Below, in pieces: positions 1-64,000 of a stretch of DNA of 64,000 nt (positions are counted from its first letter, which is position 1; every line of letters begins with the position of its first letter). Position numbers and translations under genes: made by a program. The DNA is from Stigmatella erecta (GTDB taxonomy: Bacteria > Myxococcota > Myxococcia > Myxococcales > Myxococcaceae): contig NZ_FOIJ01000002.1 in NCBI RefSeq assembly GCF_900111745.1, forward strand, positions 124,001 to 188,000, read 5' to 3'. The notes under the pieces are model-generated. The model had not been told where the DNA came from. It did not search any database and saw only the letters and a list, made by a program, of their open reading frames with translations.

Positions 1-1
1 C

Positions 2-709
2 TCCGCGGAGAATTACCTGGAGATGCTGAAGCAGAGCGGCATCCAGCAGGGCGTCGTCTGTCCCGGGGGCATGCTGGATGTCCGGAAGATGAACGACTTC
101 ATCTCCGGTCAGAAGAAGCCCGACACGACGCCCAAGAACGACTACGTGAGCCAGTCCGTCCAGGCCCATCCCCAGCTGCACCCGGTGGCCTGTGTGGATC
201 CGTGTGACGCTCAGTCCGTCGCGAAGCTGGAGACGTACCTGGGCCAGGGGTTCCGTGGCCTGATGGTGTCTCCACTTGTCCACAAGTTCTCGTTCTCGGA
301 CGGGACGATGGCGGAGCTGGCCGCCCTGTGCGGCAAGCACGGGGTGCCCATCATCTCGCACAATGGCTGGCGGCCGGGGGCCAACACCCTGGACTACGTC
401 CGGCTGGCCAAGGCCTTCCCCCGCACGAACTTCATCCTGGAGCACATGGGGGCGCACCCCGCGGACGCGGAAGCGACGGATGCCACGGCCTCGATGGACA
501 ACCTCTTCCTGGAGACGTCGCTCGGCGCCCACCTCCACATCGTGGAGACGGTGAAAAAGGCAGGCCCCAACAAACTCATCTTCGGCTCCGAGTATCCCCT
601 CTCCCATCCCGCAGTGGAGATGAAGAAAGTCTTCATGCTTCCCATCACGGATGGAGAGCGCGAGCGGATCCTCGGCGGGAACATCCGCGAACTGCTGCAC
701 CTCGATTGA
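2..709 (+). CDS. Amidohydrolase-2 family enzyme (5' truncated), probable benzoxazole-forming cyclase
   Basis: The frame is open to the left edge, so the start and the N-terminal metal-binding part lie outside the window; about 235 residues are visible. They show the C-terminal half of a COG2159 TIM-barrel amidohydrolase: FILEHMG, then NLFLETS and KLIFGSEYP near the end, where metal ligands and the catalytic Asp/Glu normally sit. It ends 25 nt before an adenylate-forming ligase and heads a five-gene operon. In nataxazole (NatAM) and closoxazole biosynthesis an amidohydrolase of this kind works with a ligase to close a benzoxazole from an aminohydroxybenzoate; that role here is inferred from context. 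A plain decarboxylase or hydrolase of the same superfamily is the alternative. Confidence 0.8.
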   Translation, partial: SAENYLEMLKQSGIQQGVVCPGGMLDVRKMNDFISGQKKPDTTPKNDYVSQSVQAHPQLHPVACVDPCDAQSVAKLETYLGQGFRGLMVSPLVHKFSFSDGTMAELAALCGKHGVPIISHNGWRPGANTLDYVRLAKAFPRTNFILEHMGAHPADAEATDATASMDNLFLETSLGAHLHIVETVKKAGPNKLIFGSEYPLSHPAVEMKKVFMLPITDGERERILGGNIRELLHLD

Positions 710-734
710 CCAGACCCCAGGGGGGGACCCAACC

Positions 735-1973
735 ATGGCAACGCCCAATCGCCTTGAAGCCATCAACCGCGTCCTGCAGCAGGCGCGCAACTCTGTCTTC
801 TACAAGGAGCGCCTGCCGGCCACACCACTGCGGAACTGGGAAGAGTTCCAGCGGCTGCCGTTCACGTCCAAGGAGGACCTGCGCCGGCACTCGCCTCATG
901 GCCTGGTCTGCGTCCCGGCCCAGGAGCTCCTCCAGTACCACGAGTCCTCCGCCACCACGGGCGCGCCGGTGTCGGTCTGGTACAGCCGTGACGACTTGAC
1001 GGAGATCCGCGAGCGGTTCTCCGAGTGGGGCGTCGGGTTCAAGCCGGGAGACCGGGTGCTCATCCGCTTTCCCTATGCGCTCTCCACCATCGGGCACTTC
1101 GTCCACGCCGCGGCCCAGCACCGGCACGCCTGCGTGATTCCCGCCGACAGCCGCACGAGCATCACGCCCCTGCCCCGCGTCATTGAACTCATGCGCAAGT
1201 TGCAGGTCAGCGTCCTCGCCACCATCTCTCTATCGGCGGTGATGATCGCCGAGGCCGCGGAGATGTCTGGGTTTGACCCTCGGCGGGATTTTCCTCATCT
1301 GCGAGCCATCTGCTGTGCCGGCGAGCCGCTGACGCTCTACCGGCGCAAGTTCCTCGAAGAACTCTGGGGCGTGCCTGTGTTTGACAACTACGGGATGACG
1401 GAGACCGGTCCCCAAGCCATGGATTGCCATGAGCAGCGTCTCCACCCCTGGCAAGAACAATTCTGGATGGAAATCCTGGATGAGCGGCTCGAGAAGGAAG
1501 TGGCGCCGGGAGAGATGGGCTCCCTCGTGGTCACCTCGCTCTCCCCGAGGGCCTCACCGATGATCCGCTACCTCACGGGGGACCGGGTCCAGCGCATGGA
1601 CCAATCCTGTGGCTGCGGCCACACCGCCACCCTGCGCGTCCGCGGCCGGGCCGACGAGGCGCTGTGGGTCCAGGGCAAGCCGTTCGATCTCTGGGAGCTG
1701 GAGGAGATCATCTACCAGCTGCCCAGCCGCCGCTTCTGGAAGGTGGCCGCCAGCACGGACCGGCTGCACTTCACCGTCGAGAAGGAGCAGGAGGGGCACA
1801 CCATCTCTCCGGAGCTGCTGGCGCAGCTGGAACACCGGCACGGCGTGCGCTTGACGGTGGACCTGGTTCCCAAGGGCACCCTCTACGACCGCACGGAGCT
1901 CATCTCTTTCGGGATGCAGGGCAAGCCCGTCTACGTCAGCCCGTCCCAGTCTTCGCAGGACCGCCGCCCGTAA
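735..1973 (+). CDS. Phenylacetate-CoA-ligase-like adenylate-forming enzyme
   Basis: A 412-residue member of the ANL superfamily closest to phenylacetate-CoA ligases, which activate an aryl carboxylate as acyl-AMP and then, usually, a thioester. Visible motifs are the P-loop SSATTGAP near residues 71-78 (the usual SSGTTG with Gly to Ala), NYGMTET, the TGD motif in YLTGDRV, and RVRGRADEALWV before the small C-terminal domain. I chose the ATG at 735 because the PaaK-like sequence starts there; an in-frame ATG further upstream overlaps the amidohydrolase. The neighbours make 3-amino-4-hydroxybenzoate, so the likely substrate is that acid or a related aryl acid. The role resembles NatL2 of nataxazole, which is inference. 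Confidence 0.85.
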   Translation: MATPNRLEAINRVLQQARNSVFYKERLPATPLRNWEEFQRLPFTSKEDLRRHSPHGLVCVPAQELLQYHESSATTGAPVSVWYSRDDLTEIRERFSEWGVGFKPGDRVLIRFPYALSTIGHFVHAAAQHRHACVIPADSRTSITPLPRVIELMRKLQVSVLATISLSAVMIAEAAEMSGFDPRRDFPHLRAICCAGEPLTLYRRKFLEELWGVPVFDNYGMTETGPQAMDCHEQRLHPWQEQFWMEILDERLEKEVAPGEMGSLVVTSLSPRASPMIRYLTGDRVQRMDQSCGCGHTATLRVRGRADEALWVQGKPFDLWELEEIIYQLPSRRFWKVAASTDRLHFTVEKEQEGHTISPELLAQLEHRHGVRLTVDLVPKGTLYDRTELISFGMQGKPVYVSPSQSSQDRRP

Positions 1974-2079
1974 CCGGACGGCGGAACGCACTCCAACCTC
2001 TGTCCGCGGCATTTCTTCCTGGCCCCTCTCACGCCGCGGGCGGCCCACATCATTGGATCGCCAGGGGGAGAAAACACAC

Positions 2080-3318
2080 ATGAACGGCCTGAACATGAAT
2101 GAAGTCAGCACCATGGAGAAGCGTGAGCGCATTCGCCTGGAACGCATCGAGGGCGACCGCAACCGCATCGAGGAAACCAATTCGCTCATCGTCTGGTTCG
2201 ACACCGCGGGCCTGTCCACGCCGAAGGACGGCGAGGGCATGCTGGAGCGCGTCGTCAACCTGGACTACACCGGCGCCGTCCTCTACCCGGACAACGTGGC
2301 CACGCTCGCGCCCGTGCTCCCGTCGCGCATGCTCAAGGTCTACAGCATCCAGCAGCTCGAGGACCTGGAGCGGCTGCGCTCCATGCCCCAGGCCGGCCAG
2401 GAGTTCATCGTGGCCAGCATGAACGCCTCCCTGCTGGAGAAGGCCGCGACCCTCGGGTTCAAGACCTGCTACCGGGCGTATGTGGATGACGGGGCGAGCC
2501 TGCACCAGTCCATCCAGGAGGGCGTCAACCACGCCTACCTGATGGTCCGCTTCCGCGACCCCACGAACATCCCCCTGGAGCTGGTGATCGCCTCGCTCCA
2601 GGCCACGCGCACCGTGCTCATCAAGGAGATCAACTCTCCGCAGGACGTGGATGACGCCATCGTCACCCTGGGCGTCATGGAGGTCGGCGCCGAGGGCGTC
2701 ATGTTCTCCCCGCGCTCCCACGAGGTGCTCAGCCAGTTCGTCTCCCGGCTGGCCAACCTGAACCGCGCGCAGGTGAAGATCGAGTCCTCCACCATCGTGC
2801 GCAGCGTCCCCATCGGCATGGGCTACCGCAGCTGCATCGACACCTCGACGCTCTTCTCCCCGACGGAGGGCATGCTCGTGGGCTCCACGTCCCAGGGCGG
2901 GCTCTTGTGCTGCCCGGAGGTCTTCTTCCTGCCGTACATGGAGCTGCGCCCCTTCCGGGTGAACGCCGGCGCGGTGCACAGCTACGTGTACAACTTCGGC
3001 AACCGCACCGACTACATGAGCGAGCTGCGGGCCGGCTCGCCGGTGATGCTGGTGGACCGCTCCGGCAACGCGCGCCGGGCCGCGGTGGGCCGGATGAAGA
3101 CGGAGGTGCGCCCGCTGCGCCTCATCGAGGCCGAGTTCCAGAGCGGCGAGCGCATCAACACCATCATGCAGGACGACTGGCACGTCCGGATCTTCTCGGA
3201 CGAGGCCAAGCCGCTGAACATCACCGAGCTGCGCCCCGGGGACAAGGTGCTCGGCCACGTGGCCAAGCCCGGCCGTCACGTGGGCATCAAGGTCGATGAG
3301 CACATCATCGAGAGCTGA
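2080..3318 (+). CDS. 3-dehydroquinate synthase II-like enzyme (GriH/AroB' family)
   Basis: A 412-residue protein of the archaeal-type dehydroquinate synthase II family. The family signature GEGMLVGS appears here as TEGMLVGSTSQGG near residues 265-277, with the C-terminal block GDKVLGHV. Family members are either the archaeal enzyme that converts the ADTH aldol product to 3-dehydroquinate, or GriH, which converts the aspartate-semialdehyde/DHAP aldol product to 3-amino-4-hydroxybenzoate. In a bacterium, beside a GriI-like aldolase, GriH is the better fit. The ATG at 2080 follows a GGGGGAG ribosome site 9 nt away, which decides it over an in-frame ATG at 2053. It lies between the ligase and the aldolase. 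Confidence 0.88.
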   Translation: MNGLNMNEVSTMEKRERIRLERIEGDRNRIEETNSLIVWFDTAGLSTPKDGEGMLERVVNLDYTGAVLYPDNVATLAPVLPSRMLKVYSIQQLEDLERLRSMPQAGQEFIVASMNASLLEKAATLGFKTCYRAYVDDGASLHQSIQEGVNHAYLMVRFRDPTNIPLELVIASLQATRTVLIKEINSPQDVDDAIVTLGVMEVGAEGVMFSPRSHEVLSQFVSRLANLNRAQVKIESSTIVRSVPIGMGYRSCIDTSTLFSPTEGMLVGSTSQGGLLCCPEVFFLPYMELRPFRVNAGAVHSYVYNFGNRTDYMSELRAGSPVMLVDRSGNARRAAVGRMKTEVRPLRLIEAEFQSGERINTIMQDDWHVRIFSDEAKPLNITELRPGDKVLGHVAKPGRHVGIKVDEHIIES

Positions 3319-3351
3319 GCGCGGACCGCTTCACACCTACAGGGAATCGTC

Positions 3352-4215
3352 ATGAGTGCAATCGCCAAGAGGATCCGCTGGTCACGCTTCGTGGACCGGC
3401 GGTGTGGACGGGGAATCATTGTCCCAATCGATCACGGTCTTTCGATTGGGCCCGTGGAGGGGCTGGACAGTCCAGCACAGGTGGCGCGGTGGATCGGTCA
3501 TCCGGGAATCACGGGCATCGTGGCTCACAAGGGCATGGTGGAACGGCTCGGAGACCAGAACCTGCTGCGCGGCGTCGGCATCATGGTTCACCTCAACGGC
3601 ATGATGTCGTTGGCGTCATCGCCCGATCGAAAGGAACGGCTCACGTCCGTGGAGGCCGCGCTCCGGCTGGGGGCGGATGCGGTCTCGATGCAGCTCAACT
3701 TCGACGGAACGAACGACGCGCACAACCTGACCCAGCTGGGGGCGGTGGTGGACGAGGCGCAGCGCTACGGCCTGCCCGTGCTCACCATGCTCTACGACAA
3801 GGTCCCCTGCGACAAGCAGGAGGACTGCGTGAAGCGGCTGCGGCACCTGATGCGGGCGTGCGTGGAGCTGGGAACGGATGCGCTCAAGCTGGCCGCGCCC
3901 AGCGAGCTCGCGATGATGCCGGTGCTGCTGGAGGGCATCCGGGAGCACACCTCCGTGTTCTTCGCGGGGGGCGCCATGCGCTCCGAAGATGAAATCCTCC
4001 TGTTGGCGCAGGAGGTGGTGGCCACGGGGGCCACCGGGCTGTGCGTGGGGCGCAACATCTTCCAGCGGCCCTCCGCCCACGCCACGCTCACGCGGCTGCA
4101 GGACATCGTCCTGGGCTCCGTGCACACGCCTCAGCCCTCCGCGCCGGCGTGGCCGGTCTCCGCGCAGAACGTCCGCGTCCAGTGGTCCCAGCCGGTGGAA
4201 GAGGTCGTGAAATGA
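3352..4215 (+). CDS. GriI/ADTH-synthase-type class I aldolase
   Basis: A 287-residue class I aldolase of the DeoC/LacD superfamily, in the branch of archaeal 2-amino-3,7-dideoxyheptulosonate synthase (MJ0400) and Streptomyces GriI. It has the N-terminal [10 protein letters not shown], a candidate general-acid Tyr148 in LTMLY and a candidate Schiff-base Lys179 in ALKLAAPSE, then a phosphate-binding end with FFAGGA and CVGRNIFQR. GriI joins aspartate-4-semialdehyde to dihydroxyacetone phosphate; GriH aromatises the product to 3-amino-4-hydroxybenzoate. The stop overlaps the start of an aspartate kinase, the enzyme that feeds aspartate semialdehyde, which strongly supports this substrate. A canonical archaeal-type shikimate route is the alternative. 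Confidence 0.88.
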
Positions 4216-5528
4216 AGCCCACCGAGACCGAAACACCGATTGGCGGATTGTCCTTCAAGAGCCGCCGCAGGCCCTTGATCGTCAAGAAGTTCGGCGGCAC
4301 CTCCGTGGCGAACATCGATCGCATCCGGCGCATCGCGCGCCTGGCGCTCGCAAGCCAGCGGGAGGGCAACGACGTGGTGGTGGTCGTCAGCGCCATGAGC
4401 GGGGAGACAGACCGCCTCTTGAAGCTGGCCCACCAGGTGCTTCCGCTGCCGGAAGGCCGGGAAATGGACGTGATCGCGGCCACGGGGGAGCAGGTGACGG
4501 TCGCCCTCACCGCCCTGGCCATCCAGGCGGAAGGCGGCAAGTCCTCCTCGTTCCTGGGGCACCAGCTCCCGGTCATCACCGACAGCGCCTTCACCCGGGC
4601 CCGCATCCAGTGTGTGGAGCAAGGGCCCATCCGCGAGGCGCTCGCGCGGGGGCAGATCGCCGTGGTCGCCGGGTTCCAGGGAGTGGATCCCCGGAACAAC
4701 ATCACGACCCTGGGCCGCGGCGGCTCGGACACCACGGCCGTCGCGGTGGCAGCGGCGCTCGGGGCGGACGTGTGTGAAATCTACACGGACGTGGAAGGCG
4801 TGTTCACGGCGGATCCCCGCGTCTGCCCCGCGGGTTCGAAACTGAAGTCCATTCCCTACGAAGAGATGCTCGAGTTGGCGTCCCTGGGGGCCAAGGTCCT
4901 GCAGGTGCGCAGTGTGGAGATCGCCATGAAATACAACGTTCCCGTTCATGTCCGCAGCTCCTTCTCGGAGGAAGAGGGCACCCTCATCGTCCCCCGGGAC
5001 AAGATGCTGGAGTCCCGGCGGTTGATGGGGCTGGCCTGCGAGAAGGGCCAGGTGCGGGTGGAGCTCATCGGCGCGGAGTGCCGCCCCGGCCTGGTGGCGG
5101 AGCTGACGTATCTCCTGGCGGACCTGAACGTGAGCGTGGACATGCTCTGCCACTCGCGGGGAGCGGTGGAGAACCCCCGGGCGGACATCTCCTTCACCCT
5201 GCCCGAGGGCGAGCTGCGCCGGGCCCAGCCCTCCCTGGAGCAGTTCATGGGGAAGCTGGGGGCCACCGGCCTGCAGATCTCCACGGACCTGGCCAAGGTG
5301 ACGCTGGTGGGCATCGGTCTCCGCTCGGATCCCGGCATCGCCGCGCGCCTGTGCCGCAGCTTGACCCAGCAGGGCATCCACGTGTCGGGCCTGTCGGTGA
5401 ACGAGCTACGGATCAGCTGCCTGGTGGAGTCGGGGGCGGCGGACCGGGCGGTCTGCATTCTCCACGAGACCTTCGAGCTCGCCGGTGAGGCCCCGGCCGA
5501 GCCGCTGGCCTCGGCCACACCTGCCTGA
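4212..5528 (+). CDS. Aspartate kinase
   Basis: A 438-residue monofunctional aspartokinase that phosphorylates aspartate to aspartyl-4-phosphate. The kinase half has [11 protein letters not shown] at about residues 22-32, a [11 protein letters not shown] substrate loop and [15 protein letters not shown]. The C-terminal third carries two ACT regions (from about residue 275), the regulatory domains that bind lysine or threonine in relatives. The ATG lies in an ATGA overlap with the aldolase stop, so translation is coupled. Its position in this operon indicates a dedicated copy that raises the aspartate-semialdehyde supply for the aldolase; aspartate-semialdehyde dehydrogenase is not in the window and is presumably the housekeeping one. 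Whether this copy escapes feedback inhibition cannot be read from sequence alone. Confidence 0.93.
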
Positions 5529-5544
5529 GCGCTCCCCCCCAGGG

Positions 5545-5581
5545 CCTCGCGCTGTCCCAGAACATCCGGGACAGCGCGGGG
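5545..5581. terminator. Bidirectional terminator hairpin
   Basis: A perfect 11-bp stem (CGCGCTGTCCC at 5548-5558 with its complement at 5568-5578) and a 9-nt loop lie between the convergent aspartate kinase and multicopper oxidase genes; one wobble and two more pairs extend it outward. There is no U-tract, as is common for high-GC terminators, and it could serve both strands. Confidence 0.75.
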
Positions 5582-5589
5582 GGTCAGGC

Positions 5590-7146
5590 TCAGTGCTGCT
5601 TCTCGTGCATCGATGTGCCGGGATGGACGATCTCCAGCACCTCCATCATCCCTTGATCCTCATGGTCCAGGATGTGGCAGTGCGTGACGAACTTCCCGAC
5701 GTAGCGCTCGTAACGGGTGCGCAGCCTCACCGATTGGTTGGCCTTCACGAAGAGGGTGTCCCGCCAGATTCCCTTTCCATCGGCCGTGACAATCTGGAAG
5801 GGATTGACGTGGATGTGGAAGATGTGGCTCGTGAGCGGCGAGGACGAGACCCGCCACTCCTCCACGGCCCCCAGCGTGAGCTTGCGCGGCGGGGTGTCCG
5901 GATCGAACGGCTTTCCGTTGATCAGGTATTTGGCCGGCGTGGACTGAACGTCGATATCGAACCGCGCCTCCTGGGTGCCCGTGAGTTCCTCATTCGTGAT
6001 GGACTTGAAGGGCGCGTATGGGGCGAGGGAGGCCGTGTCTGGCAAGGGCATGGAGGAGAAGGAACCCTCGATTTCAATCCGGGCCAGAACCTTGCGCGTC
6101 TCCGACAGCCCGGTGAAGGATTCCTCGGCGGCCGTTGCCTCGTCGATCAGCAGGTAGGTCTCCGGCCTGTTGCCCGCCCTCACGAGCACGTCCGTCCGGT
6201 AGCCTGGGTGCATCACGGTCTCGTCCACCTGGTCCAACCGGCCCGTGGCCAGTCCATCGTGCGCGAGCTGGTAATACGACACCACGGACTGCGGATCCCT
6301 CTCCCGGACGAGCTTGATCCGGAGCGACTCACGGAAGCCCGCGTGGATGAACCGCCACCGCTGGACTTCGCCCCCCCGCATCTTGATGACGGGCTCGACG
6401 ATGCCGTTGATGGTGGTCCGCCGCCCCGAGGCTTCCCAGCGCCCCTCGGCGAACGAGGCCTCGAAGTCCTCCACCATGTTGGCCCGCGTGCCCGGCACGT
6501 AGGGATCGTTGATCAACGCGTAGGGGATTTGCTGGAAGACAAAGACTCGTTCACGGGCCGCCCGGATGGCGGGCACCTCGTCGAGCCCCCCGCGGATGAT
6601 CAACGCACCCGCCATGCCGCTGGAGACCTGAATGGACACCGACCCATGCTTGTGGGCGTGGTACCAGAAAGTACCCGCCGGGTGATCCGCGGGAATCTTG
6701 ATTTCGTATTCGAACTTCTGCCCCGGCTCCAGGGAGAGCATCACGTTGTCCGCGTTGCCCGCCGGAGAGACGTGAAGCCCGTGGGTGTGAAGGTTGGTGA
6801 CGTTGAAGCCATGCGGAATATTGGGATCCACCATTCCCCGGACGGGCTCGGGGGGAAGCTGGTTGTCCAGCACGATGCGCAAGGTATCGCCCGGCCGCGC
6901 CTCGATGGTGGGCCCCACGAGCTGGCCGTTGTAGGAGCGCAGCTTCACGTCATCCCATTCCTTGCACCGTCCCTGATCCAGGGTCCGGCAGATGCGGTTG
7001 GTGGCGTACTTGACCACCAGGTCCTGAGAGACATCCTCGTTCTGCAGTGAGGCATCCGCCACTCCCGTGGCCAGGACCCCTGCACCCAGCAACAAGGTCC
7101 GCCAGTGATTCTTGGCATATCGTGTACGCGTTGGCTTCAAGCCCAT
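5590..7146 (-). CDS. Multicopper oxidase (CotA/bilirubin-oxidase type)
   Basis: A 518-residue three-domain multicopper oxidase with an N-terminal hydrophobic export signal ending near ATGVADAS. All copper motifs are present: THGLHV and WYHAHKHG in the first domain, HIFHIHVNP and HCHILDHEDQGMM at the C-terminus. The last supplies the type 1 ligands with an axial Met. Such enzymes oxidise phenols, bilirubin or metal ions while reducing O2 to water, outside the cytoplasm; CotA is a spore-coat laccase, so a role in myxospores is possible but not shown. It converges on the aspartate kinase operon and diverges from the PhyH gene with 252 nt between. The native substrate is not readable. Confidence 0.9.
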   Translation of the reverse strand: MGLKPTRTRYAKNHWRTLLLGAGVLATGVADASLQNEDVSQDLVVKYATNRICRTLDQGRCKEWDDVKLRSYNGQLVGPTIEARPGDTLRIVLDNQLPPEPVRGMVDPNIPHGFNVTNLHTHGLHVSPAGNADNVMLSLEPGQKFEYEIKIPADHPAGTFWYHAHKHGSVSIQVSSGMAGALIIRGGLDEVPAIRAARERVFVFQQIPYALINDPYVPGTRANMVEDFEASFAEGRWEASGRRTTINGIVEPVIKMRGGEVQRWRFIHAGFRESLRIKLVRERDPQSVVSYYQLAHDGLATGRLDQVDETVMHPGYRTDVLVRAGNRPETYLLIDEATAAEESFTGLSETRKVLARIEIEGSFSSMPLPDTASLAPYAPFKSITNEELTGTQEARFDIDVQSTPAKYLINGKPFDPDTPPRKLTLGAVEEWRVSSSPLTSHIFHIHVNPFQIVTADGKGIWRDTLFVKANQSVRLRTRYERYVGKFVTHCHILDHEDQGMMEVLEIVHPGTSMHEKQH

Positions 7147-7398
7147 CCCTGTCTTGCCTCCACCTGGCTCCAGCCAAGCGGCTGGGGACTGGAACGCTAG
7201 GAGTGCTTGAGAAATATTCCAGATGCAGAGCCCTTGAGCATTGCTTACTCAACCGAGGGAATGTGCGAGAGCGTAAGCCTGGCGTGTGTTCGCTCGAATG
7301 ATGATAATGAATTGCCCTGGGGTACGAGGCACCCCGGCCCCGCGGCGCTGCTTTTTCCCGTTGAGGACCGTTGGAGGAACCGAGGAGTGTCACGCACA
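7147..7398. other. Divergent intergenic region, multicopper oxidase / PhyH
   Basis: These 252 bases separate two divergent genes and are more AT-rich than the surroundings around 7200-7320, so both promoters should lie here. A weak TTGAG/CTCAA inverted repeat sits near 7234-7252, and an AT-rich stretch near 7296-7312 loosely resembles a Fur site. I cannot place a promoter with confidence. Confidence 0.4.
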
Positions 7399-8229
7399 AT
7401 GGCCGCCGTGAAGACCTGGGATCGCGAAACCGTGGAGGCGTATCAGCGCGATGGGGCGGTGTGCATCCGGGGGCTGTTTGATCCCGGCTGGGTGCGCCGG
7501 GCCCGCGAAGCCATCGACGCGGTGCTGGCCAGCCCGAGCGAGCTGGCCATCGTGGCGAGCCGTTCCGATGATCCAGGCCTCTTCGTCGAGGACTTCTGCA
7601 ACTGGCGGCGAATCCCCTTGATGGAAGAGCTGGCCCGGAGCTCGCCGGCGGCCGCCGCGGCCGGAGCGCTGATGGGCGCCTCCCAGGTGCGGTTCTTTCA
7701 CGACCATGTGCTGGTCAAGGAGCCCCGGACCCGCCAGCACACGCCCTGGCACCAGGACCAGCCTTACTACAACGTCGACGGCTTCCAGGGCTGCAGCGTG
7801 TGGCTCCCCGTGGATCCTGTCCCGCGCGCCTCGACGCTGGAGCTCGTGGCCGGCTCCCACCGGGGGCCCTGGTTCCTGCCCCGGACGTTCCTCGACAACC
7901 AGGCCAAGTGGTTCCCGGAGGGCAAGCTGGCGGAAATGCCCGACATCCCTGGCGCGCGCGAAGCCTTCCCCATTGTCGGTTGGGCGCTCGAACCGGGCGA
8001 CGCGGTCTTCTTTCATTTCCTCACGCTTCATGGCTCCGCGGGCGTGGAGGGCCCGAACCGCCGCCGCGTGCTCTCGCTGCGCTTTCTGGGGGACGACATC
8101 GTCCATGCCCCCCGGCCCTGGCGCACCTCTCCCCCCTTCCCGGGACTCGAGAAGGAGCTGCCTGCCGGGGCCCCCATGGACCACCCGCTGTTCCCAGTGG
8201 TCTGGAGCCCCCCCATGCGCCCAGGGTGA
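7399..8229 (+). CDS. Phytanoyl-CoA dioxygenase (PhyH) family oxygenase
   Basis: A 276-residue Fe(II)/2-oxoglutarate oxygenase of the PhyH family. The facial triad is visible: His and Asp in TPWHQDQPYYN, and the distal His in LTLHGSAG, followed by RRRVLSLRF, which supplies the 2-oxoglutarate-binding Arg. PhyH relatives hydroxylate fatty acyl groups or, often in actinobacteria and myxobacteria, secondary metabolites; the substrate here is unknown. Two starts are credible: the ATG at 7399 behind GAGGAG, or an in-frame GTG at 7387 that is 9 nt behind GGAGG. It is followed after 52 nt by a carboxypeptidase with its own promoter, so it is probably transcribed alone. Confidence 0.88.
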   Translation: MAAVKTWDRETVEAYQRDGAVCIRGLFDPGWVRRAREAIDAVLASPSELAIVASRSDDPGLFVEDFCNWRRIPLMEELARSSPAAAAAGALMGASQVRFFHDHVLVKEPRTRQHTPWHQDQPYYNVDGFQGCSVWLPVDPVPRASTLELVAGSHRGPWFLPRTFLDNQAKWFPEGKLAEMPDIPGAREAFPIVGWALEPGDAVFFHFLTLHGSAGVEGPNRRRVLSLRFLGDDIVHAPRPWRTSPPFPGLEKELPAGAPMDHPLFPVVWSPPMRPG

Positions 8230-8243
8230 AGGGCCGGGTGACG

Positions 8244-8272
8244 TCGACAGCGGGGGGCGTGCGCTTTATAAG
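8244..8272 (+). promoter_or_regulatory. Sigma-70-type promoter giving a near-leaderless mRNA
   Basis: TCGACA (8244-8249) and TATAAG (8267-8272) are separated by exactly 17 bases, close to the TTGACA/TATAAT consensus. The predicted transcription start, about 7 nt after the -10 box, falls only about 3 nt before the ATG at 8282. No ribosome site precedes that ATG, which fits leaderless translation. Confidence 0.6.
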
Positions 8273-8281
8273 CTTGCGTTT

Positions 8282-10780
8282 ATGAACATCCGCTCCACGG
8301 CGCTGGCGCTGCTGCTGACGGTCACGGGTGCATCCCCCGTGCTCGCCGCCACCTCCTCTCTCCCCGTCTTCGTCACCGCCCACTACGAACGTGAAGACCA
8401 GGTGCGCACCGTCGCGCAACGCTTCCAGCACCTGATGGTCGACCGGGCGAAGAAGCTCATCCGCACCGAGGCGACGCCCGAGGATCTCGAGGTCCTCCGC
8501 AGCGCGGGGCTCCAGGTGGAGATTGATCCGGACGCGACCGCGCTCATGCAGCGCATCCTCGCGGCCCTGCCCAAGCCGGGCGGCCTCAAGCGCATTCCGG
8601 GCTACGCCTGCTACCGCACGGTGGAAGAGACCTACAGCACCATGGACTCGCTGGTCCTCAAGGCACCGGCGCTGGCCTCCCTAGTGGACATCGGGCCGAG
8701 CTGGGAGCGCATCCAGAACCCGCAGGCGGGCTTCACGATGCGGGTGCTGCGGCTGACCAACTCCGCCACCAATGCGTCCGTCCCCGACAAGGCGGACATG
8801 GTGGTGGTCAGCGCCATTCACGCGCGCGAGTATACGACCGCCGAGCTGATGACGCGCTTCGCCGAGTGGCTGGTCGACCAGCACGGCCGTGACGCCGAGG
8901 CCACCTGGCTGCTCGACAACTTCCGCTTCCACTTCGTGCTCCATGCCAATCCCGACGGCCGCAAGCGCGCGGAGACGGGCGTGCTGTGGCGCAAGAACAC
9001 CAACAACAGCCGGGGCTCCTGCGGCAGCAACAGCTTTGGCATCGATCTCAACCGCAACTTCCCCTTCCACTGGAACACCACCCCGGACGGCTCCAGCGGC
9101 TACCCCTGTGACGAGACCTACCGCGGTCCCACGCCCGGCTCCGAGCCGGAGACGCAGAACATCGTCCGGTACACCGCGGGCACCCCGGGCATGGGCGGCA
9201 TCTACAGTGGCGGGGTGTTCCCGGATCGCCGCGCGGACGCGGCCGACGCCCTGGCCCCGGAGGACTACCGCGGCATGTTCTTCGACATTCACAGCTACTC
9301 GCAGCTGGTGCTCTGGTCCTGGGGAGACCTGACCACCCCGGCGCCCAACGGGCCCGCGCTGCAGACGCTCGGCCGGCGGCTCGCCGCCTTCAACGACTAC
9401 ACGCCGCAGCAGTCCGTGGAGCTGTACCCCACGGATGGAACCACCGACGACACCTTCTATGGCGCGCTGGGCGTGCCGTCCTACACCATCGAACTCGGCA
9501 TCGACTTCTTCGAGGACTGCGACAGCTTCGAGAACTCCACCTTCCCGCTCAACTTCGCCGCGATGCGCTATGCCGCGCGCAACCTGCACGCCCCCTACCG
9601 GCTGCCGTCCGGCCCCGACACCACCGCGGTGAGCACGGGGCTGGCCAGCGTCGCGCCGGGCACGCCCCTGCCCGTCACCGCCACCGTGGATGACCGGGGC
9701 TTCAACCAGAGCAACGGCACCGAGCCGGTGCACGCGATTGCCTCGGCCCGCGCCTACGTGGATCTGCCGCCCTGGGCGGCCGGCGCGGTGGCCATCCCCC
9801 TCACGGCGGCCGATGGCGCGTTCAACGCGTCCGTGGAGACCGTCACCGGCAACGTCCCCACGGCGGGCCTGAGCCTGGGCGTGCATACCCTCTACGTGCA
9901 GGGCACCGACGCGGATGGAAAGCCGGGCACGCCCCAGGCCACGCTCTTCCAGGTCGGCACCAGCAACAACTCCGCGCCCTCCGCCCAGTTCACCTTCACC
10001 ACCGATGGCTTGACGGCCAGCTTCACCGACACGTCCACCGACTCGGACGGCACGATTGCCTCGCGCGCCTGGACGTTTGGCGACGGCAGCACCGCGTCCA
10101 CCGCAGCCCCCACGCATACCTACACCGCCTCGGGCAACTACCCGGTCACCTTGACGGTCACCGACGATGACGGGGCCAGCCGCAGCCTCACCCGGCAGGT
10201 CACCGTCACCCAGTTCGGCGGCGTGCTCAAGAATGGGGTGCCCGTGCCCAACCTGTCGGCCCCCAAGGGCCAGCCGCTGTACTACCGGCTCGAGGTGCCG
10301 GCCGGCGCCACCGGCCTCTCCGTGCGCATCGCCAACGGCACGGGGGATGCGGACCTCTACGTGCGCCACGGCACGCTGCCCACCACCTCGGCCTATGACT
10401 GCCGCCCGTACAAGGGCGGCAACAACGAGCTGTGCAGCGACTTGCAGACGAAGGCGGGGACCTGGTTCGTGATGCTCAACCCCTACTCCTCGTTCTCCGG
10501 CGTGACGCTCACCGCCAACTACACCGCGCCCAAGCCGGCCGGCCTGGCCCCGCTGGTGGAGTACGAGAGCCGGCTGATGCATGTCACGCTGCGTTGGTCG
10601 GGCGGCGACGACCAGGTCGTCATCCTCCGCAATGGCGCCTCCCTCAAGCAGGTCTCCAACACCGGCACCTGGAAGGAGACCATGCCCAAGCGCAGCACGC
10701 CCCCCACCTTGAGCACCTACAAGGTCTGCAACGTGGGGACGCAGGACTGCTCGGAAGAGATCCACGTCCTCACGTGGTGA
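8282..10780 (+). CDS. Secreted M14 zinc carboxypeptidase with PKD and PPC domains
   Basis: An 832-residue exported metallocarboxypeptidase. A Sec signal (cut near SPVLAA) and a propeptide-like region precede the M14 domain. The zinc ligands are His180 and Glu183 in AIHAREYT and His337 in FFDIHSYSQ; the catalytic Glu404 lies in YTIELGIDFF, and DLNRNF is the substrate loop. A PKD domain follows (about residues 562-644, with WTFGDGS), then a bacterial pre-peptidase C-terminal (PPC) domain (about 650-755) and a short Fn3-like end. It removes C-terminal amino acids from peptides outside the cell and suits predation or protein degradation. The strong promoter directly before the ATG suggests independent, leaderless expression. 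Confidence 0.92.
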   Translation: MNIRSTALALLLTVTGASPVLAATSSLPVFVTAHYEREDQVRTVAQRFQHLMVDRAKKLIRTEATPEDLEVLRSAGLQVEIDPDATALMQRILAALPKPGGLKRIPGYACYRTVEETYSTMDSLVLKAPALASLVDIGPSWERIQNPQAGFTMRVLRLTNSATNASVPDKADMVVVSAIHAREYTTAELMTRFAEWLVDQHGRDAEATWLLDNFRFHFVLHANPDGRKRAETGVLWRKNTNNSRGSCGSNSFGIDLNRNFPFHWNTTPDGSSGYPCDETYRGPTPGSEPETQNIVRYTAGTPGMGGIYSGGVFPDRRADAADALAPEDYRGMFFDIHSYSQLVLWSWGDLTTPAPNGPALQTLGRRLAAFNDYTPQQSVELYPTDGTTDDTFYGALGVPSYTIELGIDFFEDCDSFENSTFPLNFAAMRYAARNLHAPYRLPSGPDTTAVSTGLASVAPGTPLPVTATVDDRGFNQSNGTEPVHAIASARAYVDLPPWAAGAVAIPLTAADGAFNASVETVTGNVPTAGLSLGVHTLYVQGTDADGKPGTPQATLFQVGTSNNSAPSAQFTFTTDGLTASFTDTSTDSDGTIASRAWTFGDGSTASTAAPTHTYTASGNYPVTLTVTDDDGASRSLTRQVTVTQFGGVLKNGVPVPNLSAPKGQPLYYRLEVPAGATGLSVRIANGTGDADLYVRHGTLPTTSAYDCRPYKGGNNELCSDLQTKAGTWFVMLNPYSSFSGVTLTANYTAPKPAGLAPLVEYESRLMHVTLRWSGGDDQVVILRNGASLKQVSNTGTWKETMPKRSTPPTLSTYKVCNVGTQDCSEEIHVLTW

Positions 10781-10842
10781 CGGAGGCCCCGTCCCCCGTG
10801 GCGCGCCCGGCACATGCTTCTGGCGCCGGGGGTCAGTGCAGG

Positions 10843-10873
10843 CATGTCTCCAGGGGCGCATCCTGGAGACATG
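10843..10873. repeat. Perfect 12-bp inverted repeat over a start codon
   Basis: CATGTCTCCAGG (10843-10854) is exactly mirrored at 10862-10873 across a 7-nt spacer. The right arm contains the ATG of the downstream gene; the left arm contains an earlier ATG in the same frame. It could be an operator or an RNA hairpin that hides the translation start. Confidence 0.65.
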
Positions 10874-11695
10874 TCAGACACCGCCTCTTCCCGTTCACGC
10901 TGGCCGCGCCTGCACCTGTTCGAGCTGATTGACCAGGCCTGGTGTCCCCCGGCCGTGCGCGACCACGCCACCAACTACCTGGCCACCGTCAGTCAGAAGA
11001 TGGGCCTCTTCGATGCCGTGGCCCCCCTGCTCCAGCGGGGCCTGACGGCGGGTGCCACGGACGCGCTGTTGGATCTCGGCTCGGGCGGGGGAGGCCCCCT
11101 TCCCCGGCTGAAGGAGCTGCTGGCGCGGGAGCACGGCCTGCAGGCCCGGGTCCTCCAGAGCGATCTGTTTCCCAACGCCTGGGCGCAAGCGCGGGCCCAG
11201 GCCGCCGGGGTGGAGTACCTCTCCGGGCCGGTGGATGCCACCTGCGTGCCCCCGGAGCTCCGGGGGATGCGGACCCTGTTCAATGCGCTGCACCACTTCC
11301 GCCCGGACCAGGCGCTGCGGGTACTGGCCGATGCGCAGGCCCAGCGGGTCCCCATCGGCGTCTTCGAGGTGGTCGAGCGCTCCCCTCGCGGGGTGCTCTC
11401 CTCCCTGTTCATCCCCGTGATCGTGCTGCTCTTCACGCCCCAGGTGCGGCCGTTGACGCTGTCCCGGCTGCTCTTCACCTACGGGGTGCCCGTGCTCCCG
11501 CTGGCCCTGTTCTGGGATGGGCTCGTCTCGGCCCTGCGGGCCTACAGGCTGGAGGAGCTTCAGCGCATGACGGGCACCCTCTCCCAGGCGGGCTACACCT
11601 GGGAGGTGGGCCAGGCCCGGCGGCCGGGCAAGCCCCCCGTCACGTACGTGCTGGGCCTCCCGGAGCACCAGGAGCCCAGCCCGTCGAAGCGCTAG
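10871..11695 (+). CDS. SAM-dependent methyltransferase-like protein
   Basis: A 274-residue protein. LLDLGSGGGGPL (about residues 57-68) is the glycine-rich SAM-binding motif of class I methyltransferases, and FNALHHFRPD matches the post-II region seen in small-molecule methyltransferases. A hydrophobic stretch around residues 170-220 (LFIPVIVLLF and following) could sit in the membrane, which is unusual for the class. The acceptor is unknown. ATGs at 10814, 10844 and 10871 are all in frame; I chose 10871 because upstream residues look non-conserved, but the inverted repeat covering 10844 and 10871 leaves the start open. Its stop overlaps that of the convergent small gene. Confidence 0.7.
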   Translation: MSDTASSRSRWPRLHLFELIDQAWCPPAVRDHATNYLATVSQKMGLFDAVAPLLQRGLTAGATDALLDLGSGGGGPLPRLKELLAREHGLQARVLQSDLFPNAWAQARAQAAGVEYLSGPVDATCVPPELRGMRTLFNALHHFRPDQALRVLADAQAQRVPIGVFEVVERSPRGVLSSLFIPVIVLLFTPQVRPLTLSRLLFTYGVPVLPLALFWDGLVSALRAYRLEELQRMTGTLSQAGYTWEVGQARRPGKPPVTYVLGLPEHQEPSPSKR

Positions 11696-11859
11696 TTATG
11701 TGGAGGGAAGGCCGCGGGCTGTCCCGTCCCGCCATTGCCCTCGGGCTTCGGCCCCGTATGCTCCTCTTCCGGCGTGGACCGGCCGCCGCCCTTGTGACGG
11801 ATGGGCTCGTTCTCGGAGGGGGCCTGCTGGCCTCCTTGCTTCTCATCCTGCTTCTTCAT
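11692..11859 (-). CDS. Small hydrophilic protein, 55 residues
   Basis: A short gene on the minus strand with an excellent ribosome site, AGGAGG 8 nt before its ATG at 11859, which is the main reason to call it. The protein is very hydrophilic and low in complexity (Gln, Glu, Lys, Gly, Pro), begins MKKQDEKQGG, and has no signal peptide, Cys or membrane segment, so it is likely intrinsically disordered. I do not recognise a family. Its TAG overlaps the TAG of the methyltransferase-like gene on the other strand. Expression is inferred from the ribosome site alone. Confidence 0.6.
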   Translation of the reverse strand: MKKQDEKQGGQQAPSENEPIRHKGGGRSTPEEEHTGPKPEGNGGTGQPAAFPPHN

Positions 11860-11980
11860 GGTGTCTGCCTCCTGGAATGAGGGACTTTCCTCCAAGGTAC
11901 GCATGCCCCCGGGGGCTGGCACCTCCCCTCCTCCCGGAGATGCCGCACTGCGGCACAGGCCCCTCCCCCGCCCCCCGTGC

Positions 11981-13003
11981 TCAGCGCCGGCGTGCCGCGG
12001 GCGCGAGCGCGGGGTTTTCCCACCCCGCATCGCCCGTGTGCACGTTGGTCCCCGGCGGGATGAGCGCATCGATGCGGTCCAGCAGGGCGCTGTCCAGCGT
12101 GACGGAGGCGGCCCCCAGCTGGGACTCCAGCTGCTCCAGGGTGCGCGGGCCGATGATGGCCGAAGTCACCGCCGGGTGCCGGATGACGAAGGCGATGGCG
12201 AGGTGCACCAGGGACATCCCCGCCTGGTCGGCCAGGGCGCCCAGGGCATCGGCCACCTCGAGCTTGCGCTGATTGGCCGGTTGCGACAAATCGTAGCGGC
12301 CCGGCATGCGGGCGGCACGCGGGGACGCCGGCGCGGCAGCGCCCTTGCGCCACTTGCCGGACAGCCACCCGCCGGCCAGCGGACTCCAGGGAATGACCCC
12401 CATGCCGTGACGCTGGCAGGTCGGCAGGACGTCCGCTTCTATCCCTCGCACCAGCAAGGAGTACGGGGGCTGCTCGCAGACGAAGCGCGTCAGGCCCCGC
12501 TCGCGGGCGGCCCACTGCGCCTCGACGATCTGCGAGGCGGGAAACGTCGAGGAGCCCACGTAGCGCACCTTGCCCTGGGTGACGAGATCGCTCAACGCGC
12601 CGAGCGTCTCCTCGATGCCGGTGTCCGCCGAGGGCCGGTGCACCTGGTAGAGATCGATCCAGTCAGTCCGCAGGCGCCGCAGGGACGCTTCGACTTCCTG
12701 GAAGATCCACCGGCGCGAGTTGCCCTGCTGGTTCGGATCCTCCCCCATCGACGCATGGAACTTGGTGGCGAGCACCACCTTGTCCCGCCGGCCATCGGAC
12801 AGGGCCTTGCCGACAATCTCCTCCGACTCCCCCCGCGAGTAGACATCCGCGGTGTCGATGAAGTTGATGCCCGCATCGAGCGCCCGGTGGATGATGTGGA
12901 TGCTGTCGTGGTGGTCCGCGTTCCCCCACTGCCCAAACATCATCGCGCCCAGGCACAGCGGGCTCACGCGGACGCCGGTGCGTCCCAGAATGCGGTAGTT
13001 CAT
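11981..13003 (-). CDS. Aldo/keto reductase
   Basis: A 340-residue NADPH-dependent oxidoreductase of the AKR superfamily, a TIM barrel that reduces aldehydes or ketones. It opens with MNYRILGRTGVRVSPLCLGAM; the catalytic set is Asp and Tyr in FIDTADVYS, Lys in LATKFH and His in YQVHRPS. IPWSPLAGG and the C-terminal SAIIGPRTLEQLE are the cofactor-binding parts. The ATG at 13003 follows GAGGGAG. Sequence is closest to the YajO/YghZ-like group that acts on sugars and small carbonyls. Gene neighbours do not point to a substrate. Confidence 0.9.
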   Translation of the reverse strand: MNYRILGRTGVRVSPLCLGAMMFGQWGNADHHDSIHIIHRALDAGINFIDTADVYSRGESEEIVGKALSDGRRDKVVLATKFHASMGEDPNQQGNSRRWIFQEVEASLRRLRTDWIDLYQVHRPSADTGIEETLGALSDLVTQGKVRYVGSSTFPASQIVEAQWAARERGLTRFVCEQPPYSLLVRGIEADVLPTCQRHGMGVIPWSPLAGGWLSGKWRKGAAAPASPRAARMPGRYDLSQPANQRKLEVADALGALADQAGMSLVHLAIAFVIRHPAVTSAIIGPRTLEQLESQLGAASVTLDSALLDRIDALIPPGTNVHTGDAGWENPALAPAARRR

Positions 13004-13120
13004 GTCGAGCTCCCTCGGGGCCTCAGGGCCCCGGCGCACGCTAGCCGTCCGCCGGGACATGCCAGGGCCACCGGGACGGGCAATGTCCATTGACGCACGC
13101 TGCCGTCCCGGGCGGGAGCC

Positions 13121-14677
13121 TCAGAGGTTGATGCGCAGCCCCCCTCCGAGCTGGAACGTCGGGGCGGGCACCAGGGGCCTGCCGTCGATGACGAAGGGCC
13201 CGGAGTCCAGGGCGAAGCGGAACTCGCCCCCCTTGCGCCCGTAGCTGACCGCAGCGTAGCCCTCCACGCTCAAGTACGACAGGGCGCGATACCCCAGGTC
13301 GAAGCGCGAGGTGAAGGAGCGGTCCGACAGGTTCCCGAGGTTGGACAGCACGAAGGACGTCTTGTCCCAGGAGCCGGGCCCGATGAGCGTGGCATAGAGG
13401 GCCGCGTAGTGCTTGCCCAGGTAGAAGGGCTGATACACGCCCCGGGCAATGAGGTACGGGTAGAGCGTCGAGGCGTCATACCCCGGAGCGTTGTAGAAGT
13501 ACTCCACGCCCACGGTGGCCGTGTCGCTCTCGCTGTACGCAAAGGTGTAGGTGGCGCCTCCGGAGACCTGGGGGGTGAAGTGTCCCGGAGACTCGCTGGG
13601 CACGGGCAGCTTCGCGAGGTACTCCAGGCTGTCCAGCTCCAAGCCCCCGCCCCCCGCGATGATGTCCTCCAGGGACAGCCCCTCGGGCACCAGGAACCGG
13701 GGCGTCTCGAAGCCCTTCGTGAGGGCCAGCTCGCCGTAGACGTCGAAGGGCCCCGCGGCGGAGGAGATGTCGAACCCCAGGCGGGGCTTGCGGCCCCGCT
13801 GGAGCACGGCGCTGGCGCCGAGCTCCGCGGTCCCCAGCACCACCTCGGCCCGGGCCGCCCCGCCAATGCGGCCGAGCGTGGAGGCGGGCCCCGCGTTGTC
13901 CAGCAGCGCGATGCCGTAGAAGTTCCACCCCTTGGCTTCCCAGGGGACGTGGAGCTTGACCATGGAGGCGCCCGTGCGGGCATCGAAGACGGCGAGCGGA
14001 TCCCTGCGCTGGGGCGAGAGGAAGTCCGTGGGGTTCCAGAAGCGCGAGGTGCCCCACTTCACGTGCTGCTTGCCCACGGTGAAGAACACCGTGTGCGCGA
14101 TGTCGAAGCGCAGCCACGCCTGGTCCAAGAGGACGCGCGGGTTGGCGAACGTGGTGCCGGGGATGGCGGGGGTGCCATCACTGGGGTTGGTGCCCAGGAA
14201 GCCCGTGCTCTGGCCCGCCCGGGAGGGATCGAAGCTCAACCGGCCCACCACCATGCCGCGCAGCCGGTCCGTGGGCCGGGCATCGAAGTAGCCATCCACG
14301 AGCGTGGGCGCGGAGAAGGCGGTGTCCCCGAAGGAGACGCCCTCGCTGCCCTGGGTGAAGGCCCGCAGGTAGAACTGGCCGCCAATCTTCAGCGGATCCT
14401 CGGTGTGCCCCTCGGTGCCGAAGGCCTCCTGCACGGGCTCGCCGGTGAAGGCCTGCTCGTCGCGGGACTGCTCCGGGCCGGGCGACTGCCCCCGGGAGGG
14501 CTCCAGCGGGGAGCCTTCGGCCGGGGGCGGTGGCTCCTGAGCCGCCGCGGCGGGCGTCTCCGGCTGTTCATCGCCCCCGAAGAGGGCCTCCTCGTCCGGC
14601 CGGGACTGCGCCGCCACGGGCCCGCCCGAGAGCGCCGTGGCCAGCACCACCGCCGAGACCCATGCGCGGGCGCTCAT
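13121..14677 (-). CDS. Outer-membrane beta-barrel protein of the ABC export operon
   Basis: A 518-residue exported protein: Sec signal (cut near GPVAAQ), a Pro/Glu/Gln-rich low-complexity linker to about residue 90, then a long region of alternating aromatic and polar strands ending LGGGLRINL, as in an outer-membrane barrel. It resembles DUF1302-type or porin-like barrels but I cannot name the family. Its ATG overlaps the stop of the sorting-protein gene (ATGA), making it the last of five coupled genes with an ABC ATPase and two FtsX-type permeases. It probably forms the outer-membrane end or recipient of that system. Confidence 0.75.
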   Translation of the reverse strand: MSARAWVSAVVLATALSGGPVAAQSRPDEEALFGGDEQPETPAAAAQEPPPPAEGSPLEPSRGQSPGPEQSRDEQAFTGEPVQEAFGTEGHTEDPLKIGGQFYLRAFTQGSEGVSFGDTAFSAPTLVDGYFDARPTDRLRGMVVGRLSFDPSRAGQSTGFLGTNPSDGTPAIPGTTFANPRVLLDQAWLRFDIAHTVFFTVGKQHVKWGTSRFWNPTDFLSPQRRDPLAVFDARTGASMVKLHVPWEAKGWNFYGIALLDNAGPASTLGRIGGAARAEVVLGTAELGASAVLQRGRKPRLGFDISSAAGPFDVYGELALTKGFETPRFLVPEGLSLEDIIAGGGGLELDSLEYLAKLPVPSESPGHFTPQVSGGATYTFAYSESDTATVGVEYFYNAPGYDASTLYPYLIARGVYQPFYLGKHYAALYATLIGPGSWDKTSFVLSNLGNLSDRSFTSRFDLGYRALSYLSVEGYAAVSYGRKGGEFRFALDSGPFVIDGRPLVPAPTFQLGGGLRINL

Positions 14678-15462
14678 CGGCTTTTGCTCTCGAGCCAGGC
14701 CTTGGTGAAGATGTTGGCCTCGAGCGGCCGCAGGTCCACGCTCTTGATGAGGATGACGGTGGAGTTGGCCTTCTCCACCTCGTCGTAGATGCGGATCTCC
14801 TGGGGGTACCAGACCTCGGCGCCCTTGGACTCGCTGAAGAGCTTCTGCCACTTCGGGTAGTAGAGCGTGCGCATCAGCCGGCCGGACAGGGCGAACTCCT
14901 GGCGCTTGAGGACGTTGCTCGTGGCGGTGTCCACCCACAGCTTGATGACGGGGTAGGCCACGTCGATGCCGGGCTTGGCCTGGAGCGCCAGCTTGTGCAC
15001 CTTGAACTTCCCCAGCGCCTCTTCACCCTCGTAGGACGGCGTGTACTCCTCGGCCAGGCGCGACTCGTCGAAGTCGGCGCGGCGGCTGTCCGTCCCGGCG
15101 ATGCGCTCGCGCTCGGTGCGCCGCTCCCACTTGCCCACGTTGGGGTCATACCCCCACAGGTTCTTGTCCAGCCGCAGGTAGCCCTTGCCCGCCTCGCCCT
15201 TGGGCTTGGTGAAGAGGAGCATCAGCTTGTCGTCCGCGTCACGCCGGTAGACGAGCGCCTCGCGCACGGTGTCCGCCTTGTCCTTCTCCTTCTGCTCCAG
15301 GTAGGCCAGGGACTTGTAATCGCCGCCATTGCGCTGCCGGTCGTCAATGACTTCCAGCAGCTTCTTCATCCCCTCGGCATCCAGGGCCAGGGCGGTGGGG
15401 GCGGCCAGGAACACCACGGCCAGCGCGGCGGACAGCAGGGGCGGAAAGGTCATGGTCATCAT
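14674..15462 (-). CDS. Outer membrane lipoprotein-sorting protein (COG2834 type)
   Basis: A 262-residue periplasmic protein with a signal sequence (cleavage near PTALALD). Its body matches the LolA-like family annotated as outer membrane lipoprotein-sorting protein: KLMLLFTKPK, GYLRLDKNLWGYDP and LRTLYYPKWQ outline the half-open beta barrel that carries an acyl group. The start at 15462 overlaps the permease stop (ATGA); two further Met codons follow within four residues. Between FtsX-type permeases and a barrel it should shuttle a lipid or lipoprotein across the periplasm, by analogy to LolA. Confidence 0.82.
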   Translation of the reverse strand: MMTMTFPPLLSAALAVVFLAAPTALALDAEGMKKLLEVIDDRQRNGGDYKSLAYLEQKEKDKADTVREALVYRRDADDKLMLLFTKPKGEAGKGYLRLDKNLWGYDPNVGKWERRTERERIAGTDSRRADFDESRLAEEYTPSYEGEEALGKFKVHKLALQAKPGIDVAYPVIKLWVDTATSNVLKRQEFALSGRLMRTLYYPKWQKLFSESKGAEVWYPQEIRIYDEVEKANSTVILIKSVDLRPLEANIFTKAWLESKSR

Positions 15463-16769
15463 CCAATGTGGTGCATGGCCGTCACGGGCTTCATCCGCGC
15501 GGCGAGGAACGAGGGAATGAGGCTCACCACCATGGCGCACACGGTGATGAGCACCACGGCGAAGGTCACGGAGCTGGGCTCGATCTTCAGGAACCAGTTC
15601 TCCGTCAGCAACATCACCTGAACCACTTCGGGGGCCCGCACGCGCTGGGAGTTGATGCCCAGGCAGAAGGCCGTGGCGAGCGCCGCGCCGGTCAGGGTCG
15701 CCGAGAGGCTCAACATCAACGCCTCGGTCAGGAACATCACCAGCACCCGGCGCCGCTGCATGCCGATGGCGCGCAGCGTACCCACTTCCCGGGTGCGCTC
15801 GCGGATGGCGATCCACAGCGTGTTCATGATGCCCACGGCGATGATGACCAGCAGCACGAACGTCAGGAAGCCGGTGAGGAAGCCGAGCCCCTTCACCACC
15901 CACTGCACGAAGGAGATCTCGTCCTCCCAGTTGGTGATGTCCAGCTTCTGTCCCGTCCAGCCCTCCCGGTTGACGGAATCGAACTTCATCCAGAAGGCGC
16001 GGGGATCATTGTCCATGAGCGTGTAGTGGGCCGCGGCGAGCTTCTCGCGCAGGCGCTGCTGCACGGCGGGGATGGCCTGCATGTCCTTCAGGTACAGGAA
16101 GATGGCGCCCGTCGTGTCGGCCTTGAGCTGGTAGAGGTCCTGCAGGCTCTTGCTGGGCACGAAGGTGTTGAACGAGCTCATCATCCCCACGTTGGCGGCA
16201 ATGGCCACCACGCGCACATCCAGGGTGTTGTTGGTGCCGCGCAGCGTGGGGGCCGACAGCGTCAGCGCGTCGCCCACGCGCACCTCCAGCTTCTTGGCCT
16301 GCTCCTCGAAGATGAGGATGGTGCCGGGCTCCCGCAGGTCATCCAGCTTGCCCTGCCGGATTTGAAGCACCTTGCGGAAGCCCTGCTCGTTCTCCACGTC
16401 GATTCCGCCCACGCCCACCTGCATGGAGCCCGTGTCGGAGACGATCTTGGCCCACCCCCGCCCACGCTGGGACACGTAGTCCAGCTCGGGCACCTCCTGG
16501 CGGATGAGCTCCACGAGCTTCGGGTAGTTGACGACGACCGCCGCGGACTGGCCGGACGTCACCTTGTAAAAGCCGCCCACGTTCACATGTCCGCTCATCA
16601 GCGTGGTGGCGGACTCGAGCATGGTGGCCCGCATGCCGTTGGTCACCCCCATCAGGATGATGAGCAATGCGGTGACGCCCGCGATGGCGCCCCCCAGCAG
16701 CAGGGTGCGCCGGCGGTGGGCCAGCAGGTTGCGGAAGGCAATGAGGAGAATCTGGAGCATGGGGTTCAC
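15459..16769 (-). CDS. FtsX/LolE-type ABC transporter permease
   Basis: A 436-residue inner-membrane protein with the MacB/LolC layout: one N-terminal membrane helix (about residues 20-45), a large periplasmic domain, and three C-terminal helices in the FtsX domain (about 290-430, with LRAIGMQRRRVLVMFLTEALML). It would pair with the other permease and the ATPase as a mechanotransmission-type exporter, drawing substrate from the outer leaflet. The GTG at 16769 overlaps the preceding stop (GTGA); an ATG three codons later is the alternative. Confidence 0.88.
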   Translation of the reverse strand: MNPMLQILLIAFRNLLAHRRRTLLLGGAIAGVTALLIILMGVTNGMRATMLESATTLMSGHVNVGGFYKVTSGQSAAVVVNYPKLVELIRQEVPELDYVSQRGRGWAKIVSDTGSMQVGVGGIDVENEQGFRKVLQIRQGKLDDLREPGTILIFEEQAKKLEVRVGDALTLSAPTLRGTNNTLDVRVVAIAANVGMMSSFNTFVPSKSLQDLYQLKADTTGAIFLYLKDMQAIPAVQQRLREKLAAAHYTLMDNDPRAFWMKFDSVNREGWTGQKLDITNWEDEISFVQWVVKGLGFLTGFLTFVLLVIIAVGIMNTLWIAIRERTREVGTLRAIGMQRRRVLVMFLTEALMLSLSATLTGAALATAFCLGINSQRVRAPEVVQVMLLTENWFLKIEPSSVTFAVVLITVCAMVVSLIPSFLAARMKPVTAMHHIG

Positions 16770-18871
16770 TCGTCCGTCTGCATCGCCGTGACGGGCGACA
16801 CGCGGGTGGCCAGGAACGCCGGGTAGAGGGTGGAGAACAGGGACACGCCCACCACCAGCAGGAAGGCCGTGATGAAGTTGCCGGGGCTGAGGAAGGGCAG
16901 CAGCCGGGGCCCGCTGAAGAAGAAGTAGAGTTCCTCGCTGACGGCCGGGATGCCCACCTGGCCCAGGTAGGAGATCAACCCGCTGCCGAGCGCCGCCCCC
17001 GCGCCGCCGAACACCAGGCCCAGCACCACCGTCTCCAGGAGGATCATCGACAGGATGAAGGTGCGCTGGGCGCCAATGGCGCGCATGGTGCCCACCTCAC
17101 GCACGCGCTGGAGCGTGGCCATCATCACCGCGTTGTTGATGATGGCCAGCACCACCACGAAGAGGATGACGATGATGCCCCAGAGCACCATCTTCATCAG
17201 CAGCACGAACTGGCCAATGAGCCCCACCGCCTTCTGCCAGCTCACCACGCGCAGCTTCGCGTCCTTGAGCGCCTGGGACTGCTGGAGCTCCGCCAGGGTG
17301 TCGTCCAGCTTCGAGGGGTCCTTGAGGATGATGGCCGCGCTGAGCACCATCCCATCCTCCACCTCCTTCTTGGAGTAGACGCGCTTGAGCAGGTCCTCCT
17401 TGCGCAAGGCGGCGCCCGTGGACTGGATCTGCTCGTTCTCGTTGATGAGGCCGGGGGTGGCCTCGGCCACCAGGGTGGAGGGGGCCTCCTCGCCGAAGAG
17501 CGCCTCCTCGGCCTCCTCCCGCTTCACCGCCGCCACCCCGCTCTTCTGCTGAAGCTGGGCGATCTCCGCCCGCTTCTCCTCGGTGAGGTAGCCGTACAGC
17601 TCCCGGAAGGACACCAGGTCCATCAGGTTCACCGAGCCGGCCAGAGGGGACTTCTCCAGCCCGTTGAACTGGTACGTCCCATAGATGGGGACGTTCACGT
17701 TCTGCACGTACCCCGTGCGGGTGAAGGCGGTAATCGTCAGGGTGTCGCCCAACCGGATGCGGTACAGCTCCAGCAGCGGCACCAGCTGCGCGTAGAACTG
17801 CTCGTAGCGCGCATCGAAGTTCCCGTCATTGACGTCCAGGAACGTGCTCAACAGCTTGGAGAGGTCCGTCTCCTGGCTGCCCAGCACGCGCTGGAGCCGC
17901 TCCGTGGCCTGCTGGGCCTTGATGGGATCCAGCTGGAAGAGCAGCTCGCGCATCTGCGTCCGGTTCTCGGAGACCCAGCGCTGCATCTGGGGATCCTCGG
18001 AAATCAGGCGCTGGGCCTCGCGGGCCTCCTTGAGCAGGTCCAACCGGCGCGCCGTCTTCAGCTTGAGGCTCTCCTCGTAGAAGAACTTGGACAGCAGCAT
18101 GCCGCGCTTGCCGGGCGGCACCGCCTGGCCATCCACGATTTGCATGCGGTCGAAGCTCTTCTGGAAGGACTCCAGGTCCGTGCCCACGTACCGGATGTAG
18201 AGCAGGTCTCCATCGGCGGCCTGGGGTGCGAGCCGGTTCTCCAGGAACTCGAGCGAGGCGAAGGGGTCCCGGTCGAAGTCCGCCCAGAAGGCGTCCGTCT
18301 GGACCCGCTCCAGCGCCTCCGCCTCGGCGGGATCCCGGGCCTCCGCCCGGAGCAGCGCCTGGCTCTTCTGGATGTCCGCCTGGAGCAGCATGCCCAGGCG
18401 GCGCACGTGCGCCTTGAGGCTGTCGATCCGGGCGCGCCGCTCCGGCGTCTCGCCCGCGTCCACGTTCTCCCGGTACAAGTCCCGGAGCCGGGCCAGCGTC
18501 AGGTCCACCGTGTTGCCGGAGCTGATGAGCGCCCCGTTGCTCCCCATGGGCACCACCGTCTGCACGTTGGGGTGCTTCTCCAGCGCCGCCTTGATGGGCG
18601 TGAAGCTGTCGAGCGCCGAGACGTCCGCCTCGCCGCCCATACCGCCAAACAGCGCCAGCTCCTCCTTGGACTTGTCCGAGTAGACCTGGAGGTGCCCCGC
18701 GAGCGAGCCGATGATCGACCGGCTCATCGACGAGTCGATGCTGTCCAGCAGGGCGCCCCCCGTCACCACCAGGAAGGTGGCGAAGAAGATGATGCCTCCG
18801 ATGATGAGGTTGACCCAGCTCTTGAACAGGTTGCGGAAGGCCACCTCCAGCAGCAACTTGAGCGTGGTCAT
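16766..18871 (-). CDS. FtsX/LolC-type ABC transporter permease, enlarged periplasmic domain
   Basis: A 701-residue permease. The N-terminal helix (LIIGGIIFFATFLVVTGGAL) and the C-terminal FtsX domain (MRAIGAQRTFILSMILLET) match the partner permease. The periplasmic part is about 480 residues, far longer than in LolC/E, and contains charged, probably coiled-coil stretches rich in Arg, Glu and Gln. The extra domain may contact the barrel or cargo. ATGA overlap with the ATPase stop, and GTGA overlap with the next gene, show tight translational coupling. Confidence 0.85.
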   Translation of the reverse strand: MTTLKLLLEVAFRNLFKSWVNLIIGGIIFFATFLVVTGGALLDSIDSSMSRSIIGSLAGHLQVYSDKSKEELALFGGMGGEADVSALDSFTPIKAALEKHPNVQTVVPMGSNGALISSGNTVDLTLARLRDLYRENVDAGETPERRARIDSLKAHVRRLGMLLQADIQKSQALLRAEARDPAEAEALERVQTDAFWADFDRDPFASLEFLENRLAPQAADGDLLYIRYVGTDLESFQKSFDRMQIVDGQAVPPGKRGMLLSKFFYEESLKLKTARRLDLLKEAREAQRLISEDPQMQRWVSENRTQMRELLFQLDPIKAQQATERLQRVLGSQETDLSKLLSTFLDVNDGNFDARYEQFYAQLVPLLELYRIRLGDTLTITAFTRTGYVQNVNVPIYGTYQFNGLEKSPLAGSVNLMDLVSFRELYGYLTEEKRAEIAQLQQKSGVAAVKREEAEEALFGEEAPSTLVAEATPGLINENEQIQSTGAALRKEDLLKRVYSKKEVEDGMVLSAAIILKDPSKLDDTLAELQQSQALKDAKLRVVSWQKAVGLIGQFVLLMKMVLWGIIVILFVVVLAIINNAVMMATLQRVREVGTMRAIGAQRTFILSMILLETVVLGLVFGGAGAALGSGLISYLGQVGIPAVSEELYFFFSGPRLLPFLSPGNFITAFLLVVGVSLFSTLYPAFLATRVSPVTAMQTDE

Positions 18872-19614
18872 CCGTGCGCCTCCGCCCCGGAGGCCATCGC
18901 CAGCCCCGCCTCGGCCGGGGTGACGCGGTCGAGCACCTTGCCGTCCTTGAGCCGCACCACCGCGTTGGCGTGCGTCATCACCTTCGCGTCGTGGGTGGAG
19001 AAGATGAAGGTCGTCCCGCGCTCGGCGTTCATCGCCTTCATCAGGTCGATGATCTGCTGGCCCGTCACCGAGTCCAGGTTCGCGGTGGGCTCGTCCGCCA
19101 GGACGATCTGCGGCTGCGTCACCAGGGCGCGCGCCACGGCCACGCGCTGGCGCTGGCCACCGGACAGCTCGTTGGGCCGGTGCTTGGCGTGCTTGGCGAG
19201 CCCCACCTGCTCCAGCAGCGCCATCACGCGCTCGCGGCGCTGGGCGGCGTTCAGCTTCTTCTGGAGGAGCAGCGGAAACTCCACGTTCTGGAAGACGCTG
19301 AGCACCGAGACGAGGTTGAAGCTCTGGAAGATGAACCCGATGGTGTGCAGCCGCAGGTCCGTGAGCTTGCGCTCGGAGAGCTGCTTCGTGTCCTGGCCCG
19401 CCACGCGCACGGTGCCCGAGGTGGCGGTGTCCACGCACCCGATGAGGTTGAGCAGCGTGGTCTTCCCACTGCCGGACGGGCCCGCGATGGAGATGAACTC
19501 CCCGGGGTGAACCTGGAGCGACACGCCGCGCAGCGCGGGCACCTCCACCTTGCCCAGGTGGTAGCTCTTGGTGACGTCCTGGATGGAGACGATGGGCTCT
19601 GGAGAGGAAGACAT
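18868..19614 (-). CDS. LolD/MacB-type ABC transporter ATPase
   Basis: A 248-residue nucleotide-binding subunit. It has Walker A GPSGSGKTT (about residues 44-52), Q-loop FQSFN, signature LSGGQRQRVAVARAL, Walker B IVLADEPTANLD and the H-switch STHD. The close match to LolD/MacB ATPases, which drive extraction or extrusion rather than import, fits the two FtsX-type permeases behind it. It is the first gene of the five-gene operon and faces a MarR regulator across 196 nt containing a palindrome. Confidence 0.94.
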   Translation of the reverse strand: MSSSPEPIVSIQDVTKSYHLGKVEVPALRGVSLQVHPGEFISIAGPSGSGKTTLLNLIGCVDTATSGTVRVAGQDTKQLSERKLTDLRLHTIGFIFQSFNLVSVLSVFQNVEFPLLLQKKLNAAQRRERVMALLEQVGLAKHAKHRPNELSGGQRQRVAVARALVTQPQIVLADEPTANLDSVTGQQIIDLMKAMNAERGTTFIFSTHDAKVMTHANAVVRLKDGKVLDRVTPAEAGLAMASGAEAHG

Positions 19615-19763
19615 GGTGGGAAAGAGGCCTTTCGGAAATCCCTAGGGATCAGCGCGTACAGACGGCCGGGACCGGCCTCACTCATCGCTGCGTCCTTCAG
19701 TTTCCTCGGGAAGAAGTTCTGTGTAACTTACGCAATCACTACCCCTGAATTCTCAGGGTGATA

Positions 19764-19784
19764 ATATCTTAGTTGCCAAGATAT
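19764..19784. promoter_or_regulatory. Palindromic operator candidate for the MarR regulator
   Basis: ATATCTT (19764-19770) is mirrored as AAGATAT (19778-19784) around 7 bases, in the most AT-rich part of the divergent ABC/MarR intergenic region. Size and spacing suit a MarR dimer. A second repeat, CCCTGA/TCAGGG at 19743-19758, lies just upstream. It could control both directions; binding by the adjacent regulator is inferred. Confidence 0.6.
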
Positions 19785-19810
19785 TTCGAGACTAAGAGGG
19801 TGATGCGGCC

Positions 19811-20914
19811 ATGTCAAGCCAGCTGAAGGAGCGCGAGGATCTGCTGGAAGCCTTGAGGCGGGGGATCCGCGACTTCAGTGACCAGGACGTCCTGTTCAGC
19901 CAGGCCAACGCCGACCAGATGGGCCTCAACCTGACGGACCTGAAGTGCCTGAGCATCCTGGAGCGCTCCGGGGCCATGCCGGCCGGGCGGCTGGCGGAGC
20001 TGACGGGGCTGACCTCGGGCGCCATCACCGGGCTCATCGACCGGCTGGAGAAGGCGGGCTGGGCGCGCCGGGTGAGGGACCCCAAGGACCGCCGGCACGT
20101 CATCATCGAGGTGGTGCCCGAGCGCATCCCCGACATCGACCAGTCCCTCAGCGAGCTGCGCAGCGTCCTGGCGGAGCGGGTCGCGGACTACACGGACGAG
20201 CAACTCCAGCTCGTCCTGGACTTCCTCGGCCGTGGGGCAGCGATGTTTCGCGATGAGACGGTGAAGCTGCGCGCCGCCACCTCCCTGAAGGGGGCGGCCC
20301 TGCCCGGGGACTTCTCGAGCCCGCTCGGCCTCCTGACGCACGCGCGCCTGAAGTTCACCTCGGGCGCCTCGCACGTCTCCCTCCGGGCCCATCCGGGCAT
20401 GCCGGAGCTCTACACGGCCCACTTCGAGGGACGGGCGCCCACCGTGAAGGAAGAGGCCGGCAGCGTCTCCATCCAGTACCCCCGCTTCACGTTGCTCGAC
20501 TGGCGCAAGCTCGCCGCGGACATCGTCCTCAATGGCTCGATTGCCTGGAAGCTGGAGCTGAAGGGCGGCGTCTCGCGGATGAACGCGGACCTGAGCGAGC
20601 TGCGGCTCGAGTCCATCGAGCTGACCTCCGGCGCCAGCGACGTCACGGTGAAGCTGCCCAGGCCCTCCGGAATCGTCCCCATCCGCGTCCAGGGGGGCCT
20701 CAGCCACGTCACCTTCGTGCTCCCCGAGGGGGCCGCGGCCCGGCTCCAGGTGAAGGGGGGCGTGAGCGCGCTGGTGTTCCACGAGCAGTCCCTGGGCGCC
20801 GCCGGCGGGCAGATCCACCTGGAGACCCCCGGCGCCAAGCACGCCCTGGACCGGTTCGACATCGAGGTGACGGGAGGCGCCAGCGACCTGACCATCGAGG
20901 GCGGCAACCGCTGA
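19811..20914 (+). CDS. MarR regulator fused to a LiaF/toast-rack-like beta domain
   Basis: A 367-residue protein. Residues 1-150 are a winged-helix MarR regulator (MPAGRLAELTGLTSGAITGLIDRLEKAGW is recognition-helix sequence; RRVRDPKDRRHV is the wing). Residues about 170-367 form repeats of the type SGASxVxL and GGVSxM, predicted beta strands as in the toast_rack/DUF4097-like domains of cell-envelope stress sensors such as LiaF. MarR proteins are normally about 150 residues, so the second half is an addition, possibly a sensor. No membrane segment is seen. The start follows AGAGGG. It faces the ABC operon, its likely target. Confidence 0.85.
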   Translation: MSSQLKEREDLLEALRRGIRDFSDQDVLFSQANADQMGLNLTDLKCLSILERSGAMPAGRLAELTGLTSGAITGLIDRLEKAGWARRVRDPKDRRHVIIEVVPERIPDIDQSLSELRSVLAERVADYTDEQLQLVLDFLGRGAAMFRDETVKLRAATSLKGAALPGDFSSPLGLLTHARLKFTSGASHVSLRAHPGMPELYTAHFEGRAPTVKEEAGSVSIQYPRFTLLDWRKLAADIVLNGSIAWKLELKGGVSRMNADLSELRLESIELTSGASDVTVKLPRPSGIVPIRVQGGLSHVTFVLPEGAAARLQVKGGVSALVFHEQSLGAAGGQIHLETPGAKHALDRFDIEVTGGASDLTIEGGNR

Positions 20915-20926
20915 GCACATCCCGCC

Positions 20927-22306
20927 CTACCGCACCCAGTCGATGCGGTGCTTGCGCCCCTTGATGCGGCCCTCGCGCAGCCGCTGCAGCGCGACGCGGG
21001 CCAGGTCCTGGGAGACCGCGACATAGGACAGCCGGTCCTGGATCTCGATCTTGCCCACGCCCGAGGCGCTCAGCCCTCCGGCCTCTCCCGTCAAGGCGCC
21101 CAGGATGTCCCCCGGCCGCATCTTGTCCTTGCGCCCGGCGGAGATGCACAGCGTCTGCCAGGAGGACTCCAGCGAAGGCCCCTGCCCTTCGGGAGGCAGC
21201 GTCCCCACCTCGGGCCGCTCCTGCTTCACGCCCGTGGCCTGCTCGATGGCTTCGAGCTTCTGCGCATCCCGCGGCGTGGCCAGGGAGATGGCCAGGCCCC
21301 GCCGCCCCGCGCGCCCGGTCCGTCCAATGCGGTGCACGTACGCCTCGGGCTGTGAGGGCAAGTCGAAGTTGATGACGGCATCCAGCGCCTCCACGTCGAT
21401 GCCGCGTCCGGCCACGTCCGTGGCGATGAGGACGCGGGTGCTGTGGTTGCGGAACTTCGCCATGACGCGATCCCGCTCGGCCTGCTCCAGGTCCCCCTGA
21501 AGCCCATCCACGCTCACCCCCGCCGCCGCCAGCTCCTGCGTCAGCTCGGCCACCGTCGCCTTGAGGTTGCAGAAGACGATGGCGGCGGCCGGTTGGTACC
21601 GCCGGAGAATGCGCAGCAGGAGCCGCGGCTTCGCGGGGGCCTCGCACGTGTAGCAGAGCTGCTGGATCTCGGGCGCCGCGCGGGTCTCCCCGGCCGTCAC
21701 CCGCACGGGCCCTGTCTGGAACGCGCGGCTCATGGCCTCGATGGTGGAGGGGAACGTCGCCGAGAAGAGGACGGTCTGCCGCTGGCGGGGAACCTCGCCC
21801 AGGATGCGCTCCATGTCCTCGCGGAAGCCCATGTCGAGCATCCGGTCGGCCTCGTCGAGCACCACGGTGGCGAGGTGCCGCGTGTCGAGCGCCTCCCGCT
21901 GCAACAGGTCCAGCACCCGGCCGGGCGTGCCGGCGGCGATGTGGACGCCTTTCTCCAGCGCCTCCAGCTGAGGCCGGAGGGGCTGGCCCCCGGCGAGGAC
22001 GAGCACCTGAAGTCCGGGCAACCGCCGGCCCAGGCGGCGGATCTCCCCCGCCACCTGCGCGCAGAGCTCCCGCGTGGGGCACAGCACGAGCGCCTGGAGC
22101 TTCCGCTGGGGCAGCCGCACCTTCTGCAGGAGCGGAAGCGCGAACGCCGCGGTCTTCCCGCTCCCGGTCTGGGCCTGGCCGATGAGATCCTTTCCCTGCA
22201 GCAGCACCGGGATGCTCTGGGCCTGGATGGGCGTGGCGGACGTGAACCCCAGCTCCGCGAGAACCTGCAGCAGCGGTGGGGAGAGGGCGAGTCCAGCGAA
22301 GTCCAT
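20927..22306 (-). CDS. dbpA: ATP-dependent RNA helicase DbpA
   Basis: A 459-residue DEAD-box helicase: Q-motif region TPIQAQSIP, Walker A AQTGSGKT, DEAD in VVLDEADRMLD, SAT in LFSATFP, and HRIGRTGRAGR. The last 75 residues (MRPGDILGALTGEAG to KGRKHRIDW) match the DbpA RNA-binding domain that docks on hairpin 92 of 23S rRNA, placing it in 50S subunit assembly. The ATG at 22306 gives the usual N-terminus; a longer frame to 22432 is not conserved-looking. It converges on the MarR gene, with stops 12 nt apart. Confidence 0.93.
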   Translation of the reverse strand: MDFAGLALSPPLLQVLAELGFTSATPIQAQSIPVLLQGKDLIGQAQTGSGKTAAFALPLLQKVRLPQRKLQALVLCPTRELCAQVAGEIRRLGRRLPGLQVLVLAGGQPLRPQLEALEKGVHIAAGTPGRVLDLLQREALDTRHLATVVLDEADRMLDMGFREDMERILGEVPRQRQTVLFSATFPSTIEAMSRAFQTGPVRVTAGETRAAPEIQQLCYTCEAPAKPRLLLRILRRYQPAAAIVFCNLKATVAELTQELAAAGVSVDGLQGDLEQAERDRVMAKFRNHSTRVLIATDVAGRGIDVEALDAVINFDLPSQPEAYVHRIGRTGRAGRRGLAISLATPRDAQKLEAIEQATGVKQERPEVGTLPPEGQGPSLESSWQTLCISAGRKDKMRPGDILGALTGEAGGLSASGVGKIEIQDRLSYVAVSQDLARVALQRLREGRIKGRKHRIDWVR

Positions 22307-22637
22307 CGGGTTCCCGGAGGAGCGAAGGCACGGAACGCGCCTCGAATGCTCACCGGCCTCTTGTAGCAGCAGTCCCTGGGAGTGCGCGAAAGCCGAAAGA
22401 CAAGCCGCCCACCGGGGCAAACGCGCCGGCACTGTTCAGTTCGCGGAACAGTCTCACCTCGCGGGGTATTCACGGCTGAAGGGCTTGAAAGGCCCATGCT
22501 CGCATGGCTACTCATCCGCGCTCACCGCGCTCCTCCTTCCGCGACACAGGCCGGTTTCGGCTCTGCCGTTCACGGCCGCGCGGGGAGAGGAGCCGGGCAG
22601 GGACCGCAGGTTCCGATGTTTGTACCGGGGGGATTTC
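22307..22637. other. Divergent region dbpA / PKS with inverted repeat
   Basis: No gene is visible in these 331 bases between dbpA and the PKS. ACTGTTC (22431-22437) is mirrored as GAACAGT (22446-22452) around 8 bases, a candidate operator. The PKS ATG at 22638 follows GGGGGG at 6 nt. No clear -35/-10 pair was found. Confidence 0.45.
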
Positions 22638-25600
22638 ATGTCGTCTGGCACCGAGCACTCCGCAGTTCCCGCCACGTCCGCTTCTCAAGAGCCATCCACC
22701 GGCAGGCGGCAAGAGCCCATCGCCGTGGTGGGTGCGTCCTGCCGGTTACCCGGAGGCCTGGACTCGGCCCAGGCCCTGTGGCGCTGCCTTCTCGAAGGGC
22801 GGGACGTGGTGCAAGGGGGAGACCCGGGCGCCCGGTGGGCCCATCAGCCCCTCCCCCTCCCCGGCGAGAACGAGGATGCCCAGCTGATCCGCACCGGGGG
22901 CTACCTCCGGGACATCGCCGGGTTTGATCCGGCGTTCTTCGGCATCGCCCCCCGGGAAGCAGCCTCCATTGATCCCCAGCACCGGCTGCTCCTGGAGGTG
23001 GCCTGGGAGGCGCTGGAGAACGCGGGCATTCCGCCCCGGCAGCTCGAGGGCAGCCAGACGGGCGTCTTCACCGGCCTGTCCCAGACGAGCTACCGCGACC
23101 TGGTGGACCCGCAGGAGAACGAGGTCTACCACGCGACGGGCATGGTGCTCAGCGGCGCCTCGGGCCGCATCTCGTACGTGCTCGGGACGCACGGCCCCAG
23201 CGTGACGGTGGAGGCGGCGTGTGCCTCCTCGCTGGTCTCCATCCACCTGGCCTGCCAGAGCCTGCTGGCGGGCGAGTCGGTGCTGGCCCTGGCCGGCGGG
23301 GTCAACATCAACCTGGACTGGAGGACCACCATCGGCTTCACGCGCGCGCGCATGCTCTCGCCGCGCGGCCGGTGCCACGCCTTCGACAGCCGCGCCGATG
23401 GCTTCGTGCGCAGCGAGGGCGGCGGCATGGTGGTGCTCAAGCGGCTGTCCGATGCCGAGCGGGATGGAGACCGCATCCTCGCCCTGGTGCGCGGCAGCGC
23501 GGTGAACCATGTGGGCCACTCGCAGGGGCTCATGATGCCCTCGGCGAGCGCGCAGAAAGAGGTGCTGAGCGCGGCGTTGGCCCGGGCGGGGGTGGCCCCG
23601 GGGCAGGTGGGGTTGGTGGAAGCCCATGGCACCGGCACGCCGGTGGGGGACCCGATCGAGTTCGAGGCCGTGGCCTCCGTCTACGGCCAGGGCACGGGAC
23701 GCTGCGCACTCGGCGCGGTGAAGACCAACGTGGGCCACACCGAGAGCGCCGCGGGCGTCATCGGCTTCATCAAGGCGGTGATGGCCCTCCAGGAAGGCGT
23801 CGTCCCGCCCAACCTGAACTTCGAGCGCTGGAACCCCCAGATTCCCGCGCAGGGCACCCGGCTGTTCGTCCCCACCCGGGTGGAGCCGTGGCCCGTCCGG
23901 GGAGAGCGCCGCTTCGCATCGGTCTCCGCCTTCGGCGTCACCGGCAGCAATGCTCACCTGGTGCTGGAGCAAGCCCCCCGGCGGGCTCCTTCCATCCCGG
24001 CGCACGCCCCGCGGCGGCAGGAGCAGGAGCGAATCTTCACGCTCTCCGCGGGCTCCCCGGCGGCACTGCGGGGGTTCGCAGAGCGGATGGGCGCGTGGCT
24101 GGCGGGGGACGGCGGGGACGTTCCGCTGAGAGACATCGCCCATACCCTGGCCGTCCGCCGCTCCCATGCCCTGCACCGCGCGGCGGTGGTGGCCAGCTCC
24201 CGGGAGGCGCTGGCCACCGGGCTGCACGCCCTGGCGCAGGGGGCCTCCAGCCGGAACGTCCTCCTGGGCCGGGCCGAGGCGGCCTCCCGGCCCGTCTGGG
24301 TGTTCTCCGGCTACGGCTCGCAGTGGGAGGGCATGGGACGCACGCTCCTGGATCACGAGCCCGCCTTCACCCAGGTCATCGACGCGCTGGAGCCCATCGC
24401 GGCCCGGGAAGCGGGCATCTCGTTGCGGCAGCTCATCACCTCGGCCCTGCCCATGGAGCGCATGGACGTGGTGCAGCCGCTGCTCTACGCGCTCCAGGTG
24501 GGCCTGGCCGCCACCTGGCGCAGCCATGGGGTCCACCCGGCCGCGGTGGTGGGCCACTCCGTGGGCGAGGTCGCCGCGGCGGCCGCCGCGGGCATGCTCA
24601 CCCTGGAGCAGGGAATGATCGTCACCTGCGCCCGGTCCCGCCTGCTCCAGCGGATGGCGGGGGGCAGCATGGCCGTGGTGGGCCTGTCCGAGGAGCAGGT
24701 CACCGAGGAACTGGCCCGCGAGGGCCATCCGGGCGTGAACGTGGCCGTGGTGGCCTCGCCCGCCTCCACGGTGATTTCGGGCAATGCCTCCAGCGTGACG
24801 GCGCTGATGGACCGCTGGTCCGCCCGGGGGCTGTTCGTGAGCGCCGTGGCCGTCCAGGTGGCCGCGCACTCGCCCCAGGTGGAGCCCGTGCTGGGGGAGC
24901 TGGCCCTGGCGCTGGCGGGGATCCGCCCCACCCCGCCGCAGGTGCCCTTCTACAGCACCGCGCTGGAGACGCCCCGGGCGAAGGCCGTCTGCGACGCGGC
25001 CTACTGGGTGGCCAACCTGCGCCGGCCCGTGCGCTTCGCGCCCGCCATCGAGGCGCTGCTCACCGACGGGCATGATCTCTTCGTGGAGATCTCCCCCCAC
25101 GCGCTGCTGACCGCGTCAATCGAGGAGACCGCGACGGCCATGGGCCGGGGCGTGCGCGTGCTCCCCACGCTGCTCCGGGAGCGGCCCGAGCACACCACCT
25201 TCTTCACCCACCTCGCGGCGCTGCACTGCTCGGGCGGCCGGGTGGATTGGGCCCCGGTGTACCCGGAGGGCACGCGGGTGGACCTTCCCACCACCGTCTG
25301 GGAGCGCCGGGAGTACTGGCCCGCCCGGCCCGCCACCTCGCCGCTGCCCCACCCCTCCGCCCACCCGCTGCTGGGGATTCGGGCCCAGCTGCCGGACGCG
25401 GACACGGAGGAAGGCATCCGCTACGTCTGGAACGGCGATGTGGGGACCGCCGTGCACCCCTGGCTCGGGGACCACCGGGTGCGGGAGCTGCCCGTGCTCC
25501 CCGGCGCGGCGTATGTCGAGATGGCCATCGCCGCCGCGTGTGAGGTGTTCCAGGGCACGCCGGACCGGATGCAGGTGACGAACGTCGAGTTCCTGCAGCT

Positions 25601-28600
25601 GCTGCTGCTCACGGAGCACGTCCAGGTCTGCTCGGTGGCGACGCTCCACCGGGGCAAGCTGCGCTTCGAGGTGCTGACCCGCGGGACGGCCGGGGCCTGG
25701 GTGTGCCATGCCCGCGCCGAGCTGGAGCAGGATGCCCCCATCCTCCTGCCAGCCGCCGAGGCGCTGGCGGAGGGACGGGACGCGAACGGGCACGACGCGG
25801 GAGGGCTGTACCGCAAGCTGCACAAGCTCGGCCTGAACTACGGGCCCGCCTTCAGCGGCCTCGTCCGCTTCTTCGCCGCGGGAGCGCCTGCCCAGGGCCG
25901 GTTGGGCGAGGTGTCCCTGCCCGAGGCGGCCCGGCTCCGGCAGGGCCGGGTCTGGCTGCATCCCGCCTTGCTGGATGCCTGCCTGCAGGCACTGGCCACC
26001 TCCGTGCTGGAAGGGGCCGGGGGCGAGGCGGAAGACACGCCGTGGCTGCCCACCTCCGTGGCGCGGATCCAGCTCGCGGGGGACCTCTCGGGGATCCGCT
26101 GGTGCCGGGCCTGGGTGGACACCGCCCCGGAGGGCGCGCTGACCGGGCGGATTCACCTGCTCGGCCAGACGGGCACCCTGCTGGGCGTGCTGGAGGGAAT
26201 CCAGCTCATCCGCATGAAGCCCCCGCAGGCCGCCGAGACGCTGCGGGAGCGCCTGTTCCAGACCGCCTGGGAGGAGGTCCCCCTGACGCGGCCCGAGCTG
26301 CCTTCGCTGCCGGGCCGCTGGCTCCTCCTTGCCGAGGACGGGGCGCGTCCCTTCGCCCAGGGGCTGCTCGCCGCGCTGGACGGCCAGGGTGCGCGCGGAG
26401 ACCTCGTGGTGGGCACCGGCCCCGGGCTGGCCGCGTGCGTGGCCCAGCACCTGGCCCGGGCGGGGGCGGGCCCTGCCTACCAGGGCCTCGTCTTCTGCAC
26501 CGCCCCCGCCGGGATGGAGGCCTCGCCCCAGCCCGGAGGCCCGGAGGCCCAGGAGCGGCTCTGCCACGTGGTGGAGCTGGTGCGGGCGCACGCCGAGGGG
26601 ACGCCCTTGCCCCGCCTGTGGCTCGTCACCCAGGGCGCACGGCCGGTCCTGCCGGAGGATCCCGTGCGGCCGGATCACGCCGCCCTCCAGGGGCTGGCCC
26701 GGATCCTCAACTACGAGCACCCCGAGCTGCGCGCCACGCTGGTGGATGCCGACCCCAGCGCCCCGCCTGCGCAGCTCGCCGGGGAGCTGCTGGCGGGCCG
26801 GAGCGAGGACGAGGTGGCGTGGCGCGGAGGGGTGCGCCGCGTGGCGCGGCTGGTGAGCAGCCCGCTGCGGCCCGAGGAGCGGCTGAAGCCCCGGCCCGTG
26901 ACGGCACGCTACGGGCGCGACGGCTTCTTCCTGCACGCCGACGGCTCGGGCACCTTCGAGGGGTTGGGCTTCGTGGCCCGGGAACGGCGCGCGCCCCAGC
27001 GGGATGAAATCGAGGTGCAGGTCCGCGTGGCCTCGCTGAACTTCCGGGACGTCATGATCGCGCTGGGCATGCTGCCCTCCGATGATGGCCTGGACCTGAA
27101 CCTGGGGGCGGACTGCGCGGGGGTCGTCACCGCGGTGGGCAGCGGCGTGCGGCACCTGCGCCCCGGCGACCGGGTGATGGCCATGGCGGGCGGAGCGCAG
27201 GGCACCTTCTCCTCGTTCTACCTCGTGCCCGCCCACTGCGCGGTGCGGCTCCCCGAGGAGATGACGCTGGAGGACGCGGCCACGCTTCCGGCCACCTATG
27301 CGACGGCCTGGTACGGCCTGCGCCGGCTGGCCCGGCTGGCGCCCGGCGAGAGCGTGCTGATCCACTCCGCGGCAGGGGGGGTGGGGCTCGCGGCGCTCGC
27401 CATCGCCCGGGCCCGGGGGGCGCAGATCTTCGCCACCGCGGGGGACGAGACCAAGCGCGCCTACCTGCGGGAGCTGGGAATCCCGCACGTGATGGACTCC
27501 CGGAGCCTGGACTTCGCCGCGCAGGTGCGGGAGTTCACGGACGGCCGGGGCGTGGACGTCGTCCTCAACTCGCTGGCGGGCGATGCCCTGCGGGCAAGCC
27601 TCGAGACGCTCGCCCCCAACGGGCGCTTCATCGAGATTGGCCGGAGGGACCTCTACGGCAACAGCAAGATCGGGCTGCGCGTGCTGCGGCACGGCATCAC
27701 CTTCAGCAGCGTCGACATGAAGCACCTGGAGCCCGAGGCCATGCGGGAGGTCCTCACGGACGTGCTGGAGGAGGCCGCCTCGGGCCGGCTCCCCCCTCTG
27801 CCCTACCGGCTATTTCCCTTCGCCCAGGCCGCGGAAGCCTTCCGGCTCATGGCGGGCGGCAAGCACATCGGCCGGCTGATGCTCACCCTGCCCGCGAGCG
27901 GGGAGCAGCATGTGCGGCCCGCTCCGGGCAGCTCCCAGGCCGTCCGGCCCGGGGACGCGTATGTGGTCACGGGAGGGCTCAGGGGCCTGGGCCTGGAGAC
28001 CGCCCGGTGGCTCGCCTCGCATGGGGCGGGGCGCGTGGTGCTCAACGGACGGTCGGCGCCTTCCGAGGACACCCTCGCCGTCATCGCGCAGCTGCGCGCG
28101 GCGGGCACGGAGGTGGACGTGGTGCGGGGCGACATCGCCCTGCCCGGCACCGCCCACCAGCTCGTGGCCACGGCCACCGCCGGGGGCAAGGCGCTGCGAG
28201 GGGTGATTCACGCGGCCGTCGTCCTGGATGACGCGCCCGTGGCCCACCTCACGCCCGAGCGGATTCACCGTGTCTGGCAGCCCAAGGCCGCCGGCGCCTG
28301 GAACCTGCATCAGGCCACGCTCGGCCATGACCTGGACTGGTGGGTGGCCTTCTCCTCCCAGACGTCGCTGGTGGGCAACGCGGGGCAGGGCAACTACGCG
28401 GCGGCCAACGCCTGGCTGGATGCGTTCGCCGCCTGGCGCCGCCGGCAGGGGCTCCCGGCCCTGGCCATCAACTGGGGCGCCTGGGGAGAAGCCGGGCGAG
28501 CCCAGGACTTCAAGGCCCGGGGCTTCACCACGATTGGCAACCGGGAGGGCCTGGCGGCCCTGGAAGCACTGCTGCTGCACGGCCGGACCTCGACGGGCAT

Positions 28601-29030
28601 GTTCGCCTTCGAGCCCCACCTGTGGTTCCGCGCCTTCCCGCAGGCGGCGGACTCCTCCTTCTTCGCCCGGGTTCTCGACAAGGCGCAGCAGGAGTCCTCC
28701 CCCCCGCGGTCCCCCGACACGGCCCCCCTGGAGGCCCTCCGGGCCGCGCCCCCCGGCATGCGGCGCCAGAACCTCCTCCAGGCCCACCTGGTGACGCAGC
28801 TGGGCGTCGTCACGGGACTGCAAGCCGCGGCGATCTCACCCGACACCACCTTCACCCATCAGGGACTGGATTCACTCATGGCCGTGCAACTGCGCAACCT
28901 CGTCCGCGCGTCGCTGGGGGTCGAACTGCCCGTCAACGCCGTGTGGACCTACCCGACGCCGGCGAAGCTCGCCTCGTACCTCGATGGGGTGCTCGGCAAG
29001 GACTCCTCGAACACGGGAGGCCGCTCATGA
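22638..29030 (+). CDS. Single-module fully reducing type I polyketide synthase
   Basis: A 2130-residue PKS. KS: about residues 26-447, Cys195 in EAACASSL (the usual DTACSSS altered), His330 and His367. AT: 552-850, Ser641 in GHSVGE; the specificity tetrad reads VAAH ending at His744, so malonate versus methylmalonate is unclear. DH: 909-1195, His946 and Asp1113, but the HxxxGxxxxP Gly is Glu. Then a structural KR half, ER (1436-1753, GGVGLAALA), KR (1773-1951, GGLRGLG, Tyr1920, LDD so B-type) and ACP (Ser2079 in GLDSLM). There is no loading module or terminal thioesterase, and no second module nearby, so iterative synthesis of a saturated chain is plausible. A type II thioesterase overlaps its stop. 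Confidence 0.93.
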   Translation: MSSGTEHSAVPATSASQEPSTGRRQEPIAVVGASCRLPGGLDSAQALWRCLLEGRDVVQGGDPGARWAHQPLPLPGENEDAQLIRTGGYLRDIAGFDPAFFGIAPREAASIDPQHRLLLEVAWEALENAGIPPRQLEGSQTGVFTGLSQTSYRDLVDPQENEVYHATGMVLSGASGRISYVLGTHGPSVTVEAACASSLVSIHLACQSLLAGESVLALAGGVNINLDWRTTIGFTRARMLSPRGRCHAFDSRADGFVRSEGGGMVVLKRLSDAERDGDRILALVRGSAVNHVGHSQGLMMPSASAQKEVLSAALARAGVAPGQVGLVEAHGTGTPVGDPIEFEAVASVYGQGTGRCALGAVKTNVGHTESAAGVIGFIKAVMALQEGVVPPNLNFERWNPQIPAQGTRLFVPTRVEPWPVRGERRFASVSAFGVTGSNAHLVLEQAPRRAPSIPAHAPRRQEQERIFTLSAGSPAALRGFAERMGAWLAGDGGDVPLRDIAHTLAVRRSHALHRAAVVASSREALATGLHALAQGASSRNVLLGRAEAASRPVWVFSGYGSQWEGMGRTLLDHEPAFTQVIDALEPIAAREAGISLRQLITSALPMERMDVVQPLLYALQVGLAATWRSHGVHPAAVVGHSVGEVAAAAAAGMLTLEQGMIVTCARSRLLQRMAGGSMAVVGLSEEQVTEELAREGHPGVNVAVVASPASTVISGNASSVTALMDRWSARGLFVSAVAVQVAAHSPQVEPVLGELALALAGIRPTPPQVPFYSTALETPRAKAVCDAAYWVANLRRPVRFAPAIEALLTDGHDLFVEISPHALLTASIEETATAMGRGVRVLPTLLRERPEHTTFFTHLAALHCSGGRVDWAPVYPEGTRVDLPTTVWERREYWPARPATSPLPHPSAHPLLGIRAQLPDADTEEGIRYVWNGDVGTAVHPWLGDHRVRELPVLPGAAYVEMAIAAACEVFQGTPDRMQVTNVEFLQLLLLTEHVQVCSVATLHRGKLRFEVLTRGTAGAWVCHARAELEQDAPILLPAAEALAEGRDANGHDAGGLYRKLHKLGLNYGPAFSGLVRFFAAGAPAQGRLGEVSLPEAARLRQGRVWLHPALLDACLQALATSVLEGAGGEAEDTPWLPTSVARIQLAGDLSGIRWCRAWVDTAPEGALTGRIHLLGQTGTLLGVLEGIQLIRMKPPQAAETLRERLFQTAWEEVPLTRPELPSLPGRWLLLAEDGARPFAQGLLAALDGQGARGDLVVGTGPGLAACVAQHLARAGAGPAYQGLVFCTAPAGMEASPQPGGPEAQERLCHVVELVRAHAEGTPLPRLWLVTQGARPVLPEDPVRPDHAALQGLARILNYEHPELRATLVDADPSAPPAQLAGELLAGRSEDEVAWRGGVRRVARLVSSPLRPEERLKPRPVTARYGRDGFFLHADGSGTFEGLGFVARERRAPQRDEIEVQVRVASLNFRDVMIALGMLPSDDGLDLNLGADCAGVVTAVGSGVRHLRPGDRVMAMAGGAQGTFSSFYLVPAHCAVRLPEEMTLEDAATLPATYATAWYGLRRLARLAPGESVLIHSAAGGVGLAALAIARARGAQIFATAGDETKRAYLRELGIPHVMDSRSLDFAAQVREFTDGRGVDVVLNSLAGDALRASLETLAPNGRFIEIGRRDLYGNSKIGLRVLRHGITFSSVDMKHLEPEAMREVLTDVLEEAASGRLPPLPYRLFPFAQAAEAFRLMAGGKHIGRLMLTLPASGEQHVRPAPGSSQAVRPGDAYVVTGGLRGLGLETARWLASHGAGRVVLNGRSAPSEDTLAVIAQLRAAGTEVDVVRGDIALPGTAHQLVATATAGGKALRGVIHAAVVLDDAPVAHLTPERIHRVWQPKAAGAWNLHQATLGHDLDWWVAFSSQTSLVGNAGQGNYAAANAWLDAFAAWRRRQGLPALAINWGAWGEAGRAQDFKARGFTTIGNREGLAALEALLLHGRTSTGMFAFEPHLWFRAFPQAADSSFFARVLDKAQQESSPPRSPDTAPLEALRAAPPGMRRQNLLQAHLVTQLGVVTGLQAAAISPDTTFTHQGLDSLMAVQLRNLVRASLGVELPVNAVWTYPTPAKLASYLDGVLGKDSSNTGGRS

Positions 29031-29830
29031 GCGGGCTCTCCCTGTCGAAGGGCGGCGCGGGCGCCTGGCTCGTCAACCTCCACCCCCGCCCGTACGCCGG
29101 CATGCGGCTGTATTGCTTCCCCTACTCCGGCGCGGGCGCCTCGGCCTACATGGGGTGGTCCCGGCGGATGGCCTCCTTCGTGGACCTGCACGCCATCAGC
29201 CTGCCCGGGCGGGAACACCGCGCCAGCGAGCCCCCCCTCATCGACCAGGGGCTCCTGGTGGAGCAGCTCGCCGAGGCCATCAGCGCCCAGAACGATGCCC
29301 GTCCTTTCGCCTTCTTCGGGCACAGCATGGGCGCGCTGCTCGCGTTCGAGACGGCGCGGCGGTTGCGCAAGCTCCAGCGGCCCGGCCCCTGCCTGCTGGC
29401 CGTCTCGTCGGTGGCGGCGCCGCAACTGGAGTTCATGGCCCAGCAGACCTCGCAAATGCTGGCAAAGGACCCCGCGCGCCTGCTGCGCCACTTCTGCGCG
29501 GTGCAGCCCGAGGTGCTCGCGGATCCGGACGTGGCCTCCGCCGCCATTCCCCCCCTGCTCGCCGACATCCTGCTGCTGCTCCGGCACCGGTATGTTCCGG
29601 AGGCGCCGCTGGACGTCGCCCTGTCGATTTGCGGCTCGGACCGCGACCCGCTGGTGCCCCTGGATCGCCTGTCCGCCTGGAGCGCGCAGACGACCCGCGA
29701 GCCCACCCTGCACCTCTACCCCGGCGGGCACTTCTACTGGAACGAGTGCCTGCCGGAGCTCATCGAGGAGCTGAACGCGGACCTGGCGGAGGCGTACCAA
29801 GCCTTCCCCTCCGCCGCCGTGGGCTCGTGA
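29027..29830 (+). CDS. Type II thioesterase
   Basis: A 267-residue alpha/beta hydrolase of the GrsT/RifR-type thioesterase family. It has FPYSGAGASAY (oxyanion region), the nucleophile elbow GHSMGA, an Asp in GSDRDPLVP and the catalytic His in GGHFYWN. Such enzymes free carrier proteins from stalled or wrong acyl groups; as the PKS lacks its own thioesterase, this one might also release the product. The ATGA overlap with the PKS stop couples their translation. Its stop lies one nucleotide from that of the convergent GH16 gene, with no terminator between. Confidence 0.92.
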   Translation: MSGLSLSKGGAGAWLVNLHPRPYAGMRLYCFPYSGAGASAYMGWSRRMASFVDLHAISLPGREHRASEPPLIDQGLLVEQLAEAISAQNDARPFAFFGHSMGALLAFETARRLRKLQRPGPCLLAVSSVAAPQLEFMAQQTSQMLAKDPARLLRHFCAVQPEVLADPDVASAAIPPLLADILLLLRHRYVPEAPLDVALSICGSDRDPLVPLDRLSAWSAQTTREPTLHLYPGGHFYWNECLPELIEELNADLAEAYQAFPSAAVGS

Positions 29831-29831
29831 C

Positions 29832-32303
29832 CTACTTCAGATCGAGGTAGTCCACCGAGAAGATCCATCCCTTCGGATGGGTCTCCCCCTTGAGGCAGAG
29901 CGTCCCGGTGCCACCCGTGGAGAGGGCCGTGGTGATGTCGGCCAGGTTCGGCGCGCTCCAACCACACGTCGCCGTGCCCAGCGTCACCGTGCCGATGACG
30001 TCGCCGTTGAACGTCAGCTGGGCCTGGCCTCCGGCATGGGGCGCGCCCACGTGCACCGTCGCGGAGGTGCGGCCCGACAGGTTCACGTGGCTCCAGCAGA
30101 TCGAGTCTCCGCCCTCGAAGGCGACCACCTTGTCGCCGCTGTCACCGCCCGCCTCGGCCCAGCAGCCCTCCAGCGCGGCGGCCTCCGCCTCCAGGCGGAC
30201 GGTGCCGCCCTCGCCCGGGCCGGCATCCGGAGCCCCGGCGTCCGGAGCGCCCGCGTCCGGCGTTCCCGCGTCCGGCGTTCCCCCGTCCGTCCCGCCCCCC
30301 TGGCTGGGCGCCGCGCACTGTCCCCAGCCCGCGCAGACCGTTCCCGGCAAGCAGGCGCCGCAGGTTCCGCCGCACCCGTCATCCCCACACAGCTTGCCGG
30401 TGCAGTCCGGCTGGCAAGAATGGGTGACGGTGCCCAGATACATGTTGTCGATGAAGACCTCCTTGCCGGTGTAGTTGGCCAGGCCCCCATTGCCCAGGTC
30501 GATCTCGAACTTGTACTTGCCGGTGCCGGTGGCGCCGAGGACGAAGTCCGGCGGGCTGCACGCCGTCCAGGCGGTGCCCACGTTGCAGGTGAAGGTGGCG
30601 GCCACGCCCCAGGGCTCCTGCGCCTGGACGATCTTGATGAGCACGGGAAGCTCCGCGCTCGCCTTCAGGTCCACCTTCCACGTGTAGGTCTCCCCCGCCT
30701 GCAGGGTGAAGCCCTCCTGGCGCACCTGGACGCTGTAGCTCTGCCAGCCGCCGTTATCGACGCGCACCCACTGCACGTAGCCATGCTCGCCGCCCTCGTT
30801 GCGGATGTCGGTGAGCCCCTGGCCGCCCTCGAAGAAGAGATCGCTGCGGTGGTAGGTGAAGTCCTCGTTGAAGCCACAGTTGCGGATGATGTTGTCCGAG
30901 GCGCCCTGTCCGTCGCCGTTCTGGCACGCGGCCCGGGGCAACCGCGCGTAGCCCGAATCCCGGTGGTACCACCGCACGTAGTCCACCTCGAGCTTCGCCA
31001 TGCCGCCCTGAGCGGCCCAGTCGATGTTGAGGCAAGAGCCCGGCGTCTCCTGGCACTTGCCATTCACGCACGCGGCGTTGTTCGCGCACTGCGCGCTGGC
31101 CGAGCACGTCCGGCCATTCCACCCCAGACACCCCAGCTCGCCGCCCACCGCGTTGTTGAGGATGAGGTACATGGGCTGACGGAACTCGGTCGCGTCATCG
31201 CCGATGCTGAAGACGCCCACGGGGGCCCCGCCATGCTGGGGCAGGTCATCGATGTAGATCTGGAACCTGTTCTCCTCCCAGAGGAACCCCCAGGTGTGCC
31301 ACTGGTGGTAGTCGAGGGTCTTCCCCTTCCACGCCGCCCGGGGGCCGTCCACGGTGCCATCGCACTTGGCATCCCCGTTGTTGGGCCACTCGCTGCACGC
31401 GTTGGGCTGCCAGCCGCCCGGGCTCGCCGCCAGCTCGCCTGCCTCCGGGTACTCGCGCCACAGGGTGTTGAAGCCCATGGCCTCGTTCCCGGGGAACAGG
31501 GCCGGGTTCTCCTTGATCTGCGAGTACTCCATGATGTCGATCTCGCCCGTCATGGGCCAACCCGCCGAATCGTCGATGCCGCCGTTCTTGATGGCGCTGT
31601 TGGCCCCGAGCAGCCAGATGGCGGGCCACATGCCCTGGGGAGGCACCGTCCCGGCCGGCAGCTCGGCGAAGGGCATCCGCGCCCGGAACTCGATGTAGCC
31701 GTACCGGAACTCCACCTTCTCGTCGCTGCTGATGCGGCCGGAGGTGTACTTCGTGCCGTTCACCGGCGGGTTCGACACCCCGTTGGCGGGCGCGCACTCG
31801 TCGTGGTCCCACACCCCGTTCTGGTTTTGATCATTCAGGCAGTAGCCGTTGACGCAGGTGCCGTTCGTGCCACAGGCGCTGGTGGCCGAGCACTGCTGCC
31901 AGACGACACAGTCCAGGGACTCCTGCCGTGCAAGCAACGTGAGCTTGCCGTCCTCGACGCAGTAGTTCCAGGCCGTGGGGGTGTCCGTACACTCCCGGTT
32001 CGTATAGGCCTGCAGCTCGTAGTTGACCCCCAGGTTTTCCTTTCCCCAGAAGGCCGCGTTGAGCTTCGACTTGGGCTGCCCGCCGTTGAGCGCGCCCCCG
32101 AAGTCATCCCCCCAGGTCATCGAGTACGGCTGTCCCGCGATGGTGACCTTCGAGGGGTCCGTGGATTCGAGCGCCTCGGCCTGGCAGACCGGCGCTTCCG
32201 GAGGGGGCTCTTCCTTCTTGCTGCACCCCACCCCCCCCAGCCCGAGCATCCACACCCCGCAGCGCAGCAGCGCTTGCGCCCATGCCGTCCCACTTCGTCT
32301 CAT
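29832..32303 (-). CDS. GH16 endo-glucanase-like lipoprotein with Cys-rich inserts
   Basis: An 823-residue lipoprotein (signal ending LGGVGCSKK). The GH16 fold spans about residues 60-440 and has the catalytic set Glu254, Asp256 and Glu259 in GEIDIMEY, as in laminarinases and other beta-1,3/1,4-glycanases. Two Cys-rich segments, CVNGYC- and CVNGKC-type, are inserted inside the catalytic domain. After it come a carbohydrate-binding-like beta domain (about 460-640), a Cys-rich CTGKLCGDDGCGGTCGAC module, PDAG repeats and a CBM-like C-terminal domain. Exposure on the cell surface and polysaccharide cleavage are likely; the glycan is not readable. It may be co-transcribed with, or separated by a hairpin from, the amidohydrolase behind it. 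Confidence 0.87.
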   Translation of the reverse strand: MRRSGTAWAQALLRCGVWMLGLGGVGCSKKEEPPPEAPVCQAEALESTDPSKVTIAGQPYSMTWGDDFGGALNGGQPKSKLNAAFWGKENLGVNYELQAYTNRECTDTPTAWNYCVEDGKLTLLARQESLDCVVWQQCSATSACGTNGTCVNGYCLNDQNQNGVWDHDECAPANGVSNPPVNGTKYTSGRISSDEKVEFRYGYIEFRARMPFAELPAGTVPPQGMWPAIWLLGANSAIKNGGIDDSAGWPMTGEIDIMEYSQIKENPALFPGNEAMGFNTLWREYPEAGELAASPGGWQPNACSEWPNNGDAKCDGTVDGPRAAWKGKTLDYHQWHTWGFLWEENRFQIYIDDLPQHGGAPVGVFSIGDDATEFRQPMYLILNNAVGGELGCLGWNGRTCSASAQCANNAACVNGKCQETPGSCLNIDWAAQGGMAKLEVDYVRWYHRDSGYARLPRAACQNGDGQGASDNIIRNCGFNEDFTYHRSDLFFEGGQGLTDIRNEGGEHGYVQWVRVDNGGWQSYSVQVRQEGFTLQAGETYTWKVDLKASAELPVLIKIVQAQEPWGVAATFTCNVGTAWTACSPPDFVLGATGTGKYKFEIDLGNGGLANYTGKEVFIDNMYLGTVTHSCQPDCTGKLCGDDGCGGTCGACLPGTVCAGWGQCAAPSQGGGTDGGTPDAGTPDAGAPDAGAPDAGPGEGGTVRLEAEAAALEGCWAEAGGDSGDKVVAFEGGDSICWSHVNLSGRTSATVHVGAPHAGGQAQLTFNGDVIGTVTLGTATCGWSAPNLADITTALSTGGTGTLCLKGETHPKGWIFSVDYLDLK

Positions 32304-32331
32304 GTCACGACGCCTTTCGTCTTCCGGATGA

Positions 32332-32370
32332 ATACAGAAAAAAACCTGTATCACCCTTTCTCGCGAAAGG
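32332..32370 (-). terminator. Hairpin and T-run between two minus-strand genes
   Basis: Read on the minus strand, CCTTTC/GAAAGG (32370-32355, 4-nt loop) follows the amidohydrolase stop, and a T7 run lies at 32344-32338 inside a second repeat, ATACAG/CTGTAT (32332-32337 and 32346-32351). It could end the amidohydrolase transcript or hold the promoter or operator of the GH16 gene. Confidence 0.45.
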
Positions 32371-32389
32371 CGCCTGGGGGCGGGCGGGG

Positions 32390-33760
32390 CTAGCGGACCT
32401 CCACGCCTCGCCGCCACACGGTGTGGATGCGCTGGGTGTGGCGGATGTCCTCGGTGGGGTCCGCGTCGAGCACCACCAGGTCCGCCACCATGTCCGGGGC
32501 AATGCGGCCCCGGTCCTTCAACCCCAGCAACTCCGCCGAGTTGCGCGTGGCCACGCGCAGGGCCTGGGCAGGGGTCAGTCCCGCCTGGACCATCAACTCC
32601 AGCTCGCGGTGCTCGGCGAAGCCGGGAATGCGATGGGGCAGCGCCCCCGAGTCGGTTCCAAAGCCCACCTTCACCCCGGCCTCGTGCAGCAGGCGCAGGT
32701 TCTCCTGGTTGAGCGCGACCGCCTGGCGCGCCTTCGCCGCCTCGGGCCCCGCGAGCGTCTCGCGCTGCCAGGTGGCATCCTCGAAGTGGCGCTGCAGTTC
32801 CGGCTCCACCGCGGCCCGGAAGAACGGCTCATTCATCCACGCGGGGTGCTCGGCGTAGATGTAGTTCGCCTCGTCCAGCTGCACCGTGGGGATGTACCAG
32901 GTGCCCCGCGCCTTCAGCGTCTGGATGAACGCGTCATCCACGCGCTGGTCCCTCACGCCGTGGGCAATGACATCGACGCCCGCCTCGGCCAGGGCCTTCG
33001 CATCCTCCAGGTCATGAATGTGGGCGGCGGCCTTCAAGCCGTTGCGGTGCGCCTCGTCGATCGCCGCGCGGTAGACCGCCGGGGACAGCTTGGGCTGCTT
33101 TCCGCCCAGGCTGTCGACCCACAGTTTGATCATGTCCACGCCGCGCTCGGCCATGTCGCGGACCCGGGCACGGGCCTCCTCGGCCGTTCGCGGCCGGGCG
33201 ACCTGGTCCTCGGCGATCTTCATCTGCGGGGGAGGCGCCCCCTGGGGAGCTCCCAGCCCAGGCCCCGCCCCGTAGAGGTCCGCCCCCGAGGTGTGGCCAT
33301 TCAGCTCCCGGCGCAGCGTGTAGAACAGGGGCCGGTTCATCCCCAGCGCGTTGACCGCCACCACGCCGTACGCCTGGTACCGGTCGAGCTGCTGGGCGAT
33401 GAGCTCGCGGGTGTAGAACTCCGGCCCCATCTCCATGCCCCGGGTGTGGCCCACATGGGCATGGGCCACGATGAGTCCCGGGAGCAGCGTCTTTCCGGTG
33501 TAGTCCACCACCCGCGCCCCGCGGGGCACCGGCACCGAGCCCCGGGGGCCCACCGCGCGGATGAACGCGCCTTCGAGTACCACCGTGGAGGGCCCGCTCA
33601 GGCTCTCTCCATCGAAGACGCGCGCCCCCTCCAGGACGACCCGGGAGGAAGGATCGGCCGGCTTCGGCCCATGGGCGCACCCGGTGGCCAGCAGGCACGC
33701 CAGCAGGGCGGCCAGGGGGGGTGAAGGGCGAACTGACTCGCTGCATCCGTTGACCGTCAT
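32390..33760 (-). CDS. Imidazolonepropionase-like amidohydrolase lipoprotein
   Basis: A 456-residue exported protein with a lipobox (LLATGC near residue 28). It belongs to the metal-dependent amidohydrolases related to prolidases and imidazolonepropionase: HAHVGH supplies the first metal ligands, IKLWVDS the bridging Lys region, HIHD a further His and GFGTDSG the catalytic Asp. Myxobacteria carry many secreted members, often peptidases that cut Xaa-Pro bonds; the exact substrate is unknown. The start follows a GGAAGAG site. It lies 40 nt behind the phosphatase gene on the same strand and may share its transcript. Confidence 0.85.
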   Translation of the reverse strand: MTVNGCSESVRPSPPLAALLACLLATGCAHGPKPADPSSRVVLEGARVFDGESLSGPSTVVLEGAFIRAVGPRGSVPVPRGARVVDYTGKTLLPGLIVAHAHVGHTRGMEMGPEFYTRELIAQQLDRYQAYGVVAVNALGMNRPLFYTLRRELNGHTSGADLYGAGPGLGAPQGAPPPQMKIAEDQVARPRTAEEARARVRDMAERGVDMIKLWVDSLGGKQPKLSPAVYRAAIDEAHRNGLKAAAHIHDLEDAKALAEAGVDVIAHGVRDQRVDDAFIQTLKARGTWYIPTVQLDEANYIYAEHPAWMNEPFFRAAVEPELQRHFEDATWQRETLAGPEAAKARQAVALNQENLRLLHEAGVKVGFGTDSGALPHRIPGFAEHRELELMVQAGLTPAQALRVATRNSAELLGLKDRGRIAPDMVADLVVLDADPTEDIRHTQRIHTVWRRGVEVR

Positions 33761-33800
33761 CTCTTCCGCGCCTCCCGTCAGGGTCCTGTCCGCTCGTATC

Positions 33801-34412
33801 TCACCTGGGCTTGCCGGGCACCGCCTCCTGGCGGTGGGCCGCGCCATACTGAACGGTCTTCACCGTCGCGGCGCCCGCCTCCGGGAGCGACACCCGGAAG
33901 AGGTAGTCGTAGTCCTCGTCCGCCAGGGCGGGCAGCGGGCGCGGGGCGCCGAGCGCCTCCAGAATCTCCAGCACCGTGTTGGAGTGGCCCACCACCAGGA
34001 CCGTCCTGCCCTGGAACTCCTTCTGGATGCGCTGGCGCAGGCCCGCGTAGTCCTTGGCCGGGTAGCTCAGCAGCGCCTTGCCGGCGGCGCGCGCCAGCGG
34101 CTCCGCGGTGGCCCGCGTGCGCACGGTGGGGCTGACGAAGATGGCCTCCACCCCCTCGCCCCGCAACCGCCGGGCCAGGTCCTCGGCCCGCGCCTGGCCC
34201 TGCTCGCTCAGCGGCGGATCCGCGGCCTCCGCGGAGGTCTTCTCCGCGTGGCGCACCACCCACACGGTCGTCTCCCGGACGGGCCGGGACTCGCCCCGGG
34301 GCGTGGCACAGCCCAGCAGGAGCCACGGCAAAAGCCCCCCGAGGAGCGCACACAGGAACAGCCCCGGACGGGTTTTCGGGGCATCGAGATTGAAAATGAG
34401 AATCGTTTTCAT
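33801..34412 (-). CDS. SixA-like histidine phosphatase family lipoprotein
   Basis: A 203-residue protein of the histidine phosphatase (phosphoglycerate-mutase-like) superfamily. VVRHAEKT supplies the phosphohistidine, SPTVRTRATAEP the second Arg and VVGHSNTV the second His. An N-terminal hydrophobic segment ends LLLGCATP, a lipobox, so it is probably anchored outside the cytoplasm. Its substrate is unknown. The ATG at 34412 gives a long leader before the hydrophobic core, and a Fur-like palindrome overlaps its first codons, so either the promoter reads over the start or the real start is elsewhere. It runs toward the amidohydrolase gene. Confidence 0.8.
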   Translation of the reverse strand: MKTILIFNLDAPKTRPGLFLCALLGGLLPWLLLGCATPRGESRPVRETTVWVVRHAEKTSAEAADPPLSEQGQARAEDLARRLRGEGVEAIFVSPTVRTRATAEPLARAAGKALLSYPAKDYAGLRQRIQKEFQGRTVLVVGHSNTVLEILEALGAPRPLPALADEDYDYLFRVSLPEAGAATVKTVQYGAAHRQEAVPGKPR

Positions 34413-34413
34413 A
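34391..34413. promoter_or_regulatory. Fur-box-like palindrome
   Basis: GAAAATGAGAATCGTTTTC (34392-34410) matches the 19-bp Fur consensus at 15 positions, with TGAAAA/TTTTCA arms. It lies between the divergent phosphatase and small Cys-rich gene and covers the annotated phosphatase start, so iron (or zinc, via Zur) control of one or both is likely. Confidence 0.6.
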
Positions 34414-34441
34414 TAGGTTCGTGAACCGGAGGCTGGAGACG

Positions 34442-34684
34442 ATGACATCAAACCCGAATCGGACGTGCCGGCATCACTCTCTTGCACAGGGCCCGGTGGC
34501 CCAGGTGCAGCTCTGCCAGGACTGCGGCTGTGTCTCGATGCACCTGGGGGCCACCACCGTGCGCATGGACCCCGAGGCGCTCCACTCCGTGTGGCGCACG
34601 CTCGGGGAGGCCGTGGCGCACCTGGGGCGCGAGCGCATGGCCCAGGGCCAGCCCCCGGTCAACGTCCCGCGCGGGGACGCCTGA
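34442..34684 (+). CDS. Small Cys/His-containing protein of unknown function
   Basis: An 80-residue protein that I do not recognise as a named family. It begins MTSNPNRTCRHHSL and continues with LCQDCGCVSMH, so one Cys plus two His and then Cys-x2-Cys-x-Cys could bind a metal such as zinc. The C-terminal part is predicted helical (DPEALHSVWRTLGEAVAHLG). No signal or membrane segment is present. The ATG at 34442 has GGAG 5' of it; a GTG at 34421 in the same frame is possible. A Fur-like box lies about 30-50 nt upstream, suggesting metal-dependent expression. Its stop is 18 nt from that of the convergent GMC gene. Confidence 0.65.
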   Translation: MTSNPNRTCRHHSLAQGPVAQVQLCQDCGCVSMHLGATTVRMDPEALHSVWRTLGEAVAHLGRERMAQGQPPVNVPRGDA

Positions 34685-34702
34685 CCCGGGGGCCCGGGCG
34701 CC

Positions 34703-37069
34703 TCAGGCGAGCGCTTCCTCGGGGGCGGACGGCTTCCAGTAGATGTCGAAGAGCCCGCCCAGGAAGAAGCGCCCGAAGCGGCCCACCGCCGAGAGCTGCT
34801 CCTGCGTGTTGGAGGCGTTCGTCACCCGGAAGGTGGAGCACTGCCGGGCGAAGTCGTCGAGGGAGATGCGCAGCACCCCCTTGTGGCACAGGGGCCCCTC
34901 GGCCCCCCCGCGCCGCACGGTGACGAAGAGGGTGGTGGTGTCCTCCCACATGTCCAGGCCCGGGTCGTCCACCAGCTGCTTGAACCCCTCGAAGTAGAAG
35001 CGCGCGCCGGACTCGCACAGCAGCTGCATCCGGTAGCGGAGCTGCTTGACCGTGGGCTGCTGAGGGTCCGGCACCAGCACCTGGAGCTGGCCCTGGGTCA
35101 CCGTCAGCGGCCGGGGAGAGAGCCCCGGCGCCAGCACACACCCCGTTACCCGCGTGGCGTGCTCCGGGTCCTCCAGCAGGGCGCTCACGTCCGGCACGAG
35201 CACGGTGATGATGAAGCGGAAGGTGGAGGCTCCGGCCCGGTCCGGCGCCGCGGCCGGGCGGTAGTCCTCCTCCACCGCGCCGGAGATGGTGCCTTGCAAG
35301 CTCTCGGTGAAGCGCAGCCCCACGGGCAGCGCGCGCGGGGGCGGCAGCGGATCCGGGCGCGAGGAATAGTTGATGTGCCAGCCCTGCCGCTGCGCCAGCA
35401 GGGCGCAGAAGCGCTCGGCCACCGCGGAGATGGTGAGAAAAGGGTTGGTGCCCAGCGGGCGGGGAATGACGGCACCGTCACAGACGTAGAGCCCGTCGTG
35501 GACCTCCGTGCCAGACTCCCCCGCGAAGACGCGGCCCTCGTGGTCCACCACGCCGCCCTGCGCGTCCTCCGCCATGGCGCACCCTCCGAGCGGGTGCGTG
35601 ATGAGGATGGAGTTGTCCAGCCACCGGGCGCCCACCGGGTTGCGCACATAGGTGCCCCCGAACACCTCGGTGGCCTTGCGCATCTTCTGGTCCGCCCGGA
35701 GGAAGTTCTCCTGCCGACCCACGCCCGGCCAGACGGCACGCAGGCTGTCTCCATCCAGCCGCAGCTCGCCGCTGCCCGAGTCATGGGACATGACGAAGAG
35801 CGTCTGGGTGTGGTGGAGCGCCCCGTGGTAGGGCCCGCGCACCAGCCCCTCCATCACCCGGACGTTCTCCTTCACCCCGTCCACGAAGCCCTCGTCGGTG
35901 TCCTCGCCCATGAGGGGCGCCACCGCCGCGAAGAGGGCGGGCAGGTAGCCACCCAGCGCCGCAGGGACGGCGCCCTCCTCCAGCACCATGCCGCGCTCCA
36001 CCGAGTCCGGATCCTTCACCTCGATGACGCCGGTGATGGAAGGCCCCACCGGGCCCCGGCCCTCCACGGACTCCTCGCCGTAGCCCACGCCGTTCACGGG
36101 CACGTCCAGGTTGTAGCCAAAGCCCATCAGGTCGCCGTTGCCGGAGAAGTGCCGGCCCAGCTCCCGCGACAGGGACAGCCCCGCGGCGCGCGAGCGCAGG
36201 AGAATCTCCGTGCTGCCCAGGGTGCCCGCCGAGAGGATGACGCGGCCGGCGGTGAGGAACTGGAGCGGCGCGTCGAACACCTCGCGCCCCATGCCCACCA
36301 GCCGGTAGTACACGCGCCAGTGGCCCTCGTGGCGCGCCACGTGGTGCACCGCCACGTGGGTGAACAGCTCCGCGCCATGCCGCTGGGCGTCCGGTAGGTA
36401 GTTCATCTGCGTGGTGTTCTTGGCGCCCACGTTACAGCCGGTGGCGCAGTCGCCGCAGAGCGTGCAGCCCCCCTGGCGAATCCCGGCCGCGTTGAGCCCC
36501 GCCTCGAAGTGGATGCTCAGCGGCGGGCGGAAGAAGCGTCCCCCCACGGCCTCGGCGGACTGCTCCAGGATCTCCATCTTGCGAGGCGTGGGGTGGGAGG
36601 CGGGGTACGGCTGAACCCCGAGCATCCGCTCCACGTGGGAGAACCCATCGGCGAGCCGGCCCGTGACATCCGCGCGGAACGCCTCCGGCCAGCTCTCCTC
36701 CTGGAGGACGCGCGGGTCGGGCCGTAGCGCCACGCTGGCATTGATGAGCGAGGTGCCGCCCAGGCCGCACCCGGTGAGCACGGCCACGTCCCCCAGCAGG
36801 TGCAGGGAGAGCAGCCCCGTGGGCGAGCCGAGCCGGAGCTTGCCCAGCACCTCCCCGCCCGGTCCGGACATCTGCACGTCCTTCAAGAGCTGGCCACTGG
36901 TGCGGGGAAACTCTCCCGGCATGCGCTCCTTGCCCCGCTCCAGGACGCAGACCTTCTGCCCCGCCCGGGCCAGCCGGGACGCGGTGATGGCACCGCCGTA
37001 GCCCGAGCCCACAATCACCACGGGCCAGTGTTCGCCCAGTCTCTCAACCGAAGAGGACAGCTGACGCAT
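34703..37069 (-). CDS. GMC / cholesterol-oxidase-like flavoenzyme with extra C-terminal domain
   Basis: A 788-residue FAD-dependent oxidoreductase. VVIVGSGYGGAITASRLA is the dinucleotide-binding motif; GGTSLINAS and HPLGGCAMAEDA, plus ISAVAERFCALL near residue 560, match the cholesterol oxidase branch of the GMC family, which oxidises alcohols. A CTLCGDCATGC motif near residues 200-211 has the spacing of an iron-sulfur or zinc site. Residues after about 580 form an additional domain of unknown role. No signal peptide is seen, so it is likely cytoplasmic. The ATG at 37069 follows GGAGG at 8 nt and was preferred over a GTG five codons earlier. Confidence 0.87.
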   Translation of the reverse strand: MRQLSSSVERLGEHWPVVIVGSGYGGAITASRLARAGQKVCVLERGKERMPGEFPRTSGQLLKDVQMSGPGGEVLGKLRLGSPTGLLSLHLLGDVAVLTGCGLGGTSLINASVALRPDPRVLQEESWPEAFRADVTGRLADGFSHVERMLGVQPYPASHPTPRKMEILEQSAEAVGGRFFRPPLSIHFEAGLNAAGIRQGGCTLCGDCATGCNVGAKNTTQMNYLPDAQRHGAELFTHVAVHHVARHEGHWRVYYRLVGMGREVFDAPLQFLTAGRVILSAGTLGSTEILLRSRAAGLSLSRELGRHFSGNGDLMGFGYNLDVPVNGVGYGEESVEGRGPVGPSITGVIEVKDPDSVERGMVLEEGAVPAALGGYLPALFAAVAPLMGEDTDEGFVDGVKENVRVMEGLVRGPYHGALHHTQTLFVMSHDSGSGELRLDGDSLRAVWPGVGRQENFLRADQKMRKATEVFGGTYVRNPVGARWLDNSILITHPLGGCAMAEDAQGGVVDHEGRVFAGESGTEVHDGLYVCDGAVIPRPLGTNPFLTISAVAERFCALLAQRQGWHINYSSRPDPLPPPRALPVGLRFTESLQGTISGAVEEDYRPAAAPDRAGASTFRFIITVLVPDVSALLEDPEHATRVTGCVLAPGLSPRPLTVTQGQLQVLVPDPQQPTVKQLRYRMQLLCESGARFYFEGFKQLVDDPGLDMWEDTTTLFVTVRRGGAEGPLCHKGVLRISLDDFARQCSTFRVTNASNTQEQLSAVGRFGRFFLGGLFDIYWKPSAPEEALA

Positions 37070-37207
37070 CTTCCAAGCCTCCACTCATCGGCCCCCATCC
37101 TGCTCCGAGTCCGGTCTGGGTGGAATTCGTTCACCCAAGAACTATTAGCCGTTCCTCTAGAAGGCGTGGAGGGAAGCAAGCGGCCGCCTGGCCGCGGCTC
37201 GGAGTTC

Positions 37208-38458
37208 TTACGAGAAGCGGGCCCAGGCGAGCGTCTCCTCCAGGCAGCGCGTCCGGTCGCCGCCCGGCTTCTCTTGGGGGAGCGCCAGGAAGTCCGGCGC
37301 CAGGTCCACGTTGCGCGAGAGGAGCTGGAAGCACTCCACCGCCGCGCCGTCCAGCGCCTCCTGGGAGGACTGGGCCGAGAGGTCCGGATGGGCCACCAGG
37401 GTCAGCCGCAGCAGCGCCAGCCGCACGGTCAGGCGGTGCACGTACGCGAGCAAGCCGAACGCCTCGGTGTGTGGATAGCGCAGCAGGTAGTTCGCCAGAT
37501 AGTGGTGGAAGTACTGCGCGAGCCGGGCGCCATGGCGCGCCTCCAGCCCCGCCCGCCGCGCGGCATAGAGGCGCCACACGCCGGGGCCCTCCTGTTCTCC
37601 GTCCCCCGTCACCCCCAGCGCGGTCCGTGCGCCGTGCACGAACCGGGCGAAGCGCTCGCTGCGCGTCACCCCGCTCAGGTCCTTCAATTGGGAGAGCAGC
37701 CGCAGGGCGCGAGTGCCGCCCTCCTCCCACGCGGCCAGCGGCTCCTGGGGCTCTTGCGCCAGGACCTCCGCCCCCAGCGCGGCCCTCAGCAGGGCGCCCG
37801 CTTCCGCCTCGTCGTCCGGAAGCGGTGCCGGGCCCCGGAAGCGCGCATCCAGCTGGAATGCCCAGTGGGCCAGGCACTGGAGCCGCGAGGCCAGCGGGCC
37901 TCCCGGTGCGAGCAGGCGCTCCCGGAGCGCGTCCCGGACCGCGCCGGCGTGGAGCACGTAGAGGTCACCCGGCAGGCCTGGAGCGGGCCGCGCCGCCTCG
38001 GGCCGGGCCACCAGGCCAGGGGGCACGGGCACGGGCTCCACCGCATCCTCGGCCAGGAGCAACAGGCGAACCACCTCGGGGCAGGCCAGGGAGCCGGAGA
38101 CCTCCAGGTGCCCTTCGTGCTTCCAGAGGGTGCGCGGAAAGGTGGAGCAGATGTCCGGCAGCACCGCCTCGCCGTGAGCCCGATGGAGCGAGCACTGCCG
38201 CCCGGCATCGAAGAAGACGCAGTGCCCATCCGGCCGCATCCGCAGGAGGGTCCGCTCCGAGGGCCCGCCTTCCGGAAAGGCGATGCTGAACCCCCCGGCG
38301 GGCTCCGCCGTGCCCGCGGCGCGCAGCGTCTCGCGGATCCGCTCCACGCTCGCCTCGCTCACCCCCACCCGGAGCCCCCCGCAGCACGTGTCCTCGCAGC
38401 GCTCCGCGATGCAGCGAAAGCGCGTCATGAAGCGCAGCGTGGTGGCGGGGAGCGTCAA
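37208..38458 (-). CDS. FliB-family lysine N-methylase
   Basis: A 416-residue member of the FliB family, which N-methylates lysines of flagellin in enterobacteria. The family's N-terminal Cys motif is present (Cys16, Cys21, Cys25 and Cys26 in FRCIAERCEDTCC), with further Cys in QCSLHRAHG and LPDICSTFPR; these are thought to bind an iron-sulfur centre. Myxobacteria glide and have no flagellin, so another lysine-rich target is expected. It begins 13 nt after the stop of a Lys-rich histone-H1-like gene on the same strand, a striking candidate. The start is a TTG at 38458 with a weak AGGG site; an ATG ten codons in is the alternative. Confidence 0.8.
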   Translation of the reverse strand: MTLPATTLRFMTRFRCIAERCEDTCCGGLRVGVSEASVERIRETLRAAGTAEPAGGFSIAFPEGGPSERTLLRMRPDGHCVFFDAGRQCSLHRAHGEAVLPDICSTFPRTLWKHEGHLEVSGSLACPEVVRLLLLAEDAVEPVPVPPGLVARPEAARPAPGLPGDLYVLHAGAVRDALRERLLAPGGPLASRLQCLAHWAFQLDARFRGPAPLPDDEAEAGALLRAALGAEVLAQEPQEPLAAWEEGGTRALRLLSQLKDLSGVTRSERFARFVHGARTALGVTGDGEQEGPGVWRLYAARRAGLEARHGARLAQYFHHYLANYLLRYPHTEAFGLLAYVHRLTVRLALLRLTLVAHPDLSAQSSQEALDGAAVECFQLLSRNVDLAPDFLALPQEKPGGDRTRCLEETLAWARFS

Positions 38459-38471
38459 GACGTGGCCCTGC

Positions 38472-39188
38472 TCAGCGGCTGGTCCACCAGTTCTTGAACT
38501 GCTTCCAGGAGATCTTCCCGCTGCGATCGATGTCGATGATGTCGAAGGCGATCTGCAGGTCCTCCTCGGTGATGTTCTGACCGAGCGCCTCCAGCAGCCG
38601 CGCGAACTCGGGGGCCTCGATGAAGCCGGTCCGGTTGCGGTCGTACTTCTGGAAGATGTCGAGCAGCTCGTTGCCGGTGCTGGTCAGGTCATCCACGGCC
38701 GCGTGCTCGGGGGCCAGGGGCTGGATGCCGGCCGACGTGGTCTCGACGACCTGCTCCTCCTCCTCTCCTGTTTCCTCCTCACCCTCCTGAGCCTCGGGCT
38801 CGTAGCTCTCGGGAATCGCCGCCGCCTTCTTGCGGGGCGCGGGCTTGCGGGCCTTCGGGGCCGCTGGCTTCGGCGCGGCCCGGGCCGGAGACTTCGCCGC
38901 CGCGGCCTTGCTCACGGGCTTCGCCGCAGGCTTCTTCGTTGCGGCCTTGCTCGCGGGCTTCTTCGCCGCGGCCTTGCTCGCGGGCTTCGCCGCGGGCTTC
39001 TTCGTTGCGGCCTTGCTCGCAGGCTTCTTCGCCGCGGCCTTGCTCGCGGGCTTCGCCGCAGGCTTCTTCGCCGCGGCCTTGCTCGCAGGCTTCTTCGCTG
39101 CGGCCTTGCTCGCGGGCTTCTTCGCGGTGGACTGACGCTTCGCCGGTTGCTTCGCGGTGGCCTTCTTGCCTGGCTTCTTTTTCGCCAT
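38472..39188 (-). CDS. Histone-H1-like Lys/Ala/Pro-rich protein with C-terminal EF hands
   Basis: A 238-residue fusion. Residues 1-125 are a basic Lys/Ala/Pro tail like histone H1 C-termini and bacterial Hc2/AlgP proteins, with a 22-residue repeat from residue 41. An acidic Glu-rich stretch follows (about 129-147). Residues 175-238 hold two EF hands: loop 1 at 183-194 (DRNRTGFIEAPE, canonical) and loop 2 at 219-230 (DIDRSGKISWKQ, Gln at the last position, weaker). A DNA- or polyanion-binding protein gated by Ca2+ is inferred. The ATG has a strong GGGAGG site. A FliB-type lysine methylase follows 13 nt downstream and may modify its roughly 40 lysines. Confidence 0.88.
   Translation of the reverse strand: MAKKKPGKKATAKQPAKRQSTAKKPASKAAAKKPASKAAAKKPAAKPASKAAAKKPASKAATKKPAAKPASKAAAKKPASKAATKKPAAKPVSKAAAAKSPARAAPKPAAPKARKPAPRKKAAAIPESYEPEAQEGEEETGEEEEQVVETTSAGIQPLAPEHAAVDDLTSTGNELLDIFQKYDRNRTGFIEAPEFARLLEALGQNITEEDLQIAFDIIDIDRSGKISWKQFKNWWTSR
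38892..39113. repeat. Tandem 66-bp coding repeat in the H1-like tail
   Basis: The DNA encodes a 22-residue unit starting KKPAAKPASK, repeated from residue 41 with the second copy identical at the protein level and a third diverging after about 10 residues; each unit is built of two similar halves. Half-units continue upstream to about 39113. Such repeats expand and contract by slippage, so tail length may vary between strains. Confidence 0.8.
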
Positions 39189-39281
39189 GGTGCGTCCTCC
39201 CTGAGGTGGGGCGCATCGTAGCTTCACGGCACTTCCGGCGTCAGGGGCTCGCGCGATCTTTTCCTTGGAGTGCCAAGCGTC

Positions 39282-39653
39282 TCAGGCGGGCTCGATGAAG
39301 TTCAGCCGGTACCCATCGGGATCCGTGATGACGATCTCCCGCGTGTGCCACGGCTGGAGGGTGGGCCCCTCGAAGCTCACGCCGCCCTGGGCGGCCAGGG
39401 CCGCCACCGCGTCCACCCCACCCTCTCCGGTGCGGAACCCCAGCAACACCCCTACCCCGCGCCGGTCCTCCATCCCCACGCCGGAGGGCATGGAGACCAG
39501 GTACACATCCGCCGTGCCCCGCCACTTCAGGTGCAGGAAGGGCGGCTCCGACTGGACGCGCTCGAAGCCAAGCCCCTCGTAGAACCGCGCCGAGCGCTCG
39601 CCGTCCGACACGAGCACCTTCATGAAAGATGACACCGCGCCCTCGTTCTCCAT
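39282..39653 (-). CDS. VOC / glyoxalase-like domain protein
   Basis: A 123-residue single-domain member of the vicinal oxygen chelate superfamily. It shows the family pattern of paired beta-alpha-beta units: SFMKVLVSDGERSARFYEGLGF at the front and REIVITDPDGYRLNFIEP at the end, where the metal-binding Glu usually sits. Members include glyoxalases, dioxygenases and antibiotic-binding proteins; function cannot be fixed. The ATG at 39653 or the Met ten codons later (39623) could start it. It lies 28 nt behind the DmpA-like gene on the same strand. Confidence 0.83.
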   Translation of the reverse strand: MENEGAVSSFMKVLVSDGERSARFYEGLGFERVQSEPPFLHLKWRGTADVYLVSMPSGVGMEDRRGVGVLLGFRTGEGGVDAVAALAAQGGVSFEGPTLQPWHTREIVITDPDGYRLNFIEPA

Positions 39654-39681
39654 GGAGGCGTCTGTAGCATGGCGCCCCGGG

Positions 39682-40923
39682 CTACTTGCGGCCGTATTTC
39701 TTCATCGCCTCCATGAGCCGGTCCTGCGGCAAGGCGAAGACCCGGACGCCATCGGCGCCCGTCTGGGTGTCCGCGGCGAGCAGCGCGTTGAGGATGGCCT
39801 CCTGGGTGGCCTGCACGGTGGCCTCGAACAGGGGGGTGAGCCGCTCGTTCTCCAGCATGCCCACGGTGGAGACCGGGCCCTGCGCGGGCGGGCGCGTGCC
39901 CTGGGTCGAGAAGGCCAGGAAGATGTCGCCCGAGGGGTCCGCGCCAAAGCCACCCATCTTCCCGATGCCCAGGGGCACGCGCCGGGCCACCCGCCCGAGC
40001 TGATGGGGAAGCAGGGGCGCGTCCGTGGCGACGAGGACGATGATGGACCCCAGGTCCTCGTGAAAAGCCTCCTGCCGGGAGGCCCCCTTCTCCGGGCACG
40101 CGGCCATGCCGGAGATGAAGGAGTTGGAGGGAGCCTGGCCGCCCGTGTGGCACGCCTGAAGGTCCGGAATCTCCTCTCCCACCGGCACCCCCGCCACCGA
40201 GAACGGCTTGCGGAGGCCATAGTTGCACTGGACCAGCACGCCCACCGTGTAGCCCCCTTGCGCCTCGGGCAGCTTGCGCGAGGCGGTGCCAATCCCGCCC
40301 TTGAAGCCGTGGCAGATCATCCCCGTGCCGCCCCCCACCGAGCCCTCGGCGACCGGGCCGCCGCGGGCGCCATCGAGCGCGTGGAAGACATGCTCCGGCT
40401 TGACGTGAAAGCCCTCGATGTCATTGAGGATGCCGTCGTAGGTCTCCGCCACCACCGGCAGGCTGAAGTCGAAGGCCTTGCCCCGCTTCGAGGCCCACGC
40501 AATCACCGCCTGGTGCACCGTGCCCACGCTGAAGGTGTTGGTGAGGGTCACCGGCCCGGAGAGCAGCCCCGACTCATTCACCCAGTGGCTGCCCGTCATC
40601 TCGCCGTTGCCATTGAGCGCGTAGATGGCGGCGAAGGTGGGCTCGTCCGAGGCCTTGCCGCGTGGCCACACGGCGGTGACGCCGGTGCGCACCGGGCCCT
40701 TGCCCTTCACGAGCCGGCCTTGCCCCGAGATGAGCGTGGTGTGGCCCACCTCGACGCCCGCCACGTCCGTGATGGCATCCAGCGGCCCCGGCTGCCCCCC
40801 GAAGGGAATCCCCAGCTCCCGGGCCCGGAGCCGGGTGGAGGCGGGCTGAGTTGCTCCTGTCCCCGGCAGAACCCAGGACACGAGCAGGACAGCGAAGAGC
40901 GAGGCGCGAAGCGAACATGGCAT
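39682..40923 (-). CDS. DmpA-family self-cleaving aminopeptidase (peptidase S58)
   Basis: A 413-residue exported relative of DmpA (L-aminopeptidase/D-esterase) and BapA beta-peptidyl aminopeptidase. These are N-terminal nucleophile hydrolases that cut themselves before the active Ser. The expected site is the Gly-Ser bond in AEGSVGGGTGM near residue 215; ITDVAGVEVGH at the front and GGFGADPSGDIFLAFST near the end are family blocks. A signal peptide (cut near GTGATQ) places it outside the cytoplasm. It may release N-terminal amino acids, including D- or beta-amino acids. It lies 12 nt behind a DHFR-like gene. Confidence 0.9.
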   Translation of the reverse strand: MPCSLRASLFAVLLVSWVLPGTGATQPASTRLRARELGIPFGGQPGPLDAITDVAGVEVGHTTLISGQGRLVKGKGPVRTGVTAVWPRGKASDEPTFAAIYALNGNGEMTGSHWVNESGLLSGPVTLTNTFSVGTVHQAVIAWASKRGKAFDFSLPVVAETYDGILNDIEGFHVKPEHVFHALDGARGGPVAEGSVGGGTGMICHGFKGGIGTASRKLPEAQGGYTVGVLVQCNYGLRKPFSVAGVPVGEEIPDLQACHTGGQAPSNSFISGMAACPEKGASRQEAFHEDLGSIIVLVATDAPLLPHQLGRVARRVPLGIGKMGGFGADPSGDIFLAFSTQGTRPPAQGPVSTVGMLENERLTPLFEATVQATQEAILNALLAADTQTGADGVRVFALPQDRLMEAMKKYGRK

Positions 40924-40935
40924 GGTCCGTCTGTC

Positions 40936-41484
<549 letters not shown>

Positions 41485-42072
41485 CACGTGAGCGTACCGT
41501 TGGTCGACGGGCATCACCACTCACAGAGAACCGCCCCCTTCGGAATGTCGTGGTTGAAGCGTTTCCAGTGAAGGCCGTTCTCCATGGCACGCGCATCCAC
41601 TGGAGCACCTGGGCCTGCCCACGGCAGGTGCGAGGCTGGCCTCGGCGTGCGAGCCCCCTGAGGCCACAGGGTGTTGAGGCGCAAGCCGCCCCGGCCAAGA
41701 GAGCCAAGCCCCTGCCGCGCACCTTCCCATCGGAAGCTGCGCTCCTCCTCGGAGGGCCGTCCATTGGGCTCCTCTAAAAAGTGCGAAACTCGAACTTAGG
41801 GCTGCTCTGCACACCGACGTGGCCTTGGGCTCTCCGGCACTCGTCAGCAGCCCTCCTCTGCCTCTCTGCTCTCGCCCGTTCCCTTCAACTCTGCCCCTCT
41901 CCTTCTTTGCGTCGTATCAGACCATCATCTCTCCAACTCATTCATTCACCTTGGCTGCCTTTCCCTCTCTCGACTCCAGCGAGCCTGGCTTTGGCGCCGT
42001 GTCCTGCTGCGTCTTGCCGGCGCTCTGGCCGCCGACTACCTTCCCGGCGAAAATCGAAACTTGAGAGGTGTC
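41485..42072. other. Gene-free 588-bp stretch with pyrimidine-rich tract
   Basis: I see no convincing gene here. From about 41825 to 41985 the + strand is strikingly pyrimidine-rich (CTCT and TCC runs) and lower in GC than the surroundings, directly ahead of the NamZ gene. On the minus strand, a frame near 41520-41790 is open but starts with no ATG and matches nothing I know; it may be decayed sequence. The NamZ ATG at 42073 has GAGAGG behind it. Confidence 0.45.
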
Positions 42073-43407
42073 ATGGATAGAGTTCCTGGACGGCTGAGCC
42101 GCCGAAGCGTCCTCGCCCTGGGCGGTGGGGCCGCCGTCAACGCCATCGCCTGTGGTGGCACGGACGCCGACAGCGTGAGCCCCGCGCCGGACGACCCCAG
42201 CCTGCGACCCCGATTTCAGGTGCGCACCGGCCTGGATCGCCTGGTCGAGGGCGGTTTCGCGGCGCTCGCCGGTCAGCGGATCAGCGTCATCTCCAACCCG
42301 ACCGGCGTGAACGGCAGGTACAGCCACCTGGTCGACCTGCTGCACGCGCACGCCCAGGACACCGGGGGGCTGACCATTGGAGGCGTCTTTGGTCCCGAGC
42401 ACGGCTTCCGCGGCTCCGCGCAGGCCGGCGACGCCGAGGGCACGGGGATCGATGCACGCACCGGGCTGACCGTCTACGACGCGTACAACGCCAGCCAGGC
42501 CACCTGGGAGAGCCTCTACGAGCGGGCCGGCGCGCAGACCCTCGTCTTCGACATCCAGGACGTCGGCAGCCGGTTCTATACCTATATCTGGACGCTCTAC
42601 GACTCGATGGCCGCCGCCGCCCGTCGCGGGCTGCGCTACGTCGTGCTCGACCGGCCCAATCCGGCGGGCGGCAAGGCGTACGGGCCGATGATGACCTCCC
42701 GCTTCACCACCGCCGTCGGCAAGAAGGAGATCGTCCAGCAGCACGGGATGACCATCGGAGAGCTGGCCCGCTTCTTCAATGGCGAGTTCCTGCCGGCCGA
42801 GGCCGGGCGTCCGGTCGAGCTGGAGGTCATCGAGTGCAGCGGATGGGCGGCGAACATGATGGGCGGCGACACGGACGTTCCGTGGGTCATGCCAAGCCCC
42901 AACATGCCGACCCCGGACACCGCGCTGCTGTACCCCGGCACCGGCATGTTCGAGGGGGTGTCGAGCCTGTCCGAGGGGCGCGGCACCACGCGTCCGTTCG
43001 AGCTCATCGGCGGGCCCGGGTTCGATTACCACTGGAGTGACCGGCTCAACGCCGCGAACCTGCCCGGGGTGGCCTTCCGGGAGGCCTACTTCACGCCGAC
43101 GTTCAACAAGTTCGTCAACACGCTGTGCGCTGGCGTCGAGGTGAAGGTGACCAACTCCCAGGTCTTCGATCCCATCCGGACCGCCGTCGCGATGCTGGTG
43201 GAGGCGCGCAAATACCCCGCCTTCGCCTGGCGGGCCGACTCCTGGGATTCCGCGCGGCCGCACTGGATCGACAAGCTGAGCGGGTCCGAGCGGCTGCGCA
43301 CGATGATCGACGCCGGGGCGTCCACGGACGACATCATCGGCGCGTGGCAGGAAGAGCTGGCGGCGTTCGACGCCCAGCGCCGCCCCTACCTGCTCTACCC
43401 ACGCTGA
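42073..43407 (+). CDS. NamZ-like exo-beta-N-acetylmuramidase (DUF1343, GH171)
   Basis: A 444-residue exported protein of the DUF1343 family, whose founding member NamZ (YbbC) of Bacillus subtilis removes terminal MurNAc from peptidoglycan fragments. The N-terminus has a twin-arginine signal (SRRSVLALGGG) followed by Cys in AIACGG, so it is probably a Tat-exported lipoprotein. Family blocks present are SNPTGV, GPEHGFRG, FDIQDVGSRFYTYIWTL, DRPNPAGG and EGRGTTRPFELIGGP. It converges on a MurQ-like gene across a hairpin. Together they suggest extracellular muropeptide processing, possibly of prey cell walls. Confidence 0.9.
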   Translation: MDRVPGRLSRRSVLALGGGAAVNAIACGGTDADSVSPAPDDPSLRPRFQVRTGLDRLVEGGFAALAGQRISVISNPTGVNGRYSHLVDLLHAHAQDTGGLTIGGVFGPEHGFRGSAQAGDAEGTGIDARTGLTVYDAYNASQATWESLYERAGAQTLVFDIQDVGSRFYTYIWTLYDSMAAAARRGLRYVVLDRPNPAGGKAYGPMMTSRFTTAVGKKEIVQQHGMTIGELARFFNGEFLPAEAGRPVELEVIECSGWAANMMGGDTDVPWVMPSPNMPTPDTALLYPGTGMFEGVSSLSEGRGTTRPFELIGGPGFDYHWSDRLNAANLPGVAFREAYFTPTFNKFVNTLCAGVEVKVTNSQVFDPIRTAVAMLVEARKYPAFAWRADSWDSARPHWIDKLSGSERLRTMIDAGASTDDIIGAWQEELAAFDAQRRPYLLYPR

Positions 43408-43427
43408 CGGGCCTCGATCTGGCGCCG

Positions 43428-43461
43428 CATCCCCCCCGAGGAGCGCTTCTCGAGGGGGATG
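43428..43461. terminator. Bidirectional terminator between NamZ and MurQ-like genes
   Basis: CATCCCCC (43428-43435) pairs with GGGGGATG (43454-43461), and inner GAG/CTC pairs extend the stem after a small internal loop. It sits between two convergent stops and could end both transcripts. Confidence 0.65.
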
Positions 43462-43483
43462 GGCCGAGCCTCCGCGACGTGTG

Positions 43484-45622
43484 CTACCGCTCGCGCACGG
43501 ACGCGAGGTACGCGCTCAGACCGCCACTCCGGAGCTGCGCGAGCGATTCATCGAGGGAAACGCTTCGCTTCTGCCGCAGCGACTCGAGGATGCGCACGAT
43601 CGACACGGCGACCTCGGCGGCGGCCTCGTCCCCCTGGGCCTTCTTCTCGGCGACGAAGGGAATCACCTCGAACAGGACCGCGTTGGCCTCGGCATAGGTG
43701 ATGGGCTCGCGCTCGCCGTGCAGCTTTTTCCATCCGTCGTTCATGAGCATGTCATTGACGTGCAGTTGGATCAGGTAGGTCGCGCGTCCAATCAGCTTGA
43801 GGTTCGTCGGGCTGACGTTGGTCATGGTGTTGCCGACGATCTTGCCCAACCGGCCCATGATGGCGGTGGAGTGCGCGTTGAGCAGAATCTTCAGCGCGAT
43901 CTGCTGATCCACCCCGAATGGATCCGCCATCTTCGCGATCCGCAAGTGGACGAACGGCGCGCCGGAAGCGGAACCCCGCCAGTCCGGCGCCGGACCACCG
44001 CTCACCAGCACGAGCCCCAGCTTCGCGCCCCGCTCCTGGAACAGGGTGGTGAAGCGCTCGTAGTCGGACGCGGCGTCAGTGAGGAGCGCGGCCTCGGTCT
44101 CCAGGGCGATCATCACGCCGAGATCGTTGGCCTTGGGCCCAACCCGCTGGACGTTCTCGCCGGAGAACGAGAAGTCATAGAGGTTCTGTTGATCGTTGCC
44201 CGCCTTGTCCAGGCTCGTGAGCGCGGCCTTGCGGAGGAACTCGTCCTGGATCTGGGTCGAGAACGGCTCGCGGTAGAGATCCGGCTGGAGCCCGCGGAAC
44301 GGACGCCCGAGGAAGGTCTGCCACGCGGCCTGGCGATCCTTCGCGGACGTCCAGACCTGGAACAGCGCCTTGCGCGCGGGCTCGTTGACCGTGTCCAGGG
44401 GGAAGAGGCGGAAGGTGGGGCTGCGCTCCGTGCCGTCGGTGAAGGTGGTGATCAGGCCGATGTTCGCGAAGTACGTGGAGAAGTGACCGGCCGTGTACGT
44501 GTCCGCCTCCAGTTGTGTGAGCTTGGCGAGTTCGGGGACCGCCTTCTTGACCTCGGTGAGCACGGGGGCGAACCGGGAGAGGCGCTGCTCGAGCGTCACG
44601 TCCTCCGCGAAGCCGAGCTGGGCCAGGTCCCCGGCGGTGAGGACCTGCCTGGCGGCGAGTCCCTTGAAGACGCGGCCGAGCGCGTCCTCGACCGCATGCG
44701 CCAAGACGAACGTCTCGATGGTGGTCGCCTGCATGCGCGTGGAGCCGGTGATGGCCTGCGGACCCGTCGTCAGGTTGACCTTGGTGATGCCGGCCTCCTG
44801 GATGACCGACCGGCTGCGCTCGAACGGCAGCAGGACCTCGTCCGGGTTGTTGTAGACGAAGAAGAGGTGCTTGCTGGCCTCGGCCACGTCATAGCCCTCG
44901 GCCTCCTTCCATTGATCATGGGCGCCGAGGATGGTGCCGATGCCCGCGGAGGTCTCGCCCCCCTCGGTGACCTCGATCACCACATCGCCCTTGCGGATGC
45001 CCCGCTCCTGCAACTGGAGCCGGCCAATGAGCTGCAGGTCCTCGAAGCCCTCCAGGGAGCTGATGAGGGCGCGGTCGGCACCGGTCATCTCGCCGATCAG
45101 CGACTCCTCCAGTGCGCCGCCGAGGTGCGGCTCGAGCTTGGACTTGAGCGCGTTGTCGATGCCGCGCCAGTACGGGCGCCAGAAGGCGCTCTCCATCTGC
45201 TTGGCGAGCCGGCCCGTGGCACCGGTCCCGTAGACGTAGATCTTGCGGCGCTCCAGCAGCGCCTTCTCGATCGCCGCCGAGAGCGTGCGCACCGGTCCGG
45301 GGTCCTTGGAGAGCGCGGCGAGCCGGGTCGCGACGTCCTCGTCCACGGAGAACAGCATGTCGAGCCCGGCGGAGGTCTCCTCGCCGACCTTCTCGCTCAG
45401 CGTCCAGGTGCGCGGGTGGCGCTGCTCGGTGGTCAGCGTGTGGAGTTGGAACTGGGTCTTCTCCTTGACGTAGTCGGCGGACTCCGCCGTGGGGGAGATC
45501 GCCAGGAACTCAAGGAGGTTCTGGGAAGCGGGGGTGGGGTTGTTCTTGCCGCCGCACGCGCTGGAGACGAACAAGCCGCACACGAGCAGCATCCCGAAGG
45601 GATTTCGGAGCACGCTATACAT
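43484..45622 (-). CDS. Exported MurQ-like SIS-domain lipoprotein
   Basis: A 712-residue protein with clear similarity to MurQ (MurNAc-6-phosphate etherase): YGTGATGRLA, SSLEGFEDL, TGSTRMQATTIETFVL and TNVSPTNLKLIGRA are MurQ-type blocks. MurQ is a cytosolic enzyme of about 300 residues; here the length is more than double, with a second SIS-like half, and the N-terminus is a lipoprotein signal (SSACGG near residue 23). Catalysis on a phosphorylated sugar outside the cytoplasm would be unusual, so it may bind muropeptides or act on another substrate. It converges with NamZ. No strong ribosome site precedes the ATG at 45622. Confidence 0.82.
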   Translation of the reverse strand: MYSVLRNPFGMLLVCGLFVSSACGGKNNPTPASQNLLEFLAISPTAESADYVKEKTQFQLHTLTTEQRHPRTWTLSEKVGEETSAGLDMLFSVDEDVATRLAALSKDPGPVRTLSAAIEKALLERRKIYVYGTGATGRLAKQMESAFWRPYWRGIDNALKSKLEPHLGGALEESLIGEMTGADRALISSLEGFEDLQLIGRLQLQERGIRKGDVVIEVTEGGETSAGIGTILGAHDQWKEAEGYDVAEASKHLFFVYNNPDEVLLPFERSRSVIQEAGITKVNLTTGPQAITGSTRMQATTIETFVLAHAVEDALGRVFKGLAARQVLTAGDLAQLGFAEDVTLEQRLSRFAPVLTEVKKAVPELAKLTQLEADTYTAGHFSTYFANIGLITTFTDGTERSPTFRLFPLDTVNEPARKALFQVWTSAKDRQAAWQTFLGRPFRGLQPDLYREPFSTQIQDEFLRKAALTSLDKAGNDQQNLYDFSFSGENVQRVGPKANDLGVMIALETEAALLTDAASDYERFTTLFQERGAKLGLVLVSGGPAPDWRGSASGAPFVHLRIAKMADPFGVDQQIALKILLNAHSTAIMGRLGKIVGNTMTNVSPTNLKLIGRATYLIQLHVNDMLMNDGWKKLHGEREPITYAEANAVLFEVIPFVAEKKAQGDEAAAEVAVSIVRILESLRQKRSVSLDESLAQLRSGGLSAYLASVRER

Positions 45623-45842
45623 TTGGATTATTCCCGTCGCACTGGAGTTGGATTGTACCGCCAGGTGACACCCATCAAAACCGCAGCGCGCGGGTAGCGC
45701 GCCGCGCGAGAGGTGTCAATCTCAGACGGACTTTCCGTACGGCCGCTTCGGCGCGCTCGGCGCTACCGCTCCAAGTGGAGGATGGCCGCGTCGAGCAGTG
45801 CGGCCACGCCGCAGCGCGCCACGTGGACGGCCTCGTGGCGTT
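45623..45842. other. Short gap between two minus-strand genes
   Basis: These 220 bases separate the amidohydrolase stop from the MurQ-like start. On the minus strand, about 45773-45854 reads as an open tail ending HLER, perhaps a remnant, but it is too short to name. The promoter of the MurQ-like gene should lie near 45630-45700; I cannot place it. Confidence 0.3.
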
Positions 45843-47879
45843 CTAATTCGGCCAGATCAGCGGATTGCTGCCGGTGGGATCCGAGTAGGCGATCTTGCCG
45901 TTGTGCACGGTGTAGAGCACCTTCACGGTGGAGAGGTCCGTCGCAGGATTCAGCGGGTCGGCCGAGAAGACGACGAGGTCGCCCGCATACTGATTCTGCA
46001 GCGACCCGATGGGAGTGACGCCCTTGCTCGGCGCATCACGGTTGTACAACCACGCCGCGTCGCTGGTGTAGGCCTTGATCGCTTGCACGCGCGAGATGAG
46101 CTGGTTGGACTGGTTCTGTTGGCACTCCGGGAGCAGGGCGGGCATCCACGCCGGTGCCTGAACGCTGCGGGACGAGGCAACCCACATGCTGAACAGCGGC
46201 GACGGCGGCGTGACAGGGGTATCCGAGTGCAGGCCCAGGTGCAGACCGGAAGAGGCAGCCCACGCCGCAGGGTACAGGTTGGCGGTCCCGGACGGCTGGA
46301 GCAGCTGCTCGCAGAGCGGCTGGTAGTAGTAATAGAAATCGTTCATCAGGAAGGTGACGCCGATGCTGCCGGCCTTCGCGATGCTCTGGACCTGCTCCTG
46401 GGTGGGCATGGTGAAGTGGACGATGACGTCGCGGATCCCTGACTGCGAGTTCTCGGTCAGCGCGGTGAGGGAGTTCCCCTGCGCCAGATTGCCGTTCGTG
46501 TGGATGAAGACAGGCAGTCCCTTCTCGTGCGACCACTGGACGGCCTTGCTGAGGCTGTTCGCGTCCATATCGGTCTGGCCGTTGTAGGGCTGCTGCGGGA
46601 AGCACGCCGTGTCGGTGAACGGCTTGTTCACGTTGGTGTACTGGACGGGGCTCGTCATCGCGCCCGTGTAGCCTTGGTTGCTGCCATCGGCGAAGAGCTT
46701 GATGCCTGCCAGGAACATGTCGGAGCTGGCAAGGCCTTCGCGCAGGTCTGCCGCGATGGCGATCTGTTTCTGGTAGGCGGGGCCGCTGATGGAATGCTGG
46801 ATGAAATTGAGGAACGCCATGCGCACGGGCAGCGGGGCGGCTTTGGCCACGGCGAGATAGATGGCGATCACATCGGAGCTGGCAGCGCCTTCCTGGACGG
46901 TGGTGAATCCCAGCTGGCTGTATTTCTGCGTCGACGAGGTGATCAACTGCCGGAACACCGGCAGAGGATCTTCCTGGGTCCGCATGTGTGTGTTCATCAG
47001 GCCAAGGATGTAGCTGACCGCATAAACCGCGAGGTCCTCGTTCAACTGGCCTTGCTGGGCGACGCACTGCTCGGCGTGTGGACTGAAGATGGGGGCATAG
47101 CACTTCGTTGAGCCGCTGCCCGGAAGGCAGAGGTTCAGCTGCTCGAGGCCCTTCGTATTCACATAGACGATGTGGCCGGACTCGCTGGTGATCATCATTG
47201 GAACGTCGTCACGGATCGCGTCCATCTGCGCCAAGGCCGTTTGACTGTTTGCGTTCTCGAAGTTGTTCGGGCAGAGAAAGCCGTAACTTGCGTTGTTACA
47301 GGAGAGGCGCGAGGGCTCGTAACTCCAGCCGAGCACCCAGCCAAGGGCGTTGGGCTTGGCGTTTTTGAGGACGTTGATGACCTGGTCCTGTGTGGTCATG
47401 GGAGAGAAGCAGCTGTTCGACTGCACCGTGCAGTTCTGCTGCTGCGGCGGGCAGGACGGCGGCGGGCAGAGCGGTTGCAACATCACGTTGACGCTCGCGA
47501 GATTGAGCCAGAAAGGGTTCCCGGTCGAGTCGTTGATGGTGGGGACGAAGAGGCTGATTGCGTGGGAGTGGCTGTCGATGAGACCCGGGTAGATGGCCGC
47601 GCCCTCGGGAATCTGGATGGCGTTGGCCGGGGGAGTGCTGGTGCCGAGCTCGGAAATGACGCCGTTGGTGATGGCGACATAGCTGTAAGCCGTCAGGTTG
47701 GCGTCCATGCTGTGAACGCTTCCCGGGGGACCGGCGAAGGCGATGGTGCCGCTCCGCGCACCCGAGGTGCCCTGCTCGGGCCGTGGCTTCACGGAACTGC
47801 ACGAGGTGAGTAGCAAGATGAAGAGTGATGCCGAGAGAGCTTGTGAACGCATCGGTCCGCTTCCGTGTCTGTTTTTCAT
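45843..47879 (-). CDS. Amidohydrolase family 3 lipoprotein
   Basis: A 678-residue exported metal-dependent hydrolase with a lipobox in LLLTSCSS (about residue 27). IYPGLIDSHSHAISLF carries the HxH metal motif; further His and Asp ligands lie in SGHIVYVN, FIHTNGN and LGLHSDTPV, and the C-terminal block GDLVVFSADPLN is typical of the YtcJ-like amidohydrolase 3 family. Substrates in this family are mostly unknown amides or N-acyl compounds. Many Cys pairs (CPPPSCPP, CTVQSNSC) suggest disulfides. The ATG at 47879 has GGAG 5' of it. It diverges from the GH31 gene with 295 nt between. Confidence 0.85.
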   Translation of the reverse strand: MKNRHGSGPMRSQALSASLFILLLTSCSSVKPRPEQGTSGARSGTIAFAGPPGSVHSMDANLTAYSYVAITNGVISELGTSTPPANAIQIPEGAAIYPGLIDSHSHAISLFVPTINDSTGNPFWLNLASVNVMLQPLCPPPSCPPQQQNCTVQSNSCFSPMTTQDQVINVLKNAKPNALGWVLGWSYEPSRLSCNNASYGFLCPNNFENANSQTALAQMDAIRDDVPMMITSESGHIVYVNTKGLEQLNLCLPGSGSTKCYAPIFSPHAEQCVAQQGQLNEDLAVYAVSYILGLMNTHMRTQEDPLPVFRQLITSSTQKYSQLGFTTVQEGAASSDVIAIYLAVAKAAPLPVRMAFLNFIQHSISGPAYQKQIAIAADLREGLASSDMFLAGIKLFADGSNQGYTGAMTSPVQYTNVNKPFTDTACFPQQPYNGQTDMDANSLSKAVQWSHEKGLPVFIHTNGNLAQGNSLTALTENSQSGIRDVIVHFTMPTQEQVQSIAKAGSIGVTFLMNDFYYYYQPLCEQLLQPSGTANLYPAAWAASSGLHLGLHSDTPVTPPSPLFSMWVASSRSVQAPAWMPALLPECQQNQSNQLISRVQAIKAYTSDAAWLYNRDAPSKGVTPIGSLQNQYAGDLVVFSADPLNPATDLSTVKVLYTVHNGKIAYSDPTGSNPLIWPN

Positions 47880-48174
47880 TCAGTACGCTCCTGCGCGGGT
47901 CTGCTGTGTTGGGAAGCGTCGAACCTAGCGTAGAGTCCTAGATCTCCGGGAGCGATACGCTACTCCTCTCCTTCTCATGCATGCCGGGGCGAACTGATCA
48001 GGCCGCGTGGGGAGGTCCAACCCTTTGACAGGGGCAAGGATCTGGCCGAAGGTGATCCGCCGTGCGCCCCTCTGCCACCGTGACAACGGTGTCCAGCGGT
48101 GGAGCAAGCGTCAGTGGACGGCGGCCATGACCGCGTCCAGGGCCACATCGGATCGACAACAGAGAGGTCGCCGT
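47880..48174. other. Divergent intergenic region, amidohydrolase / GH31
   Basis: These 295 bases must hold both promoters. AGCGTA and TACGCT form a loose inverted repeat near 47927-47962. No clear consensus promoter or operator is seen. The GH31 ATG at 48175 is preceded by GAGAGG. Confidence 0.35.
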
Positions 48175-51100
48175 ATGACGGTGTTCAGGAGAGGAGCGGG
48201 CCACGCGCGGACGTTCGCGCTGCTCGCAGCGGTCGCGTCAGCCTCGGCGGCTTGCCGCGACGACAACCGCGACGAGGACGGCGCACAGCCCCCGGCCCCC
48301 CAGACGGATGTCATCTCGGGCAATGCCCGCTTCGAGGTGCTCAGCCCCACGCTCATCCGCACGGAGTACGCGGGTGACGCCCGCTTCCTCGACGCCCCGA
48401 CCTTCAACGCCATCGGACGGGACGGCTTTGGTCAGACGAGTTTCACGACGCGTACCGAGGACGGTTGGCTCGTCATCGACACCGGCGCGCTGACGCTGCG
48501 CTACGAGGTGGGCTCGGGCCCGTTCACCGGCGAGAACCTCGTCGTCAGGCTGAAGTCCGGCGCGCAGGACGTCGAGGCGCGCCCCTGGGCAAGCCAGGTC
48601 CTCCCAACTTGCGCGCTCGGCGTGCTCTGCGAGGCAGAGGGCCTCGCGCTCGAAGGCATCAGCGAGGCGCGCGACCACACCGGCTTCACCGGCACCGGCT
48701 TCGCCGCGGGCTTCGAAGGGACCGGGACCCGCGTCACCTTCCAGGTCGCGCCCGAGGCGGACGGCTCCTACGTCCTGGACCTGCGCTACGCGAACGGACT
48801 TGGCGACCCGCGCACGCTCACGCTCACCGTCGACGGCGGGCCGGCGCGCCAGCTCACGCTGCCGCGCACCGGCAATTGGGATTCCTGGGGCCACCTGTCC
48901 CTGCCCCTCGACTTGACTGCCGGGCCGCACGTGGTTGCCCTGACGCGCACCAAGGCCGACACGGGCCAGCTCAACATCGACAGCCTCGCGCTCCTCAAGC
49001 CCGGCGACGCGTACCCGCAGTCGCCGAGGACCTGCGGTTTCGGCGAGCTCTGCGAGGCTGAGGACCTCGCGCTCAACGGCCGGATGCACCTGGCGGCCAA
49101 CCACCCCGGCTACACCGGCAACGGGTTCGCCGCGGGCTTCGAGGGCGTGGGTGACTCGATTGGCTTCGACATCGACGCTCCCGCCGCCGGCGACTACGAG
49201 CTGACCGTCCGCTACGCCAACGGCTTCGCGCCGCAGGCCGGCGTGACGCTGACGGTCGAGGGCGGTTCGAGCACCCCCGTGCTCCTGCCGTCCACGGGCA
49301 GCTGGGACGCCTGGAAACCCTTCACCGTGCCGGTACACCTCGCGGCCGGCACCCACCATGTCACGCTCGTGCGGCAGGCGGCCGACGCCGGCAACGTCAA
49401 CATCGACAGCCTGGCCATTGGCCCGGCCGGCACGGGCCTTCCCGCGCCTGCCAGCAGGGCGGGTGAAGACTGCGGCTTCGGCCGCATCTGTGAGGCGGAG
49501 TCCGTGGGCCTGTCCGGTGGCGCGACGGCCGCCAAGGACCACAACGGCTACAGCGGCAAGGGGTTCGCGGCGGGGCTCGACGTCGCTGGCTCGCAGATGA
49601 CCGTGCGCGCGATCGACGTTCCGGCGGCTGGCACGTACTCGCTGCAGCTGCGCTACGCCCATGGGCTGAAGACGCCGGTCACGGTGACCGTGCAGGCAGG
49701 TACGGGCGCGGCCTCCACGCTCACGCTGCCGCCCACGAGCGGCTGGGACAGCTGGCGGACGGTGCGTGCGGACATCACCCTCCCCGGCGGCACCAGCGAC
49801 GTGCGCCTGAGCTGCCCGCAGACCGGCGGGTGCGCGGTCAACGTCGACACCGTGGCACTGACGAAGACCGACGCGCCGCTGCTCGCGCCGCACGCCGCGC
49901 TCGGCGGCTACCGGCGTGGCCTCGACGCCTTCGACGGCGACAAGGGCAGCGCGATCCTCCACCCGGGGCTTCTCTACCAGGACGGCTGGTCGCTGCTGGA
50001 CGACACCGCCTCGGCGGAGTACGAGCCGGCGTCGGGGAAGCTCACGCCCCGCACCGCGCCCCCTGGCGGCTACCAGGACGGCTACGTCTTCGGCTACGGC
50101 CAGGACTACCCACGGGCCCTCGGCGACCTCGCGACGCTCACGGGTCCGTCGAAGCTGCTGCCGCGCTGGGCGTACGGCGTCTGGTTCTCCGAGTACCTCG
50201 ACCGCACCGCGGCCGACTTCCAGGAGAACCTGCTCCCGAAGTTCCGCCAGGAGGGCGTGCCCCTCGACGTCCTCGTCATCGACACCGACTTCAAGGCCGG
50301 CAACGCCTGGAGCGGCTGGGAGATCGACACCCGCAAGTTCCCCGACCCCAAGGGGTTCTTCGACTGGGCGCGCTCGCAGGGTCTGCACACGACCCTGAAC
50401 ATCCATCCCAGCATCCTGCCGGCCGACCCGCAATTCGCGGCCGCGCAGGCGACCGCCCAGGGCAAGCTCACCCAGCACACCGGCGGCTGCTCGGGCGGTG
50501 CCTCCGAGTGTTACACCTTCGATTTTGGCGATCCTGACCAGTTGAAGGCGTTCTTTGGCTTGCACGACACGATGAAGCAGCAGGGCCCCGACTTCTGGTG
50601 GCTCGACTGGTGCTGCGACGCCAGCGAGGCCAACATCGACGGCGTCACCGGCGACGCGTGGATCAACCAGCAGTACACCGGCTACACAAACGCCAGCATC
50701 GGCCGCGGCTTCGCGTTCTCCCGCGCATTCGGCTCGCTGCAGGCGGGCGGCTACAGCAACCCGACCGCGGTGCCGACCGGGCCGTGGGCGGACAAGCGCA
50801 CGACGCTGCCCTTCACCGGTGACACCACCTCGACGTGGGGCACCCTCGCAGCCTCGGTCGGCTTCACCTCCGGCGAGGGGGCAGCCACCGGCCTGTCGGC
50901 GATCAGCCACGACATCGGCGGGCACAACGGCGGCCTGTGGGGCCTCCCCGGCTCGGACGTCGTCAATGGCCAGCGCACCGACAAGCTGCCCGACGACCTG
51001 TATGCCCGCTGGGTTCAGTTCGGCACCTTCCAGCCGATTGACCGCCTGCACAGCAACCACGGCGACCGGCTGCCCTGGCAGTACCCGGGCGCCGCGGGCG

Positions 51101-51852
51101 AGTCGGCGAAGAAGTTCCTCAACCTTCGCGAGGCACTCGTGCCGTACACCTATACGCTCGCGCGTGAGGCGGAGGCGACCGGCGTCCCGGTGGTGCGGCC
51201 GGTGTACCTCGCATACCCGGCGGAGCAGGACGCGTATGCGACGGCCGGCAGCGAGTACCTGTACGGCTCGGACGTGCTCGTCGCGCCGGTGACCACGCCC
51301 GGCAACACCGCCACGGCCACGGTGTGGTTCCCGCCGGGCAGTTCGTGGACCGACTGGTTCACCGGCCAAACGTACGCGGGCGGCACGACCCAGAGCATCA
51401 CCGCCGGGCTGGACACCATGCCGGTGTTCGTCAAGTCCGGCGGGATCGTGCCCACGCGCAGCGAGGACGTCACCAACGACGTCCAGAACCCACTGGACGC
51501 GGTCACGCTCACGGTGGCGGCGGGCGCGCAGGGGCACGCCAGCCTCTTCGAGGACGACGGCACGACCTCCGACCGCACGCAGAGCACCCGCACGGACATC
51601 CGCTACACCGAGGACGGCCACCTCTCGGCGCTCCGTATTGACGGCCCTGAGGGGTCGTTCGCCGGGCAGGTGCAGAAGCGCGCGTGGACCGTGCGGTTCG
51701 TGGGTGCGCGGGAGCCGGAGTCGGTGACCATCGACGGCCAAGCGGCGCCGGACGGCAGCTGGACCTGGGACGCCGCGAGCAGCGTCCTGACGGTCAAGGT
51801 GGCCGAGCGTCCGGCGAGCCAGGGTGTGGACGTGGCCTACCGGTACAAGTAG
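48175..51852 (+). CDS. GH31 glycosidase lipoprotein with three inserted CBM35/CBM6-like modules
   Basis: A 1225-residue exported protein (lipobox-like SASAAC near residue 27). The GH31 catalytic domain spans about residues 590-1050: the nucleophile is the Asp in FWWLDWCCD, the acid/base lies in LPFTGDTTSTW, and ISHDIGGHNGG is the conserved substrate block. Between the N-terminal beta domain and the barrel lie three tandem modules of about 145 residues starting near 149, 292 and 438, each opening with CEAE and ending with a NIDS/NVDT-like strand, as in CBM35/CBM6. GH31 enzymes cleave alpha-glucosides or alpha-xylosides; the exact substrate is not readable. A GC hairpin follows the stop. Confidence 0.9.
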   Translation: MTVFRRGAGHARTFALLAAVASASAACRDDNRDEDGAQPPAPQTDVISGNARFEVLSPTLIRTEYAGDARFLDAPTFNAIGRDGFGQTSFTTRTEDGWLVIDTGALTLRYEVGSGPFTGENLVVRLKSGAQDVEARPWASQVLPTCALGVLCEAEGLALEGISEARDHTGFTGTGFAAGFEGTGTRVTFQVAPEADGSYVLDLRYANGLGDPRTLTLTVDGGPARQLTLPRTGNWDSWGHLSLPLDLTAGPHVVALTRTKADTGQLNIDSLALLKPGDAYPQSPRTCGFGELCEAEDLALNGRMHLAANHPGYTGNGFAAGFEGVGDSIGFDIDAPAAGDYELTVRYANGFAPQAGVTLTVEGGSSTPVLLPSTGSWDAWKPFTVPVHLAAGTHHVTLVRQAADAGNVNIDSLAIGPAGTGLPAPASRAGEDCGFGRICEAESVGLSGGATAAKDHNGYSGKGFAAGLDVAGSQMTVRAIDVPAAGTYSLQLRYAHGLKTPVTVTVQAGTGAASTLTLPPTSGWDSWRTVRADITLPGGTSDVRLSCPQTGGCAVNVDTVALTKTDAPLLAPHAALGGYRRGLDAFDGDKGSAILHPGLLYQDGWSLLDDTASAEYEPASGKLTPRTAPPGGYQDGYVFGYGQDYPRALGDLATLTGPSKLLPRWAYGVWFSEYLDRTAADFQENLLPKFRQEGVPLDVLVIDTDFKAGNAWSGWEIDTRKFPDPKGFFDWARSQGLHTTLNIHPSILPADPQFAAAQATAQGKLTQHTGGCSGGASECYTFDFGDPDQLKAFFGLHDTMKQQGPDFWWLDWCCDASEANIDGVTGDAWINQQYTGYTNASIGRGFAFSRAFGSLQAGGYSNPTAVPTGPWADKRTTLPFTGDTTSTWGTLAASVGFTSGEGAATGLSAISHDIGGHNGGLWGLPGSDVVNGQRTDKLPDDLYARWVQFGTFQPIDRLHSNHGDRLPWQYPGAAGESAKKFLNLREALVPYTYTLAREAEATGVPVVRPVYLAYPAEQDAYATAGSEYLYGSDVLVAPVTTPGNTATATVWFPPGSSWTDWFTGQTYAGGTTQSITAGLDTMPVFVKSGGIVPTRSEDVTNDVQNPLDAVTLTVAAGAQGHASLFEDDGTTSDRTQSTRTDIRYTEDGHLSALRIDGPEGSFAGQVQKRAWTVRFVGAREPESVTIDGQAAPDGSWTWDAASSVLTVKVAERPASQGVDVAYRYK

Positions 51853-51875
51853 GACGCTCCCTCAGGCGGGGTTGG

Positions 51876-51897
51876 TTGGCCCCAGCGCAGGGGCCAA
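51876..51897 (+). terminator. Terminator hairpin after GH31
   Basis: TTGGCCCC (51876-51883) and GGGGCCAA (51890-51897) form a perfect 8-bp stem with a 6-nt loop, 23 nt after the GH31 stop. There is no U-tract. Confidence 0.6.
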
Positions 51898-52005
51898 TCC
51901 CAAGCCCCCCCGCGGTCTGCTGCCTGGAGGGGGCCGCTTGGGCCCGTGCATGCCCAGACGGGCGGCACGGCTCTTCTACAGGTAGGGAATGAAGGGGGCT
52001 CTGCA

Positions 52006-52348
52006 ATGCAAAGGGTATTGATCACCGGTGCTGCTGGCCGTCTCGGACGCGTCTTACGCGGATAAATACGGACTGTCCGTGGCGTGCGTGCGCGTGGCCT
52101 GATTCGAGAACAAGCCCACGGACATGCGGATGCTCTCAACGTGGCTGAGCCATGAAGATGGTGTCCATCTGTTTGAACAGTGCATCAGCGCGCCTGACCA
52201 TCACTTCTACGTCGTTTACGGGGTCTCCAAGAACACTCGCTCGCGAGTGGACAACTCCCATGGTCCCCTCGCGGGCAGGACACAAGGAGGCGGCGCCTGC
52301 GACGTGGGTTACTCGGGCAATATCGAGAAAACCCTGAGCGCTCGCTGA
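52006..52348 (+). pseudogene. Decayed NAD-dependent uronate-dehydrogenase-like gene
   Basis: The ATG at 52006 opens MQRVLITGAAGRLGRVLRG, the Rossmann start of an extended SDR, and stops at 52063. In another frame, from 52061, KYGLSVACVRVA is followed by an in-frame TGA, then FENKPTDMRMLSTWLSHEDGV and YVVYGVSKNTRSRVDNSH, which match the C-terminal part of uronate dehydrogenases. Intact relatives are about 270 residues, so roughly 150 internal residues are deleted at about 52061, with a frameshift and a stop; the tail after DNSH has also drifted. It once would have oxidised uronates, in keeping with the glycosidase next door. Confidence 0.75.
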
Positions 52349-52410
52349 ACGGCGTTCTGAGGCAGGGCCGGGCCTTGAATCCGGCGAGGCCTGCGGGTAT
52401 ACGGGCCTGG

Positions 52411-52529
52411 CAAGGGGAGTAGTTCGCGCCGGGAAACACCGGCGCCGGGACGCTCGACACACTGGCCCCTCCGATGCTGGAGGAGCCCGGGCCCCCACCT
52501 CGCGGCGACGCGAGACGAACGAGACCTTG
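52411..52529 (+). ncRNA. Probable yybP-ykoY (Mn2+) riboswitch
   Basis: GGGGAGTAG (52414-52422), the best-conserved 5' motif of the yybP-ykoY class, follows the P1 strand CAAGG (52411-52415), whose complement CCTTG lies at 52525-52529 after GAGAC, like the AGACC end of the class. A perfect 7-bp hairpin GCGCCGG/CCGGCGC (52426-52432 and 52439-52445) and a CACACTGGCCC segment (52458-52468) fit the rest. A GDT1/UPF0016 gene, a classic target, starts 137 nt downstream. Mn2+ sensing is inferred from the class. Confidence 0.7.
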
Positions 52530-52540
52530 GGACTGGCACA

Positions 52541-52572
52541 CACACACGCCCGGAGCACCGGGCGAGCGTGTG
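52541..52572 (+). promoter_or_regulatory. Possible riboswitch expression-platform hairpin
   Basis: CGCCCGG (52547-52553) pairs with CCGGGCG (52558-52564) around a 4-nt loop, and CACAC/GTGTG pairs extend it after an internal loop. It begins 12 nt after the riboswitch P1 and precedes the Mn2+ exporter gene, where a terminator or start-blocking hairpin would be expected. Confidence 0.45.
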
Positions 52573-52665
52573 CGGCTTGGGCCCAGGTCTTGTCGAGGGA
52601 ATCCTCCCTGCGACCGCCATGGCCCAGGTGCACGCGCGCACACAGCGGTTGGGAGTCACACGCGC

Positions 52666-53226
52666 ATGGAAGCCATCTTCAGCAGCTTTGCCCTCGTCGC
52701 CGCGAGCGAGATGGGCGACAAGACCCAGCTCCTGGCCTTCAGCCTGGCCAGCCGCTTTCGCAAGCCGTGGCACGTCATGGCGGGCATCCTGGTGGCCACG
52801 CTGGCCAACCACGCGCTGGCCTCGAGCGTGGGCGCCTGGGTGTCCTCGCACGTGCCCGAGCGGATGATGGCGGGCATCCTGGCCGTCACCTTCGTCGCCT
52901 TCGGCCTGTGGACCCTCAAGCCGGACACGATGGAGGAGTCCACCGGGTCCAACCGCTTTGGCCCCTTCCTCACCACCACCGTCCTCTTCTTCCTCGCGGA
53001 GATGGGGGACAAGACCCAGCTGGCCACGGTGGCGCTCGCCGCGCGCTACCACTCCATGGTGCTGGTGACGGCTGGGACGACCCTGGGCATGCTGGTCTCG
53101 GACGGCCTGGCGGTCTGGCTGGGCGAGCGCATGTCCGGGAAGGTGCAGGCGCGGTGGGTGCGGGTCACCGCGGCCTGCCTCTTCTTCATCTTCGGCGCGC
53201 TGTCCGCATGGCGGGCGCTGCGCTGA
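52666..53226 (+). CDS. GDT1/TMEM165 (UPF0016) family Mn2+ exporter
   Basis: A 186-residue membrane protein with six predicted helices arranged as two repeats, each with the signature EMGDKTQ (about residues 15-21 and 105-111). The acidic residues of these motifs bind the ion; bacterial relatives export Mn2+, eukaryotic ones move Mn2+ or Ca2+ for H+. The ATG at 52666 follows GGGAG at about 12 nt and puts the first motif at the normal place. A yybP-ykoY-like leader directly upstream makes Mn2+-induced expression likely. Its last 41 bases overlap the end of the M36 protease gene on the other strand. Confidence 0.92.
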   Translation: MEAIFSSFALVAASEMGDKTQLLAFSLASRFRKPWHVMAGILVATLANHALASSVGAWVSSHVPERMMAGILAVTFVAFGLWTLKPDTMEESTGSNRFGPFLTTTVLFFLAEMGDKTQLATVALAARYHSMVLVTAGTTLGMLVSDGLAVWLGERMSGKVQARWVRVTAACLFFIFGALSAWRALR

Positions 53227-56200
53227 ACCGGCGGCGGCTCCGCCAGGCCAGCGCTCCCAGCAGCAGGGGGGCCATCGCGGCGAGGCTCCCCTGCCCCGTG
53301 GCACACCCGCAGCCGCCCTCGGCGGTGACGTTCTCCTCCGGGCCCCCATCGGTGCCCGTCCCCGCGTCCCCACCGTCCGGTTGCCCGGGGCCGCCATCTT
53401 CGCCCGTGCCCGCGTCCGGCGCCGGGGGCGCCTCCACGGTGACGGACACCTCGTCCTGGCCGCTTCCGCCCCGGTCATCGCTCACGGTCAGCGCGAAGGT
53501 GAGCACCGTGGGGTGGCTCACCTCCGGCGCCGTGAATCCAGCCTGGGCCGCGTCCGCCCCCACGAGCGCCACCTCCGGGCCTGCGGTCTGCCGCCAGGCA
53601 TGGGTCAGCGGGTCCCCTTCGGGGTCCACCCCGCTGCTGGACAGCGTGACGGACGCGCCTCCTGGCACCGTCTGGTCCGGGCCCGCCTGGGCCACGGGGG
53701 GCCCGTTCACACAGACCTCCGTCTCCACGCCGAGCGTGCTGAAGGGCGTGTGGGTGAGGCCCGAGAAGCTCAGGTTGTCGATGTCCCAGCCCCCCGCGCC
53801 GATGCTGACGTCGGTGCCGATGCGGAAGCGGATCCGCACCGTCTTCCCCGCGTACTGGGTTCCCAGGTCCACCGTGACGGGAACCCACGCCGGATACCCC
53901 TCGCTGTAGTCGCTGTACGCGGCCCGCCCGGCCAGCGGGTTGGTGCCCCCCGGGTACAGGACGCCCGTGTAGCCCGGATTGGCGGAGGCGCCGATGTCCA
54001 CCCATGTGGCCCCGCCGTCCTGGCTCAGCTCGATGACGCCCCCATCCAGCCAATCGAAGGAATCGGCCTCGAAGTCGAAGCGGTGGACGAAGGTGAACCG
54101 GAAGGCCTCCACCGGTGAGACCTGAAGCGGCGGGGACACCAGGGCGATGTCCGCCTTGAACGACGCGTTGGGGCCGTGGAAGTAGCTCTCCACGGGCGTC
54201 TCCGAGTGGCGGCTCCAGAGCGTGGGGTGTCCCAGCCGCTCGTCCTTCGTCATGCTCCACACGACGTGCCGGCTCTCCACGTCCTCGGTGGTGGAGGAGG
54301 CAAGCACCTCGTCGGTGTTGATGCGCTCCGAGACCGTCACCATGCGGGCGCCGGGGATGGCCTGCTCCGCGTCCTCGTAGGTGACGCGGAAGGTGACGAA
54401 CCGGACTTCCGTGGGCCCCTCCACGGTGACAGGTACCTCCAACGTGGCCGAGGTGAAGGGGGCGATGGGCGGGAAGGTGAGCCGGCCGCCGTTGCCCATC
54501 GTCACGCCGGGATCCGGTGACTCGACCGTCGCCGTGGTGGCCGAGGCCGTGCCGATGCCCGTGTTGTCGATCGTCACGCGCAGCAGGCCCACCTCGCCCG
54601 GGTCCACCACCCCATCGGCGTCACAAGCGCCCGGCCGCTCCACCAGCTCGGCGCCGCCCCACGCCACCTCCTTGCCCGTCACGAAGCTCTCCACCGTGCC
54701 CGCGTGGTTCAGGGAGTCCCGGGGCGGCGCCACCGCGCGCAGCCCCGCGCCGCGGCGGGCGAAGGCCGCGTGAAACAGGAGGAAGTCCTCCTCGCTCTCC
54801 GCCAGCGCCGCCGCCAGCAGCGCATCCCGCGCCTCCAGGTACGTCGGCGCCACGGGGGTGAGCTGGTAGGAGCGCACCAGGTAGCGCTTCATCCGCCGCT
54901 GGGCCTCCTCGAAGCCGAGCCGCGTGCGGTCGCGCAGCAGGGCCGTGTAACACTCCCACAGCATCGAGGCCCACACCTCGCCGGACTGGTGAATCGCCGC
55001 GTTCGAGACCATGTACAGGCGGGGATTGCTGGGCACCGGGGTGGGCAGGGCCACGCCGTTGGCGATGTACCGGAAGGTGAGCGGGTTGCGGGTGAGCTCC
55101 GTGGAGTACGGGTAGCGCCTCAACCCGAAGTAGTGGCCGTCATTGTCTCCGCCGCTCGACACGTGGCCGCCCACGGCATACGCGCCCTCGAAGCCCGCGT
55201 TGCCGGGGAGCTGGGCGTCCTCGGCGCGCGCCAGGAGCAGCAGGGCGTGAAAGTCCGCCCAGCCCTCGCCCATCGCGCGCCCCTGGTTGTTCGTCAGGCC
55301 GTTCGCGTTGCCGATGAGGCGGTTGCTCATGTAGTGGCCCCACTCGTGCGCCACGAGGGAGCTGTCCAGCGCGCCATCCCGCTGCACCGCGGGCTCGCGG
55401 ACCAGCCGCACCTCCACCGGGCCGTTGAGCAGCTGGGTCTTGAGGGCCACGCCGTCGGCCCGCTCGATGGAGAGCACGGGGGTGATGACGGTCGCATCCG
55501 TGCCGTTCAGGTCCGGCGGGGGGCCCACCAGGTTGTGGGCGATGATGACGCCCACGGCGCCCGCGTTCTGCGCGTTCTTCACCTTGAGCGCATCCGAGCA
55601 GGTGCCGCGGTCCATCAGGACAATCTTTCCGGCATGGCTGCCCTGCTGGGCCTGGCACCCATCCGTGGGAGAGCCCGTGCCGTCCTTGGCGAGCACCAGC
55701 GGTGCCTCCACGGTGAAGGCCTTGGGGCCAAACGGCGCCCACCGCGAGCCCTTCCTCCCGGCAACCTCCTGGGGAGAGAGGACCGTGACGGCCTGGAAGG
55801 GATTGGGCGCGAAGACGTACATCTGCATCTTCGGCCGGGCACCATCGGCGGGCGTGGCCATGGAGGAGGTGTTCACGCCGCTGAACTCCTGGGCCTCCGC
55901 GAGCAGCGCATCGTTCCCGAGCCCTCCCCGGCCGTAGTTGTCCTGCTGGGCGTTGCCCGCGGCCTCGGTGAAGCCCGCGTCGTAAAACCAGTCGTGCAGG
56001 AAGTTGGTGACGTAGAAGAGCTGCGTCACCGACGCCATGCGCTGCGCGGTGCTGGCACCGGGCTCCTGGGTGACGTCGTAGACCCGGTCGAAGGCGGCAG
56101 GCCCGCTGAGCGAGGCCCGGAAGTCCGAGCCATCCAGCCCATCGCTCCCGGAGATATCCGCGTAGGCATCCACGTTGTTGCCCACCGTCTCGGAGGCGCC

Positions 56201-57244
56201 CGCCGGGAGCCAGGGATCATTCTGGCTGAAGGGCGCATGGCTCAACGTCACCAGCGAGGGAGGCTGAAACGGCGCCTGGTACCCGTCGGGCACACCCGTG
56301 GGATGAGGCGTCCCGGCAAGCCCCTGGGGGCCATCATGCGGCAGGTAGGGGCTGGAGGGATCCGCCCAGACGCGGAAGGCGTGGGCATCCTGCGCGGTGA
56401 GGTTGTGGCGGAAGAGCAACCGCCCGTCGTCCGCGGCCACGGCATAGGCGTAGTAGTCCGCCTCGGCCTCCGGCTCCTGGGTGTGCAGTTCCACGTACCA
56501 GGCGGGCACCAGCCGGTCCGGCAAGGGGAAGAAGACGCGCCGGGCCCGGGCGGGGGTGAGCAGCCGGGCCGGGTACCGCGCGCTCGCGGCCGGGGTGAAC
56601 CCATGGAAGGTGTCGCCTCCCCGGGCCTCGCCCCGCCGCACGAAGCTGGAGGGCTCCGGCCGCACGCCCTGGAGATCCGCGTAGGCGGCGGCGATGGCCT
56701 CCGGTGCGGTCCAGGTGAAGCGCAGCTTGCCCGCCCGGGAGTCCGGGCCCACGTGGGGCGAGAGGTGGCCCGAGAGGGCGATGAGCTCGTGGCGCCCGTC
56801 CATCAACACCGTGAGCGACTCGCGGAAGAGCGCGATGCCCTCCAGCTCCTGCCGGAAGGTGACGAGCACGGCGCCCTGCCCCTCCTTCGAAGGCTCCGCG
56901 AGCGTGGCCGGGACCGTGGCCGCCGTCTCCGGGGCCAGGCCGTAGAGCGCGGAGAGCCGGGCCAGGTGGGCCCGCGCGGCCTGCTCCGGGCCCATCCGCC
57001 GCACCGCCGACAGGAAGCGGGGATCCACCCCCGAGCGGAGCCCCCACACCCACGTGGGCAGGTCCCCGTCCGGTCCAGTGCTCCCCACCCGTGCTCCCGG
57101 CAACCGCGTGGGCCGGTGGGAGGGGACCGGCGGCCGGGACGGCGTGCGCTCCATGGACGCGTCCAGAGAAGGCAACTCCCGCGCGCCCGCGACCCCCGAC
57201 AGCGCGAGCACGAGGCCAGAGAGGGGAAGAACCCATCGCTTCAT
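53186..57244 (-). CDS. M36 fungalysin-type metalloprotease with PA and PKD domains and MYXO-CTERM tail
   Basis: A 1352-residue exported protease: signal (cut near VAGARE), propeptide to about residue 340, then the M36 domain with zinc ligands His633 and His637 in HEWGHYMSN and Glu660 in GEGWADF. A PA domain is inserted before the zinc motif (about 500-620). Downstream come beta-sandwich regions, a PKD-like domain (about 1200-1290), an Asp/Gly/Pro linker, and a MYXO-CTERM-like tail: a GCGC motif, a hydrophobic helix and Arg residues, the signal for myxobacterial surface anchoring. It probably degrades proteins at the surface or after release, including prey or nutrient protein. The ATG has GGAG at 6 nt. 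Confidence 0.93.
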   Translation of the reverse strand: MKRWVLPLSGLVLALSGVAGARELPSLDASMERTPSRPPVPSHRPTRLPGARVGSTGPDGDLPTWVWGLRSGVDPRFLSAVRRMGPEQAARAHLARLSALYGLAPETAATVPATLAEPSKEGQGAVLVTFRQELEGIALFRESLTVLMDGRHELIALSGHLSPHVGPDSRAGKLRFTWTAPEAIAAAYADLQGVRPEPSSFVRRGEARGGDTFHGFTPAASARYPARLLTPARARRVFFPLPDRLVPAWYVELHTQEPEAEADYYAYAVAADDGRLLFRHNLTAQDAHAFRVWADPSSPYLPHDGPQGLAGTPHPTGVPDGYQAPFQPPSLVTLSHAPFSQNDPWLPAGASETVGNNVDAYADISGSDGLDGSDFRASLSGPAAFDRVYDVTQEPGASTAQRMASVTQLFYVTNFLHDWFYDAGFTEAAGNAQQDNYGRGGLGNDALLAEAQEFSGVNTSSMATPADGARPKMQMYVFAPNPFQAVTVLSPQEVAGRKGSRWAPFGPKAFTVEAPLVLAKDGTGSPTDGCQAQQGSHAGKIVLMDRGTCSDALKVKNAQNAGAVGVIIAHNLVGPPPDLNGTDATVITPVLSIERADGVALKTQLLNGPVEVRLVREPAVQRDGALDSSLVAHEWGHYMSNRLIGNANGLTNNQGRAMGEGWADFHALLLLARAEDAQLPGNAGFEGAYAVGGHVSSGGDNDGHYFGLRRYPYSTELTRNPLTFRYIANGVALPTPVPSNPRLYMVSNAAIHQSGEVWASMLWECYTALLRDRTRLGFEEAQRRMKRYLVRSYQLTPVAPTYLEARDALLAAALAESEEDFLLFHAAFARRGAGLRAVAPPRDSLNHAGTVESFVTGKEVAWGGAELVERPGACDADGVVDPGEVGLLRVTIDNTGIGTASATTATVESPDPGVTMGNGGRLTFPPIAPFTSATLEVPVTVEGPTEVRFVTFRVTYEDAEQAIPGARMVTVSERINTDEVLASSTTEDVESRHVVWSMTKDERLGHPTLWSRHSETPVESYFHGPNASFKADIALVSPPLQVSPVEAFRFTFVHRFDFEADSFDWLDGGVIELSQDGGATWVDIGASANPGYTGVLYPGGTNPLAGRAAYSDYSEGYPAWVPVTVDLGTQYAGKTVRIRFRIGTDVSIGAGGWDIDNLSFSGLTHTPFSTLGVETEVCVNGPPVAQAGPDQTVPGGASVTLSSSGVDPEGDPLTHAWRQTAGPEVALVGADAAQAGFTAPEVSHPTVLTFALTVSDDRGGSGQDEVSVTVEAPPAPDAGTGEDGGPGQPDGGDAGTGTDGGPEENVTAEGGCGCATGQGSLAAMAPLLLGALAWRSRRRFSAAPAMRTARRR

Positions 57245-57443
57245 GATTGCTCCAGGCCGGCGCCCGCGTGCCCGGGGCCTGCGGCAACCGAGGGGCTCGG
57301 CGGGTTCGACTTTACGCCCGCATCCCCGCCCCTATCGAGGGGCCCGCAGCCGCACCGCGACAGGCTTGTCAGGCTTTTCCGCGGCTTCCCCACGCCGCAT
57401 CCGAGCACGCCCCCCCGGCACACCTCTTGCTCTTTTCGAGCGC
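57245..57443. other. Divergent intergenic region, M36 protease / small lipoprotein
   Basis: These 199 bases separate divergent genes. Short GC repeats are present, but I find no confident promoter, operator or gene. Confidence 0.35.
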
Positions 57444-57851
57444 ATGAACCTCTTCAAGTCCCTCCTTTTGGCCGTGCTCCTGCCTGTCCTGGGTTGCGGT
57501 TCGGATGTCATCGATGGAGAGGTCGGCGTCTCCGTCTTCTTCCTGGACAATCAATCGAGCCACGCGCTGCGCGTCGAGCACACGGCGCTGGGCCTCACCA
57601 GCCCGGAGCGCAGCGCCTCCATTCCCAGCGGGACGCGAGCGCAGTTCAAGACGGACAGCACGTTCGGGAGCAATCCCAGTCCCTCGGACACCTTCCAGTC
57701 CCTGGCGCTCTACCGGGAGGGCGCCTCCAGTCCCAGCTACCTCCAGCAGCCCGTGAAGGATGAGCCCTGGGCCCGGGAGAAACAGGACACCCGGACCTAT
57801 GGCACCGTCCACTACACCCTGACCATCCGCGACACAGACCTTCAGCCCTGA
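57444..57851 (+). CDS. Small lipoprotein of unknown function
   Basis: A 135-residue protein with a clear lipobox: MNLFKSLLLAVLLPVLGCG, lipidated Cys at residue 18. The mature part has a beta-rich pattern, opening VGVSVFFLDNQSSHALRVEHTA, with Ser-rich loops. I do not recognise a family. Myxobacterial genomes hold many such lipoproteins. The ATG has only a weak GAG upstream. It diverges from the M36 protease, and its stop overlaps that of the convergent helicase by 10 nt. Export and anchoring are well supported; function is not. Confidence 0.7.
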   Translation: MNLFKSLLLAVLLPVLGCGSDVIDGEVGVSVFFLDNQSSHALRVEHTALGLTSPERSASIPSGTRAQFKTDSTFGSNPSPSDTFQSLALYREGASSPSYLQQPVKDEPWAREKQDTRTYGTVHYTLTIRDTDLQP

Positions 57852-60800
57852 GGGCTCCGCGCGGGCGGCTCCGGGGAGCGCTCTCCCGCGAGCGCCTCGG
57901 CATAGCGGGCCGCCACCTCCAGGAAGCGCCCGCCCCGCACGCCCGTGAGGTACTGGCGCTTCATGGCCCGGGTCGCCCCCACGTAGAACATGGCCCGGCG
58001 GATGCGCTCGTTCTCGCGCGGCGCCCGGCCGCGGGCCCCTTCCATCCAGGCCTCGATGGCATCCAGCGCCTCCAGCCCCGCGAAGAAGACGATGGGGCAC
58101 TCGTGCCCCTTGCAGGAGAACACCGTGGTGGCCCGCACATGGTCCACCCCGCTGACGCGGAAGTCCCCCACGTCCCGGCCGCCCTTCCCCCCGTAGGCCT
58201 CCGCGGGCACCCCGGCCCGGACCAGCGCCTGCGTGAAGGAGGAGGGCATGACGGGGGCCACCACCAGGATGTCTCCCGGCAGCACGCCCTCCTCGCGCAC
58301 CAGCCGCGCCACCTCCTTGGCCACCCAGCGGGCCTCGCTGGTGCTGGAGGCAAAGCCGCGCACGAGCGGCGCCACCCCGCCCCGTTCCGTGGACTGCACC
58401 CGGAACACGCCCTCCAGCGTCTCCTCCGGCAGCCAGAGCAGCCGCTCCCGGGCCAGCTCGTTGACCTTCATGTACTCGCGCATGCCCGGCTCGCTCACGC
58501 CGTGCTGGCGCAGCGGGTCCAGCACCACGTTGAAGGCCATGTCGAGGATGTCGCGCGTGGCGCGGAACGTCTCCTTCAGCACCCGGGTGCGGCCCCGGAA
58601 GGACAGCCCCTCGGGCAGCTGCTCCTTCAGCGCGTCGATGGGCACCTGGCCATAGACGTTCTGCGAGTCGTCCATGAAGAGCTGGAAGCAGCGCACCTCC
58701 CGCCCCTCCGGCAGCACCTGGGGGCGCACCAGCGCGTAGAGGCTCGCGAGCGCCCTGGCATCCATGTCCTGCGCCTCGTCCACGAAGACCGCATCGAAGC
58801 TGCCGGGCTCGGACCGGCGCAGCGCGCCCGCGTGGCGCACCGTCACCTGGGCCTTCATCGCGCGGATCCGCTCCGCGCCGGCGCGCAGGGTGAGGGCCTC
58901 CGTGAGCAGCTTGTCCACCAGCGGCACCAGCGACCGGTTGAAGAAGGACACCAGCACCCGCGCCTGGGGGCGCTCCAGCAGGTAGCGCACCACCCAGTGC
59001 GCCAGCACATACGTCTTGCCGCTGCCGGCCACGCCGCGGACCAGGTGGTGGCCATCGTCGAAGCGCCGCTCGAAGAGCGACACCTGCTCCTGCGTGAAGA
59101 GGGGCTGGAGGGTGCGGCCCCCTTCGATCTCGCCGCCCAGCCCCACGGGCACCAGCGGGGGCGGGGGCGCGGGGGGCGGCCGGGGCTGCGTGGCCAGCAG
59201 CTCCAGGCGCGGCGTCTCGCCCGGGTGCACGCGCACGCGGGGCAAGAGCGAGAGGAACCGCGCGGGAACGGGCGAGGCCCGGGCCTCGGCGCGGGAGGAC
59301 AGCACGAGCAGGTAGTCCCGCGCGCGGCTGGCGGCCACGTTGAGCAGGGGGATGAGCGTGTGCGGAGGAAAAGGGCGGCCGCCGGCCACCGTGTCCACCA
59401 TCACCACGTCGTACTGGGTGCCCTGCTGCCGGTGGATGGTGGAGGCACTGAAGACGTCCCCGCGAAAACCCGCGGCCCCGCCCAACCGGCGCAGCAGGGC
59501 CGCCTGGGCCCGGTAGGGCGTCACGCACAGCACGGTGAGGCCCGCGCGGATGGCCTGGCGGGCCAGGGAGATGGCCAGCTCCGCGGACAGCTCGCGCTGG
59601 TAGCCCGAGCCCGTCTCGCCCCGGCCGTGCGTGAGGTGGCGGGCGTCCCGGCTCAGCCCATCCAGCACCAGCCACGCGGCGCGCGAGGGAAACGCGGGCA
59701 CCGGCGCGGGCTTCTCGGCCCGCGCGAGGACGAACTCGCCATTCTCCAGCGCCCCGCCGTAGCAGAAGTGGCTCACCACGTGGGCGATGTCTGGGTGCAT
59801 GCGGTGCTGGGTGCGCAACAGCAGCACGTCCGGCCGCGCCGCGTCCTTCACCGCGTCCTCCAGGTGGGACAAGCCGCTGGCCCGCAGCCACCGCTGCGTG
59901 TCCTTGCCCGCGCCCTCCGCCGCGCGGCTCACCGGGCCGATCTGCTTGGGATCCCCCGCCAGCGTCACCTGCCGGGCGAGCGGGGCCATCAGCGCCGTGG
60001 CCGCGCGCGTCACCATGCCGGCCTCGTCCACCACCAGCCGCGCGAACGTCTCCTCCCCGTCCAGCTCCGACACCAACCGCAGGGCCCGGTGCACGGTGAG
60101 CACCATGAGCGGGCTGTCGCCCTTCTCCGCCTCGCGCAAGGTGGGGTCCTTCACCCGCCCGCGCAGGGTGCGCAGCTCCGCCTGCATCCGGGCCAGCTCC
60201 TGCGCGGGGCCGCTCCGGGCCCGCTCCTGCCCGAGCTCCCGCTCCCGCTCCTGGATGGTGCTGCGCAGCTTGTTGGCCTTCGCCTCCTCCAGGGCCACGG
60301 TGGGCAGCTTCGCGAGCGCCTCGCTCGCGCCCGTGCCGCCCCGGAAGATGCTGCGGGCCAGCGGACGCAGCGGGATGGGCTCGCGCTCCAGCAGGGCGCT
60401 CACGCGCATCACCAGCTCGTCCGCGGCGCGGTTGGTGGGCGCCACCGCGAGGATGCGCTCGCCGGGATAGGCCCGGAGCGCGCGGGCGATCAGGTCCGCC
60501 ACCGCCGTCGTCTTGCCCGTACCGGGCGGCCCCCAGATGCAGCCCCAGGGCTGGCACCACAGCCGATCCACCGGCAGCCGCTCCGCGTCGCGGGCGGACA
60601 GGGGCACCGGGGGCTCTTCCCCGCAGGAGCGGAGGAGGGACTGGGCCAGCGCGGGCTGGCGGTTCGCGTACGAGGAGGCCGCCGCGCACAGCGCCTCCGC
60701 GAAGTCATAGGGCCGGTAACACCAGCGCTCGGCCCGGAGCGCCCGGCGGTCCACGTCCTCGCCCGCATCCGAGGCGGCGAAGACGCGCCCTGACTCGAAG

Positions 60801-61351
60801 TCCAGGTGGACGATGTTGCCCGCGAAGACGAGCTCCTCGCCCACGAAGCCCAGCAACGAGCCCCCGGACCAGTCGGGGTCCGCCGCCGGCACCGGCACGA
60901 GCCCCAGCACCCCGGGCCCCGTCAGCCCCAGCTCGCGCACCTCCTGGAGCCGATGCGCCCGGTACTGCCCGCGCTCGGCCACCAGCGCCTCCCGCAGGGT
61001 CTCCGGCAGGTACTCGGGGGGAACCCAGGCCTCGCGCCGCTTGCCCGTGGCCACCGCGGCCTGCATGGCCTCGCGCTCAGCCTGGCTGCCCTCCACGGGG
61101 GCGGCGAGATCCTTCGCCGGAACCTCGTCCCCCGGCACGGCTTGCGGCGAAGACCGGGATGGGGGACGCGCCGGGCTCAGGACGTTCGCCGGGGCCCGCT
61201 CCACCGGGGCCGGACGCGGCCAGGACGCGCCTGGGCCCCGAGGGGCAGGTGCTCCCCGTCCCGCGTTCCCGGCGTCGAGGTCGTACTCCACGCGGAGCGT
61301 GGGTTGGACTTCCCCGGAATGGTCTGAGCCCTCGTGCGTGCCGCGCATCAT
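57842..61351 (-). CDS. Fusion of a Upf1/Dna2-like and a UvrD-like SF1 helicase
   Basis: About 1169 residues. An Ala/Pro-rich N-terminus is followed by a complete SF1B helicase: Walker A GPPGTGKT (274-281), LVVDEAG, GDPKQIGP, QHRMHPD and IHRQQGTQYDVV, as in IGHMBP2/Dna2. A Pro-rich hinge leads to a second SF1 helicase: Walker A GVAGSGKT (from 773), VDEAQDMD, KETFRATRD, FSCKGHECPIVFFAG and FYVGATRAM, as in UvrD-like proteins. Both appear catalytically intact. Such helicases unwind DNA or RNA; this joining could give one motor per strand or polarity. A TTG at 61393 with GAGAGG behind it is the alternative start. A repair or defence role is possible but not shown. Confidence 0.87.
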   Translation of the reverse strand: MMRGTHEGSDHSGEVQPTLRVEYDLDAGNAGRGAPAPRGPGASWPRPAPVERAPANVLSPARPPSRSSPQAVPGDEVPAKDLAAPVEGSQAEREAMQAAVATGKRREAWVPPEYLPETLREALVAERGQYRAHRLQEVRELGLTGPGVLGLVPVPAADPDWSGGSLLGFVGEELVFAGNIVHLDFESGRVFAASDAGEDVDRRALRAERWCYRPYDFAEALCAAASSYANRQPALAQSLLRSCGEEPPVPLSARDAERLPVDRLWCQPWGCIWGPPGTGKTTAVADLIARALRAYPGERILAVAPTNRAADELVMRVSALLEREPIPLRPLARSIFRGGTGASEALAKLPTVALEEAKANKLRSTIQERERELGQERARSGPAQELARMQAELRTLRGRVKDPTLREAEKGDSPLMVLTVHRALRLVSELDGEETFARLVVDEAGMVTRAATALMAPLARQVTLAGDPKQIGPVSRAAEGAGKDTQRWLRASGLSHLEDAVKDAARPDVLLLRTQHRMHPDIAHVVSHFCYGGALENGEFVLARAEKPAPVPAFPSRAAWLVLDGLSRDARHLTHGRGETGSGYQRELSAELAISLARQAIRAGLTVLCVTPYRAQAALLRRLGGAAGFRGDVFSASTIHRQQGTQYDVVMVDTVAGGRPFPPHTLIPLLNVAASRARDYLLVLSSRAEARASPVPARFLSLLPRVRVHPGETPRLELLATQPRPPPAPPPPLVPVGLGGEIEGGRTLQPLFTQEQVSLFERRFDDGHHLVRGVAGSGKTYVLAHWVVRYLLERPQARVLVSFFNRSLVPLVDKLLTEALTLRAGAERIRAMKAQVTVRHAGALRRSEPGSFDAVFVDEAQDMDARALASLYALVRPQVLPEGREVRCFQLFMDDSQNVYGQVPIDALKEQLPEGLSFRGRTRVLKETFRATRDILDMAFNVVLDPLRQHGVSEPGMREYMKVNELARERLLWLPEETLEGVFRVQSTERGGVAPLVRGFASSTSEARWVAKEVARLVREEGVLPGDILVVAPVMPSSFTQALVRAGVPAEAYGGKGGRDVGDFRVSGVDHVRATTVFSCKGHECPIVFFAGLEALDAIEAWMEGARGRAPRENERIRRAMFYVGATRAMKRQYLTGVRGGRFLEVAARYAEALAGERSPEPPARSPQG

Positions 61352-61491
61352 TCGGAGGCGAGGCACCGTAGGGGAGGCCTCGATCCCCGTCAACGCACCC
61401 AGCCTCTCTGCTTGGAGTGCGTCCCAGGGAAAGTCGGCCTCTTGTGAAGGGGCTCATACTTGCCGTGGACCTCCTCGGGTAGAAGGCCGCC

Positions 61492-63627
61492 ATGGCCCTG
61501 ACCCGAAGCCCTTTTGCCTCACGCCTTTCCTCCCGTGTGCTCGCCCTCGCCACGCTCCTGCTGGGCGTGCTGGTGGGCTGCGGTGACGACAGTCCTCCCC
61601 CTCCTCCTGAACTCGCCCAGGCTCACATCCAGGCGGAATTTCCCCTGGGCGCGTCCACCGCGGAGGTCACCCGGGTGCATGTGGAACTCCGGGAGCCGGG
61701 CTCGGCCGCGTCCATCGGCCTGGAGCTCTCCCGGCAAGGCGATACCTGGAAGGGAACCGTCGACACCCTTCCGCCCGGCAAGGACCATGTCCTCGTGGGC
61801 ACGGCGTTCAACGCGGCCGCCGTGCTCCTCTACCAGGGCGAAGCCGGGCCCATCTCCGCGAGCGCGGGCGGCAGCGTGAACGTGGTCCTCCCGCTCCAGC
61901 CACGGACGCCTCCCGGGAACGCGGCCCCCCTGATTGACACCGTCTCCCTCGGCTCGGAGCTGGCCTCGGGGGGCGAGACCGTGACGGCGGGCCTCACGGC
62001 GCATGATCCCGAGGGAGGTGCGCTCACCTTCTCCTGGGAAGCGAACCAGGGTGTCCTCCATGCGCCCCGGAACACCGCCTCCTCCAGCGAGGTGGACTGG
62101 ACGGCGCCCCCGTGCATCACCGGCGAGGCAATCCTCACGGCCACCGTCACGGACGCGGGAGGCGCCATCACGCGGCGGCCCTTCACCCTCCGCGCACGCC
62201 CGGGCTCCGCCTGCGGCGACACCTCGGTCCATGGCGTTCGCAACCAACACCATGTCCTGGCGAATGGGAACATCCAGGTCGTGCCCCGGGGAGCGGCCAC
62301 CACCCTGGGCGCCTGGGTGCCCACCCCGGACGGCCTTGGCTACACCTGGCATGCCGCCACCAGCGGAGCCGATGGCACCTTCCAGATTCCGGGCGTGGAG
62401 TCCGCCCCTTACCTGCTCCAGGATAACACCTCCTACGTGTGGACCCATACCCGGACGCCGGACCTGAGCCGGGTCCGGCTGGGCCGCCCGGCCGTCCCGT
62501 CCGAGCCCGAGGGAACCCAGTTCACCTTCGAGCTCAGCGGGCTTTCTCCCTGGCAGCAGGGCGAGGACATTCAGCTTCACTCCCCGGAAGCAGGGCTGGC
62601 CTACTTCACCCTGAGCTGCTCGACGCCTTACGTGAGCGGGCCCGAAGAGGGCGAAACCACGTTCCATGCCACCATGGACTATGGGCGCTCCCTGCGGAAT
62701 TGCGGTTACGGCCCGCTCCGGTTCGAGCCCGCCGCGGGCGATACCCTCTATGCCACCCAGCATGTGGCCCGCTTCATCGATGAGGGGCTCCAGAGCTTCC
62801 TGGAGCTGCGCCGGGGCATCCAGGTGGCCGCCCCCACGGCCCGCGACGGCACGCTCCTGCTCAACGCCACGCTGGCCCCCCTGCCCACCACCTCTCACTC
62901 CGTGAGCTACGGAACCGCGACCTTCGAGGCCCTGGCCCTCGCCGCGCATCCCACCGCGACGCTGTCGGCCAACGTCATCTATCTCGGCACCCTTCCGGCC
63001 TACTCGCGGTTCGGCTCGTACGAGGGCTGGCCGGATCTGGCCCAGGTGAGCTGGCCGCCGAGCCAGGGCGCCCTCCAATCGACGCTCACGTTCGGCAATC
63101 CCTATCCGGCCACCTGGGACCGCGTCATCATGGCCATGACTTATTCGCGGATCATCTACTCGGTGGACCTGCCGGAGGGGGGCACCTCGACGCCCGTCTC
63201 GTTCCAGGTCTCCACCCATGCGGAGCAGCCTGTGTCGGACAGTGGGACGACCGTGCTGACGGCCCAGGTGGGTCCGCCCCGGGAAGTGCGGCTCAACCAG
63301 ACGGTGGCCACCACGCCCCTCACCGGGGTGGGGCTCACCCCCCTGGCCAGCTGGACCGCGCCCGCGCTGGGCACCGCGCGTCACTACAGCCTGCGCCTCT
63401 TCGAGCTGTCTGCCAATACCTCGAAGAGGACCATCCGCACGCAGGTGGCCACGTTCCTCACGGACCAGACCCAGCTTCGCCTGCCCCCCGGACTCCTGGT
63501 GCAGGGGAAGAACTATTACCTCGAAATCACGGCGGTCTTCAGTCCGGGAACGGTTTACAGCAAGCCGTTCCTCCTGAGCCCCACCTACCATGCCGCCCAG
63601 GCGGTCACGAGCCGCTTCCAGCCCTGA
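61492..63627 (+). CDS. Large surface lipoprotein with Ig-like repeats, unknown function
   Basis: A 711-residue lipoprotein: hydrophobic signal ending LLGVLVGCGDD, lipidated Cys near residue 31. After a Pro-rich linker there are beta-rich domains; residues about 140-240 look like a PKD/Ig-type fold (IDTVSLGSELASGGETVTAGLTA). The remainder has no motif I recognise. AGAAGG precedes the ATG. A shorter gene at 63828 begins with nearly the same signal sequence, so the two are likely tandem duplicates of a lineage-specific family. A perfect 10-bp hairpin follows the stop. Confidence 0.75.
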   Translation: MALTRSPFASRLSSRVLALATLLLGVLVGCGDDSPPPPPELAQAHIQAEFPLGASTAEVTRVHVELREPGSAASIGLELSRQGDTWKGTVDTLPPGKDHVLVGTAFNAAAVLLYQGEAGPISASAGGSVNVVLPLQPRTPPGNAAPLIDTVSLGSELASGGETVTAGLTAHDPEGGALTFSWEANQGVLHAPRNTASSSEVDWTAPPCITGEAILTATVTDAGGAITRRPFTLRARPGSACGDTSVHGVRNQHHVLANGNIQVVPRGAATTLGAWVPTPDGLGYTWHAATSGADGTFQIPGVESAPYLLQDNTSYVWTHTRTPDLSRVRLGRPAVPSEPEGTQFTFELSGLSPWQQGEDIQLHSPEAGLAYFTLSCSTPYVSGPEEGETTFHATMDYGRSLRNCGYGPLRFEPAAGDTLYATQHVARFIDEGLQSFLELRRGIQVAAPTARDGTLLLNATLAPLPTTSHSVSYGTATFEALALAAHPTATLSANVIYLGTLPAYSRFGSYEGWPDLAQVSWPPSQGALQSTLTFGNPYPATWDRVIMAMTYSRIIYSVDLPEGGTSTPVSFQVSTHAEQPVSDSGTTVLTAQVGPPREVRLNQTVATTPLTGVGLTPLASWTAPALGTARHYSLRLFELSANTSKRTIRTQVATFLTDQTQLRLPPGLLVQGKNYYLEITAVFSPGTVYSKPFLLSPTYHAAQAVTSRFQP

Positions 63628-63649
63628 ACCAAGGGCCCCTCAGGGGACT

Positions 63650-63678
63650 CCCCCACGTAGCGGCTGTGTACGTGGGGG
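63650..63678 (+). terminator. Terminator hairpin after the large lipoprotein gene
   Basis: CCCCCACGTA (63650-63659) and TACGTGGGGG (63669-63678) form a perfect 10-bp stem with a 9-nt loop, starting 23 nt after the stop. No U-tract follows. Confidence 0.7.
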
Positions 63679-63827
63679 CCCGGTTCCGGTGGCAAGACCC
63701 GCAGACCGGCTACCGCGGCGGCAGGGACCTCGGAACGCTGAAGGTGTGTTGGAGTGCATCCGAGACGGAGAGCAATCTCCTGGACGGTCCCATACACTGC
63801 GTGTGAACCCTCTCCATGAAGGACGCC

Positions 63828-64000
63828 ATGGGCCTGACACGCAGCCCCCTCTCCTCGTGCCTCGCCGTCCGTGAACACACCTCGCTCGTGCTGGCCGCGC
63901 TCCTGTGCGCGGTGCTCGCGGGTTGCGGTGACGACAGGCTCTCGGCCGTTCCCGAGCTCCCCTCCGGTCCCTCCACCCCCTCACCTCGCCCCACGGCCCC
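63828..64000 (+). CDS. Lipoprotein, paralogue of the preceding gene (3' truncated)
   Basis: The frame runs open to the right edge. The first 40 residues (MGLTRSPLSS to AGCGDDR) closely match those of the gene at 61492 (MALTRSPFAS to VGCGDDS), with the same signal, lipobox and Pro-rich linker. AAGGA lies 5 nt before the ATG at 63828; an in-frame ATG four codons earlier lacks it. The remainder is outside the window, so length and function are unknown. Confidence 0.7.
   Translation, partial: MGLTRSPLSSCLAVREHTSLVLAALLCAVLAGCGDDRLSAVPELPSGPSTPSPRPTA

Follow-up and report, generated by a model that had tools for sequence, protein, structure and literature searches.

A basic-tailed EF-hand protein gene beside a FliB-family gene in Stigmatella erecta and its relatives

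To our knowledge, the FliB enzyme family is known only for flagellin. In Salmonella FliB, the CX4CX3CC motif holds a [4Fe-4S] cluster and eight cysteines are conserved, and the enzyme reportedly works in the cytosol, modifying lysines on the surface of its substrate (excerpts of PMC8598068). The available part of PMC7181671 names FliB orthologues in flagellated enterobacteria and Aeromonas only. The FliB-family product described here, FliB1, resembled the Salmonella enzyme in its near full-length match to NF038110, its CX4CX3CC motif, and its eight conserved cysteines. Unlike Salmonella FliB, FliB1 is a second, diverged copy, and flagellin was not detected in its genome. Papers on FliB or on the EF-hand protein in myxobacteria were absent among the matches listed from the open literature, as judged from titles and abstract openings.

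Like AlgP and PhaF of Pseudomonas, the EF-hand protein encoded next to FliB1 has a disordered tail of K/A/P repeats whose length varies. In AlgP and PhaF, the KPAA tails are believed to tie granules or other cargo to the nucleoid, and removal of the AlgP tail upsets the positioning of polyphosphate granules (both from the accessible text of PMC9239181). In AlgP the helical domain is N-terminal and the tail C-terminal, whereas the tail of the EF-hand protein is N-terminal and joined to EF hands. Neither the AlgP helical domain nor a phasin domain was found in the EF-hand protein, which matched EF-hand families alone (Pfam, E 0.1). By analogy of their tails, AlgP or PhaF would be its nearest analogue.

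Among bacterial enzymes proposed to methylate an H1-like protein of bacteria, the nearest case found is that of Hc1/Hc2 and NUE in Chlamydia. Chlamydial Hc2 varies by lysine-rich repeats (PMC2848022, excerpt). NUE of C. trachomatis failed to methylate Hc1, whereas the C. pneumoniae homologue had earlier been reported to do so; going by this part of PMC2904774, there is some precedent, though a disputed one, for methylation of an H1-like protein in bacteria. NUE carries a SET domain, whereas FliB1 is of the Fe-S FliB type; no SET domain was found in FliB1, PF03692 being its sole Pfam match at E 0.1.

The EF-hand pair is of the calmodulin type. Its PDB matches were mostly calmodulins and centrins, starting from E ~2e-23; a calmodulin–calcineurin fusion reached 1e-29, and the top PDB rows, EFCAB6, summed many weak stretches. 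Unlike calmodulin, the EF-hand protein has one pair only, and position 12 of its loop 2 is Gln.

Locus architecture and the EF-hand protein

The window is the whole stretch of 64,000 nucleotides that was analysed, and all positions refer to it. Read along the minus strand, the gene order was S58 peptidase, glyoxalase-family, EF-hand, FliB1, and GMC oxidoreductase, with the following features.

34703..37084 (−): GMC oxidoreductase gene (Pfam, NCBIfam, synteny), directly next to the EF gene in sister genomes that lack FliB1
37085..37207 (−): spacer between FliB1 and the GMC gene, 118–123 nt in four genomes with the upstream GMC start; a start 15 nt further in fits relatives better
37208..38458 (−): FliB1, FliB-family lysine N-methylase paralogue (NF038110), 416 aa, start TTG 38458 or ATG 38428
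38381..38413 (−): CX4CX3CC motif of FliB1 (C16, C21, C25, C26), from the alignment, motif as given in the excerpt of PMC8598068
38459..38471 (−): 13-nt gap from the EF-gene stop to the FliB1 TTG, if TTG 38458 is the start
38472..39188 (−): EF-hand protein with basic tail, 238 aa, start ATG 39188 (Pfam and family homologues)
38475..38747 (−): conserved VETTSAG linker and EF-hand pair, residues 148–238 (alignment, dN/dS)
38499..38534 (−): EF loop 2, residues 219–230, Gln at position 12 (loop comparison)
38607..38642 (−): EF loop 1, residues 183–194, canonical, Glu at position 12 (loop comparison)
38748..38816 (−): acidic linker, about residues 125–147 (alignment)
38817..39188 (−): K/A/P-rich tail, about residues 1–124 (alignment, dN/dS)
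39282..39653 (−): glyoxalase-family gene, upstream, syntenic in part of the genus (Pfam, synteny)
39682..40923 (−): S58 peptidase gene, upstream (Pfam, synteny)

The initial annotation had placed an H1-like/EF-hand gene beside a FliB-family gene, and both were recovered at those coordinates on the minus strand. Its gap of 13 nt is correct if the conserved TTG 38458 is the start; the in-frame ATG 38428 is the alternative, and both codons were conserved across the four genomes with this gene arrangement (hereafter the linked genomes). Its description of an H1-like tail with two EF hands held for the architecture. The likeness to H1 is one of composition, as no linker-histone family matched in Pfam at E 0.1 and the model contained no winged-helix domain. 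Scans of 36900–39400 detected no promoter of the sigma-70 type and a single terminator-like site, which lies on the plus strand; this is no more than in shuffled sequences. In the spacer at 37085–37207, a block around CTAATAG and GGTGAACGAATTCC was alike in four genomes and is possibly a promoter of the GMC gene.

The EF-hand gene starts at ATG 39188, preceded by a GGGAGG-type ribosome site, and its product begins MAKKKP. Lysine accounts for 41 of the 238 residues; the first 166 residues, which include the K/A/P-rich repeat tail, hold 37 Lys and 4 Arg. The protein matched EF-hand_7 with E 8.4e-13 and the paired EF-hand family PF13499 with 48.9 bits against a cut-off of 30 bits. In the AlphaFold2 model, built from a ten-sequence alignment, the EF pair alone was folded. 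It showed helix-loop-helix twice with block pLDDT of ~69–88, helices occurred only in residues 166–237, and 150 of the 238 residues had pLDDT <50.

The EF region was 98.9–100% identical across three related genomes. Over the six pairs of linked genomes its dN/dS was 0–0.14; the five pairs with dS >0.2 gave 0–0.04, and the closest pair, with dS of 0.03, gave 0.14. The tail showed dN/dS of 0.29–0.45 between the same genomes and had gained and lost repeats. This variation in repeat length and sequence indicates that composition is kept rather than sequence. A basic tail was present in 46 of 46 distinct EF homologues read from 75 loci, FliB-linked or not.

Elsewhere in the same genome, a 106-aa SWIB/MDM2 protein (PF02201, 8.4e-17) with a MAAKKAAAKKTAAKK tail is encoded at L177:1489-1809 (+), corresponding to G000:C8 near 350045. 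One strict basic-tail pattern gave 7 sites at two loci. SWIB is a chromatin-type domain. These observations bear on a reading that we consider quite unlikely, in which the lysine tail is a low-information solubility or spacer region and the neighbourhood is functionally meaningless. The gain and loss of repeats fits such a spacer, as does a similar tail on a SWIB-domain protein. The retention of the basic tail in all 46 distinct homologues argues against it, however, and the SWIB parallel speaks rather for nucleic-acid binding. In the explanation that we favour, the disordered tail would most likely bind a polyanion (DNA, RNA or polyphosphate), by analogy with the described tails.

The calmodulin-like EF pair would be the folded part of the protein, sensing Ca2+ or binding a partner. 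Position 12 of loop 1 was canonical in 43 of 45 distinct homologues, with Gly in two, while position 12 of loop 2 was E in 30, Q in 11, A in 3, and K in 1. The window clade has Gln at this loop 2 position, and some Myxococcus-type proteins have Ala or Lys. Thus an acidic position 12 in both loops was not found in the window protein, in which loop 1 has E and loop 2 has Q, and loop 1 would be its sole canonical site. Replacement of Glu by Gln at position 12 of an EF loop lowers Ca2+ binding. Judged from the loop residues, one weak or medium Ca2+ site is likeliest for this protein, and a cooperative Ca2+ switch is less likely. The proposal of Ca2+ as a possible switch therefore kept its two EF hands and lost strength as a switch, because of Gln at loop 2 position 12.

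FliB1 and its relation to the resident FliB

The assignment of FliB1 to the FliB family was borne out by NF038110, which scored 129 bits against a cut-off of 85 (E 3.1e-37; residues 9–386 of 416), and by the CX4CX3CC motif. PF03692 (CxxCxxCC) marginally missed its gathering cut-off, with 22.7 against 23 bits. The eight cysteines C16, C21, C25, C26, C80, C89, C104, and C126 were invariant in 51 FliB sequences. FliB1 is predicted to methylate lysines by the Fe-S/SAM route. Its AlphaFold2 model had a pLDDT of 85. Foldseek gave no match of this model to the PDB at E 0.001 or better, VIA-align gave no Z of 5 or more among 999 chains, and the sequence had no PDB match at E 1; the structure comparisons used the whole protein and speak neither for nor against a new fold.

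A second FliB, 46% identical to FliB1, is encoded elsewhere in the window's genome. In a tree of 48 FliBs, FliB1 of the four linked genomes joined the resident FliBs of the genus and of G020 with support of 92/89, which falls short of the tree program's 95/80 mark. A smaller tree of 22 FliBs gave 81/87 for the paralogue origin; both trees were built from chosen sequences, and several copies from genera g23 and g43 were left out. The FliB1 stem in the 48-FliB tree measured 1.01 substitutions/site, against ~0.5 for the path of the resident copy over the same interval. These results give moderate support to FliB1 as a fast-diverged paralogue of the resident FliB. A second FliB of G006 (L024 / L078, G006:C10:110507-111721) had a branch of 1.11 and grouped with neither FliB1 nor FliB2.

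Sixty alignment columns were at least 97% one residue over 46 other FliBs. FliB1 departed at 7 of them in all four species, at positions 197, 246, 261, 341, 356, 383, and 385, and six of the seven lie after residue 245. FliB1 would thus keep its Fe-S/SAM core and have changed mostly in the C-terminal helical half, which may be the part that recognises the client. We infer a duplicate with its chemistry kept and its client changed. With dN/dS of 0.17–0.25 in six pairs of the four linked genomes, FliB1 has been under purifying selection after its divergence, which makes a new substrate plausible. Since both genes were under purifying selection across the four genomes, the EF-hand gene and FliB1 are real genes. 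With the core kept and the C-terminal half changed, FliB1 would probably methylate a non-flagellin protein, perhaps not the target of its paralogue.

Gene order and distribution in the family

EF and FliB genes were adjacent in 4 of the 39 family genomes that have both (G000, which is the window's genome, G003, G004, and G005), all of the window's genus. Nine further genomes (G028, G093, G094, G096, G101, G102, G104, G105, and G110) carry both genes on one contig, ~4.6 to 5.9 Mb apart, and in the other 26 they are on different contigs. A conserved operon pair was thus rejected. The pairing proposed in the initial annotation survives as a gene order kept in four species, not as a stable functional pair, and across the family the two genes lie apart in most relatives, an outcome that the annotation itself had named as counting against its proposal. 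Within the clade, the 13-nt spacing was kept in all four genomes with FliB1. Two of the four linked species have an extra ORF between the EF and glyoxalase genes, and EF and FliB1 still adjoin. FliB1 staying beside the EF gene in all four species is some sign of a pair kept together.

The EF gene was followed by the GMC gene in 8/8 genomes, seven of genus g1 and one of genus g15. In G001, G002, G006, and G020 the GMC gene came directly after the EF gene (15–25 nt) with no FliB between, while in the four window-clade genomes FliB1 lay between the two. FliB1 would have been inserted between the EF and GMC genes in the ancestor of the four species. Another way to explain the order is an older FliB1 that was lost in the sister genomes. 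The same gene order allows a role for FliB1 in modifying the GMC oxidoreductase or some other product of the neighbouring genes, with the EF gene a bystander, since FliB1 sits between the EF and GMC genes and these two occur together in all eight genomes. The sister genomes have the GMC gene without FliB1, however, and in the linked genomes FliB1 lies at least 118 nt from the GMC gene, and we regard this alternative as very unlikely.

No FliB1 match was found in the flanks (≤8 kb, shorter at contig ends) of 28 named EF loci. These loci came from Hyalangium, Myxococcus including M. xanthus AM003, Pyxidicoccus, Citreicoccus, MAGs, and one record labelled Comamonas, and several of them are the same contigs as those of the family genomes. 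The last record (L096, titled Comamonas sp. KCTC 72670) has a Myxococcus-type EF locus and is probably mislabelled. In 12 Myxococcus/Pyxidicoccus-type loci (L085-L090, L092-L096, and L056; 11 named loci and G028), the EF gene was followed on the same strand by a gene for a hybrid histidine kinase. The kinase gene followed directly in nine of them, and an opposite-strand ORF lay between in L088, L089, and L092. The two kinases of the 12 that were scanned against Pfam were PAS-HisKA-receiver-Hpt proteins with two receiver domains and one Hpt domain. In Citreicoccus (L055 and L091, one contig) the hybrid kinase after the EF gene was absent. The partner of the EF gene thus differs by genus, and FliB is one of several.

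By profile search, the EF protein occurred in 53 of the 96 family genomes at E 1e-30 or better. The tally at E 0.001 was 56 genomes, the extra three (G034, G060, and G086) having weak matches only. The FliB family was found in 67 of the 96, with a weak partial match in G027. Both were present in 39 genomes, EF only in 14, FliB only in 28, and neither in 15, so that co-occurrence was not above chance (Fisher p 0.38, kinship not corrected). The searched genomes of Myxococcus, a laboratory genus, had both genes at separate places; G111, which agrees in coordinates with M. xanthus AM003, has one FliB-family match. In most genomes, the EF protein would work without a FliB neighbour.

As the initial annotation had held for flagellin, PF00669 gave 0 matches in the window's genome, and none were found in the 7/7 genomes of its genus; 4 of 14 control genomes were positive, as were 18 of the 96 family genomes. 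No PF00669 match was obtained in 63 of the 67 FliB-positive genomes, and 14 of the 18 flagellin-bearing genomes had no FliB match. In genera g1, g8, g12, g15, g17, g23, and g43, in which flagellin was undetected, FliB scored above the NF038110 cut-off in 63/63 searched genomes. The name of NF038110, "flagellin lysine-N-methylase", cannot be the function of the enzymes in these flagellin-free genera. As no flagellin was found in the window's genome, the substrate of FliB1 must differ.

The EF protein is not a general answer to the substrate question, since 26 of the 63 flagellin-free FliB genomes (all of g8, g12, and g43) had no clear EF protein. Over 17 other FliB regions the neighbours were pullulanase, PilZ-Hsp70, subtilase, and others, with no constant partner. 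Among 105 FliB loci, many of which are the same gene fetched twice and most of which have flanks of 1.5 kb, a K/A/P-rich product by our threshold lay beside FliB only in the four linked genomes. In G006, a lysine-rich-repeat protein is encoded ~7 kb from the resident FliB (L065:1432-2208).

Candidate targets of FliB1

We consider it probable that the two families evolved separately and came together in one clade, the EF-hand protein being a conserved adaptor of Myxococcaceae with a presumed cytosolic place, and FliB1 a diverged FliB paralogue whose target is most likely encoded elsewhere. The tail of the EF-hand protein is the best single local candidate for that target, which we put forward tentatively and at well below even chances. 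Were it the target, in this clade only, FliB1 would methylate the tail lysines and so tune the hold on DNA or another polyanion, and Ca2+ at loop 1 would be a second input.

Several observations are consistent with this tentative reading. The 13-nt spacing was found in every genome with FliB1, FliB1 changed fast and then came under constraint, and the linked genomes alone have a K/A/P-rich product beside FliB. The reported action of FliB in the cytosol on surface lysines also fits (PMC8598068, in the part available). Lys/(Lys+Arg) in the tail was 0.76–0.90 in the four linked genomes against 0.64–0.74 in four sisters, and these ranges touch because the G006 tail reaches 0.78 with an alternative start. 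The somewhat higher proportion of Lys over Arg goes the way one would expect for a substrate of a lysine methylase. As a sign of methylation, however, it comes from one clade, and unlinked homologues ranged from 0.45 to 0.96.

Other results argue against methylation of the tail. The adjacency is limited to four species, and the gene order in four related species counts as one event, not four. The EF gene is kept in 14 genomes that lack FliB, and the tail was present in all six of them that were read. Tail sequence and repeat number vary freely, at the dN/dS given above, and FliB has different neighbours elsewhere. A possibility is thus an enzyme–substrate pair as a local candidate of one clade, not as a conserved system. 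A fuller version appears unlikely. It holds that, after duplication, a FliB copy was inserted into the operon and took on methylation of the H1-like EF tail. The clade would then have a chromatin-type protein served by its own Fe-S methylase and retaining a single functional Ca2+ site, and orphan FliB-family enzymes would modify proteins other than flagellin in flagellin-free relatives.

If true, tail methylation would provide a clear example of a FliB-family enzyme methylating lysines of an H1-like protein in bacteria. Even if it is false, the substrate of the FliB family in flagellin-free bacteria becomes a testable question, and the role of a calmodulin-like EF pair on an H1-like tail becomes testable in Myxococcus.
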